34,197 nt of DNA from Deltaproteobacteria bacterium (GTDB lineage: Bacteria > CG2-30-53-67): the NCBI GenBank assembly GCA_013151235.1, contig JAADIO010000030.1, forward strand, positions 1 to 34,197, read 5' to 3'. Under the pieces are notes generated by a model. The model searched no databases, was not told where the DNA came from, and saw nothing but the letters and a program-made list of their open reading frames with translations. The translations under genes were made by a program, and so were the position numbers. Shown piece by piece: positions 1-34,197 of the stretch (the first letter of the stretch is position 1; each line of letters opens with the position of its first letter).

Positions 1-316
1 AATCAATAAGTATACTATTGTAGTCTTTAGCACCAAATAAAACTCTTCCACAAAAAATACAATCAACAAAACTTATTTCTTCAGAATCTCTAAGGTTTAA
101 ATTGGGCAGATCAACAATACAGTTCTTAAACTCAATTTTTTCTTTATATATTCGCCCCTCTTCTCTATCATACTCTATTCCTATTATTTTATTGGCATTT
201 CCAATATTCAAAACTTTCAATGAAGGTATCAGTTGGTCGGATTTTAACAACTTGTCTAAATCACCACGACTATAAATTTGCAATTCTTCTAATATGTTAG
301 CGAGATACTCTGCCAT
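1..316 (-). CDS. Probable integron cassette gene, truncated by window edge (hypothetical, pentapeptide-like)
   Basis: An open frame starts at an ATG at 314-316 (complement) and runs without a stop through about 105 codons to the window edge, so the C-terminus is missing. I do not recognise the family. The last visible third has evenly spaced aromatic/Cys positions (FKNC, FVDC, FCGR) that recall pentapeptide-repeat proteins, which is only suggestive. The gene is strongly AT-rich, unlike the GC-rich DNA to its right. It is transcribed away from the integron integrase at 474 and its start is about 25 bases inside a GTTRRRY-type core site (341-347), which is how the first gene of an integron cassette normally sits. 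It would be read from a promoter in the attI region or inside the integrase gene. Being a real gene is likely; its function is unknown. Confidence 0.6.
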   Translation of the reverse strand, partial: MAEYLANILEELQIYSRGDLDKLLKSDQLIPSLKVLNIGNANKIIGIEYDREEGRIYKEKIEFKNCIVDLPNLNLRDSEEISFVDCIFCGRVLFGAKDYNSILID

Positions 317-340
317 TTGTTTAATCCGACTAATATGTTA

Positions 341-347
341 ATTTAAC
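341..347 (-). other. Putative integron recombination core site (attI / first cassette boundary)
   Basis: Read on the minus strand this is GTTAAAT, which fits the GTTRRRY core where IntI cuts between G and TT. It lies between the integrase (474 onward, + strand) and the divergent AT-rich gene that starts at 316, the expected place for the attI x attC junction. The full attI would extend rightward toward the integrase. A seven-base match alone is weak; the position and gene orientations carry the call. Confidence 0.5.
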
Positions 348-372
348 TTTTGCACACAACCATTGATTCACA

Positions 373-428
373 GGCAAATTTGCCCTGATATAACTCCCAT
401 AAGGCACTATTAACGCACATTTGCCTTG
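373..428. repeat. Palindrome and direct repeats in the integrase upstream region
   Basis: GGCAAATTTGCC at 373-384 is a perfect 12-base palindrome. ATTTGCCCTG (378-387) and ATTTGCCTTG (419-428) are direct repeats matching at 9 of 10 positions, 41 bases apart. Integrase-binding direct repeats are known in class 1 attI sites, so these could be accessory integrase sites. They could also be an operator for the integrase or cassette promoter. Confidence 0.35.
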
Positions 429-473
429 CCCCATTATCACCCTTTGTGTTAATTTACACGAATTAATTTACTA

Positions 474-1475
474 ATGTCAACATCAAATAAACCATCAAAC
501 AAAATGAAACTTCTGGACGAAGTCCGAGCAGTGATGCGGCTGCATCACTATTCGATACACACGGAACGAACATACTGCGACTGGATCAAACGGTATGTGC
601 GGTTTCACAACATGACCTGCCGCAATGATCTGGCGGACGGCGAAGAGAAAATTGAGGCCTTCCTTACCCATCTGGCCGTTGATAAGTCCGTGGCTCCATC
701 GACGCAGAATCAGGCCATGAACGCTTTGGTTTTCCTACACAAAAGGGTTCTGAAAAACCCCCTGGACGGGGAAATCAATGCCATTCGAGCCAAGAAGAAA
801 GTCAACATTCCGGTTGTGATGACTCGCGAGGAAGTGGCCCGCGTGATTGCGCTTCTGGAAGGCGTTCCGCAACTGGTTGTGAAGTTACTCTATGGCTGTG
901 GGCTGCGAATCATGGAGGCTGCCCGCCTCCGGATAAAGGATATTGATTTTGACCAGAAGTGCCTCACGGTACGTTCAGGCAAAGGCGCCAAGGATCGTGT
1001 GACGACATTCCCGACTTCGACCATTCCGTTACTTGGAAACCACCTCACCAAAGTGAAGGTGATCCATTTGCAGGACCTAAAGAGGGGATATGGGGAGGTC
1101 TATCTGCCATTTGCTCTTGAAAGAAAATATCCCAATGCTTCGAAGGAATGGAATTGGCAGTATGTCTTCCCGGCCCACAATCTTGCTCAGGATCCTCGCA
1201 GCAACAAGGTGCGGCGGCACCATATCGACCCCAGCGTCGTCAATAAGGCCATCAAGGTGGCTGTTCATAAAACGGGAATCACGAAGCGTGTCAGCGCTCA
1301 TACCTTCCGGCACAGCTTTGCCACACATCTCTTGCAGCGCGGCACGGATATCCGGACGATACAGGCCTTGCTGGGCCACAAGGATGTTGCCACAACCATG
1401 ATCTACATGCACGTCCTGCAGCAGGGCGGCCAAGGGGTCCTGAGCCCCCTTGATGATCTTGAAGCCCCAATATAG
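474..1475 (+). CDS. intI: Integron integrase (IntI-family tyrosine recombinase)
   Basis: A 333-residue tyrosine recombinase. The N-terminal SAM-like DNA-binding domain covers about residues 12-95. The catalytic domain shows R145 (GCGLR), a lysine in the GKGAKDR segment, H276-x-x-R279 (HTFRH), H302 (LLGHKD) and the nucleophile Y311. Two traits separate it from XerC/XerD: an insert at about 205-233 ([10 protein letters not shown]...WQYVFPA) that matches the integron-specific patch, and the C-terminal GGxGVxSPLD segment. IntI recombines attI with attC sites to insert and excise cassettes. All catalytic residues are present and the length is normal, so it is probably functional. No clear Shine-Dalgarno precedes the ATG at 474; an in-frame ATG at 504 is an alternative. 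The cassette side lies to the left, mostly outside the window. Confidence 0.93.
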
Positions 1476-1545
1476 CAGAAGTTCCCCCAATAATAGCCAC
1501 TCTCAAGGTCGGAAATTTTGAAAAGAAGAGGGACTCATAAAAAGT

Positions 1546-1612
1546 CATATGCTTTTCGTTTTTGACTTTGGTTTTTCTCCGTGTCCTGGTGGTACATGCT
1601 TTTGTCCCGCTT
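1546..1612 (-). repeat. Purine-rich degenerate repeat element, copy A
   Basis: On the minus strand this intergenic segment reads CAAAAGCAT, then ACCACC, then GGACACGGAGA, and ends with AAAGTCAAAAACG. The same word order (AAAAGC, ACCAC, ACACGGAGA) recurs at 4115-4330 and 25085-25180. It lies between the convergent ends of intI and the peptidase gene. No protein or hairpin is evident. Confidence 0.55.
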
Positions 1613-1618
1613 TGCTTC

Positions 1619-2590
1619 TCAGTCATCTTCATCGTCGGGAAAGTCGGGGAGGAACTTTGACCGGCGGGGCGGGTACCCTTCTTCCGTCTCCCACAAATCC
1701 TCCATTTCCCATTCGACCACCTTTTCCCGGGCATGGCGTTTCTTGCGATAGTAGACGTAGAGGAAAATGAGGGTCATGATGAACCAGAGGGCGGCCGTAG
1801 AAGTGATGACGGGGATCCAGGTATAACGGAACCGGAGCCAGCGGTGCCAGCGTCTCTCCAGTTCATAAAAGGTCATTCCAAAGGCGGCCTGGGCGCTTTG
1901 ACTCAGCGTCTTCCGATCCCGGAGATTCCCGAGGAATGCCTGAAAATCCTTCCGGCCGAAACGATTCATCAACCAGGAGACCATGGAGAAACTTTCGGCA
2001 TAGGCCGCTTCGGCCTCGTTGAAATCGACGGGGAAGGCGTGGTTCAGGGTCGCCAGGGGAATGAATTTCTTCTTCAGGGTCAAAGCCGAGATGACGGCCG
2101 TCGTTCGGAAGCTCCACTCCCTGGCCTCATACATGGCCAGCCCCTCGTCAAGCCATCGGGGAATGATCCCCCCCGACATGGCCTGGTGGAGGGTCAGGTG
2201 TGCCAGTTCATGGCGGAAGGTCTGAAAAGGATCGATCGTTCCGAAGAGGGCCGCCCGTGGAACTTTAAGGATCATCAGGTTCCGTTCGGGGTAGGCCAGA
2301 CCCGCGGCCCATTCAGGGGCCTTGTCTCCCTGGGGCTGACGATGCAGAAAGTCTTCATGACTTCCGGCAAGGTAGACTTCGATACCGGGACGGGGGGGGA
2401 TCCCCACATCGTCGACGACATCTTTGTAAACGGTTTCGCTGATCTTCGCAAGCGACTCGGCCAGCCGCCGGTCCCGTTCGGCAAAGGTGATGTGAAAATG
2501 CTCGGTCCGGAGTCCACCCCTAACGGCGGGAGCGGAGCGCGCATACGCTTTGATGGGGGGAAGGCAGATGAAGAGAATGAAGAGAGGCAA
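1619..2590 (-). CDS. Secreted/membrane-anchored zinc metallopeptidase, peptidase-MA-like (gluzincin)
   Basis: A 323-residue protein with a hydrophobic leader ending in AYA|R, an extracytoplasmic domain, and the motif HELAH at 127-131 followed by DEGLA at 148-152. That is the HExxH plus downstream Glu arrangement of gluzincin peptidases of the peptidase-MA group. One transmembrane segment lies at about 258-281, followed by a basic and then acidic cytoplasmic tail rich in Glu/Asp. Substrate unknown. The only standard start giving this frame is TTG at 2590, which lacks a ribosome binding site and a charged n-region. The frame stays open upstream to the gatB stop, where an ATT at 2639-2641 sits 6 bases after GGAGAG and would give a better signal peptide, so the true start may be 2641. 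It follows gatB directly and is probably co-transcribed with it. Confidence 0.75.
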   Translation of the reverse strand: MPLFILFICLPPIKAYARSAPAVRGGLRTEHFHITFAERDRRLAESLAKISETVYKDVVDDVGIPPRPGIEVYLAGSHEDFLHRQPQGDKAPEWAAGLAYPERNLMILKVPRAALFGTIDPFQTFRHELAHLTLHQAMSGGIIPRWLDEGLAMYEAREWSFRTTAVISALTLKKKFIPLATLNHAFPVDFNEAEAAYAESFSMVSWLMNRFGRKDFQAFLGNLRDRKTLSQSAQAAFGMTFYELERRWHRWLRFRYTWIPVITSTAALWFIMTLIFLYVYYRKKRHAREKVVEWEMEDLWETEEGYPPRRSKFLPDFPDDEDD

Positions 2591-2640
2591 GAAAGCAAGA
2601 ATGGCGGAAGAGGAATTTTTTTGATCCGTAACACCGGGAA

Positions 2641-4068
2641 TCAGAGTCTCTCCTTAAGCAGTTTGTTCACCGCCGCCGGGTTGGCCTTGCCCCGGCTTGC
2701 CTTCATGACCTGACCGACGAAAAAACCGAGGACCTTTTCCTTGCCGGCGCGGAACTGATCCACCTGGGCGGGGTTGGCGGCGATCACCTCTTCCACGATC
2801 TTGACGATCTCCCCCTCGTCGGTAATCTGGACAAGGTTCTTCTCTTTCACGATAACCCCGGGGGACTTGCCCGACCGCATCATCTCGGCAAAGACGGTCT
2901 TGGCGATCTTGCCGCTGATGGTCCCCTTCCCGATCATCCCGATCATCTCCGCAAGCATTTCGGGGCGCACGGGACAGCTCAGGATCTCCTGTTCGTCTCC
3001 CTTGCATTCCCGCAACAGGTCCCCCATGATCCAGTTCGAGACGACTTTGGGGGACTGGGCCCGCTTGTTACATTCCTCAAAATAGGCCGCCAGTTCGCGC
3101 GACGCCGTCAGCACCTCGGCATCGTAGCGGGGAAGATCGTATTCCGTCACAAACCGTTCCCTCTTCGCATCGGGAAGTTCGGGGAGGGTCCCTTTCACCT
3201 CTTCGATCCAGGCATGATCCACCTGAAGGGGAACCAGATCGGGATCGGGGAAATAGCGATAGTCGTGGGCCTCTTCCTTGCCCCGCATGGAGAGGGTCAT
3301 CCCCCGGTCGGTGTCCCAGAGACGTGTCTCCTGGATGACCGATCCGCCTTCCTCGAGAAGCCGTGTCTGCCGTTTCACTTCATACTCCAGGGCTTTCTGG
3401 ACATTCCTGAAAGAATTCATATTCTTCAACTCGGCCTTGACACCCAGTTCCGTTGCACCCACCGGTCGCAGGGAGATGTTGGCATCACACCGGAGGGAAC
3501 CTTCCTCCATGTTCCCGTCACAGACATCAAGGTACCGAACGATACTCCGGAGCTTCCGCATATAAGCGGCGGCCTCCTCGGGTGTCCGGATGTCGGGTTC
3601 GCTGACGATCTCCATGAGGGGTACTCCCGTCCGGTTGAGATCGACGTAGCTCGACGGATCTCCTTTTTCCCCGTGGATGTTCTTTCCCGCATCCTCCTCC
3701 ATATGGATCCGGGTAATACCGATCCGCCGTTCCGTTCCGTTCACATCGATGATCAGGTGTCCATGTTCACAGAGCGGCAGTTCATACTGGGAGATCTGGT
3801 ACCCCTTGGGAAGGTCGGGATAGAAATAGTTTTTCCGGGCAAACCGGGAAACGGAATTGATCGTGCAGTTCAGGGCTAGGCCCGTTCGGATCGTATAATT
3901 GACCACCTCCCGGTTCAGTACCGGCAGGACCCCCGGCATCCCGAGGCAGACGGGGCAGGTATGGTGATTCGGATCCGCCCCGAAGGCGGTGCTGCAACCA
4001 CAGAAGATCTTCGATTTCGTCTTGAGCTGGGCATGAACCTCCAGCCCGATTACAGCTTCATATTCCAT
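2641..4068 (-). CDS. gatB: Aspartyl/glutamyl-tRNA(Asn/Gln) amidotransferase subunit B
   Basis: A 475-residue GatB of normal length. GatB is the kinase/tRNA-binding subunit of GatCAB: it phosphorylates the side chain of mischarged Glu-tRNA(Gln) or Asp-tRNA(Asn), which is then amidated with ammonia from GatA. The N-terminus (IGLEVHAQL) and cradle-domain signatures are clear. Zinc-site cysteines are visible as C23/C25 and C38/C41 (CPVC). The C-terminal ~150 residues form the helical/YqeY-like tRNA-binding tail ([19 protein letters not shown]). It lies downstream of gatC, panD and gatA on the same strand, separated from gatA by 288 bases of repeat DNA. The presence of GatCAB suggests that the organism makes Gln-tRNA and/or Asn-tRNA by transamidation. 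Confidence 0.97.
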
Positions 4069-4077
4069 AGCATTCCT

Positions 4078-4098
4078 CGTCCCGGCTAAACCGGGACG
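4078..4098. repeat. Short perfect hairpin upstream of gatB
   Basis: CGTCCCGG and CCGGGACG form an 8-bp perfect stem around the loop CTAAA. It sits 10 bases before the gatB start and abuts the purine-rich repeat block. It could be a dispersed hairpin repeat or a local RNA structure. There is no U-tract, so it is not an intrinsic terminator. Confidence 0.45.
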
Positions 4099-4114
4099 CT
4101 ACAGGGTTTTGCCC

Positions 4115-4330
4115 GACATCGGTTTTCTTCATGGCCTTCATCTGCTTCATGGTAAATTGCTTTCCCGGTTTTGCTTTTCCTCTGCGTCCTTTGCGTCCTC
4201 TGCGAAATACCGCTTTCCGCTTTTGCCTTTGACGTTGCTTTGTCCCTCTGTGTCTTTGCCCCTCTGCCCCTTGCCTTTATCTCCGTGTTCTGTGTTCCGT
4301 GGTTGAATGCTTTTCGCTTTGATATGATTT
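4115..4330 (-). repeat. Purine-rich degenerate ~9-nt repeat element, copy B (longest)
   Basis: This fills most of the 288-base gap between gatA and gatB. On the minus strand it starts with GAAAAGCATT, ACCACGGA and ACACGGAGA. It then runs through AGAGGGGCAAAGACACAGAG, a 9-base tandem (GCAGAGGAC, GCAAAGGAC, GCAGAGGAA), and finally a second 9-base tandem (ATGAAGCAG, ATGAAGGCC, ATGAAGAAA). All units are purine-rich. Open frames across it are by-products of the periodicity. Shorter relatives lie at 1546-1612 and 25085-25180. Confidence 0.7.
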
Positions 4331-4356
4331 TATTATGTACTCCATGGAGCCGCCCG

Positions 4357-5799
4357 TCACAGCACCGGCCGCTTTTTATGCCAGTCGGTCCGCTGTTCAT
4401 AGGCATAGGCGACATTCAGGATCGACGCTTCATCAAAGTGTTTTCCGAGGACCTGCAACCCGACGGGAAGGCCCGAATTATCGAAGCCGCAGGGAATGGA
4501 AATCGCCGGGATCCCCGCCAGGTTTACGGCAATGGTCAGAATATCGGAGAGGTACATCTGCAGCGGATCACCCACCTTCTCTCCGATTTTAAAGGCCGTT
4601 GTCGGCGCTGTGGGGGTGACAAGAACGTCAACCTTTTCGAAGACATGGTCGAAGTCCCGGCGGATCAGGGTCCGGACCTGCCGGGCCTTCCGATAGTAGG
4701 CATCGTAATAACCGGAGGAGAGGGCATAGGTGCCGAGCATGATTCTTCTTTTGACTTCCGGTCCAAAACCCTCGGACCGGGTCTTCCGGTACATCTCGAT
4801 CAACTCCTCCGCACCTTCCGCCCGGTAGCCGTACTTCACCCCGTCGTACCGTGCCAGATTGGATGATGCTTCGGCGGTCGCCAGGATGTAGTAGGTGGCC
4901 ACGGCATATTCGGTGTGAGGCAGGGAGACCTCAACAATCTTCGCCCCCTCTTTTTCAAGGAGGGCCAGTGCCCGCCGAACGGCCTCCTCCACTTCGGGTT
5001 GCATCCCCTCGACGAAATATTCCTTCGGAACGCCGATGGTCTTCCCGGAAAGCTCCCCCGTCAACGCTTCGGAATAATCCGGTACGGGATGATCCGCCGA
5101 GGTGGAGTCTTTGGGATCATGCCCGGCAATCGCCTGCAGAAGAAGCGCCGAATCTTCCACATCTTTCGTGAGAGGCCCGATCTGGTCAAGGGAGGAGGCA
5201 AAGGCAACGAGACCAAAGCGGGAGACCCGCCCGTAGGTCGGTTTCAAACCGACAACACCGCAGTGGGCCGCGGGCTGCCGGATGGAACCTCCCGTATCGG
5301 ACCCGAGGGCGGCGATACAGGCGTCGGCCGCCACTGCGGCCGCCGAGCCTCCGCTCGATCCGCCGGGGATACAGTCGGGATTCCAGGGATTCCGTGTCGT
5401 TCCCACAGCCGAGGTCTCGGTGGAAGAACCCATGGCAAATTCATCAAGATTGGTCTTCCCCAGCAGAACCGCCCCTTCCTTCTTCAGCCGTGTAACAACG
5501 CCGGCATCGTAGGGGGGAATAAAATTCTCCAGGATCTTCGAGGAACAGGTGGTGCGGATCCCCCGGGTCACGATATTGTCCTTCACGGCAAGAGGAATAC
5601 CGGTCAGGAGAGAATTCCCGGTCGCGGAACCTGCTGCATCGGCCGAGTCTTCCTTCTGCAATACTGTCACATAAGAGTGGATCTTCGGCTCCACGGCCTC
5701 AATCCGACGGCGCAGTGCATCGAGCAACTCCTCTGAAGTGACCCGGCCTTCCCGCAAGACTTCCGCCGCTTCATGTATGGTCAGTTGATGCAGTTCCAT
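4357..5799 (-). CDS. gatA: Glutamyl/aspartyl-tRNA amidotransferase subunit A
   Basis: An amidase-signature protein of 480 residues from the ATG at 5799. GatA hydrolyses glutamine and channels ammonia to GatB for transamidation. The Ser-cisSer-Lys triad is visible as K73 (AVKDN), S148 (PGGSSGGS) and S172 (SDTGGSIR), with spacings of 75 and 24 residues as in characterised GatA. The frame is open to 5841, but that start would overlap panD and adds 14 residues atypical for GatA, so 5799 (MELHQLT) is preferred. An AAGGGG lies immediately before it. It begins 7 bases after the panD stop, so coupling with panD and gatC is likely. Confidence 0.96.
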
Positions 5800-5806
5800 C
5801 CCCTTT

Positions 5807-6166
5807 TCATTGCCCCTTATAAACGATGCGGTTCTCTGCATCTACATGGACGATCTTCGGCACATGGGAAGCAAGTTCCCCCTCAGCAAGATAGGCATAC
5901 TGGAAGATGATCACCAGGTCGCCCTTCCCCGCCTTGTGGGCCGCAGCCCCATTGACGCAGATCGTCCCGCTTCCCGCTTCACCGGGAATCACATAGGTCT
6001 CGAAGCGTTCACCGTTAGTCAGGTTTGCAATCCGGAGATGTTCATAAGGAAGAATCCCCGCCGCCTCCAAAAGCAAACCATCTATCGTGATGCTCCCTTC
6101 GTATTCGAGATTCGCATCCGTCACCGTGACTCGATGAATCTTTGATTGCAGGATTTTCCGCAACAT
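5807..6166 (-). CDS. panD: Aspartate 1-decarboxylase precursor
   Basis: A 119-residue PanD from the ATG at 6166 (MLRKILQ). It converts L-aspartate to beta-alanine for pantothenate and coenzyme A synthesis. The self-cleavage site is intact: G24-S25 in YEGSITID generates the pyruvoyl group. K9, the [15 protein letters not shown] segment and the [11 protein letters not shown] segment are also conserved. The open frame extends 7 codons upstream to 6187, but those residues are not PanD-like. It sits between gatC and gatA rather than with panB/panC, which is an unusual neighbourhood. The link through aspartate metabolism is only suggestive. Confidence 0.96.
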
Positions 6167-6226
6167 CACAGACCCCCTCTTTCGCACCCCTGCCGTATCC
6201 GGCAGGGAAACACCTTCCCCACGGCG

Positions 6227-6511
6227 TTAAATAATCTTCGGTACCTTGAAGAAACCTTTCCCGCTTTTCGGAGCATTGCTCAAGGTTTCCGCCTGCGGAA
6301 TGGAATCGCAGACCCGATCCTCCCGGATAACATTTCCCACCCGGATCACATGGGAGGTCGGTTCCACATCAGCGGTATCGAGTTCGTTCAGCTTGTCTAT
6401 ATAGGAAAGGATGGCATCCATCTGCCCCGTAAACCGGCCAATCTCTACGGAAGAGAGCTCGAGCCTTGCCAGATCGGCTACATGCTCTACTTCTTTTCTG
6501 CTGATTTTCAT
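6227..6511 (-). CDS. gatC: Glutamyl/aspartyl-tRNA amidotransferase subunit C
   Basis: A 94-residue GatC from the ATG at 6511 (MKISRKEVEHVADLARLEL). The family signature (VxHVAxLARLxL near the N-terminus, then PTSHV and a C-terminal FFKVPKII) is complete. GatC wraps around and stabilises the GatA-GatB interface. The frame is open upstream to 6535, but the family start is 6511. It is the first gene of a gatC-panD-gatA-gatB-peptidase series on the minus strand. Confidence 0.95.
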   Translation of the reverse strand: MKISRKEVEHVADLARLELSSVEIGRFTGQMDAILSYIDKLNELDTADVEPTSHVIRVGNVIREDRVCDSIPQAETLSNAPKSGKGFFKVPKII

Positions 6512-6548
6512 AACGGTCCTCGCAGCCTTCGACACTCCCTGAGCGATA

Positions 6549-6579
6549 TCGAAATGTCGTTATAGCATATTATTTCGGG
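6549..6579 (-). promoter_or_regulatory. Possible promoter for gatC operon
   Basis: On the minus strand TTGTTT is followed after 18 bases (an A/T-containing spacer) by TATAAC, about 40-45 bases upstream of the gatC start. It is a plausible sigma70-type match placed sensibly between two genes; no other evidence. Confidence 0.4.
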
Positions 6580-6610
6580 GAAAAACAACCGGAAAGCAGG
6601 AAACGAAAGC

Positions 6611-8902
6611 TCAGGAAGTGAAATCCTCCAGTCTTGACTTGAGGCGGTTCACCGGAATTATGTAAGGATTCTGGGCCTTGAGATAGGGAGTCAAATTGCG
6701 GAAGGCCTTTTCGGCAGCGGCCTTGTCGGAATAAATTCCGCAGAGGACCTTGTAGACCGGTTTCTTGTTCAGACTGCTTTCCACAATGAAGACCTTCTCC
6801 TCCGGTCCGGACGCACGGATGTCTCGTGCGGCATAACTCAGATAGGAGGTCAGCTCGATCTGAATGGAATAGGCATCGTTCGGAGCGTTCCGGATCACAT
6901 CGGACCAGTTGGAAAAAGCCGATTCCAGATTCCCGTCATGAAAACTGGCCAGACCCGCATCATAGGCATTCTCCCAGGGCTCTCTCATGGCGGACACCGG
7001 TGGAGGAACCTCTTCGTCCGCAGTAATCCCGGAAGGGGTCTCCTTTACAGGTGCAGGCTTGGAAGGAGGAGAAGAAGCCTCTTTCACCGGCATGGTTTTG
7101 TCAACAGGAGGCTCCTGCACGGGAGGAATGACGGCAACGGCCTGCTTCTCCGGAACGACCTTCTCAGACGCAGACGGAGCGGATTTCGCAGGAGACTTTG
7201 CTTTTTCCGGGGGAACCGGAATCGCCTCTCCGGCGGTCGTTTCGTTCTTTGCCAGTTCGTGGATGATCTCTTCCGGTGTCTTCGTCTCGACCTGCTCCTC
7301 GGGGGGAACCGCAACCGCTGATTTTTCCGTCCGGATCTCCTTTGCCTTCTTTGCATAGAAAAGGGCCATGGCACCGAACAGAAGAATGAGTACAACAACA
7401 GGAATCCCGACCAGGAGCGGCCATTTCTTCTTTTTCTTTTCCGGTCCACCTGCCGGAAGGGATCCTTCCTCCCGGGACATATCCTCCACCTCCGTCGCTT
7501 CCCCTTCCGCCTCCTTTTCCACGGCCTCTTCCAGAACCGCTTCCTGGTCCGGAGTCAGGACTTCCTCCTGAGGCTCTCCTCCTTCAGCCGCGGTTTCTTC
7601 TTCCCCGGCAAACGCTTCGTCAGAGATTTCTTCTTCCTCCGCCTTTTCAGGATCCTCCTGCATAGTCGTTTCTTCCGCTTCCAGCCCCGCGTCGTTATCC
7701 GCCGCAGATGTTACGAGCACCGCTTCGTCTTCCCCTTCCATTTCCTCTCGAAGCCCCTCCTCTGCTGCGGCCTCTTCTTCATCGCCGGCAGGCGCTTCCG
7801 GTTCGGCTGCGACCTCTTCTTCATCCGGGGCAGGCGCTTCCGGTTCGTCAACCGCCTCCCCGACCGCTTCATCCACGGCGGCATCGATCAACTCCGTTAC
7901 CTCCTCCGCTGCCTCTTCCTCCTCCATCTCATCCTGAGGGGGAAGGAGTTCCTCATCCAGCTCATCCGGCGGCAGCTCCGTTTCCGCAGCCTCTCCTTCC
8001 TCAAGGGACTCTTCCCCCTCCGCAGCTTCCGGCATGAGATCATCCATGACCGAAGCAAGGGAGGCCTGATCCAGTTCCGGGATCTCTTCCTGCGTCTCTT
8101 CCCCGGACACGGCCTCCTGCCGTGCCGTCTCTTTCTTTTCCTCTTCCGCCTTTTCTTTCTTTTCCGGCTCCACCGGAACCTGCAGACGGACAACACCGAG
8201 ATTATAAAGGGTATAGAGGATCTTTTTCGTCAACTCCGGATCGAGTGAAACGGAATCGATCACCTCCTGCACCGTTATCCCATCAACCAGGACCTCTAAA
8301 ACCTCCCGGTCTGCTCCCTGAAAGCTCAGTTCCTCGGAACGATAGCTGAGTTCCGTCGGTTTCAGCACCTGATCGGTTCTGCCGAGAATCCGGTCGATCA
8401 GCCCTTCTTTCCGGATCTGGCGGACCCCTTCCGAAATCAGCTTGGAAAATTTCACATGGAAACGGGGAAGTCCGGGCGGCACCAGACCGGCGGCCTCCCT
8501 CTCTTCAAAAGAATAGGTCCCCTCCTCCCAGGCGAAGAGAGAAAAGAGGATCGAGATGAACTGGTATTTGGTGTTGGCGTAGAGTTCATCCTGGGAGAGA
8601 ATCCCTTTGCGGGTGATGATCTGACCGAAATTGTCGCCGCTGTCCTTCCGGGACTCGAGGATGACTTCATCAAGCTGGGCACGGGAAATCTTTCCCCGTT
8701 TACAGAGAATCTCTCCCAAGAGTTCCTTCTTGATATTCGAACGGGAGGCGATCGGCTCACCGTTCAGGAAGAAGGAGCGCTTGACGATCTTCCCTTTCTG
8801 GGCGACCAGAATGCCCGTTTTCCCAGACTTGCGGATCTCCGCCAGAAGGGCGGGAAAGGACTTTTCCTGAAACGTTCCGTTCAGCATGACGTCTTCAGTC
8901 AT
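6611..8902 (-). CDS. DUF4388 (PATAN-like) protein with Glu-rich region, TM segment and SPOR-like C-terminus
   Basis: About 763 residues. Residues 1-165 (MLNGTFQEKSFPALLAEI..., KTGILVAQKGKIVKRSFFLNG) match the DUF4388/PATAN-type domain common in deltaproteobacterial signalling and motility proteins. Residues 165-250 look like a further helical/winged-helix region. Residues ~255-490 are an extremely Glu/Ala/Pro-rich, low-complexity stretch. A Lys run (KKKKKW) precedes a single transmembrane segment at about 490-515, placing the acidic part in the cytoplasm. The rest is Pro/Lys-rich, then a TPR-like stretch (DGNLESAFSNW) and a C-terminal SPOR-like fold (YKVLCGIYSDKAAAEKAF). This architecture would let a cytoplasmic module sense or bind the periplasm or peptidoglycan. 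Start: an in-frame GTG at 8905 directly precedes the ATG at 8902; GGGGG lies 5 bases before the ATG. Exact function unknown. Confidence 0.8.
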   Translation of the reverse strand: MTEDVMLNGTFQEKSFPALLAEIRKSGKTGILVAQKGKIVKRSFFLNGEPIASRSNIKKELLGEILCKRGKISRAQLDEVILESRKDSGDNFGQIITRKGILSQDELYANTKYQFISILFSLFAWEEGTYSFEEREAAGLVPPGLPRFHVKFSKLISEGVRQIRKEGLIDRILGRTDQVLKPTELSYRSEELSFQGADREVLEVLVDGITVQEVIDSVSLDPELTKKILYTLYNLGVVRLQVPVEPEKKEKAEEEKKETARQEAVSGEETQEEIPELDQASLASVMDDLMPEAAEGEESLEEGEAAETELPPDELDEELLPPQDEMEEEEAAEEVTELIDAAVDEAVGEAVDEPEAPAPDEEEVAAEPEAPAGDEEEAAAEEGLREEMEGEDEAVLVTSAADNDAGLEAEETTMQEDPEKAEEEEISDEAFAGEEETAAEGGEPQEEVLTPDQEAVLEEAVEKEAEGEATEVEDMSREEGSLPAGGPEKKKKKWPLLVGIPVVVLILLFGAMALFYAKKAKEIRTEKSAVAVPPEEQVETKTPEEIIHELAKNETTAGEAIPVPPEKAKSPAKSAPSASEKVVPEKQAVAVIPPVQEPPVDKTMPVKEASSPPSKPAPVKETPSGITADEEVPPPVSAMREPWENAYDAGLASFHDGNLESAFSNWSDVIRNAPNDAYSIQIELTSYLSYAARDIRASGPEEKVFIVESSLNKKPVYKVLCGIYSDKAAAEKAFRNLTPYLKAQNPYIIPVNRLKSRLEDFTS
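7771..7847 (-). repeat. 42-bp tandem repeat inside the Glu-rich coding region
   Basis: The segment starting CCTCTTCTTCATC at 7771 recurs at 7813 with a 42-base period, including GGCAGGCGCTTCCGGTTCG in both copies. It encodes two PEAPAxDEEE units and shows that the acidic region grew at least partly by in-frame duplication. Confidence 0.65.
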
Positions 8903-8950
8903 CACAGCCCCCGGGATCGGTTTTTGTATTATTTACGAAAGGTTAGAGAC

Positions 8951-8979
8951 AATATATCGCACAAGTTCTTAAAATGCAA
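8951..8979 (-). promoter_or_regulatory. Probable promoter of the DUF4388 gene
   Basis: On the minus strand TTGCAT (8974-8979) and TATATT (8951-8956) are separated by exactly 17 bases in an AT-rich gap, about 50 bases before the gene start. This is a good sigma70-type match. Confidence 0.5.
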
Positions 8980-9058
8980 GAGGGAATCATTCGATGCACC
9001 CATCATTTTTTCAGTCTCCCCCGGCGCAGTATCCTGCACACAGGAAGTCCGATCGGCA

Positions 9059-9832
9059 TCAGTCCCACTGGTGGAGATGGAAGTGTTCGTGATCGACCGG
9101 ACCGTGAGCGTGACGGTGGGAATGAACGAGGTTCGCCTCGATCAGCTTCTCCATATCGTTGAGGAACGGAGCGAGTTCTCCGTCGTATATGAGCCTGTGT
9201 TCCTCGGAGAGGATCAGGCATCGTGTGCCGAGTTCCTGGGCGAGGCTCAAGTTATGCGTGGTGATCAGGGTGGTCAGATCAAGCTCCGACAGGAAATCGA
9301 TGAGCCGGCCGGTCGATCTCGGATCGAGACTCGAGGTCGGTTCATCGAGAAGGAGGGTCGCAGGTTCCACGGCAAGGAGCGAGGCCAGACAGACCTTCTG
9401 CTTCTCCCCGCCGCTCAGGTTAAAGGGGGGGCGATCCAGGTAGCGGGAGAGTCCGAGCCGGTCCGCCCAGTGCCGGACCCGATCCTCTATGTCCTCCATC
9501 CCGAGCTGCCGCGGTCCGAAGGCGATCTCGTCGAAGACCGTGGGGTTGAAGATCATCATGTCCGGATTCTGGAAGAGGAGGACCACTTCAGAGCGGAACC
9601 GGCGGTTGAACCCCTTCCGGCGCAGGAGCTTCCGGGTAAGCGGATCGCCGCGATAGGTGACCCTCCCCCGTTCCGGGAAGAGCAGGCCGTCCAGGATCTT
9701 CAGCAGGGTTGACTTTCCGCTCCCGTTGACACCGAGGAGGACGACCTTTTCCTTCTCCTCCACGCGGAAGGAGAGATCCTCAAGGACTGTCCGGTCGCCG
9801 TATGAAAATGCAATCTGTTCGACCTCAATCAT
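9059..9832 (-). CDS. nikO: Nickel/cobalt ECF transporter ATP-binding protein
   Basis: A 257-residue ABC ATPase (A component). It has Walker A at 34-42 (GVNGSGKST), a Q-loop (FQNPD), the signature LSGGEKQK, Walker B (LLLDEP) and a switch His (ITTH). The C-terminal ~22 residues are unusually His-rich (HSHRHAHG, HEHFHLH), typical of metal-handling NikO/CbiO proteins and probably metal-binding. It powers uptake together with the T component upstream, whose 3' end it overlaps by 8 bases. It is the last gene of the porin-nikMNQO series. CbiO (cobalt) is an alternative name; nikR in the same gene series favours nickel. Confidence 0.93.
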   Translation of the reverse strand: MIEVEQIAFSYGDRTVLEDLSFRVEEKEKVVLLGVNGSGKSTLLKILDGLLFPERGRVTYRGDPLTRKLLRRKGFNRRFRSEVVLLFQNPDMMIFNPTVFDEIAFGPRQLGMEDIEDRVRHWADRLGLSRYLDRPPFNLSGGEKQKVCLASLLAVEPATLLLDEPTSSLDPRSTGRLIDFLSELDLTTLITTHNLSLAQELGTRCLILSEEHRLIYDGELAPFLNDMEKLIEANLVHSHRHAHGPVDHEHFHLHQWD

Positions 9833-10379
9833 TCCGAAACCCCCTCGATTTCATTGCAAGTGTAATCTCTCTCGAATTGCGGATGGAGCGGTCGAGGAAG
9901 AGATAGACCGCGGAAGATACGAAACGGTAGAGATCTCGCCTTCCCGGACGAATGATCGTTCGGCTCTTCATGGAGAGGAGAAGCTCGGAAAGAAGCCTCC
10001 GGAAGGTGAGGATCTGGCTGTAGGAGAGGGTCAGGAGGAATGTAAGAGTCTTCGAGAAGGAGAGGGCGGAAAAGAGGTTGACCCGTTCGATCAGCAGGAA
10101 GGTGGAGAAGGTCAAAAGATAAGTCCGTGCATTGATCAAAAGAAGGGGCGCAAGAAAAGGGGCGCCCCGGGTCATAGAGAGGAGCATATAAGAAATCGAT
10201 ACGGCCGAGTTGAAGAGGAGAAGGGCGAAGAAGGTCCTCTTCGCAAGCCTGAAAAACGAGCGGCCGGAAAACACCGCCAGCACAATGGCAGCACCCGCCA
10301 TGACCGCCATGCCGTGGAAAGAGGTAAGAAAGAGAACACCGGCAAGATAAAGGAGAAAACAAACGGAATCCCGGTTCAC
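9825..10379 (-). CDS. nikQ: ECF transporter transmembrane (T) component, NikQ/CbiQ type
   Basis: A 184-residue protein with several hydrophobic segments and the C-terminal coupling helices: a KSRTIIRPGRR region and the final AMKSRGF. These correspond to the two Arg/Gly-containing ATPase-coupling motifs of EcfT proteins. It is shorter than typical CbiQ (~220-260 residues), mainly at the N-terminus. It overlaps nikN upstream by 4 bases and nikO downstream by 8, so translation is coupled. It joins NikM/NikN to the NikO ATPase in the inner membrane. Confidence 0.85.
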   Translation of the reverse strand: MNRDSVCFLLYLAGVLFLTSFHGMAVMAGAAIVLAVFSGRSFFRLAKRTFFALLLFNSAVSISYMLLSMTRGAPFLAPLLLINARTYLLTFSTFLLIERVNLFSALSFSKTLTFLLTLSYSQILTFRRLLSELLLSMKSRTIIRPGRRDLYRFVSSAVYLFLDRSIRNSREITLAMKSRGFRND

Positions 10380-10684
10380 TTCCGCCCCCTCCCGTCAAAC
10401 CTGCTCCAGGCAAAAAAGATCCCGAAGATCAGAACGATTCCGATTACCGCCGACAGGTAATATCCGAGTACGGCGCCGTGCCCCTCCAACTGATATCCGG
10501 AAATCGGGGCTTGGTACCACGAGGCGAAGTGCCGGAGCCGCTCCGGGATAAAACCGAGGAGCGTCCTGTAATAGTCCGCCTCCCATTCTCCCCAGGCCGG
10601 ACTGGTCGTCAGAAGCCCCAAGGGCACGAGCAGGAGGAAGAGGCCGATGAGCAGATAGAGCTTTTTTACATTATTCTTCTTCAT
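10376..10684 (-). CDS. nikN: Small membrane subunit of nickel/cobalt ECF transporter (NikN/CbiN, PDGLE-related)
   Basis: A 102-residue protein with an N-terminal transmembrane helix (~9-26), a periplasmic loop and a C-terminal helix (~73-92). This is the topology of NikN/CbiN-type accessory subunits that assist the M component. The loop starts LTTSPAWGEWE where PDGLE-domain proteins normally carry the PDGLE motif, and APISGYQ stands for the usual second conserved site, so it is a divergent member. It overlaps nikM by 14 bases and nikQ by 4. Position between M and Q genes is the main support for the role. Confidence 0.75.
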   Translation of the reverse strand: MKKNNVKKLYLLIGLFLLLVPLGLLTTSPAWGEWEADYYRTLLGFIPERLRHFASWYQAPISGYQLEGHGAVLGYYLSAVIGIVLIFGIFFAWSRFDGRGRK

Positions 10685-11348
10685 CTCTCACCTCCACAGG
10701 AAAGCCCTCCGGACGGATCCGCCGGACGAAGTTCAGGACCAGGACCGTAAAAATTCCCTCCGCCACGCCGAAGAAGAGCATGTGTGCACCGACCAGGGCC
10801 GGGACGGTCACCGAAATCGGAAAAGGAAAGAAGAGCGGTTTCCCGGCCGAGTCGGCGGCGATCACCGGCTGAATTCCGAGGGCCAGCGCAATCCCGACCG
10901 ACGCGAGGACGATGCTCGACCACCCGGAGAGAAACGCGGCGACGGAACGCCGGATCCGCTTCTCAAGAAACGGATAGAGCCAGGCGGCCGTAAAGGCGGC
11001 GATGCAGCCCATGGTCAGGGCATTGATCGGGAAGGAGGTGATCCCCCCGTCCCCGAAGAGGAGCGCCTGGATCAAAAGGACCAGGCTCACGGAGAGAAAG
11101 CCGGTCCAGGGACCGAAGAGGATGGCGATCACCGCCGTCCCGATGGCGTGCCCGCTCGTCCCGCCGGGGATCGGGATGTTCAACATCATGATCATGAAGG
11201 ACAGCGCGGTCAGGGCCGATATGAATGGAAGCGTCTCCTCGTTAAGGAGCCTCCTGACCCGCCGGAAGGCATGGACCCACAGCGGCACCGCGACAGCGTA
11301 TGCCGGCAGATAGGTCACAGGTGAGAGATACCCGTCCGGAATGTGCAT
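10671..11348 (-). CDS. nikM: Nickel/cobalt ECF transporter substrate-binding S component, NikM/CbiM
   Basis: A 225-residue membrane protein. The invariant N-terminus MHIPDGYLSP is present: in this family Met1, His2 and a later His form the square-planar metal site, and His67 (GGTSGHAIGTA) is at the expected place. Six to seven hydrophobic segments follow. It binds Ni(II) or Co(II) in the inner membrane and works with NikN, NikQ and NikO encoded directly downstream. It starts 46 bases after the porin stop with no obvious promoter between, so it is probably in one transcript with the porin. Nickel is favoured by the neighbouring nikR. Confidence 0.93.
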   Translation of the reverse strand: MHIPDGYLSPVTYLPAYAVAVPLWVHAFRRVRRLLNEETLPFISALTALSFMIMMLNIPIPGGTSGHAIGTAVIAILFGPWTGFLSVSLVLLIQALLFGDGGITSFPINALTMGCIAAFTAAWLYPFLEKRIRRSVAAFLSGWSSIVLASVGIALALGIQPVIAADSAGKPLFFPFPISVTVPALVGAHMLFFGVAEGIFTVLVLNFVRRIRPEGFPVEVRDEEE

Positions 11349-11394
11349 TGGTCTTCTCCTTTCAGTCGATATGGACCTGTCACAAACAGATCAT

Positions 11395-12678
11395 TTAAAA
11401 ACTCACATTCAGCCGGAGGCTTGCCACCCAGATCGACTCGAGGTCGCCCGACCCCAGCGGGTTTTTCGTGTACTGCAAATCCGGAGTCAACGACAGGGTC
11501 TCCGTGACCTGGCGCCGGTAGAAGAGCTCGGAAATCAAAAGACCCTTTTCATAAAGAGTAAGGTTCCTCCCGCCGACGCTCCACTTCTTCTTTGCTGCGT
11601 CACTCGACCTGATCGTCCCCGCAGCAAAACCGAACGTGTCGCGCCCGCTTGCAAAAGAAAGTCCCAGATTGTAGAACCGGGAAAAGTCAAGGACCGACTT
11701 TTCCCCCGCAGAATAGCGGCCGAAAAGGGTCAGGTGTTCAGTGAGATGCTGATCGAAACTCAGGCCGAACCCCTGGTTGTTGTCGGTGCCGGTCCCGTCG
11801 AGACGATCAAAATCGGTCGTATCCTTCCAGCCGTAGAGCCGGTAGTTCCCCTCTTTTCCTGCCGGTGCGACATGCCATCCGATTTCGGCGGCATAGACCG
11901 TGGAAAAATCATCAGACCGGGCGAAGAGGCGGTCCTGGGCGTAGCTCCTGTCGTCCCCTTCAACGTAGAGGAGTGTCCCGTAAAAACCGTGTACGAAATT
12001 ATAGGTGATCCGCATGCCGGGGACAAAACTCGGAAGGCCGGTAATCGGGCTGTCGTAGAATGCCGCATTCATGAACTGCTCCGTCTCGTCGCCGGCGGCT
12101 TCGTTTGTGTCGATATAGAGGGTGCCGTCCAGAAGACCGAAGGTCCAGATCAGGCGGCCATCAAGGAACTTCCCCTCGTACCAGGCCTCAAGAAGTTTGT
12201 TGTTATCGTGCAGATCCTGTTCCGTGTAGTGCGCAAAGGGAGTAAGCCCGGAGGCCTCGGTCATCTCCGGGATGACCCCGTCCCCCTTCGCCATGGAGAG
12301 ATGGGCCGAGGCGAGACCGTGCATTCCGACCGGATATTCGATGAAGAGGTCGAAGTTGCTCGACATGTCGAGCCGCTCTTTGGTATCAAGCGGATCAGAG
12401 GCGGTCACACCGGTCCGGTTCAGGTCCGACGCGACATCGGAGTAGCCGGACGTCCCGGAGAGCACGGAAAGGATCCCGCCGGAGAAGGCCACCCGTTCAT
12501 ACCACGGGTGTTCGGAGGCGGGGAGTGGTTTTCCCTTCAGGACCTTCTCTTCGAGCGCCCGGATCCGTTTCCGAAGCTCCCGAGTCTCCGGCGTGTCGTC
12601 CGCCCAAACGGGGCGCACTAATACCGCGGCCATTAATATCGACAGAACCAGAATCCCCGCCATCCTCCTTCGCACCAT
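11395..12678 (-). CDS. OprB-family outer-membrane porin (probable nickel-linked porin)
   Basis: 427 residues from the ATG at 12678, preceded by AAAGGAGAATACG; a frame open to 12705 lacks support. A signal peptide (VLVRPVWA|DD) is followed by a short coiled stretch (ELRKRIRALEEKV) and then a beta-rich body. Features of the carbohydrate-selective porin OprB family are seen, such as NNKLLEAWYEGKFLDGRL, FGLLDGTLYIDTN and FMNAAFYDSP. The terminal residue is Phe (RLNVSF), as in outer-membrane barrels. Although the family is named for sugars, this one lies between nikR and nikMNQO on the same strand, with a NikR-type half-site in front, so a role in nickel entry across the outer membrane is inferred. 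Confidence 0.85.
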   Translation of the reverse strand: MVRRRMAGILVLSILMAAVLVRPVWADDTPETRELRKRIRALEEKVLKGKPLPASEHPWYERVAFSGGILSVLSGTSGYSDVASDLNRTGVTASDPLDTKERLDMSSNFDLFIEYPVGMHGLASAHLSMAKGDGVIPEMTEASGLTPFAHYTEQDLHDNNKLLEAWYEGKFLDGRLIWTFGLLDGTLYIDTNEAAGDETEQFMNAAFYDSPITGLPSFVPGMRITYNFVHGFYGTLLYVEGDDRSYAQDRLFARSDDFSTVYAAEIGWHVAPAGKEGNYRLYGWKDTTDFDRLDGTGTDNNQGFGLSFDQHLTEHLTLFGRYSAGEKSVLDFSRFYNLGLSFASGRDTFGFAAGTIRSSDAAKKKWSVGGRNLTLYEKGLLISELFYRRQVTETLSLTPDLQYTKNPLGSGDLESIWVASLRLNVSF

Positions 12679-12718
12679 CGTATTCTCCTTTCTTTTGATT
12701 AACATGATTTTCAGGTTC

Positions 12719-12725
12719 GTGTTAC
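12719..12725 (-). promoter_or_regulatory. NikR-type half-site upstream of the porin
   Basis: GTGTTAC (GTAACAC on the minus strand) is identical to the better arm of the operator upstream of nikR and lies 41 bases before the porin start. The expected partner arm is poor (about 4 of 7 at a 15-base spacing), so this is a half-site or a weak operator. Confidence 0.4.
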
Positions 12726-12771
12726 CACCCGTGAAAAAAAATAACCGCAGACGGACTTTTCCAAACCCTTT

Positions 12772-13191
12772 TCAGGCAAGCCCTTTGCCCGCCGTTGCCA
12801 GCGTCAACTTCCCGTGCTTCACCCCCTTCGTCCCGATCAGCCGGTCGGCCAGTTGCCGGATCTTATTCGCTTTCCCCCTGACGACAAGGACCTCAAGGCA
12901 GTTGCGGGCATCCATGTGTACATGCATGGAGGAGATAATCAACTCGTGGTGGCCGTGCTGCATGTGGGTCAGGTGGTCGGAGAGCTCCCGCGTCTCATGA
13001 TTATAGACGAGGGTGATCGTCCCGACCGTTTCCTTCGTCCCCACGGTCCACTCCTCCCGGACAAGCCGGTCCCGAATCAGGTCCCGGATTGCCTCGGAAC
13101 GGCTCCCGTACCCCTTGCCGTGAATGAGATGATCGAACCGCTCTAAAAGTTCCGTCTCGATGGAGACGCCGAAACGCGTAATTCCCGACAT
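12772..13191 (-). CDS. nikR: Nickel-responsive transcriptional regulator
   Basis: 139 residues from the ATG at 13191, with AGGGA 6 bases before it. The N-terminal ribbon-helix-helix ([19 protein letters not shown]...[14 protein letters not shown]) binds DNA. The C-terminal ACT-like domain carries all four nickel ligands: H79, H90, H92 and C98, equal to H76/H87/H89/C95 of E. coli NikR. With nickel bound, NikR usually represses nickel uptake genes. A NikR-type operator covers its own promoter, so autoregulation is likely. The genes downstream (porin, nikMNQO) are the obvious targets. It follows tonB by about 50 bases. Confidence 0.96.
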
Positions 13192-13207
13192 GATTTCCCT
13201 CAAGTTT

Positions 13208-13234
13208 GTGTTACTTTTATAATAATTATAACAC
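13208..13234. promoter_or_regulatory. NikR-type operator
   Basis: GTGTTAC (13208-13214) and ATAACAC (13228-13234) form an inverted repeat with a 13-base spacer; 6 of 7 arm positions pair. GTGTTAC-type inverted repeats are the known NikR operators of deltaproteobacteria. It lies 16 bases before nikR and overlaps the promoter at 13216-13244. Confidence 0.75.
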
Positions 13235-13244
13235 GGAATGTCAA
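13216..13244 (-). promoter_or_regulatory. Promoter of nikR
   Basis: On the minus strand TTGACA (13239-13244) and TATAAA (13216-13221) are 17 bases apart, a near-consensus sigma70 promoter. The -35 box overlaps the tonB stop codon and the -10 box and spacer lie within the NikR operator. Confidence 0.7.
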
Positions 13245-13960
13245 GGATTATTTTTCAGCCGGTAACGGATGCGGACCTCCATGGGAAGTCCCCCCTCCCT
13301 GCGGCACCCCGGCGGCGGCGGTGGAAAAGGCGCGGCCCTGCGGAGAGAGGTAAGCGCCGCATCCCGGAGAATCCTCCCGCCGGTGGAACCGGGCGCCGCC
13401 CCTTCCTCCCGGACCCCACCATCCGGCAGGAGCAGAAACCGCAGGATTACATCCCCTTCGATCCTCCTTCGTCTTGCGCGAAAGGGATACCGTTTCTCCC
13501 CCGCGATCCGTTCCAGGATCAACGTCCTGTACGCGTCGGGGACCCCTTCTTCTCCCCGTCTTGCCGCCGGGGCGGACCGGCCGGCAATGTGGTATTCACC
13601 GGCCGCGGCAGCCAAAGGAACCGGATCCTGCTCCTTCTCCCTGATCAGGTTTCCGGCATCGGAGGGAAGAGGCCGGACGTTCCTTCTCTCTTCACTATGC
13701 GCTTTCATCCTCTTTGCGACGGGAGACAAGACCCGCCTCTTCCCGGCCCTCCGGCGCCGCGCGACGGCGGGACGTGGAGCGGCCCCTTTCCTGCAGCGGG
13801 CCAAAGCTCCGCCGGTCCCCTCCGCCTCTTTCACGATCCGCAGCGGGATAAGGACGCCGGACCCGGTTCCGGTCAGCAAGGGCGGGCGCCACGGGGCGGC
13901 CATCAGCAGGAAACCGTGCAGGAGGAGGGAGAGGAGCAGCGCTACATGAACAGGTCTCAT
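13241..13960 (-). CDS. tonB: TonB energy-transducing protein
   Basis: A 239-residue protein with an N-terminal membrane anchor ([15 protein letters not shown]) containing the SxxxH motif that contacts ExbB/ExbD, a periplasmic linker, and a C-terminal TonB domain at about 150-236 ([42 protein letters not shown]). It transmits the proton-motive force to the outer-membrane receptor. The linker is Arg/Ala-rich (RRRRAGKRR) instead of the usual Pro/Glu/Lys repeats. Its start overlaps the exbD stop by 4 bases. It is probably dedicated to the BtuB-like receptor encoded in the same operon. Confidence 0.9.
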
Positions 13961-14379
13961 TTCCCTTCTCCGCCCCTCGCCCCTTTCCGCCTGCCCGCGA
14001 TGAAGAGGGCATCCGCCCCCGCCCCGGAGACCGACTCCAGGACATGTACCACAACGCCGTAGGGGGCATGCTCGTCGCCACGGATTACGACGGTCTTCGT
14101 CCCCTTCCTTCCCATCTCCCTGCGCAGGAGGGCGGCAAGATCATCCTCGCCGGCCCTCCGGCCGTCCAGGGAGGTCCCGCCGGAGCGGTCAATCGTAAGG
14201 ACGATCCGATTCCCTCTTTCGGATCTCCCGCGGCCGATCTCCGGGAGGTCGATCCCGAGGTTCAACGGGGCCGTGAAGCTCGCAGTCAGGAGGAAGAAGA
14301 CGAGGAGGAGGAAGACCATGTCAATCAACGGGGTCATGTCAAACCCGGCCGGGATTCGGCGTCTCTTCCTAAACTCCAT
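13957..14379 (-). CDS. exbD: ExbD/TolR-family proton-channel subunit
   Basis: 140 residues with one N-terminal transmembrane helix (DMTPLIDMVFLLLVFFLL) carrying the essential Asp, here D20 (D25 of E. coli ExbD), then a periplasmic ExbD domain with LNLGIDLPE and the family-typical VVIRGDEHAPYG. With ExbB it forms the proton channel that drives TonB. It overlaps exbB by 11 bases and tonB by 4, so the three are translationally coupled. Position with tonB favours ExbD over TolR. Confidence 0.93.
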   Translation of the reverse strand: MEFRKRRRIPAGFDMTPLIDMVFLLLVFFLLTASFTAPLNLGIDLPEIGRGRSERGNRIVLTIDRSGGTSLDGRRAGEDDLAALLRREMGRKGTKTVVIRGDEHAPYGVVVHVLESVSGAGADALFIAGRRKGARGGEGK

Positions 14380-15031
14380 AGAGATCCTCCACCGTTGCAG
14401 GAATCTCGACCGGCCCGGCGGCGGAGGACTCCGCCTTCGCTTCGAGGACCAGGGATACGGCCTCCTTCATCCCGGCCTCGACCCTGTCCGCCGCCGACTC
14501 AAAGAGATGGGACGCGGCAAGGGCCGGTACGGCCACAATGAGCCCGGCCGCCGTGGTCAGCATCGCCTCCCACAACCCCCCGGCAAGCAGGGTGACATTG
14601 GTGACCCCCCCGGCCGCCTCGATGCTCATGAAGACGCGGATCATACCGGTCACGGTCCCGAGGAGGCCGAGCAGCGGGGTAATCCGGGCGAGGAGGGCAA
14701 GTCCCGGCAGGTACCGCTCCAGTCTCCCCAACTCCACCGATCCGACCCGCAGGACCGCCTCTTCGCACCGCCTGCGTCCCTCCCCGATCCGCTCCAGGGC
14801 GGTCAGGGCCACGGCGGCGACGGGACCCGGCCGGCGGCGGGCAAGTGCGGCGGCGTCATGAAACCTTCCGTCGCGGATCAGCCTCTCAAATTCTTCCCGG
14901 AAACTCCGGGCCTTCCATCCCGCACGGACATAGTGATAGAACCGGTCCAGGATCAGCGCCGTGCCGATCACCGAACAGAGGAGGAGGGGCGCCATCAGCG
15001 CCCCCCCCTTCCAGATGAACTGCCACATCAT
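14369..15031 (-). CDS. exbB: ExbB/TolQ/MotA-family proton-channel protein
   Basis: 220 residues. A hydrophobic helix at ~10-30 (APLLLCSVIGTALILDRFY) is followed by a cytoplasmic helical region (GRRRCEEAVLRVGS) and two further helices (LGLLGTVTGMIRVF and EAMLTTAAGLIVAVPALAA) that are the signature of MotA/TolQ/ExbB proteins. Two consecutive ATGs (15031, 15028) follow AAGGAG; either may start. The gene lies 24 bases after the receptor gene and overlaps exbD. Confidence 0.93.
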   Translation of the reverse strand: MMWQFIWKGGALMAPLLLCSVIGTALILDRFYHYVRAGWKARSFREEFERLIRDGRFHDAAALARRRPGPVAAVALTALERIGEGRRRCEEAVLRVGSVELGRLERYLPGLALLARITPLLGLLGTVTGMIRVFMSIEAAGGVTNVTLLAGGLWEAMLTTAAGLIVAVPALAASHLFESAADRVEAGMKEAVSLVLEAKAESSAAGPVEIPATVEDLYGV

Positions 15032-15055
15032 GATTCTCCTTACAACATTCCGCCG

Positions 15056-16960
15056 TCAGAAACGGACCTTAAGCCCGGCATAGGCGGCCCGGCCGGGAGC
15101 GCCGTATCCCCGGTTCTCTTCATATCTTTTATCGAACAGGTTCTCCACCCGAGCGAAAAGTGTATAGCGCCCCTTCACCGGGACCGAGGCCGCAAGATCG
15201 ACCACCGTGTAACCGCCGAGTCTTACGCGTTTCGACGGATAGGCGGAATAGTCCATATCGTCCCTCGGCCCGACGTAACGGAGATCCGCCGTCAACTCTC
15301 CCTTGTTTTCGAGGGTCCAGGTCGTTCCCATGCTCAGCTTGTTTCTCGCCCGCCGAAGGAGGTCCTCGTTGTTCGACTTGTCTACGGTATCGGTATAGGT
15401 ATAATCAAGGTGCAGCTCCAGGGGGGAGACCGGCCGGAAGGAACAGGAAGCCTCAATCCCTTTCGTCGCGGCACCGGAAAGGTTCCGGTATCCGGTACCG
15501 TAATCGAAGTCGATCAGGTCGATAAACCGGTTGGAGAAGTAAGTGATCCCGACACGCCCATGTCCGCCGGAAAACTCCTGTTCGAATCCCGCATCCCAGC
15601 CCCGGCTCTTCTCCGGGGAGAGCTCCGCGTTCCCGACGGGACCGAAGGAGCCGGCGGGGGCATAGAGCTGGTAGAGTGAGGGGGCCTTGAATCCGGTCCC
15701 GTAGCTCCCCTTGATCCGCAGCCCGGACCCGACACGGTAGGAGAAAGTCGCACGCCCGGTCCCGCGGCTTCCGAAGCGGCTGTGATCGTCAAGCCTCAGT
15801 CCCACGGTCGTCACGAGCCGCCCGGCCCAGCGAAAATAGTACCCGGTGGTGCGGACCGACTTTTCCGGGAATGCGCTGTCGTAGGGACCGTAGGCGCTCT
15901 CCGAGTGGTAACTGGAGTTCCCGTTTTCCCGTTCCGTTTCCAGCCCGAGGGTCAGGGTATTGTTACCGGAGAGATAGAGGTCGTGCTGCCACGAGATCTT
16001 CCGGAACGTCCCGTCGTAAGAACTTCGGCTGGAATCCGAGGGATGGGCGGCGTCCGTGCCGTTGTTGTACTTCCGGTTGCTGTCACTCACGGAGAAGTCG
16101 AGCCGCTGCTCCCAACGGCCGTCCCAGAGGGAAAGCCGGGCGCCGCTATTGAGAAAGAGCTTGCGGGCGATCGTGAAATAGTTCGGGTCATCCCCGCCCG
16201 CACCCCCGGAGTTGTCCAGGTCGGACCGGGCATTGCTGTAACGGCCCGTAAGATCGAACGAGAGATTCTCCATCGGGGACCAGCCGAACCTGCCCGATAC
16301 GGTCCGGTTCCGGTAGCCGTCATTCTCATCGTTGCCGTACCGTTCGTCCGCGGCGGAGATGCCACCGGTCTTTGTCTGGGACAGGGCCAGGGAATAATCA
16401 AGATCGTCGTTCCCCCCGGCGCTCGCGGCGGTCTCCCGGAATGTCTGGAAGGACCCCCCTTCCGCGGAGAGAGAGATGGATGGTTTCCCCTTTCCCTTCC
16501 TGGTGAAGATCTCGATCACGCCCCCCATGGCGTCGGACCCGTAGAGGGTGCTCTGCGGACCCCGGAGGATCTCGATCCGCTCGATATTGTCAACGGTCAG
16601 GTCGGAAAAATCGAAGGACCGTCTTGGAGAGACCGGATCGTTCGCCTCCACCCCGTCGATCAGAACAAGTGTATGCTCGGCGTTTGCTCCCCGGAGAAAG
16701 ACGGAGGACGTCTTCCCCATACCTCCCGACCGGACGACCTCGAGGCCGGGGACATCCCGCAGCACATCAAGGACCGTGTTCTTCCCGCTCTCCACGATCT
16801 GTTGATGCGTCAGGACGGTCACGGAGCTCCCCACCTCGTCGGCCGGGGTCAGTATCCTGTCGGCGGTCACCACCACATCTCCCAGCGGGACACCTCCTCC
16901 GGCGAAGGCGGGCGCAGCCGTTATAAAGATCAATACCATGATTGCGATATACTTCTTCAT
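15056..16960 (-). CDS. btuB: TonB-dependent outer-membrane receptor, BtuB-like (cobalamin/corrinoid)
   Basis: 634 residues. A signal peptide ends near A20 (AAPAFA|GG), followed by a TonB box (DVVVTADR, ~28-35), a plug domain (VLDVLRDVPGLEVVRSGG, LVLIDGVEANDP, IERIEILRGPQSTLYGSDAMGGVI) and a 22-strand-type barrel ending in Phe (AYAGLKVRF). The closest well-known family is BtuB. The cobalamin riboswitch directly upstream independently supports cobalamin or corrinoid uptake. AAGGAG lies about 9 bases before the ATG at 16960. It heads the btuB-exbB-exbD-tonB operon. No BtuFCD inner-membrane importer is in the window, so the rest of the pathway must lie elsewhere. Cobalt or nickel chelates are a less likely alternative substrate. 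Confidence 0.92.
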   Translation of the reverse strand: MKKYIAIMVLIFITAAPAFAGGGVPLGDVVVTADRILTPADEVGSSVTVLTHQQIVESGKNTVLDVLRDVPGLEVVRSGGMGKTSSVFLRGANAEHTLVLIDGVEANDPVSPRRSFDFSDLTVDNIERIEILRGPQSTLYGSDAMGGVIEIFTRKGKGKPSISLSAEGGSFQTFRETAASAGGNDDLDYSLALSQTKTGGISAADERYGNDENDGYRNRTVSGRFGWSPMENLSFDLTGRYSNARSDLDNSGGAGGDDPNYFTIARKLFLNSGARLSLWDGRWEQRLDFSVSDSNRKYNNGTDAAHPSDSSRSSYDGTFRKISWQHDLYLSGNNTLTLGLETERENGNSSYHSESAYGPYDSAFPEKSVRTTGYYFRWAGRLVTTVGLRLDDHSRFGSRGTGRATFSYRVGSGLRIKGSYGTGFKAPSLYQLYAPAGSFGPVGNAELSPEKSRGWDAGFEQEFSGGHGRVGITYFSNRFIDLIDFDYGTGYRNLSGAATKGIEASCSFRPVSPLELHLDYTYTDTVDKSNNEDLLRRARNKLSMGTTWTLENKGELTADLRYVGPRDDMDYSAYPSKRVRLGGYTVVDLAASVPVKGRYTLFARVENLFDKRYEENRGYGAPGRAAYAGLKVRF

Positions 16961-17009
16961 CTTACATCTCCTTCTCTCCCCCCTCGGGGATCATTGGTTT
17001 TCAACCCCT

Positions 17010-17190
17010 CCGGACCGGGTATCCTGGCTCGAGTTCATCCTACAGGCCGCGCCTTCCCGTCCGATCGACAGTGGCATGCTGCGGCGTTCGTCCCTCTCAC
17101 AGTCGCGGGGCGGCGGGAGCATCGCACTCCCTTCCCGCGGTCCGGGAGACCATGGAAAAATTACGTAATTCATAAGGCACCCGCCTTCCC
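17010..17190 (-). ncRNA. Cobalamin riboswitch (proximal, btuB leader)
   Basis: The minus strand shows the B12-element landmarks in order: GGTGCC near 17181; a hairpin region (GGGAAGGGAGTGCGATGCTCCC region); CCCGCGACTGT; GCATGCCACTGTCG; GGACGGGAAGGCGCGG; GATGAACTCGAGCCAGGATACC at about 17018-17036. It ends roughly 50 bases before the btuB start. No terminator lies between it and btuB, so control is probably at translation initiation. The exact P1 ends are approximate. Confidence 0.88.
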
Positions 17191-17257
17191 TGTATCACCT
17201 CCCTTCCCCGTCCGCCCGACCCTTCGGCCGGCTCATGACAGGCCCTTCGACATACTC

Positions 17258-17288
17258 AAAAAAAAATCCCGGGCAAAAGTGCCCGGGA
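17258..17288 (-). terminator. Intrinsic terminator between the two riboswitches
   Basis: On the minus strand TCCCGGGC and GCCCGGGA form an 8-bp GC-rich stem with a 6-base loop, followed by nine T residues. It lies about 60 bases downstream of the distal riboswitch and well upstream of btuB, which fits a transcription-terminating expression platform. Confidence 0.88.
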
Positions 17289-17344
17289 TCCCCTGATTTT
17301 ATCCTCGCAACCGCTCCCCTCCTTTACCACGGAAGGAAAAGCAC

Positions 17345-17515
17345 TCGTACCACCGGCAGGTCTTCTGGTTCCCGGATCAGCCTACTCGCCGCGCCTTCCC
17401 ATCCCGAACGAACAGTGACTTTCCTGCGGCTTTCGTCCCCGGTTACAGCGGCGGGTCCACTCCCGATTCTCACGGGATTCCCTCTCTCATCCTGCAACAG
17501 GAACCGATGGTATTC
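17345..17515 (-). ncRNA. Cobalamin riboswitch (distal)
   Basis: On the minus strand the landmarks are complete: ATACCATCGG (P1 5' side), GGGAATCCCGTGAGAATCGGGAG, GGACCCGCCGCTGTAACCGG, GCCGCAGGAAAGTCACTGTTC, GGGATGGGAAGGCGCGGC and GGAACCAGAAGACCTGCC. The 3' CCGGTGGTA pairs with the 5' ATACCATCGG. It is followed by the intrinsic terminator at 17258-17288. Confidence 0.92.
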
Positions 17516-17532
17516 TGTTTTTCTGACTATCT

Positions 17533-17561
17533 AAATTAATTGAAGCCACAGATCCTGTCAA
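17533..17561 (-). promoter_or_regulatory. Promoter of the riboswitch-btuB transcript
   Basis: On the minus strand TTGACA (17556-17561) and TAATTT (17533-17538) are separated by 17 bases. The predicted transcript start falls just before the distal cobalamin riboswitch. Confidence 0.65.
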
Positions 17562-17649
17562 GAACAATCTTCAACTTTCGTATTTTTGTATGAACTCACC
17601 GATCAGATCCGGATTACAATTATCATGTGAACCGGCATCATCCCCCTAT

Positions 17650-17829
17650 CGATATAACCGAGAGGGGACACCGGATCGACCCAAGAAGGAAGGAGTCACG
17701 GCCGACTGCATCCGGCTCAAGGATGCAAAACTCAAGAGCTCTCGGCAAGGGTCCAAGAACTGCTTTTGCGACCGGTTGAGATTCTCTTCAGGAACCGGTA
17801 AAATTCAGACACCTTTTCAGAAAAGGAGG
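17650..17829 (+). ncRNA. Candidate structured 5' leader of the TVP38-family gene (unclassified)
   Basis: The 5' region can fold as follows. CCGAGAG (17658-17664) pairs with CTCTCGG (17739-17745). Inside it GAGT (17692-17695) pairs with ACTC (17730-17733), and GCATCC (17708-17713) pairs with GGATGC (17721-17726). GACCC (17678-17682) can pair across the outer helix with GGGTC (17749-17753), forming a pseudoknot. Downstream are ACCGGTT/AACCGGT (17771-17799) and CCTTTT/AAAAGG (17812-17826), the last covering part of the Shine-Dalgarno. I could not match it to a riboswitch class I know. A small open frame here (17590-17835) is not convincing. Confidence 0.4.
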
Positions 17830-17835
17830 TTCTGA

Positions 17836-18540
17836 ATGAAAAAGGCCGGAAAAAAGAAATGGTGGATCGTTCTCTTCATTCTTGTACTGGTCGGGATCTT
17901 TCAATATTTCCACCTGGGAAGATTTCTGACACTGGCCTACCTCCAGGAATCACGGGTAAGATTCGCGGCCCTTTATACCAAACATCCATGGACCACGCTC
18001 GGCGGATATATGATTCTCTATATCCTGGTGACCGCCCTCTCCCTCCCCGGTGCGGTCGTCATGACGCTGGCCGGCGGAGGCCTCTTCGGCCTGATTGCGG
18101 GGACGGTGGTCATCTCCATCGCCAGTACCATCGGTGCAACTCTGGCCTGCATGGTTGCCCGCTTTCTCTTGCGGGACTGGGTTGAGGAACGCTTCGGCGA
18201 TAAACTGACCGCCGTCAACCGAGGAATCGAAGAGGAAGGGGCTTTCTATCTTTTCACAATGCGGCTGATCCCCGCCTTCCCTTTCTTTATGATCAACCTG
18301 GTCATGGGGCTGACGAAGATGCCGATCAAGACTTTTTTCTGGGTCTCACAGATCGGGATGCTCCCCGGAACCCTCGTCTATGTCAATGCCGGAAAAGAGC
18401 TGGCCGGAATCACTTCCTTGTCCGGAATCCTGTCGCCGGGACTCTGGATCTCCTTTGCCCTCCTCGGTCTTTTCCCCCTCCTGATGAAGAAGGGACTGGT
18501 TCTTCTTCGTACGCTCAAGGGCCGCAACACACGGGCCTGA
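17836..18540 (+). CDS. TVP38/TMEM64-family (VTT domain) inner-membrane protein
   Basis: A 234-residue polytopic protein. The SNARE-associated/VTT domain spans about 60-190, with LSLPGAVVMTLAGGGLFG and the conserved FTMRLIPAFPFFMINLVMGLT region, and a GTLVYVNAG segment near 185. Members of this wider DedA-related group are implicated in lipid scrambling or ion handling, but the bacterial TVP38 proteins have no firmly established substrate. AAAAGGAGG precedes the ATG with a 6-base gap and lies partly in a leader hairpin. It is divergent from the btuB transcript and 119 bases before the next gene, which has its own promoter. Confidence 0.88.
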   Translation: MKKAGKKKWWIVLFILVLVGIFQYFHLGRFLTLAYLQESRVRFAALYTKHPWTTLGGYMILYILVTALSLPGAVVMTLAGGGLFGLIAGTVVISIASTIGATLACMVARFLLRDWVEERFGDKLTAVNRGIEEEGAFYLFTMRLIPAFPFFMINLVMGLTKMPIKTFFWVSQIGMLPGTLVYVNAGKELAGITSLSGILSPGLWISFALLGLFPLLMKKGLVLLRTLKGRNTRA

Positions 18541-18577
18541 ACTTGCCCGAGGTCTCTTCATCAACGGTTGTTTTTTC

Positions 18578-18606
18578 TTGACATTCAATCAAACGTTTGT
18601 TTTAAT
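18578..18606 (+). promoter_or_regulatory. Promoter with embedded palindromic operator (TetR-RND operon)
   Basis: TTGACA (18578-18583) and TTTAAT (18601-18606) are 17 bases apart. The spacer contains the perfect palindrome CAAACGTTTG (18590-18599), well placed for repression by the TetR-family protein encoded 54 bases downstream. Confidence 0.65.
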
Positions 18607-18659
18607 TGCCTGCGTCATACTGAAAAACCGGATCCCTACCGAAGAAAGATGAACGATCC

Positions 18660-19298
18660 ATGAAAGCATCGAAACAGGACACAAAAGAAAAAATACTGGA
18701 TGCGGCGGAAAAGCTCTTTGCCCGTAACGGTTTTCACGCCGCATCGCTCAGAGCGATCACCGGTGAGGCAGGCGTAAACCTGGCATCCGTGAATTATCAC
18801 TTCGGTTCAAAGGATGCACTTCTCGATGCGGTATTCGAGCGTCGGCTTTCCCCGTTGAACGAGATCCGGATTCAGCGGATCGAAGCGGTCAGAGAGGCCG
18901 CCGGGAAAAAGGGCGTTCATCCATCCGTCCGGGAAACCATCCGGGCATTCATAGAGCCAACCCTCGCTCTCCGGGAAGAGGGGGCCGGTGCCGGAGAGTT
19001 CATCGCACTGGTTGGAAGAATTTTTTCCGAACCGACGGAGACGGCACGGACCATATTCATGCGGCGTATGGAACCCCTGTTCCAGCTTCTCTTCACCACA
19101 TTGAAGGAAGCCCTTCCGGACATGGCCGAGGATCTCCTCTTCTGGAAACTGCAGTTCACAATCGGAGTTTTAAGTCATGTCCTCCGCATGACCGGCAGAG
19201 GTCCGGCTCTGTCTACAGAGGTATCCCGCAATTGTGATACGAAAACGCTGACGGAATGGATGGTGACCTTCCTCACGGCCGGAATGGAGGCACCATGA
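18660..19298 (+). CDS. TetR/AcrR-family transcriptional regulator of RND efflux operon
   Basis: 212 residues. The N-terminal helix-turn-helix is at about 10-55 (KEKILDAAEKLFARNGFHAASLRAITGEAGVNLASVNYHFGSKDALLDAVF). The C-terminal ligand domain resembles the CecR/DUF1956-like group (EPTLALREEG, FIALVGRIFSEP). It probably represses its own operon through the palindrome in the promoter upstream. Its stop overlaps the ATG of the NodT-like gene by 4 bases (ATGA), tying regulator and pump into one transcript. The inducer is unknown. Confidence 0.92.
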   Translation: MKASKQDTKEKILDAAEKLFARNGFHAASLRAITGEAGVNLASVNYHFGSKDALLDAVFERRLSPLNEIRIQRIEAVREAAGKKGVHPSVRETIRAFIEPTLALREEGAGAGEFIALVGRIFSEPTETARTIFMRRMEPLFQLLFTTLKEALPDMAEDLLFWKLQFTIGVLSHVLRMTGRGPALSTEVSRNCDTKTLTEWMVTFLTAGMEAP

Positions 19299-20725
19299 AA
19301 ACAAAGGTTCTTTTTTGGATACCGGTCTTCATGATCATCGGATGTACCGTCCACCGGCCTCAGCCCGTCCCCCTTCCTGTGAATCCTCCGGAATCCTACG
19401 ATGAACCGGGGAACGCGGGACCACCGTTGCAACGGTGGTGGGAGGCCTTCGGAGACAAACGGCTGAACCGGCTGATGGAAGAGGCTTTTTCCGGCAATCT
19501 TGATCTGGCCCAAGGAGTGGCCCGTCTCGATGCGGCCCGGGCGGTTTTAAGGTCGACCTCCGCCGCACGTTTCCCCTCCCTTGATTCAAGGGGAGAGTGG
19601 AGTCGCGAAAATACCCCGGGGTTTTTCGGAAACAATACCGGCAGGAGCTATCGCCTCTCCCTCGCGGCGGCCTTCGAGGTCGATCTCTGGCGAAAAGAGG
19701 CGTCCCGGACCCGGGCCGCCGCCCTGGATGCCGCGGCCGCCCGCGAAGACCTGAAGACCCTCTATCTCACCCTCGCCTCAAACCTTGCCGACCTTTACTA
19801 TCTGGCGGCGGAACAGAAGGAGCAGCTTCAATTGACCGACAGGACGATTGCCGCCTTTGCCGACACGTCGCTCCGGGTGGAACGGCGCTACAGGGAAGGA
19901 TTGGTCCCCGCCCTCGACCTTGATCAGGCCCGGCAGAATCTGGCCGCGGTGAAGGCCGGACGTCCTCTCATTGAAAAGACCTTGAGGGAAACGGAACATG
20001 CCTTCGCTCTTCTTCTGGGGCGGTATCCTGAAGAAGACATCACCGGGGTTGTTGCCCTTCCGGAAATTCCAATGGGCTTTCCCGCGGGTCTTCCTTCCAA
20101 ACTCCTTGCTCACCGTCCCGATGTGGCAGCCGCCCTGGCCCGGGTCAAGGCAGCGGATGCCCGGACGGCGGCAGCTATTGCCGACCGGTTTCCTTCCATC
20201 AACCTTGCCGCCGACTACGGAAACTCCAGTATCGCCTTCAGCACCGGGGATATCGTCGGAAATTTCTGGAAGATCATCGGGAATGTCGCGGCACCTCTGC
20301 TGGACGGGGGCCGGCGGCGGGCGGCGGTAAAGCGGAACCGGGCTCTCTTCCGGGAAAGTCTTGCCCGCTATCAGCAGACGGTCCTGACCGCCTTCCGTGA
20401 GGTGGAGGATGCCCTCGTCCGGAACCGGACCACGGAAGAAAGGATTGCCGGACTACAGGAAAAGGTCGCGGCAAGCCGCGCCACCCTCCGTCTTTCTCTG
20501 GACCGGTATCTCGCCGGGCTTTCCGATTATCTGCCGGTTCTGACGGCACAGGCGGCAAGTTTCGATTCCCAAAGTGAACTCCTCTCCGCCCGGCGGCAGC
20601 TGATCTCCGATCGGATCACCCTGGCCCGGTCACTCGGTGGGGAGTGGATGGAAAAAGAGATGAAAGATCAAAAAACAAAAAATACAAACACAACCAAGGA
20701 CAATCCCCATGCCTCTACGAGATAA
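19295..20725 (+). CDS. NodT-family outer-membrane efflux lipoprotein
   Basis: 476 residues from the ATG at 19295, chosen over the upstream in-frame ATG at 19256 because it gives a lipoprotein signal (MKTKVLFWIPVFMIIGC, acylated Cys17) and couples to the TetR stop. The two TolC-type repeats are present: WWEAFGDKRLNRLMEEA, NLDLAQGVARLDAARA, and the second-half LLAHRPDVAAALARVKAADA and AAPLLDGGRRRAAVKRN. It forms the outer-membrane channel of a tripartite RND pump with the two genes downstream. The C-terminal ~20 residues are Lys/Thr/Asn-rich and overlap the next gene by 17 bases. Confidence 0.93.
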   Translation: MKTKVLFWIPVFMIIGCTVHRPQPVPLPVNPPESYDEPGNAGPPLQRWWEAFGDKRLNRLMEEAFSGNLDLAQGVARLDAARAVLRSTSAARFPSLDSRGEWSRENTPGFFGNNTGRSYRLSLAAAFEVDLWRKEASRTRAAALDAAAAREDLKTLYLTLASNLADLYYLAAEQKEQLQLTDRTIAAFADTSLRVERRYREGLVPALDLDQARQNLAAVKAGRPLIEKTLRETEHAFALLLGRYPEEDITGVVALPEIPMGFPAGLPSKLLAHRPDVAAALARVKAADARTAAAIADRFPSINLAADYGNSSIAFSTGDIVGNFWKIIGNVAAPLLDGGRRRAAVKRNRALFRESLARYQQTVLTAFREVEDALVRNRTTEERIAGLQEKVAASRATLRLSLDRYLAGLSDYLPVLTAQAASFDSQSELLSARRQLISDRITLARSLGGEWMEKEMKDQKTKNTNTTKDNPHASTR

Positions 20726-21896
20726 GTTCATCAAGATCGGTCTTCCCCTGTTGATCCTGCTCATCGGCTTTGCCCTGATGCGGGGTCTGATTTCCTCCCG
20801 GAAGGCGCCGGCAAAGAAGGAGTACATCAACCCCGGTGTCTTGGCAGAGGTCGTGACCGTCCATCCCGGAAAACGGCGGATCCGGATTGCAGGCAACGGA
20901 ACGGTGCAGGCGCGACGGGAGGTATCCATTATTCCCCAGGTGGGTGGCCGGGTGGTCTGGAAGTCCCCGAAACTGCTGCCCGGAGGTTTTTTCCGTAAAG
21001 GGGAGCTTCTTTTCCGGATTGAGAAGGTCGATTATCGACTGGCCGTTGACCGGGCCCGGGCGGCGCTGGCCCAGGCGGAACTCGATCTGGCCCGGGAGGA
21101 GAGTAATGCCCGGGTGGCCCGGTCCGAGTGGACAAAGATGGATCTTGCGGCAAAGGCAAAACCGACCCCCCTGATTCTCCACGAACCGCAGCTTCGACAG
21201 GCCCGGGCGACGGTCACGGCAGCAAAGGCAGGCCTGAAACAGGCCGAACTCGATCTTTCCCGGACCCGCATCACGGCCCCCTTTAACTGCCGGGTTCGCT
21301 CCGAAGAGGTCGATGTGGGGCAGGTCGTTCGTCTCGGGGAGAAGGTCGGCCTTTTGGCTGGGACCGACGAAGCGGAGATTGTCGTACCGCTTCCCCGGGA
21401 AGGACTGCGCTGGCTCAGCATTCCCGGACCCGGTTCGAAAGCCCCGGGATCCAAAGCAGTCATCCGGTTTTCCGAAGGGAAGGACCTTCTTTCCCTGGTA
21501 GGGAGGATTGTCCGCTCTCTCGGAGAGGTCGATCCCGAGGGGAGGATGGCCCGGGTGGTAATCGCAGTCAATGATCCCTATCACCTGAAGGCTCCTACCG
21601 GCAATGTCGCCGCCGATCTGCTCCTGGGGATGTTCGTAGACGTAACCATGGAAGGACGGACTCTTTCGAAGGTCTTTGTCCTGCCCCGCAAGGCCCTTCG
21701 TGATCAGGGAACGGTCTGGCTCGCGGGGCAGGGGGATCAACTGACGATCCGGAAAGTGGATGTGGTTCGGAAGGAACGGGAGAAGGTCATGATCGACCGG
21801 GGACTGCAGGATGGGGATCGGGTTGTCCTGACGGCCCTCTCCGGAGTCGTCGAGGGGATGAAGCTGCGACTCCGGGAGACGGGGGTTGCACCATGA
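20709..21896 (+). CDS. RND efflux periplasmic adaptor (membrane-fusion protein)
   Basis: 395 residues. An N-terminal membrane anchor (IGLPLLILLIGFALMRG) is followed by a split lipoyl domain (EVSIIPQVGGRVVWKS ... LSRTRITAPFNCRVRSEEVDVGQVV), an alpha-hairpin at ~105-190 and a beta-barrel/membrane-proximal region. It bridges the RND pump and the NodT channel. It overlaps nodT-like by 17 bases and the pump gene by 4 (ATGA). Confidence 0.93.
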   Translation: MPLRDKFIKIGLPLLILLIGFALMRGLISSRKAPAKKEYINPGVLAEVVTVHPGKRRIRIAGNGTVQARREVSIIPQVGGRVVWKSPKLLPGGFFRKGELLFRIEKVDYRLAVDRARAALAQAELDLAREESNARVARSEWTKMDLAAKAKPTPLILHEPQLRQARATVTAAKAGLKQAELDLSRTRITAPFNCRVRSEEVDVGQVVRLGEKVGLLAGTDEAEIVVPLPREGLRWLSIPGPGSKAPGSKAVIRFSEGKDLLSLVGRIVRSLGEVDPEGRMARVVIAVNDPYHLKAPTGNVAADLLLGMFVDVTMEGRTLSKVFVLPRKALRDQGTVWLAGQGDQLTIRKVDVVRKEREKVMIDRGLQDGDRVVLTALSGVVEGMKLRLRETGVAP

Positions 21897-24800
21897 GGGG
21901 AGCAATACGATGGATGGCACACAACCATGTGGCAGCCAACCTCCTGATGATCATTCTCATGGTCGGAGGGCTGATCCGGTTCCATTCGATCAAGCGGGAG
22001 ATCTTTCCCGAAATCAGTCTCGACATGATCCAGGTCTCCGTGGCCTATCCCGGGGCAGGTCCCGAAGAGGTGGAAGAGGGGATCATCCTTCAGATCGAAG
22101 AGAACCTGACCGGTGTGGAGGGAATCCGACAGATCAAGTCGGTGGCCCGGGAGGGGGAAGGCGTTGTAACGGCCGAGCTCTATCCCGGCGAAAATCCCGA
22201 CCTGAAGCTCCAGGAGATCAAGAGCGAGGTCGACCGGATCATCACGTTCCCCGAGGATGCCGAAAAACCGGTTATCACCAAGCTTTTGAATCGCCGCGAA
22301 GTACTGTCCGTGGCCCTTTACGGCCGGGTCCCGGAACGGAGTCTCCGGGAAGAAGCCGAGACGATCCGGCAGGAACTTCTCGAGGATCCCGAAATTACCC
22401 AGGTCGATCTCGCCGGTGTCCGCCCTTATGAAATCTCCATCGAGATCCCTGAAGAGAATCTCCGCCGCTATCACCTGACCCTCGACCAGGTAGCCCGCCG
22501 GGTCCGGCAAGCCTCCCTCGATCTGCCGGGGGGGACCATCAAAACATCGGATGCGGAGATTCTTCTCCGGACCAAGGAGCGGCGCTACCGGGGGCCGGGG
22601 TATGCCGACATTGCCGTTATCAACCGTCCCGACGGAACACAGATCCGGCTCGGGCAGATCGCCCATGTCCGGGATACCTTTGCCGAGACCGATCTCTCCG
22701 CCCGGTTTGACGGTCAACCCGCGGTGATGATCAAGGTCTTTCGTGTCGGGGACCAAAAACCTCTGGTAATATCCGATCATGTCAGGCGATATGTCGAACA
22801 GAAAAAGAAGGAATTGCCCGGAGCCCTGCACATCGCCACATGGAACGATCGTTCGGAACGTCTCCGCAGCCGGATGAGCCTGCTCCGGACCAATGCCGTC
22901 TTCGGTCTCATCCTGGTAATGATTATCCTGGGCCTCTTTCTGGAAATCCGTCTCGCCTTCTGGGTTATGCTCGGGGTTCCCGTTTCCTTTTTGGGGGCCA
23001 TGATCTTTCTTCCCGTTTTCGGTGTTTCCATCAACATGATCTCTCTCTTCGCCTTCATTCTGGCCCTGGGAATCCTCGTTGATGACGCCACAGTCGTTGG
23101 GGAGAGCATCTACGAACACCGGCAGCAGGGCAAAACCTTTCTGCAGGCCTCCGTGGACGGGACAATGGAAGTGGGAATCCCGGTTGTTTTTTCGGTTCTC
23201 ACAACGGTGGTGGCCTTTATCCCGCTTCTCTATGTGAGCGGCATGATCGGCAAGTTCATCCGGGTCATGCCGGTCGTGGTGATCACGCTCCTTCTGGTTT
23301 CTCTGGTCGAGTCTCTCTTCGTTCTTCCGGCTCATCTCACCATGGGAAAACCGGGAGCATCTTCCCGGGGGATCCTCGGGGCGATCGAATCGGTCCGGAA
23401 ACGGTGCAGTTCGGCCCTGGAGATCTTCATTAACGGAACCTACCGTCGTTTTCTGATCCGCTGCCTGGAAAACCGCTACACGACCGTCGCAACCGGGATC
23501 GTTCTTCTCTTCCTCACCGTGGGGGTCATCAAGGGTGGGATCCTGAAATTTCATTTCATGCCGGTCGTCGATGGTGACGTCGTCACCGCCTCACTCAAGA
23601 TGCCTCCCGGCACCCCCGTGGCGGAGACGGCGAGGGTCCAGAAGATCATCGAACGGAAGGCCCGGGAGACAGTGGCCGAATACGACAAGCACCGGCCGGA
23701 CGGGGATTCCATCCTCCGGGACGTCTACGCCGTCGTCGGCGGGAGCATGGCTGCGGGCGGTCCCGGGGGCGGCCGAACGCAGACCCGGACGAACCTCTCC
23801 GAAACGGCACTCTTCCTGCAACCGAGCAAAAAACGGGGGGTTCCCGCCCAGGAGATCGCCAACCGGTGGCGGGAGAAGGTCGGGGAAATCCCCGGTGTCG
23901 ATTCCCTGGTCTTTACCTCGAACATCGTTCACATGGGGGCCAACATCGACATCCAGATCGCCCATGAGAATTTTGCCGTTCTCGATGCGGTCTCCGAACG
24001 CATCCGGAAAGCCCTGTCAAGCTACCCCGGAGTGGGAGACATCGAGGATACCTATTCACGGGGGAAGAAGGAGTTGAAGATCCGTCTCAAACCGGCGGCG
24101 GCGACCCTCGGGATTACCGAAGAGGACCTGGGCCGACAGGTCCGATCCGCCTTTTACGGGGCCGAGGCCCTTCGTTTTCAGCGGGGAAGAAACGAAGTGA
24201 AAGTCATGGTCCGCTATCCGGAAACCGACCGGAAGCACCTCCGGGACCTCGAGTCGATGCGGATTCGGACGCAAGACGGTGGGGAAGTTCCCCTCGGCCG
24301 GGCGGCGGAAGTCCGGGAAGGATGGGGCTTTTCCGAAATTCACCGGACCAACCGGAAACGGGTGATCGACGTGACGGCAAGCGTCGATGACAAGGTGGCC
24401 AACGCCGGAGATGTTCTCTCCGACCTCAAGGCAAACCTGCTCCCCCGGCTGAAGGCCGATTACCCCGGGCTGACCTTCAACATGGAAGGAGAGGAAAAAG
24501 AGCGCCGGGAATCGATGGGGAGTATGGCCGACGGATTCCTCCTCGCGCTGATCGGAATGTTCGCCCTCCTGGCCATCCCCTTCCGGAGCTACAGTCAACC
24601 CCTCCTCGTCATGGCGGCAATCCCCTTCGGGATCGTCGGTGCCGTGGCCGGGCATATGATCATGGGGTTCAAGCTGAGCATCCTGAGCTTTTTCGGGATC
24701 GTGGCCCTCTCCGGAGTGGTAGTGAACGACTCCCTGATCCTGATCGACCGGGTCAACCACAACCGGCGGGAAGGGACCCCCCTGTTTCAGGCCATCATCG

Positions 24801-25066
24801 ACGGCGGGACCCGGCGCTTCCGTCCGATTCTCCTCACCTCACTGACCACCTTCTTCGGGTTGACACCGATGATCCTCGAACGAAGCGTTCAGGCCCAGTT
24901 CCTCATTCCCATGGCAATCAGCCTGGGATTCGGGATCCTCTTCGCGACCGGGATCACCCTCCTTCTCATTCCATCGCTCTACCTCGTTCTGGAGGATGTG
25001 CGGGGACTCTTGGGACTTACGTCCGTACACCATCGGCCGGACGAGACAACTTCCCTGGAGTCTTAG
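21893..25066 (+). CDS. RND-family efflux pump (AcrB/HAE1-like) inner-membrane transporter
   Basis: 1057 residues, normal for the family. It has the N-terminal helix, two large periplasmic domains (~40-335 and ~575-880) and 12 predicted transmembrane helices. The proton-relay pair is D397-D398 in TM4 (LGILVDDATVVGES), equal to D407/D408 of AcrB. The TM10-equivalent GVVVNDSLILIDRVN lacks the AcrB lysine at that spot, a pattern seen in many non-AcrB HAE homologues. A glycine-rich loop (GGSMAAGGPGGGR) lies in the second periplasmic domain. Substrates are probably hydrophobic or amphiphilic compounds; which ones cannot be told. It is the last gene of the TetR-NodT-adaptor-pump operon. Confidence 0.95.
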   Translation: MRGAIRWMAHNHVAANLLMIILMVGGLIRFHSIKREIFPEISLDMIQVSVAYPGAGPEEVEEGIILQIEENLTGVEGIRQIKSVAREGEGVVTAELYPGENPDLKLQEIKSEVDRIITFPEDAEKPVITKLLNRREVLSVALYGRVPERSLREEAETIRQELLEDPEITQVDLAGVRPYEISIEIPEENLRRYHLTLDQVARRVRQASLDLPGGTIKTSDAEILLRTKERRYRGPGYADIAVINRPDGTQIRLGQIAHVRDTFAETDLSARFDGQPAVMIKVFRVGDQKPLVISDHVRRYVEQKKKELPGALHIATWNDRSERLRSRMSLLRTNAVFGLILVMIILGLFLEIRLAFWVMLGVPVSFLGAMIFLPVFGVSINMISLFAFILALGILVDDATVVGESIYEHRQQGKTFLQASVDGTMEVGIPVVFSVLTTVVAFIPLLYVSGMIGKFIRVMPVVVITLLLVSLVESLFVLPAHLTMGKPGASSRGILGAIESVRKRCSSALEIFINGTYRRFLIRCLENRYTTVATGIVLLFLTVGVIKGGILKFHFMPVVDGDVVTASLKMPPGTPVAETARVQKIIERKARETVAEYDKHRPDGDSILRDVYAVVGGSMAAGGPGGGRTQTRTNLSETALFLQPSKKRGVPAQEIANRWREKVGEIPGVDSLVFTSNIVHMGANIDIQIAHENFAVLDAVSERIRKALSSYPGVGDIEDTYSRGKKELKIRLKPAAATLGITEEDLGRQVRSAFYGAEALRFQRGRNEVKVMVRYPETDRKHLRDLESMRIRTQDGGEVPLGRAAEVREGWGFSEIHRTNRKRVIDVTASVDDKVANAGDVLSDLKANLLPRLKADYPGLTFNMEGEEKERRESMGSMADGFLLALIGMFALLAIPFRSYSQPLLVMAAIPFGIVGAVAGHMIMGFKLSILSFFGIVALSGVVVNDSLILIDRVNHNRREGTPLFQAIIDGGTRRFRPILLTSLTTFFGLTPMILERSVQAQFLIPMAISLGFGILFATGITLLLIPSLYLVLEDVRGLLGLTSVHHRPDETTSLES

Positions 25067-25084
25067 GCCAAATCAAATTCAAAA

Positions 25085-25180
25085 AACAAAAGCTTTACCA
25101 CGAAACACGGAACTCACAGAGATCACAGAGAAGAACAAGAACAGAAGGGTCAGAGGGGCAAAGACGCTGAAAGCGCAAAG
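25085..25180 (+). repeat. Purine-rich degenerate repeat element, copy C
   Basis: It reads AAAAGCTTTACCACGAAACA, CGGAACTCACAGAGATCACA, GAG, then AGGGGCAAAGACG and GCGCAAAGG. It shares the order AAAAGC-ACCAC-ACGGA-CAGAGA-GGGGCAAAGA with copies A and B but on the opposite strand. It lies just after the RND pump gene, in a convergent intergenic gap. Confidence 0.65.
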
Positions 25181-25192
25181 GAAATCAGCCCA

Positions 25193-25213
25193 TGCAGCGC
25201 CGGGGTTTACCCC
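25193..25213. other. GC-rich hairpin between convergent genes
   Basis: CCGGGG and CCCCGG arms around GTTTAC/C can form a stem between the RND pump gene and the convergent glycosyltransferase gene. There is no U-tract on either strand, so terminator function is uncertain. Confidence 0.3.
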
Positions 25214-25219
25214 CGGTGT

Positions 25220-26842
25220 TCAACCGGTCCAATCCGGATCCTTCCTCCTGATGAGAAGACATTGCCTCTTTTCGAGCCGCCCCCGGACCAGGATGGAAAA
25301 GTCCCGGCGGAGTCCTTCCGGCAACCGGGAAAAATCCTCTTCCTTGATGATGATGCGGTCATCTCTCCCTGTTCCCGCAAGCTGATCCGGGGTGGAGAGA
25401 AACCGGGGGTAGATCGGACGGCCGAGGTTCGCCATAAAGGTGACAGCAAGGCCGTCTTTCGGGATCCGGTAAAAGGCAAGATCCGCCTTCGTCCGGACGA
25501 GTTCCCTGGAGACGGCCCGGATGAAAGGGCCGCTTTCAAGACGTGCGTAGTAGGCGGGGCTGGAGTAGCACAGCGTCAAGAGTATCAGGGTAACGGTGGT
25601 GACCGCCATCCGGGCCGCCTCCCGGCCGGAGATCTTCTTCAGACGGGGGATTCCGATCTCGCCGACGGCAACAAGCATCACGAAGATTGCAAAAGCGATT
25701 TTCCCGTGACGCACAAAATCGAATCCCCACTGTTTCCGGAACAGAAGGACCGACAGGGAGAAGAGCAAAGCCCCGATGGGAACGACGCGGAAGAGACCCA
25801 GCAGGAGGGAGCGGGCCTTTCCGAGGAAGCGATTTGCCGTGGATCCGGCAAACAGCCAGGCGGCGGCAAGAGCGAAGGGGGGAACCGCCGGCAAGATATA
25901 GCGCATCTTCTTCACCCCCGGGATGGAGAGCCCGCCCAGGATGATGACGATCCAGAGGGCCGAGTGCCGTATTAATCTCATCTCTTCCCCACTTCCCCGG
26001 AACAACCCCCGGCCGAATCCCATGAATACGATCAGGGCCAGGGGATAGGCCGGCAGGTATTTGACGAGCCCCTTTCCCCAGTAATAGCCGGGACCGTGCG
26101 AGGCGGCGGTGATCCGTCCGGCTGCCTCCATCCGGATCACCTGCTTCACGAATGTCTCGCCCCCCTCGCTGGATGCGGCGGCGAGCAGTACGCCGCTTGC
26201 CAGTGTCAGCAGGGCCAGCGCACCCCCTCCGAAAAGCAAAAGCCTCGAAAAATCCCTCTCCAACAGATAGAACCCGCAAAGAACCCCTGCCGGGATCACC
26301 AGCCCCAGGGGACCCCGAAAGAGGAACCCGGCAAGAAGTAACGGAAAAAGAGAGGAAAGGTTCTCCCGCTTCCCCCGGACCCTTGCCGAATAGACAAGAT
26401 AGAAAGAGAAAACCGTGACAAGGCTCACATACTGATCGGGAGAAATATCCCGGGAATAGGAAAAGAAACTTTTTGTGGAAAGGGCGAAGAACACCGACCA
26501 GACGCCCCATTTTCTGGAATGAAGGGCACCGATCCGGTAGATCACAACAAGGACCAACGCCGAGGCGATCGCGGAAGGGAGGACGGCGGAGAGCGGGGTG
26601 ACCTTCCCCAAAGGAACGGACAAGAGGTAGATCAGAAAGGTAGAGGTCGCCGGATAGTCCGGGTAAGGCACCCCGTAGGTCGTGGGAAAACACGAGGGAC
26701 CGTTTCTCATCATCTCCTGGGCGAAGAGGGCAAACCGGGCATTCATCCCCTGAAACTCGGGCATGAGGACCACCGTAAAAAGAAAAAGGGCTCCCGTAAA
26801 AATCCAGAAGGCATCGCGGTGCAGAAAGATTCGGTCTTGCAT
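25220..26842 (-). CDS. GT39/ArnT-like membrane glycosyltransferase (PMT family)
   Basis: 540 residues with about 11-12 hydrophobic segments and a C-terminal soluble part (~430-540). The first periplasmic loop (ARFALFAQEMMRNG followed by a GVPYPDYP segment) matches the DExRYAEIAREM...PPL region of ArnT/PMT-type enzymes, which move sugars from polyprenyl phosphates to lipid A or proteins. The usual acidic Asp-Glu before the Arg is replaced by Met-Asn (GMNAR), so activity or mechanism may differ. The start is an ATG at 26842. It is alone on the minus strand between two efflux operons. Donor and acceptor unknown. Confidence 0.75.
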   Translation of the reverse strand: MQDRIFLHRDAFWIFTGALFLFTVVLMPEFQGMNARFALFAQEMMRNGPSCFPTTYGVPYPDYPATSTFLIYLLSVPLGKVTPLSAVLPSAIASALVLVVIYRIGALHSRKWGVWSVFFALSTKSFFSYSRDISPDQYVSLVTVFSFYLVYSARVRGKRENLSSLFPLLLAGFLFRGPLGLVIPAGVLCGFYLLERDFSRLLLFGGGALALLTLASGVLLAAASSEGGETFVKQVIRMEAAGRITAASHGPGYYWGKGLVKYLPAYPLALIVFMGFGRGLFRGSGEEMRLIRHSALWIVIILGGLSIPGVKKMRYILPAVPPFALAAAWLFAGSTANRFLGKARSLLLGLFRVVPIGALLFSLSVLLFRKQWGFDFVRHGKIAFAIFVMLVAVGEIGIPRLKKISGREAARMAVTTVTLILLTLCYSSPAYYARLESGPFIRAVSRELVRTKADLAFYRIPKDGLAVTFMANLGRPIYPRFLSTPDQLAGTGRDDRIIIKEEDFSRLPEGLRRDFSILVRGRLEKRQCLLIRRKDPDWTG

Positions 26843-27190
26843 GAGAAGAACGCTCCCCCGTTTCGAAAGACCGATGCAGTATAAGGGATCCGCCTCCCCC
26901 TGTCAAAAGACGCTGCGGGCCCAAATCCAGCGATAGAAAAGTTCGGAGCGTTTGTCGAAAAAGCTCGTTTTAAACAGTAACCGTTGACGGGGGTCGGCAC
27001 AAATCCGGACTTCCCTCTCATCTTGTAACCCTATGTTTTTGTCCATTTTCTTTGCTCGTCCAAAGAAAACGAACCAAAAGAAAAGATGCCCCGGGTGAAA
27101 CTCCTATCGCTAATTTAGGGGCGGGATCGGGTCGTTGGGAATGCCCGGAACATCCGGGTTCTTTATCCGGACTCCTTCGACGGGCGAAGA
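26843..27190. other. Intergenic region with repeat-like DNA
   Basis: This lies between the glycosyltransferase start and the second TetR promoter. Its only clear structure is the hairpin at 27046-27069 (separate entry). An open frame at 26743-27021 overlaps the start of the glycosyltransferase gene in another frame and has no recognisable features. I see no convincing gene here. Confidence 0.5.
27046..27069. repeat. Perfect inverted repeat, dispersed-repeat-like
   Basis: TTTTCTTTG and CAAAGAAAA are perfect 9-bp arms around CTCGTC. The element continues with CGAACCAAAAGAAA. Its style resembles dispersed intergenic hairpin repeats of bacterial genomes; I see only one copy in the window. Confidence 0.5.
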
Positions 27191-27196
27191 TAATGC

Positions 27197-27225
27197 TTGA
27201 CAATATGAATTAATATTCATATTGT
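27197..27225 (+). promoter_or_regulatory. Promoter with long palindromic operator (TetR-EmrAB operon)
   Basis: TTGACA (27197-27202) and TATTGT (27220-27225) are 17 bases apart. Almost the whole promoter is one inverted repeat: CAATATGAAT and ATTCATATTG, 10-bp perfect arms around TAAT (27201-27224). It is a strong candidate operator for the TetR protein starting at 27277. Confidence 0.75.
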
Positions 27226-27276
27226 GAGCACATATTTATTAATTAGACCTAATATTCAACCTCATGAAGGATTTTT

Positions 27277-27906
27277 ATGGCGCAACAACCTCTTTCCAGA
27301 AAAGAGCGGGAATACCTGGTGCGCCGCAGTGAAATTCTGCGGGTAGCACTGAAACTTTTTGCGGAAAAAGGGTTTCACGGGACCTCGATTCAGATGATCG
27401 CGGAGAAGTCCGAGTTTGCCGTGGGTACGCTCTATCATTTTTTCCCGCACAAGGAGGATATTTACAAGGCGATTATTCAGGAGACGGCGGAGAAGTTCCA
27501 TGCCGCATTGACGACGGCCCTGGAGATACCGGGCGGGGTGATCGAGAAACTCCGGGCCTGCCTGGAGGTCAAGATTAAAGTTTTTCTCGACAATCTGGAC
27601 CATGTCCGGATCTTTTTTGCCGAAACACAGGGGGCGAGCTTCAGTGTGAAGACAGGACTCGACGCGGAACTCAAGGCACAGTACGAGGATTATATTCAAC
27701 GGCTGACCGGTGTCTTCCGGAGTGGAATCCGAGAGAAGACCTTCCGGAAGCTGGACCCGTACCTCCTCGCGGTCGCCCTGGACAGCCTCTCCACGGCCTT
27801 TCTTGTGGAACACCTGGATCATCCCGAAGCGCACCCCTTTGATACGGAAACGATCCTGAATCTTTTTTTAAACGGAGTGGCCGCAAAAAGAGGGAGCGGA
27901 AAATGA
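27277..27906 (+). CDS. TetR-family transcriptional regulator of EmrAB-type efflux operon
   Basis: 209 residues. The helix-turn-helix is at about 18-62 (RRSEILRVALKLFAEKGFHGTSIQMIAEKSEFAVGTLYHFFPHKEDIYKAI), and the all-alpha C-terminal domain is of a kind common in AcrR-like repressors. AAGGA lies 5 bases before the ATG. It most likely represses its own promoter through the palindrome upstream. Its stop overlaps the start of the TolC gene by 4 bases. The effector is unknown. Confidence 0.93.
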   Translation: MAQQPLSRKEREYLVRRSEILRVALKLFAEKGFHGTSIQMIAEKSEFAVGTLYHFFPHKEDIYKAIIQETAEKFHAALTTALEIPGGVIEKLRACLEVKIKVFLDNLDHVRIFFAETQGASFSVKTGLDAELKAQYEDYIQRLTGVFRSGIREKTFRKLDPYLLAVALDSLSTAFLVEHLDHPEAHPFDTETILNLFLNGVAAKRGSGK

Positions 27907-29234
27907 AAAGACAGATGTCAGCGCTGCTGTGCATGATTTTGTCTCTGATGCTGGTTGCCAAAACAGCGGAAGCCGCAACCGTTTCGGACAAGAGTCTGCG
28001 CCTCACCCTGGAAGAAGCCGTCCGGATCGCCCTCACGCAAAACAGTGAGATCAAAATGGCGGAGAGTTCCGTGGCGGCGGCGCGCGAGGCGGCCCGAAGC
28101 AAATCCGCCGACCTTCTGCCAAAATTCGAGACCCGCTACAGCGCCGTTCGCTTAAACGATGATCCGGAAGTAATCTTCGGAAAGGGGCTTGAGTTCATTG
28201 CAGGGAGCAAACCCAACTACCGGTGGACCGTCGGGTTTACACAACCTGTTTTTACCGGGTTTGCCCTCACGACAGCCAAAGAACTTGCCGCCCTGGGGGT
28301 CGATACGGCGCGACTGAACAAGGAGGAGGCTGAAGAGGAGATTATTCTCCGGACCCGGGCGGCCTACTTCCAACATCTCCTGGCGGAACGATTGAAGGGA
28401 GTGGCCGAGGAGGCGGTGCGTCGGCTCCGGGCGCACCTGAAGGATGCCCAGGCCCTGTATGACGCCGGGATGATCCCGCAAAATGACCTCTTGAAGTCGA
28501 AGGTCCGGATGGCGGAGGCGGAACAGGAAGAGGTGCGTGCCGGAAACCGGGTGGAACTTACCCGCTCGCAACTCAACCTCCTGCTCCGGCGGGAAATCAA
28601 TGCAAAAACGCAACTCACCGATGTGCTCACCTGGACACCCTATAATTTGACTCTTAAAGATTCGCTTGCCCGGGGTCTGGCAAAACGCCCCGCGATTCAG
28701 GCAACACAGCTTGCCGTGGAAAAGGCGGACAAGGGCGTACGGCTGGCCGAAAGCCGCTACTATCCGAACCTCGTCATGGTGGGGGAATATGAGCGTCAGG
28801 GAGATACTGCGGCCGTCAACGGGAACGGCTATACCAACACCAAGAACGCCTCCATCGGACTGGAAGCCCGGTGGACCTTCTTTGAGTGGGGGAAAACCGG
28901 GGCCGAGGTCTCCCGCTCCCGGTACGAAAAGGAACGGGCGGTAGAGGCCGGCCGCCGCCTGCGGGACCGGATAGCCCTGCAGATCAAGCAGGCCTGGCTC
29001 GACCTTCAGACGGCCGGAAAAAATATCGAGACGGCAAAAACCGAACTGGAACAGGCAAAGGAAAACTACCGGATTACCGATCTTCAGTACAAGGAGCAGA
29101 TGACCACCTCCACGGAAGTGTTGGATGCCGAATCCCTGCTCACCCAGGCGGAAACCCACAACTACGGCGCCCTCTACGGCTACAACCTGGCCCGGGCATC
29201 CCTGGAGCGGGCCATGGGTACAGGAAGACCATAG
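27903..29234 (+). CDS. TolC-family outer-membrane efflux protein
   Basis: 443 residues with a signal peptide (LMLVAKTAEA|AT, ~24 residues). Two OEP repeats are visible: LRLTLEEAVRIALTQNSEIK ... AARSKSADLLPKFETRYS, and LAKRPAIQATQLAVEKADKG ... ESRYYPNLVMVGEYERQ. It has no lipobox, unlike the NodT-type channel of the first pump. It provides the outer-membrane duct for the EmrA/EmrB-like pair downstream; the gap to emrA is 33 bases. Confidence 0.93.
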   Translation: MKRQMSALLCMILSLMLVAKTAEAATVSDKSLRLTLEEAVRIALTQNSEIKMAESSVAAAREAARSKSADLLPKFETRYSAVRLNDDPEVIFGKGLEFIAGSKPNYRWTVGFTQPVFTGFALTTAKELAALGVDTARLNKEEAEEEIILRTRAAYFQHLLAERLKGVAEEAVRRLRAHLKDAQALYDAGMIPQNDLLKSKVRMAEAEQEEVRAGNRVELTRSQLNLLLRREINAKTQLTDVLTWTPYNLTLKDSLARGLAKRPAIQATQLAVEKADKGVRLAESRYYPNLVMVGEYERQGDTAAVNGNGYTNTKNASIGLEARWTFFEWGKTGAEVSRSRYEKERAVEAGRRLRDRIALQIKQAWLDLQTAGKNIETAKTELEQAKENYRITDLQYKEQMTTSTEVLDAESLLTQAETHNYGALYGYNLARASLERAMGTGRP

Positions 29235-29267
29235 CTTTCCCAAAAACCCCGGAAGGAGAATGCCAAG

Positions 29268-30392
29268 ATGACCGATTCGACAACGCCCGAGACTCCGGTT
29301 GAGCCCGCAGAAAAGCCGGCCATGACGACGGGGAAGAAGATTTTTCTCGTTCTTTTCCTGATCCTGTTGATCGTCTTTGCCGGAATCGCCGCAAAGTGGC
29401 TGCATTACCGCTTCACCCACGCCATTACGGACAATGCCTTTGTGGAGTCCGATATGATCAACGTGGCTCCGTTGGTCTCCGGACACATCCGGACAATTTT
29501 CGTGGAGGAGGGAGACCGGGTAAAGAAGGGGCAGCTCCTGCTGAAGATCGATTCCACCGACTATGAAAACGGAGTCGCCCTGCAGGAGGCAAATACGGAG
29601 GCGGCGGAGATGAACCTGAAACAAAGCCGGGCCGCCCTGGAAAATCTGCGTGTCGCCTCCCGCGAATCGATCCGCAAGGCAAAAAGCGGCCTTCTGGCGG
29701 CCGGGGCTGAGGGCGATCGTATGCAGAAGGATTACGACCGCATCTCGCAACTGCTCAAAAAGGGGGCCGTGTCGCAGAGCCGATATGATGCCGTCAAGGC
29801 GGCGTGGATCGCCACCCGGGCGAAAGTGGTTGCCGCAGAGGCCGACCTGAAACAGGCTCAGGCCTCAAAGTTCCGGGTCCGGGAGGCTGTCAGCGCCGTG
29901 AATGCAGCCCGTTCCGCGGTCAAGGCGGCGCGGGAAGCCCTCAAGGTCGCACAGACCCGCCTCGGATACACCCGTGTCAAGAGCCCGATTGCCGGGGTCG
30001 TTGCCAAAAAATTCCTGAATGAGGGAGACTTTCTGGCGGCGGGCTATCCGGTCCTTTCCCTCTATAACAAGGAAAACATCTATGTGACGGCGAACCTGGA
30101 AGAGACCAAGACCGATGGGGTTCGCGTGGGGCAGAAGGTCGATCTCGCCGTCGATACTTACAGCGACCGAACCTTTCACGGCAGGGTGATCCTGATCGGA
30201 GAGGCGGCCGGCGCAAAGTTCGCGCTGATCCCCCGGGACAATTCCGCCGGAGAGTTCACCAAGGTGGTCCAACGGATCCCGATCAGGATCTCCGTGGATA
30301 AAGGCCGGGAGCTCCTCAAGCCGGGGATGTCCGTCACCGTCGGTATTGCACTGGATGGGGACGACCGGTCGCCGGTTGCAGACAAAGAGTAA
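29268..30392 (+). CDS. emrA: HlyD/EmrA-family membrane-fusion protein
   Basis: 374 residues. A cytoplasmic N-tail and one transmembrane helix (~22-42) precede the EmrA-type segment (HAITDNAFVESDMINVAPLVSGHI), a lipoyl half (VEEGDRVKKGQLLLKID), a long coiled-coil hairpin (~95-205), the second lipoyl half (LGYTRVKSPIAGVVAKKFLNEGDF) and a beta-barrel. AAGGAG precedes the ATG by about 9 bases. It links the MFS pump to TolC across the periplasm. The emrA symbol is by family resemblance. Confidence 0.92.
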   Translation: MTDSTTPETPVEPAEKPAMTTGKKIFLVLFLILLIVFAGIAAKWLHYRFTHAITDNAFVESDMINVAPLVSGHIRTIFVEEGDRVKKGQLLLKIDSTDYENGVALQEANTEAAEMNLKQSRAALENLRVASRESIRKAKSGLLAAGAEGDRMQKDYDRISQLLKKGAVSQSRYDAVKAAWIATRAKVVAAEADLKQAQASKFRVREAVSAVNAARSAVKAAREALKVAQTRLGYTRVKSPIAGVVAKKFLNEGDFLAAGYPVLSLYNKENIYVTANLEETKTDGVRVGQKVDLAVDTYSDRTFHGRVILIGEAAGAKFALIPRDNSAGEFTKVVQRIPIRISVDKGRELLKPGMSVTVGIALDGDDRSPVADKE

Positions 30393-30398
30393 TCCGCC

Positions 30399-31979
30399 AT
30401 GACGCCAGCACGCCGAATCGGAAACGAGCCCTATTATTTCGGGATCCGCTACAAGTGGTATGCCGCGGTCATCGTCATGATCGGGACGTTCATGACACTC
30501 CTCGACACCACGATTGTCGATATCACCCTCCCTAAAATGATGGCCTCCCTCAACGCCGACACCCATGGAATCCAGTGGGTCGTGATCGCCTATATGATCG
30601 GCTCCGCAATCTCCATGACGGCGGTCGGATGGATCGGGGCAAGGATCGGTCACCGGGAGACCTATATCTCCGGGATGGTGATCTTTACCGTGATGAGCAT
30701 GCTCTGCGGCCAGGCAACCAACCTGGAGATCATGACCCTGGGACGCTTCATCCAGGGGATCGGGGAGGGACTGGTCGTCCCCGTAGCCATGACCATGCTA
30801 TACGAGGTCTTTCCCGAAGACGAGCAGGGAATCGCCATGGGAATCTTCGGACTGGGGGCCTCGGCCGCCCCGGCCCTCGGCCCGATTCTGGGAGGCTTTC
30901 TCACCGAACATCTCACCTGGCGGTGGATCTTCTACGTCAATATTCCGATCTCGGTGATCGGCCTGGCCGCGGCGGTCCTCCTTCTGCAGAAGAGCAAACC
31001 CGACGAAGAACGGGCGGGCAGTTTCAACCTGGGGAGTTTTCTTCTCATGTCGGTCAGCTTCGGTTCGCTGCTGATCTTTCTCTCCAAGGGACAGGAGTGG
31101 GGCTGGACCCATTCGGACCGGATCGTCTTTCTCATGGTCCTCTGGGTGACAACCTTCGCCCTCTACATCTACCGGGAACGCAGATCGAAAGAACCTCTCC
31201 TGCATATCCGGCTCTTCCGGAACCCGGTCTTCGCCCTGGCCGTGGCCGGGATGTTCATCTTCTCCATGACCATCTACGGCGGCTACTTCCTGATCCCTCT
31301 CTATCTGGAGCGGCTTCGCGGATTTACCACCCTTGACGCCGGGATCATCATGCTCCCCGGCTCCATCGCCACCTCAATCGGTGTGGTCCTGGGAGGGGCG
31401 TTGAGCGATAAATTCAACGCCAAACTGATCGCACTCTTCTCGGCCGCCGCCTTTGCCCTCGCGACCTTCACGCTGGCCCATTTCGACCTGCACACGGAAA
31501 AATCAACCATCATCCTTCTGTACATCTTCTGGGGCGGCGCCTTCGGCCCCCTCTTCCCCTCCCTGACCGTACTCGCGCTGAATGTCATTCCCCTTGAGGA
31601 TGTCAATATGGGCTCAGCCATCCAAAACGTCTCCCGACTCGTGGCGGGGTCCGTGGGAACCTCCATCTCCGTCACGATCCTCGCCCGCAGGACCGACCTC
31701 TTCTTCGACCGCATCTCCGAACAGCTCCACTACGGCAACATCGTCGCCATGGGGGCTTTCCAAAAATTGCAACAGTATCTCATGGGCCGGGGGTTTCAAC
31801 CCGATACCGCCCGGCAACAGGCAACGGCCCTCTTTCAGATGCTGATCCGGCAGAAGGCCTCCTCCTATGCCTTTCAAAGTACTTTTATCTGGCTCGGCCT
31901 GATCGGTCTTCTTTGTATTGTGACCGTTTTTTTCATCAAGTATCGGAAGAAAGAAGGCGTCAAGGTCGCGGTGCATTGA
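30399..31979 (+). CDS. emrB: DHA2-family MFS multidrug exporter (EmrB/QacA type)
   Basis: 526 residues with about 14 transmembrane segments. TM1 carries the DHA2 motif LDTTIVDITLPKM, the loop after TM2 has the motif-A-like GWIGARIGHRETY, and TM5 holds the antiporter motif C (GLGASAAPALGPILGGFL). It exports drugs or toxic metabolites by proton antiport, probably through EmrA and TolC encoded immediately upstream (6-base gap to emrA). It is the last gene of the TetR-TolC-EmrA-EmrB operon. Substrate unknown. Confidence 0.94.
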   Translation: MTPARRIGNEPYYFGIRYKWYAAVIVMIGTFMTLLDTTIVDITLPKMMASLNADTHGIQWVVIAYMIGSAISMTAVGWIGARIGHRETYISGMVIFTVMSMLCGQATNLEIMTLGRFIQGIGEGLVVPVAMTMLYEVFPEDEQGIAMGIFGLGASAAPALGPILGGFLTEHLTWRWIFYVNIPISVIGLAAAVLLLQKSKPDEERAGSFNLGSFLLMSVSFGSLLIFLSKGQEWGWTHSDRIVFLMVLWVTTFALYIYRERRSKEPLLHIRLFRNPVFALAVAGMFIFSMTIYGGYFLIPLYLERLRGFTTLDAGIIMLPGSIATSIGVVLGGALSDKFNAKLIALFSAAAFALATFTLAHFDLHTEKSTIILLYIFWGGAFGPLFPSLTVLALNVIPLEDVNMGSAIQNVSRLVAGSVGTSISVTILARRTDLFFDRISEQLHYGNIVAMGAFQKLQQYLMGRGFQPDTARQQATALFQMLIRQKASSYAFQSTFIWLGLIGLLCIVTVFFIKYRKKEGVKVAVH

Positions 31980-32079
31980 ACCGCAAGAGTCAACGGCGAA
32001 ACAGATTGTCTCGATCTTTCGTGAAATCCCGTGAAAATTCCGTTAACGCAAATTTCCTTTCGCCTGGAATTCCACTCCG

Positions 32080-32191
32080 GCGCCCGCACAAGCACGCTGC
32101 CGTCGCGCTTGATGATAATGTCGGCAGTCGTACGCCGACTTCGAACCACTTTATAGTTTCTTTCCAGATCTAGACTGCATACCGGGAACAT
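32080..32191 (-). pseudogene. Remnant of a YgjP/DUF45-type (M48-related) metallopeptidase gene
   Basis: The minus-strand frame from 32191 reads MFPVCSLDLERNYKVVRSRR, then TTADIIIKRDGSVLVRAPEW. This matches the N-terminus of YgjP-like metal-dependent hydrolases (RSxRKTxxIxIxxDGxVxVRAP). After VRAPEW the similarity stops in this frame; a +1 frame gives a short further resemblance and then a stop. The rest of the ~230-residue protein, including its HExxH, is absent. It is a decayed 5' fragment between the EmrB and Fic genes. Confidence 0.55.
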
Positions 32192-32360
32192 TCATGGCCG
32201 GAAAGAAGCATGGCAGTTGTCGGACAGGTCCTACCTTAACGGAGTCTTGCGTAATTATATTTCCCGCATAAACCAGTTTTGTAACTGTTTTTCCGGCGAT
32301 GTAACAATTTTTCCCGGTGGGTCGGGGATGGTAAGAATCGTCTTCCTGTAATTATTTTTC
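32192..32360. other. Intergenic region without recognised gene
   Basis: AT-richer DNA between the metallopeptidase remnant and the Fic promoter. I see no coding, tRNA or terminator structure that I can support. Confidence 0.4.
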
Positions 32361-32388
32361 TTGACTTATACTAAAATATAACGATAAT
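32361..32388 (+). promoter_or_regulatory. Probable promoter of the Fic gene
   Basis: TTGACT (32361-32366) is followed after 16 bases of AT-rich DNA by GATAAT (32383-32388), about 70 bases before the Fic start. Confidence 0.5.
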
Positions 32389-32455
32389 TCTTGTAATGTG
32401 ATCATTTTTCCGCCTGTCTGCCGCAACACAATGGGGCACAGGCAGGGAGGAAGCC

Positions 32456-34027
32456 ATGGCTGAAAACGACCAGGATAGATCAAATGACAGACCTGCCTGC
32501 GCCGCAAACGAATGTGCCGCGGCAGGCAGGCCCGCAGGGTATGCGGCACTTATCGAGCGATACGACCTCGATGTTATTCCGAATTGGCACAGGTCGCAGG
32601 TGACGACCAGCGGAATCCACCGGATCGATTCGAGCAGGGACATAGTCGAGGAGGTATATCCGCCCAAGTACTGGCCGGGAGATACACTGGGCGATCATCT
32701 TGAATTTGCGCTCAAGTATGACGGTACGAATCTCGCGATACTCGCCAGCCTGTTCCAGAACGTCGCAGAGGAAGATTTCCTCGAATATGTCCGCTCCAAG
32801 CCCACCGGCAAGTACGCCAGGCGGTTGTGGTATCTGTACGAGTTTCTGACCGGCAAAACGCTTCCGCTCGACGATGTGAAGCGGGGTAATTACATTGATC
32901 TGCTCGACCCTGATGAATACTACACGGTCAGTCCGGCCCGCCAGGTTCGTCGTCAACGAATCAACGACAACTTGCCGGGTGATCGACGATTTTGCCCGAC
33001 GGTTCGTCGCACCGATACTCTTCACGACTTCAAAATAGCCGATCTTCCCGAGCGATGCCGCAGGGTGGTGTCCGGCTATTCCCCGGAATTGCTGAGGAGG
33101 GCGCTCGGTTACCTGTACGCCAAGGAGACAAGATCATCTTTTGAGATCGAACATATCAAGCCCATATCGACCAGGACCGAGCGATTTGTAGCATTGCTTC
33201 AACTGGCCGAGCAGGAAGACTTCTGTGAAAAACCGCGCCTGATCGAACTTCAGAATCGCATCGTCGATCCACGGTTCCGCGATTCCGACTACCGGACGAG
33301 CCAGAACTATGTTGGAGAGATGGTAGCCTGGCAGAAGGAAAGGATACACTTCGTGAGTCCGAAACCTGAGGATCTGGCCGACCTGATGGAGGGCCTGGTA
33401 ACCGCCCACAAGCGCATGGATGCAAGCTCCGTGTCCGCCGTGGTCCACGCTGCCGTCATCGCCTACGGGTTCGTTTTTCTGCACCCGTTCGAAGACGGCA
33501 ATGGTCGAATCCACCGTTTCCTGATCCACAACATTCTTGCCCGCCGAGGCTTTACGCCCAAAGGCGTCATGTTTCCCATATCGGCATCCATGCTGAAGAA
33601 CCCTGCCGACTATGACGCCTCTCTGGAAGCGTTTTCACGGCATCTTATGGCGCTGGTGGAATACTCGCTCGATGAAGAAGGGCGCATGAGCGTCCACAAC
33701 GATACTGCCGGGTGGTACCGCTATATCGATATGACGCCCCAGGCGGATGCGCTTTTCAAATTCATCGATCAGACCATTGAGACGGAGCTCGCCCGGGAAT
33801 TGGCGTTTCTGGCCAACTACGATGAAACAAAGAAAGCTATCCAGGAGATCGTGGACATGCCCGACCGGAAGATTGATCTCTTTATTCGCTTCTGCCTGCA
33901 AAACAACGGCAGACTCTCGGCACGGAAACGAGCGAGTCACTTCGATTTCCTGTCGAATGAGGAAATCGCCCGTATGGAACAGGCGGTTCTGGCCGCCTAC
34001 GGAAGCAGAACCTTGAACGATGATTGA
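32456..34027 (+). CDS. Fic-domain protein (putative AMPylating/nucleotidyl-transferring enzyme)
   Basis: 523 residues. The Fic core at ~280-400 has the complete motif HPFEDGNGRIHRF beginning at H343, where His is the catalytic base and Asn-Gly-Arg bind phosphates, so it should be active. Fic enzymes transfer AMP or other phosphate groups to proteins. Upstream, SSFEIEH (227-233) is at the place of the alpha-inhibitory motif (S/T)xxxE(G/N); the inhibitory Glu is E232 but the following residue is His, not Gly/Asn. A C-terminal ~130-residue helical/winged-helix-like region follows. AGGGAGGA precedes the ATG with a good gap. No antitoxin gene is next to it; the built-in motif may serve for self-inhibition. 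Target unknown. Confidence 0.9.
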   Translation: MAENDQDRSNDRPACAANECAAAGRPAGYAALIERYDLDVIPNWHRSQVTTSGIHRIDSSRDIVEEVYPPKYWPGDTLGDHLEFALKYDGTNLAILASLFQNVAEEDFLEYVRSKPTGKYARRLWYLYEFLTGKTLPLDDVKRGNYIDLLDPDEYYTVSPARQVRRQRINDNLPGDRRFCPTVRRTDTLHDFKIADLPERCRRVVSGYSPELLRRALGYLYAKETRSSFEIEHIKPISTRTERFVALLQLAEQEDFCEKPRLIELQNRIVDPRFRDSDYRTSQNYVGEMVAWQKERIHFVSPKPEDLADLMEGLVTAHKRMDASSVSAVVHAAVIAYGFVFLHPFEDGNGRIHRFLIHNILARRGFTPKGVMFPISASMLKNPADYDASLEAFSRHLMALVEYSLDEEGRMSVHNDTAGWYRYIDMTPQADALFKFIDQTIETELARELAFLANYDETKKAIQEIVDMPDRKIDLFIRFCLQNNGRLSARKRASHFDFLSNEEIARMEQAVLAAYGSRTLNDD

Positions 34028-34036
34028 TGGCGACCC

Positions 34037-34197
34037 ATGCGACTCCTGTTGATCAGCGACACCCATGGCAGGCTCGGAATCATCAATGAGTCGGCCTCTC
34101 ATGTTCAGACCGACGCGGTCATTCACGCCGGAGATTTTGGATTTTATGATGAGGGAAGTTATGGGCGTTTCTGCCCACGAACTTCGGCTCCGCCTCA
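34037..34197 (+). CDS. Metallophosphoesterase, N-terminal part (truncated by window end)
   Basis: From the ATG at 34037 the frame is open to the window edge (53 codons). MRLLLISDTHGRLG gives the DxH metal site (D8, H10) and VIHAGDFG the GDxx site of calcineurin-like/YfcE-type phosphoesterases. It starts 9 bases after the Fic stop and is probably co-transcribed with it. The remainder lies beyond the window. Confidence 0.75.
   Translation, partial: MRLLLISDTHGRLGIINESASHVQTDAVIHAGDFGFYDEGSYGRFCPRTSAPP

Follow-up and report, generated by a model that had tools for sequence, protein, structure and literature searches.

The stretch of DNA analysed here (the window, 34 kb of contig JAADIO010000030.1 of genome G000) raises the question of why a single leader ahead of a btuB-like gene should carry two cobalamin riboswitches, and how they came to stand next to each other. 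The leader and its operon lie on the minus strand, and positions are those of the window unless another locus is named. A cmscan search of the whole window returned two RNA-family matches, both to RF00174 (Cobalamin), on the minus strand and over the full model (1-189), and both exceed the gathering score of 31.5 bits (Table 1). This covariance-model check bears out an earlier note on this DNA, which had described two complete cobalamin aptamers in series without naming their strand. We name the receptor gene btuB because its best NCBIfam match is the B12-receptor model TIGR01779 (387.6 bits, below the curated cut-off of 599.7) and because two cobalamin switches precede it. The sequence itself shows the two aptamers, the terminator, where the Shine-Dalgarno site lies and one upstream promoter, and every element has an ortholog in the sister species. 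We consider it likely that two cobalamin OFF riboswitches, independent of each other, form a homotypic tandem in the btuB-exbB-exbD-tonB leader, the first acting on transcription and the second on translation, and that this tandem was formed by the loss of btuFCD. Directly 3' of tonB lies the gene of the nickel regulator NikR (12772-13203, minus strand), which sits between the B12-uptake genes and the genes for an OprB-type porin and a CbiM/CbiO cobalt-nickel transporter.

Table 1. Elements of the tandem leader and of the operon behind it, in window coordinates.
Feature	Position	Strand	Remarks
Promoter-like site TTGACA-17-TAATTT	17561-17533	-	Best site of the region; TTGACA and TAnnnT kept in same-genus G001
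Aptamer 1, class I cobalamin riboswitch, complete, including a P2 arm and the P8-P12-type extension	17523-17338	-	RF00174 103.9 bits, E 3e-25
L5 of aptamer 1 (ACCCG), candidate kissing-loop strand	17452-17456	-	Can pair with L13 CG(U)GGU, one U bulging out; L5 and L13 strands kept in G001
P13-L13 hairpin of aptamer 1, GUGGU in loop	17314-17339	-	9 bp; stem in G001 11 bp, different sequence
Intrinsic terminator: stem 17289-17266 with GGGG/UUUU extension, then U9 (17266-17258)	17258-17293	-	-22.7 kcal/mol
Dispersed repeat copy (~42 nt) at the btuFCD-less junction	17217-17258	-	About 40 partial or full copies in G000
Junction segment in place of btuFCD (2.7 kb in G001)	17187-17254	-	G001 homology break
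Aptamer 2, cobalamin riboswitch without P2 arm, J6/3 = AUA	17169-16997	-	RF00174 85.0 bits, E 9e-20
Putative translational expression platform	16961-16996	-	Layout shared with the btuB-like genes of G001, G038 and G031; terminator absent
Short hairpin UCCCC-GAGG-GGGGA, 3' of aptamer 2	16990-16977	-	
Shine-Dalgarno AGAAGGAG of btuB-like gene	16975-16968	-	
btuB-like TonB-dependent outer-membrane receptor, 634 aa	15056-16960	-	PF00593 and PF07715
exbB-like (MotA/TolQ/ExbB)	14369-15031	-	PF01618
exbD-like	13957-14379	-	PF02472
tonB-like	13241-13960	-	PF03544

The two switches differ in what follows them. When the whole window was scanned for hairpins that fold at -12 kcal/mol or better and have six or more T behind them, the terminator behind aptamer 1 was the sole strong one in the 34 kb on either strand, with a core stem of 10 bp (17289-17266), or 15 bp counting G-U pairs, which confirms the strong terminator that the earlier note had placed after the distal, that is promoter-proximal, aptamer. 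The built-in terminator scan of the window misses this terminator at 17258-17293. The same hairpin and T-tract scan gave no terminator between aptamer 2 and the btuB start codon (16960), and here too the earlier description, of a second aptamer adjoining the btuB ribosome binding site with no terminator, holds. Aptamer 2 is likely to act on translation, as its end is just 37 nt away from the start codon and a terminator is absent; the P13-like hairpin on its 3' side stops shortly before the Shine-Dalgarno site and lies beside it, without clearly covering it. P13 and terminator of aptamer 1 both lie ahead of aptamer 2, and the two aptamers share no expression platform; a cooperative tandem of the glycine type, with two aptamers on one platform, does not fit this layout. 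The 168 nt between the aptamers hold no gene-sized ORF, and 88 nt of junction separate the terminator from aptamer 2. A search for an antiterminator of aptamer 1 gave no candidate kept beyond the genus; one candidate (17379-17369, a segment of aptamer 1 itself) can pair with the 5' arm of the terminator in the window and G001 only, which is not covariation.

In published models of cobalamin riboswitches the ligand stabilises a kissing loop between L5 and L13, whereby a terminator is promoted or the ribosome binding site is hidden (PMC10653944, PMC11260477). Complementarity between L5 and L13 is found, at sequence level only, in both aptamers (ACCCG/CG(U)GGU in aptamer 1, CCCC/GGGG in aptamer 2), and among the aptamer-2-type switches CCCCG/CGGGG of G001 and G038 stands against CCCGG/CCGGG of G031, a matched change. 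At high cobalamin, aptamer 1 would act through its intrinsic terminator and most transcription would stop at 17258, while the transcripts that read through would carry aptamer 2, which would restrict ribosome access to the btuB start and leave these transcripts poorly translated. For this sequence of events we infer ligand binding, the OFF sign, the continuity of the transcript and the dose response.

The likely origin of the arrangement became visible in the comparison with related genomes, of which the set comprised one of the same genus (G001), four of the same family and two of the same class. Positions 17601-17255, with the promoter, aptamer 1 and the terminator, match 4349-3997 (minus strand) of G001 locus L055 at 84.5% identity, and the order there is promoter, aptamer 1, terminator, a BtuF-like binding protein, a FecCD/BtuC-type permease, an ABC ATPase, aptamer 2 and btuB. 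The aptamer 2 ortholog lies at L055 1228-1065, about 40 nt past the ATPase gene, and btuB starts at 1030, leaves the contig end and continues on contig C49 with exbB-exbD-tonB synteny matching the window. Homology ends just past the U-tract of the terminator at 17255 (L055 3997) and resumes at 17186 (L055 1256), and the 2.7 kb btuFCD block of G001 is absent from the window. Identity between the two genomes is 92.5% for aptamer 1 and 78.2% for aptamer 2, as compared to 50.6% at the third codon positions of btuB, suggesting that both aptamers were under strong constraint for most of the time since the species split; this conservation does not prove constraint on aptamer 1 after the deletion.

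The seam itself is marked by a repeat of ~42 nt (17258-17217, TGAGTATGTCGAAGGGCCTGTCMTGAGCCGGCCGAAGGGTCG-like), which with the same query was detected neither in G001 nor in the four same-family genomes, the result in its own genome serving as positive control. An operon with two switches would thus have lost the btuFCD genes that separated them, and a lineage-specific repeat would mark the place. With a single sister genome at hand we infer this direction of change from two points: transcriptional switches ordinarily have a gene directly behind their terminator, and the repeat occurs only where the genes are missing. A putative 3' remnant of btuD at the junction (GAAGGGAGGTGA compared with GAAAGGAGGTGA) was rejected as not significant, as 156 of 2000 shuffles score as well, and it lies partly inside the repeat. 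A Shine-Dalgarno-like stretch (AAAGGAGGTG / AAGGGAGGTGA) precedes the P2-less aptamer on the minus strand in the window (about 17205-17195), in L055 (about 1282-1270) and in L058 (about 2458-2446); in G001 this stretch coincides with the end of btuD, and in G038 no gene was found ending there.

The only other btuF and btuC set in G000 lies on contig C32, its proteins being 43% and 49% identical to those of G001. A second btuFCD set was looked for in G001 and not found, only the BtuC on C92, and therefore the two species keep different btuFCD copies. The C32 btuFCD set (L067 8058-11167, minus strand) is 41-50% identical to the G001 operon genes and has its own cobalamin switch and terminator-like hairpin. 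G001 carries a further cobalamin switch on contig C224 (L056 9031-9200, plus strand), with a CbiM-like gene (10335-11084) about 1.1 kb further downstream; no counterpart of this switch was found in G000, and the window cbiM (11348-10671) is without a switch.

In G001 no promoter-like site above a score of 3.5 was found before the aptamer 2 ortholog, and btuB is for this reason probably under both switches there, with btuFCD under the first only. btuB was thus probably already under both checks before the tandem formed. The tighter or steeper control that the earlier note had suggested is possible, but it probably did not arise with the tandem.

The arrangement is found outside the genus as well. 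G038, the sole genome of its phylum in the set, has the same gene-free tandem: the terminator of a complete aptamer is followed, after about 100 nt, by a P2-less aptamer and then by the gene of a TonB-dependent receptor. G031 belongs to another phylum, in which the search covered three genomes, and there a complete aptamer and terminator are followed by cobU, cobT, cobS, a P2-less aptamer, btuB (49% identical to the window btuB), exbB and exbD. A transcriptional switch followed by a P2-less, probably translational switch before btuB is accordingly a recurrent order, in which the intervening genes vary or are absent. Close same-strand RF00174 pairs in a 60-genome list were clear in G000 and G038 and weak in G004 and G045, and a 290-genome survey comprises the best 150 RF00174 matches only, missing weak second aptamers, and is no basis for tandem counts. 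G004, of the same family, shows two adjacent weak RF00174 matches of 33.9 and 34.4 bits, 40 nt apart (L057 1547-1915), which represent a degenerate tandem or else a single unusual aptamer that the model hit twice. We tentatively suggest that AdoCbl pairs with the terminator first and translation second could form a recurrent module before btuB in poorly sampled phyla, derived from operon switches flanking btuFCD or cobUTS and made gene-free by loss, with a P2-less second aptamer that is tuned differently.

The comparison with G001 also lends itself to a reading that we regard as unlikely, though it deserves serious attention, namely that aptamer 1 and its terminator are merely left over from the btuFCD loss; they may work, but the doubling would be without selected function and aptamer 1 would be free to decay. 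The sister layout, which places btuFCD after aptamer 1, and the lineage-specific repeat at the junction agree with such a relic. However, the promoter, aptamer 1, P13 and terminator are all intact in the window (weak evidence, as it depends on the age of the deletion), btuB depends on the promoter in this leader, and the same gene-free tandem occurs independently in G038.

A second question is whether both switches of such a tandem respond to the same ligand. Class I cobalamin riboswitches, which are AdoCbl-selective, differ from class II by a P8-P12-type extension that leaves from P6 (PMC11260477). This extension was aligned in both aptamers, and both would thus be class I and most likely of the AdoCbl type. 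Aptamer 1 has a P2 stem-loop whereas aptamer 2 has none, and the counterparts of aptamer 2 in G001, G038 and G031 appear P2-less too. P1 of aptamer 2 is longer than that of aptamer 1 (CUCCCGGACCG/CGGUCCGGAGG, 10/11 pairs) and differs from G001 by one two-sided and one one-sided compensated change, and in the remainder of aptamer 2 almost all standard model pairs are kept in the window genome and G001. The B12 box of aptamer 1, CCAGAAGACC, fits GGARACC with a purine at J6/3, whereas that of aptamer 2, CCAGGAUACC, departs from it by a U in J6/3 and is the sole deviant among 31 scored aptamers, the other 30 having G (28) or A (2) at this position. J6/3 motifs help to tell the classes of cobalamin switches apart (PMC11260477). 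The U could weaken or shift the ligand preference of aptamer 2, and together with the missing P2 it may reduce its affinity.

If the two aptamers sensed different forms of the vitamin (AdoCbl as opposed to MeCbl/HyCbl, or different corrinoids), the leader would be a two-input gate, and the lack of P2 and the AUA of J6/3, where 30 other scored aptamers have a middle purine, would be in keeping with this. We find it improbable, as RF00174 is the best match for both aptamers, the AdoCbl-selective class I extension is shared, and J6/3 is normal in the switches that correspond to aptamer 2 in G001 and G038. Because the extension is present in both, aptamer 2 is not read as a sensor of a different corrinoid, and the idea of two different corrinoids in the earlier note is not upheld, the J6/3 substitution being the sole contrary hint.

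Whether one RNA carries both switches depends on the promoters. The promoter at 17561-17533 scores 12.5, and a score of 11 is reached by only 3 of the 367 minus-strand window tiles (93 nt each; median 3.8, 95th percentile 8.8). In a search of the gap between the aptamers, the best promoter-like site wholly inside it scores 4.5, near the tile median. A weak promoter-like GTGATA-18-TATGAA at 17198-17169, with a score of 7.0, overlaps the start of aptamer 2 and could be taken to split the leader into two units, of which aptamer 1 would yield its own short terminated RNA and the inter-aptamer promoter would drive aptamer 2 and btuB. This is quite improbable, since the score lies under the 95th tile percentile, the site runs into aptamer 2 and the best score at the corresponding place in G001 is 3.5. 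As the sole convincing promoter is upstream of aptamer 1, both switches are probably on one transcript. The earlier claim of one transcript checked twice is hence supported as regards the promoters, with one upstream and no convincing one between the aptamers, and as a whole it is probable only. Of the outcomes that the earlier note had named as refuting, neither an aptamer scoring under the threshold nor a separating promoter was thus encountered.

That the junction lies on a 42-nt repeat of about 40 copies, in a genome assembly of 73 contigs, could also mean that btuFCD still stands between the switches and was skipped by the assembler across the repeat. We consider this very improbable, because no orthologous btuF or btuC is found elsewhere in G000, which is 99.25% complete, because 42 nt is short for most assembly k-mers, and because the repeat was not detected in G001. 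A tandem duplication of one aptamer inside the leader would yield two homologous aptamers in series, but it can practically be dismissed, as they share 59% identity over their full length (113/192 columns), aptamer 1 has more in common with the C32 switch (131/194), P2 and platform differ, and each aptamer has its own G001 ortholog, by which a recent duplication is refuted.

Multiple aptamers are present in <1% of AdoCbl and TPP leaders (PMC2258182). A study that did not assess the mechanisms for all tandems counted 26 AdoCbl doublets and classed them as pseudo-cooperative (PMC9481103). Like the tandem of the window, these doublets have two AdoCbl-type aptamers with their own platforms in one leader, with no intervening gene and less than 300 nt apart, but no AdoCbl pair with the terminator first and translation second was described there. 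Such 'bi-mechanism' pairs are described for SAM-II/SAM-V and some SAM-II doublets (PMC9481103). The SAM-II/SAM-V tandems resemble the window pair, as we read it, in that the first switch ends transcription and the second acts on translation initiation, for the same gene and ligand; they differ in ligand and aptamer classes, whereas both aptamers here belong to RF00174 and would share a ligand by their class. The tandem TPP riboswitch of Bacillus anthracis tenA, as presented in the papers that cite it (PMC9481103, PMC12121620), likewise has two complete switches of the same class with an expected steeper response, but both act by transcription termination. In the E. coli btuB cobalamin riboswitch (PMC2258182) the aptamer also adjoins the btuB ribosome binding site and exerts the translational OFF control that is predicted for aptamer 2, but this switch is single, whereas the second aptamer of the window is P2-less and preceded by a complete transcriptional switch. 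Switches of these two types stand in this order before btuB also in the switch-btuFCD-switch-btuB locus of G001 and the switch-cobUTS-switch-btuB locus of G031, but these have three cobalamin genes in between. A full-text search of the open-access literature, with most subscription papers outside its scope, found no paper on a bi-mechanism cobalamin pair. Of interest here are hence the proposed mixed mechanism and the likely origin by gene loss, the latter being new, while AdoCbl doublets and bi-mechanism SAM tandems were already published.

Tandem riboswitches have mostly been discussed by what they compute, and their origin is seldom visible, whereas G001 shows the likely earlier state of this one. 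The comparison points to a concrete route by which a tandem may form, through gene loss and not through aptamer duplication, and a tandem formed in this way need not have been selected for steepness. In addition, the natural gene-free and three-gene versions would allow a terminator-plus-translation pair from one ligand class to be compared.
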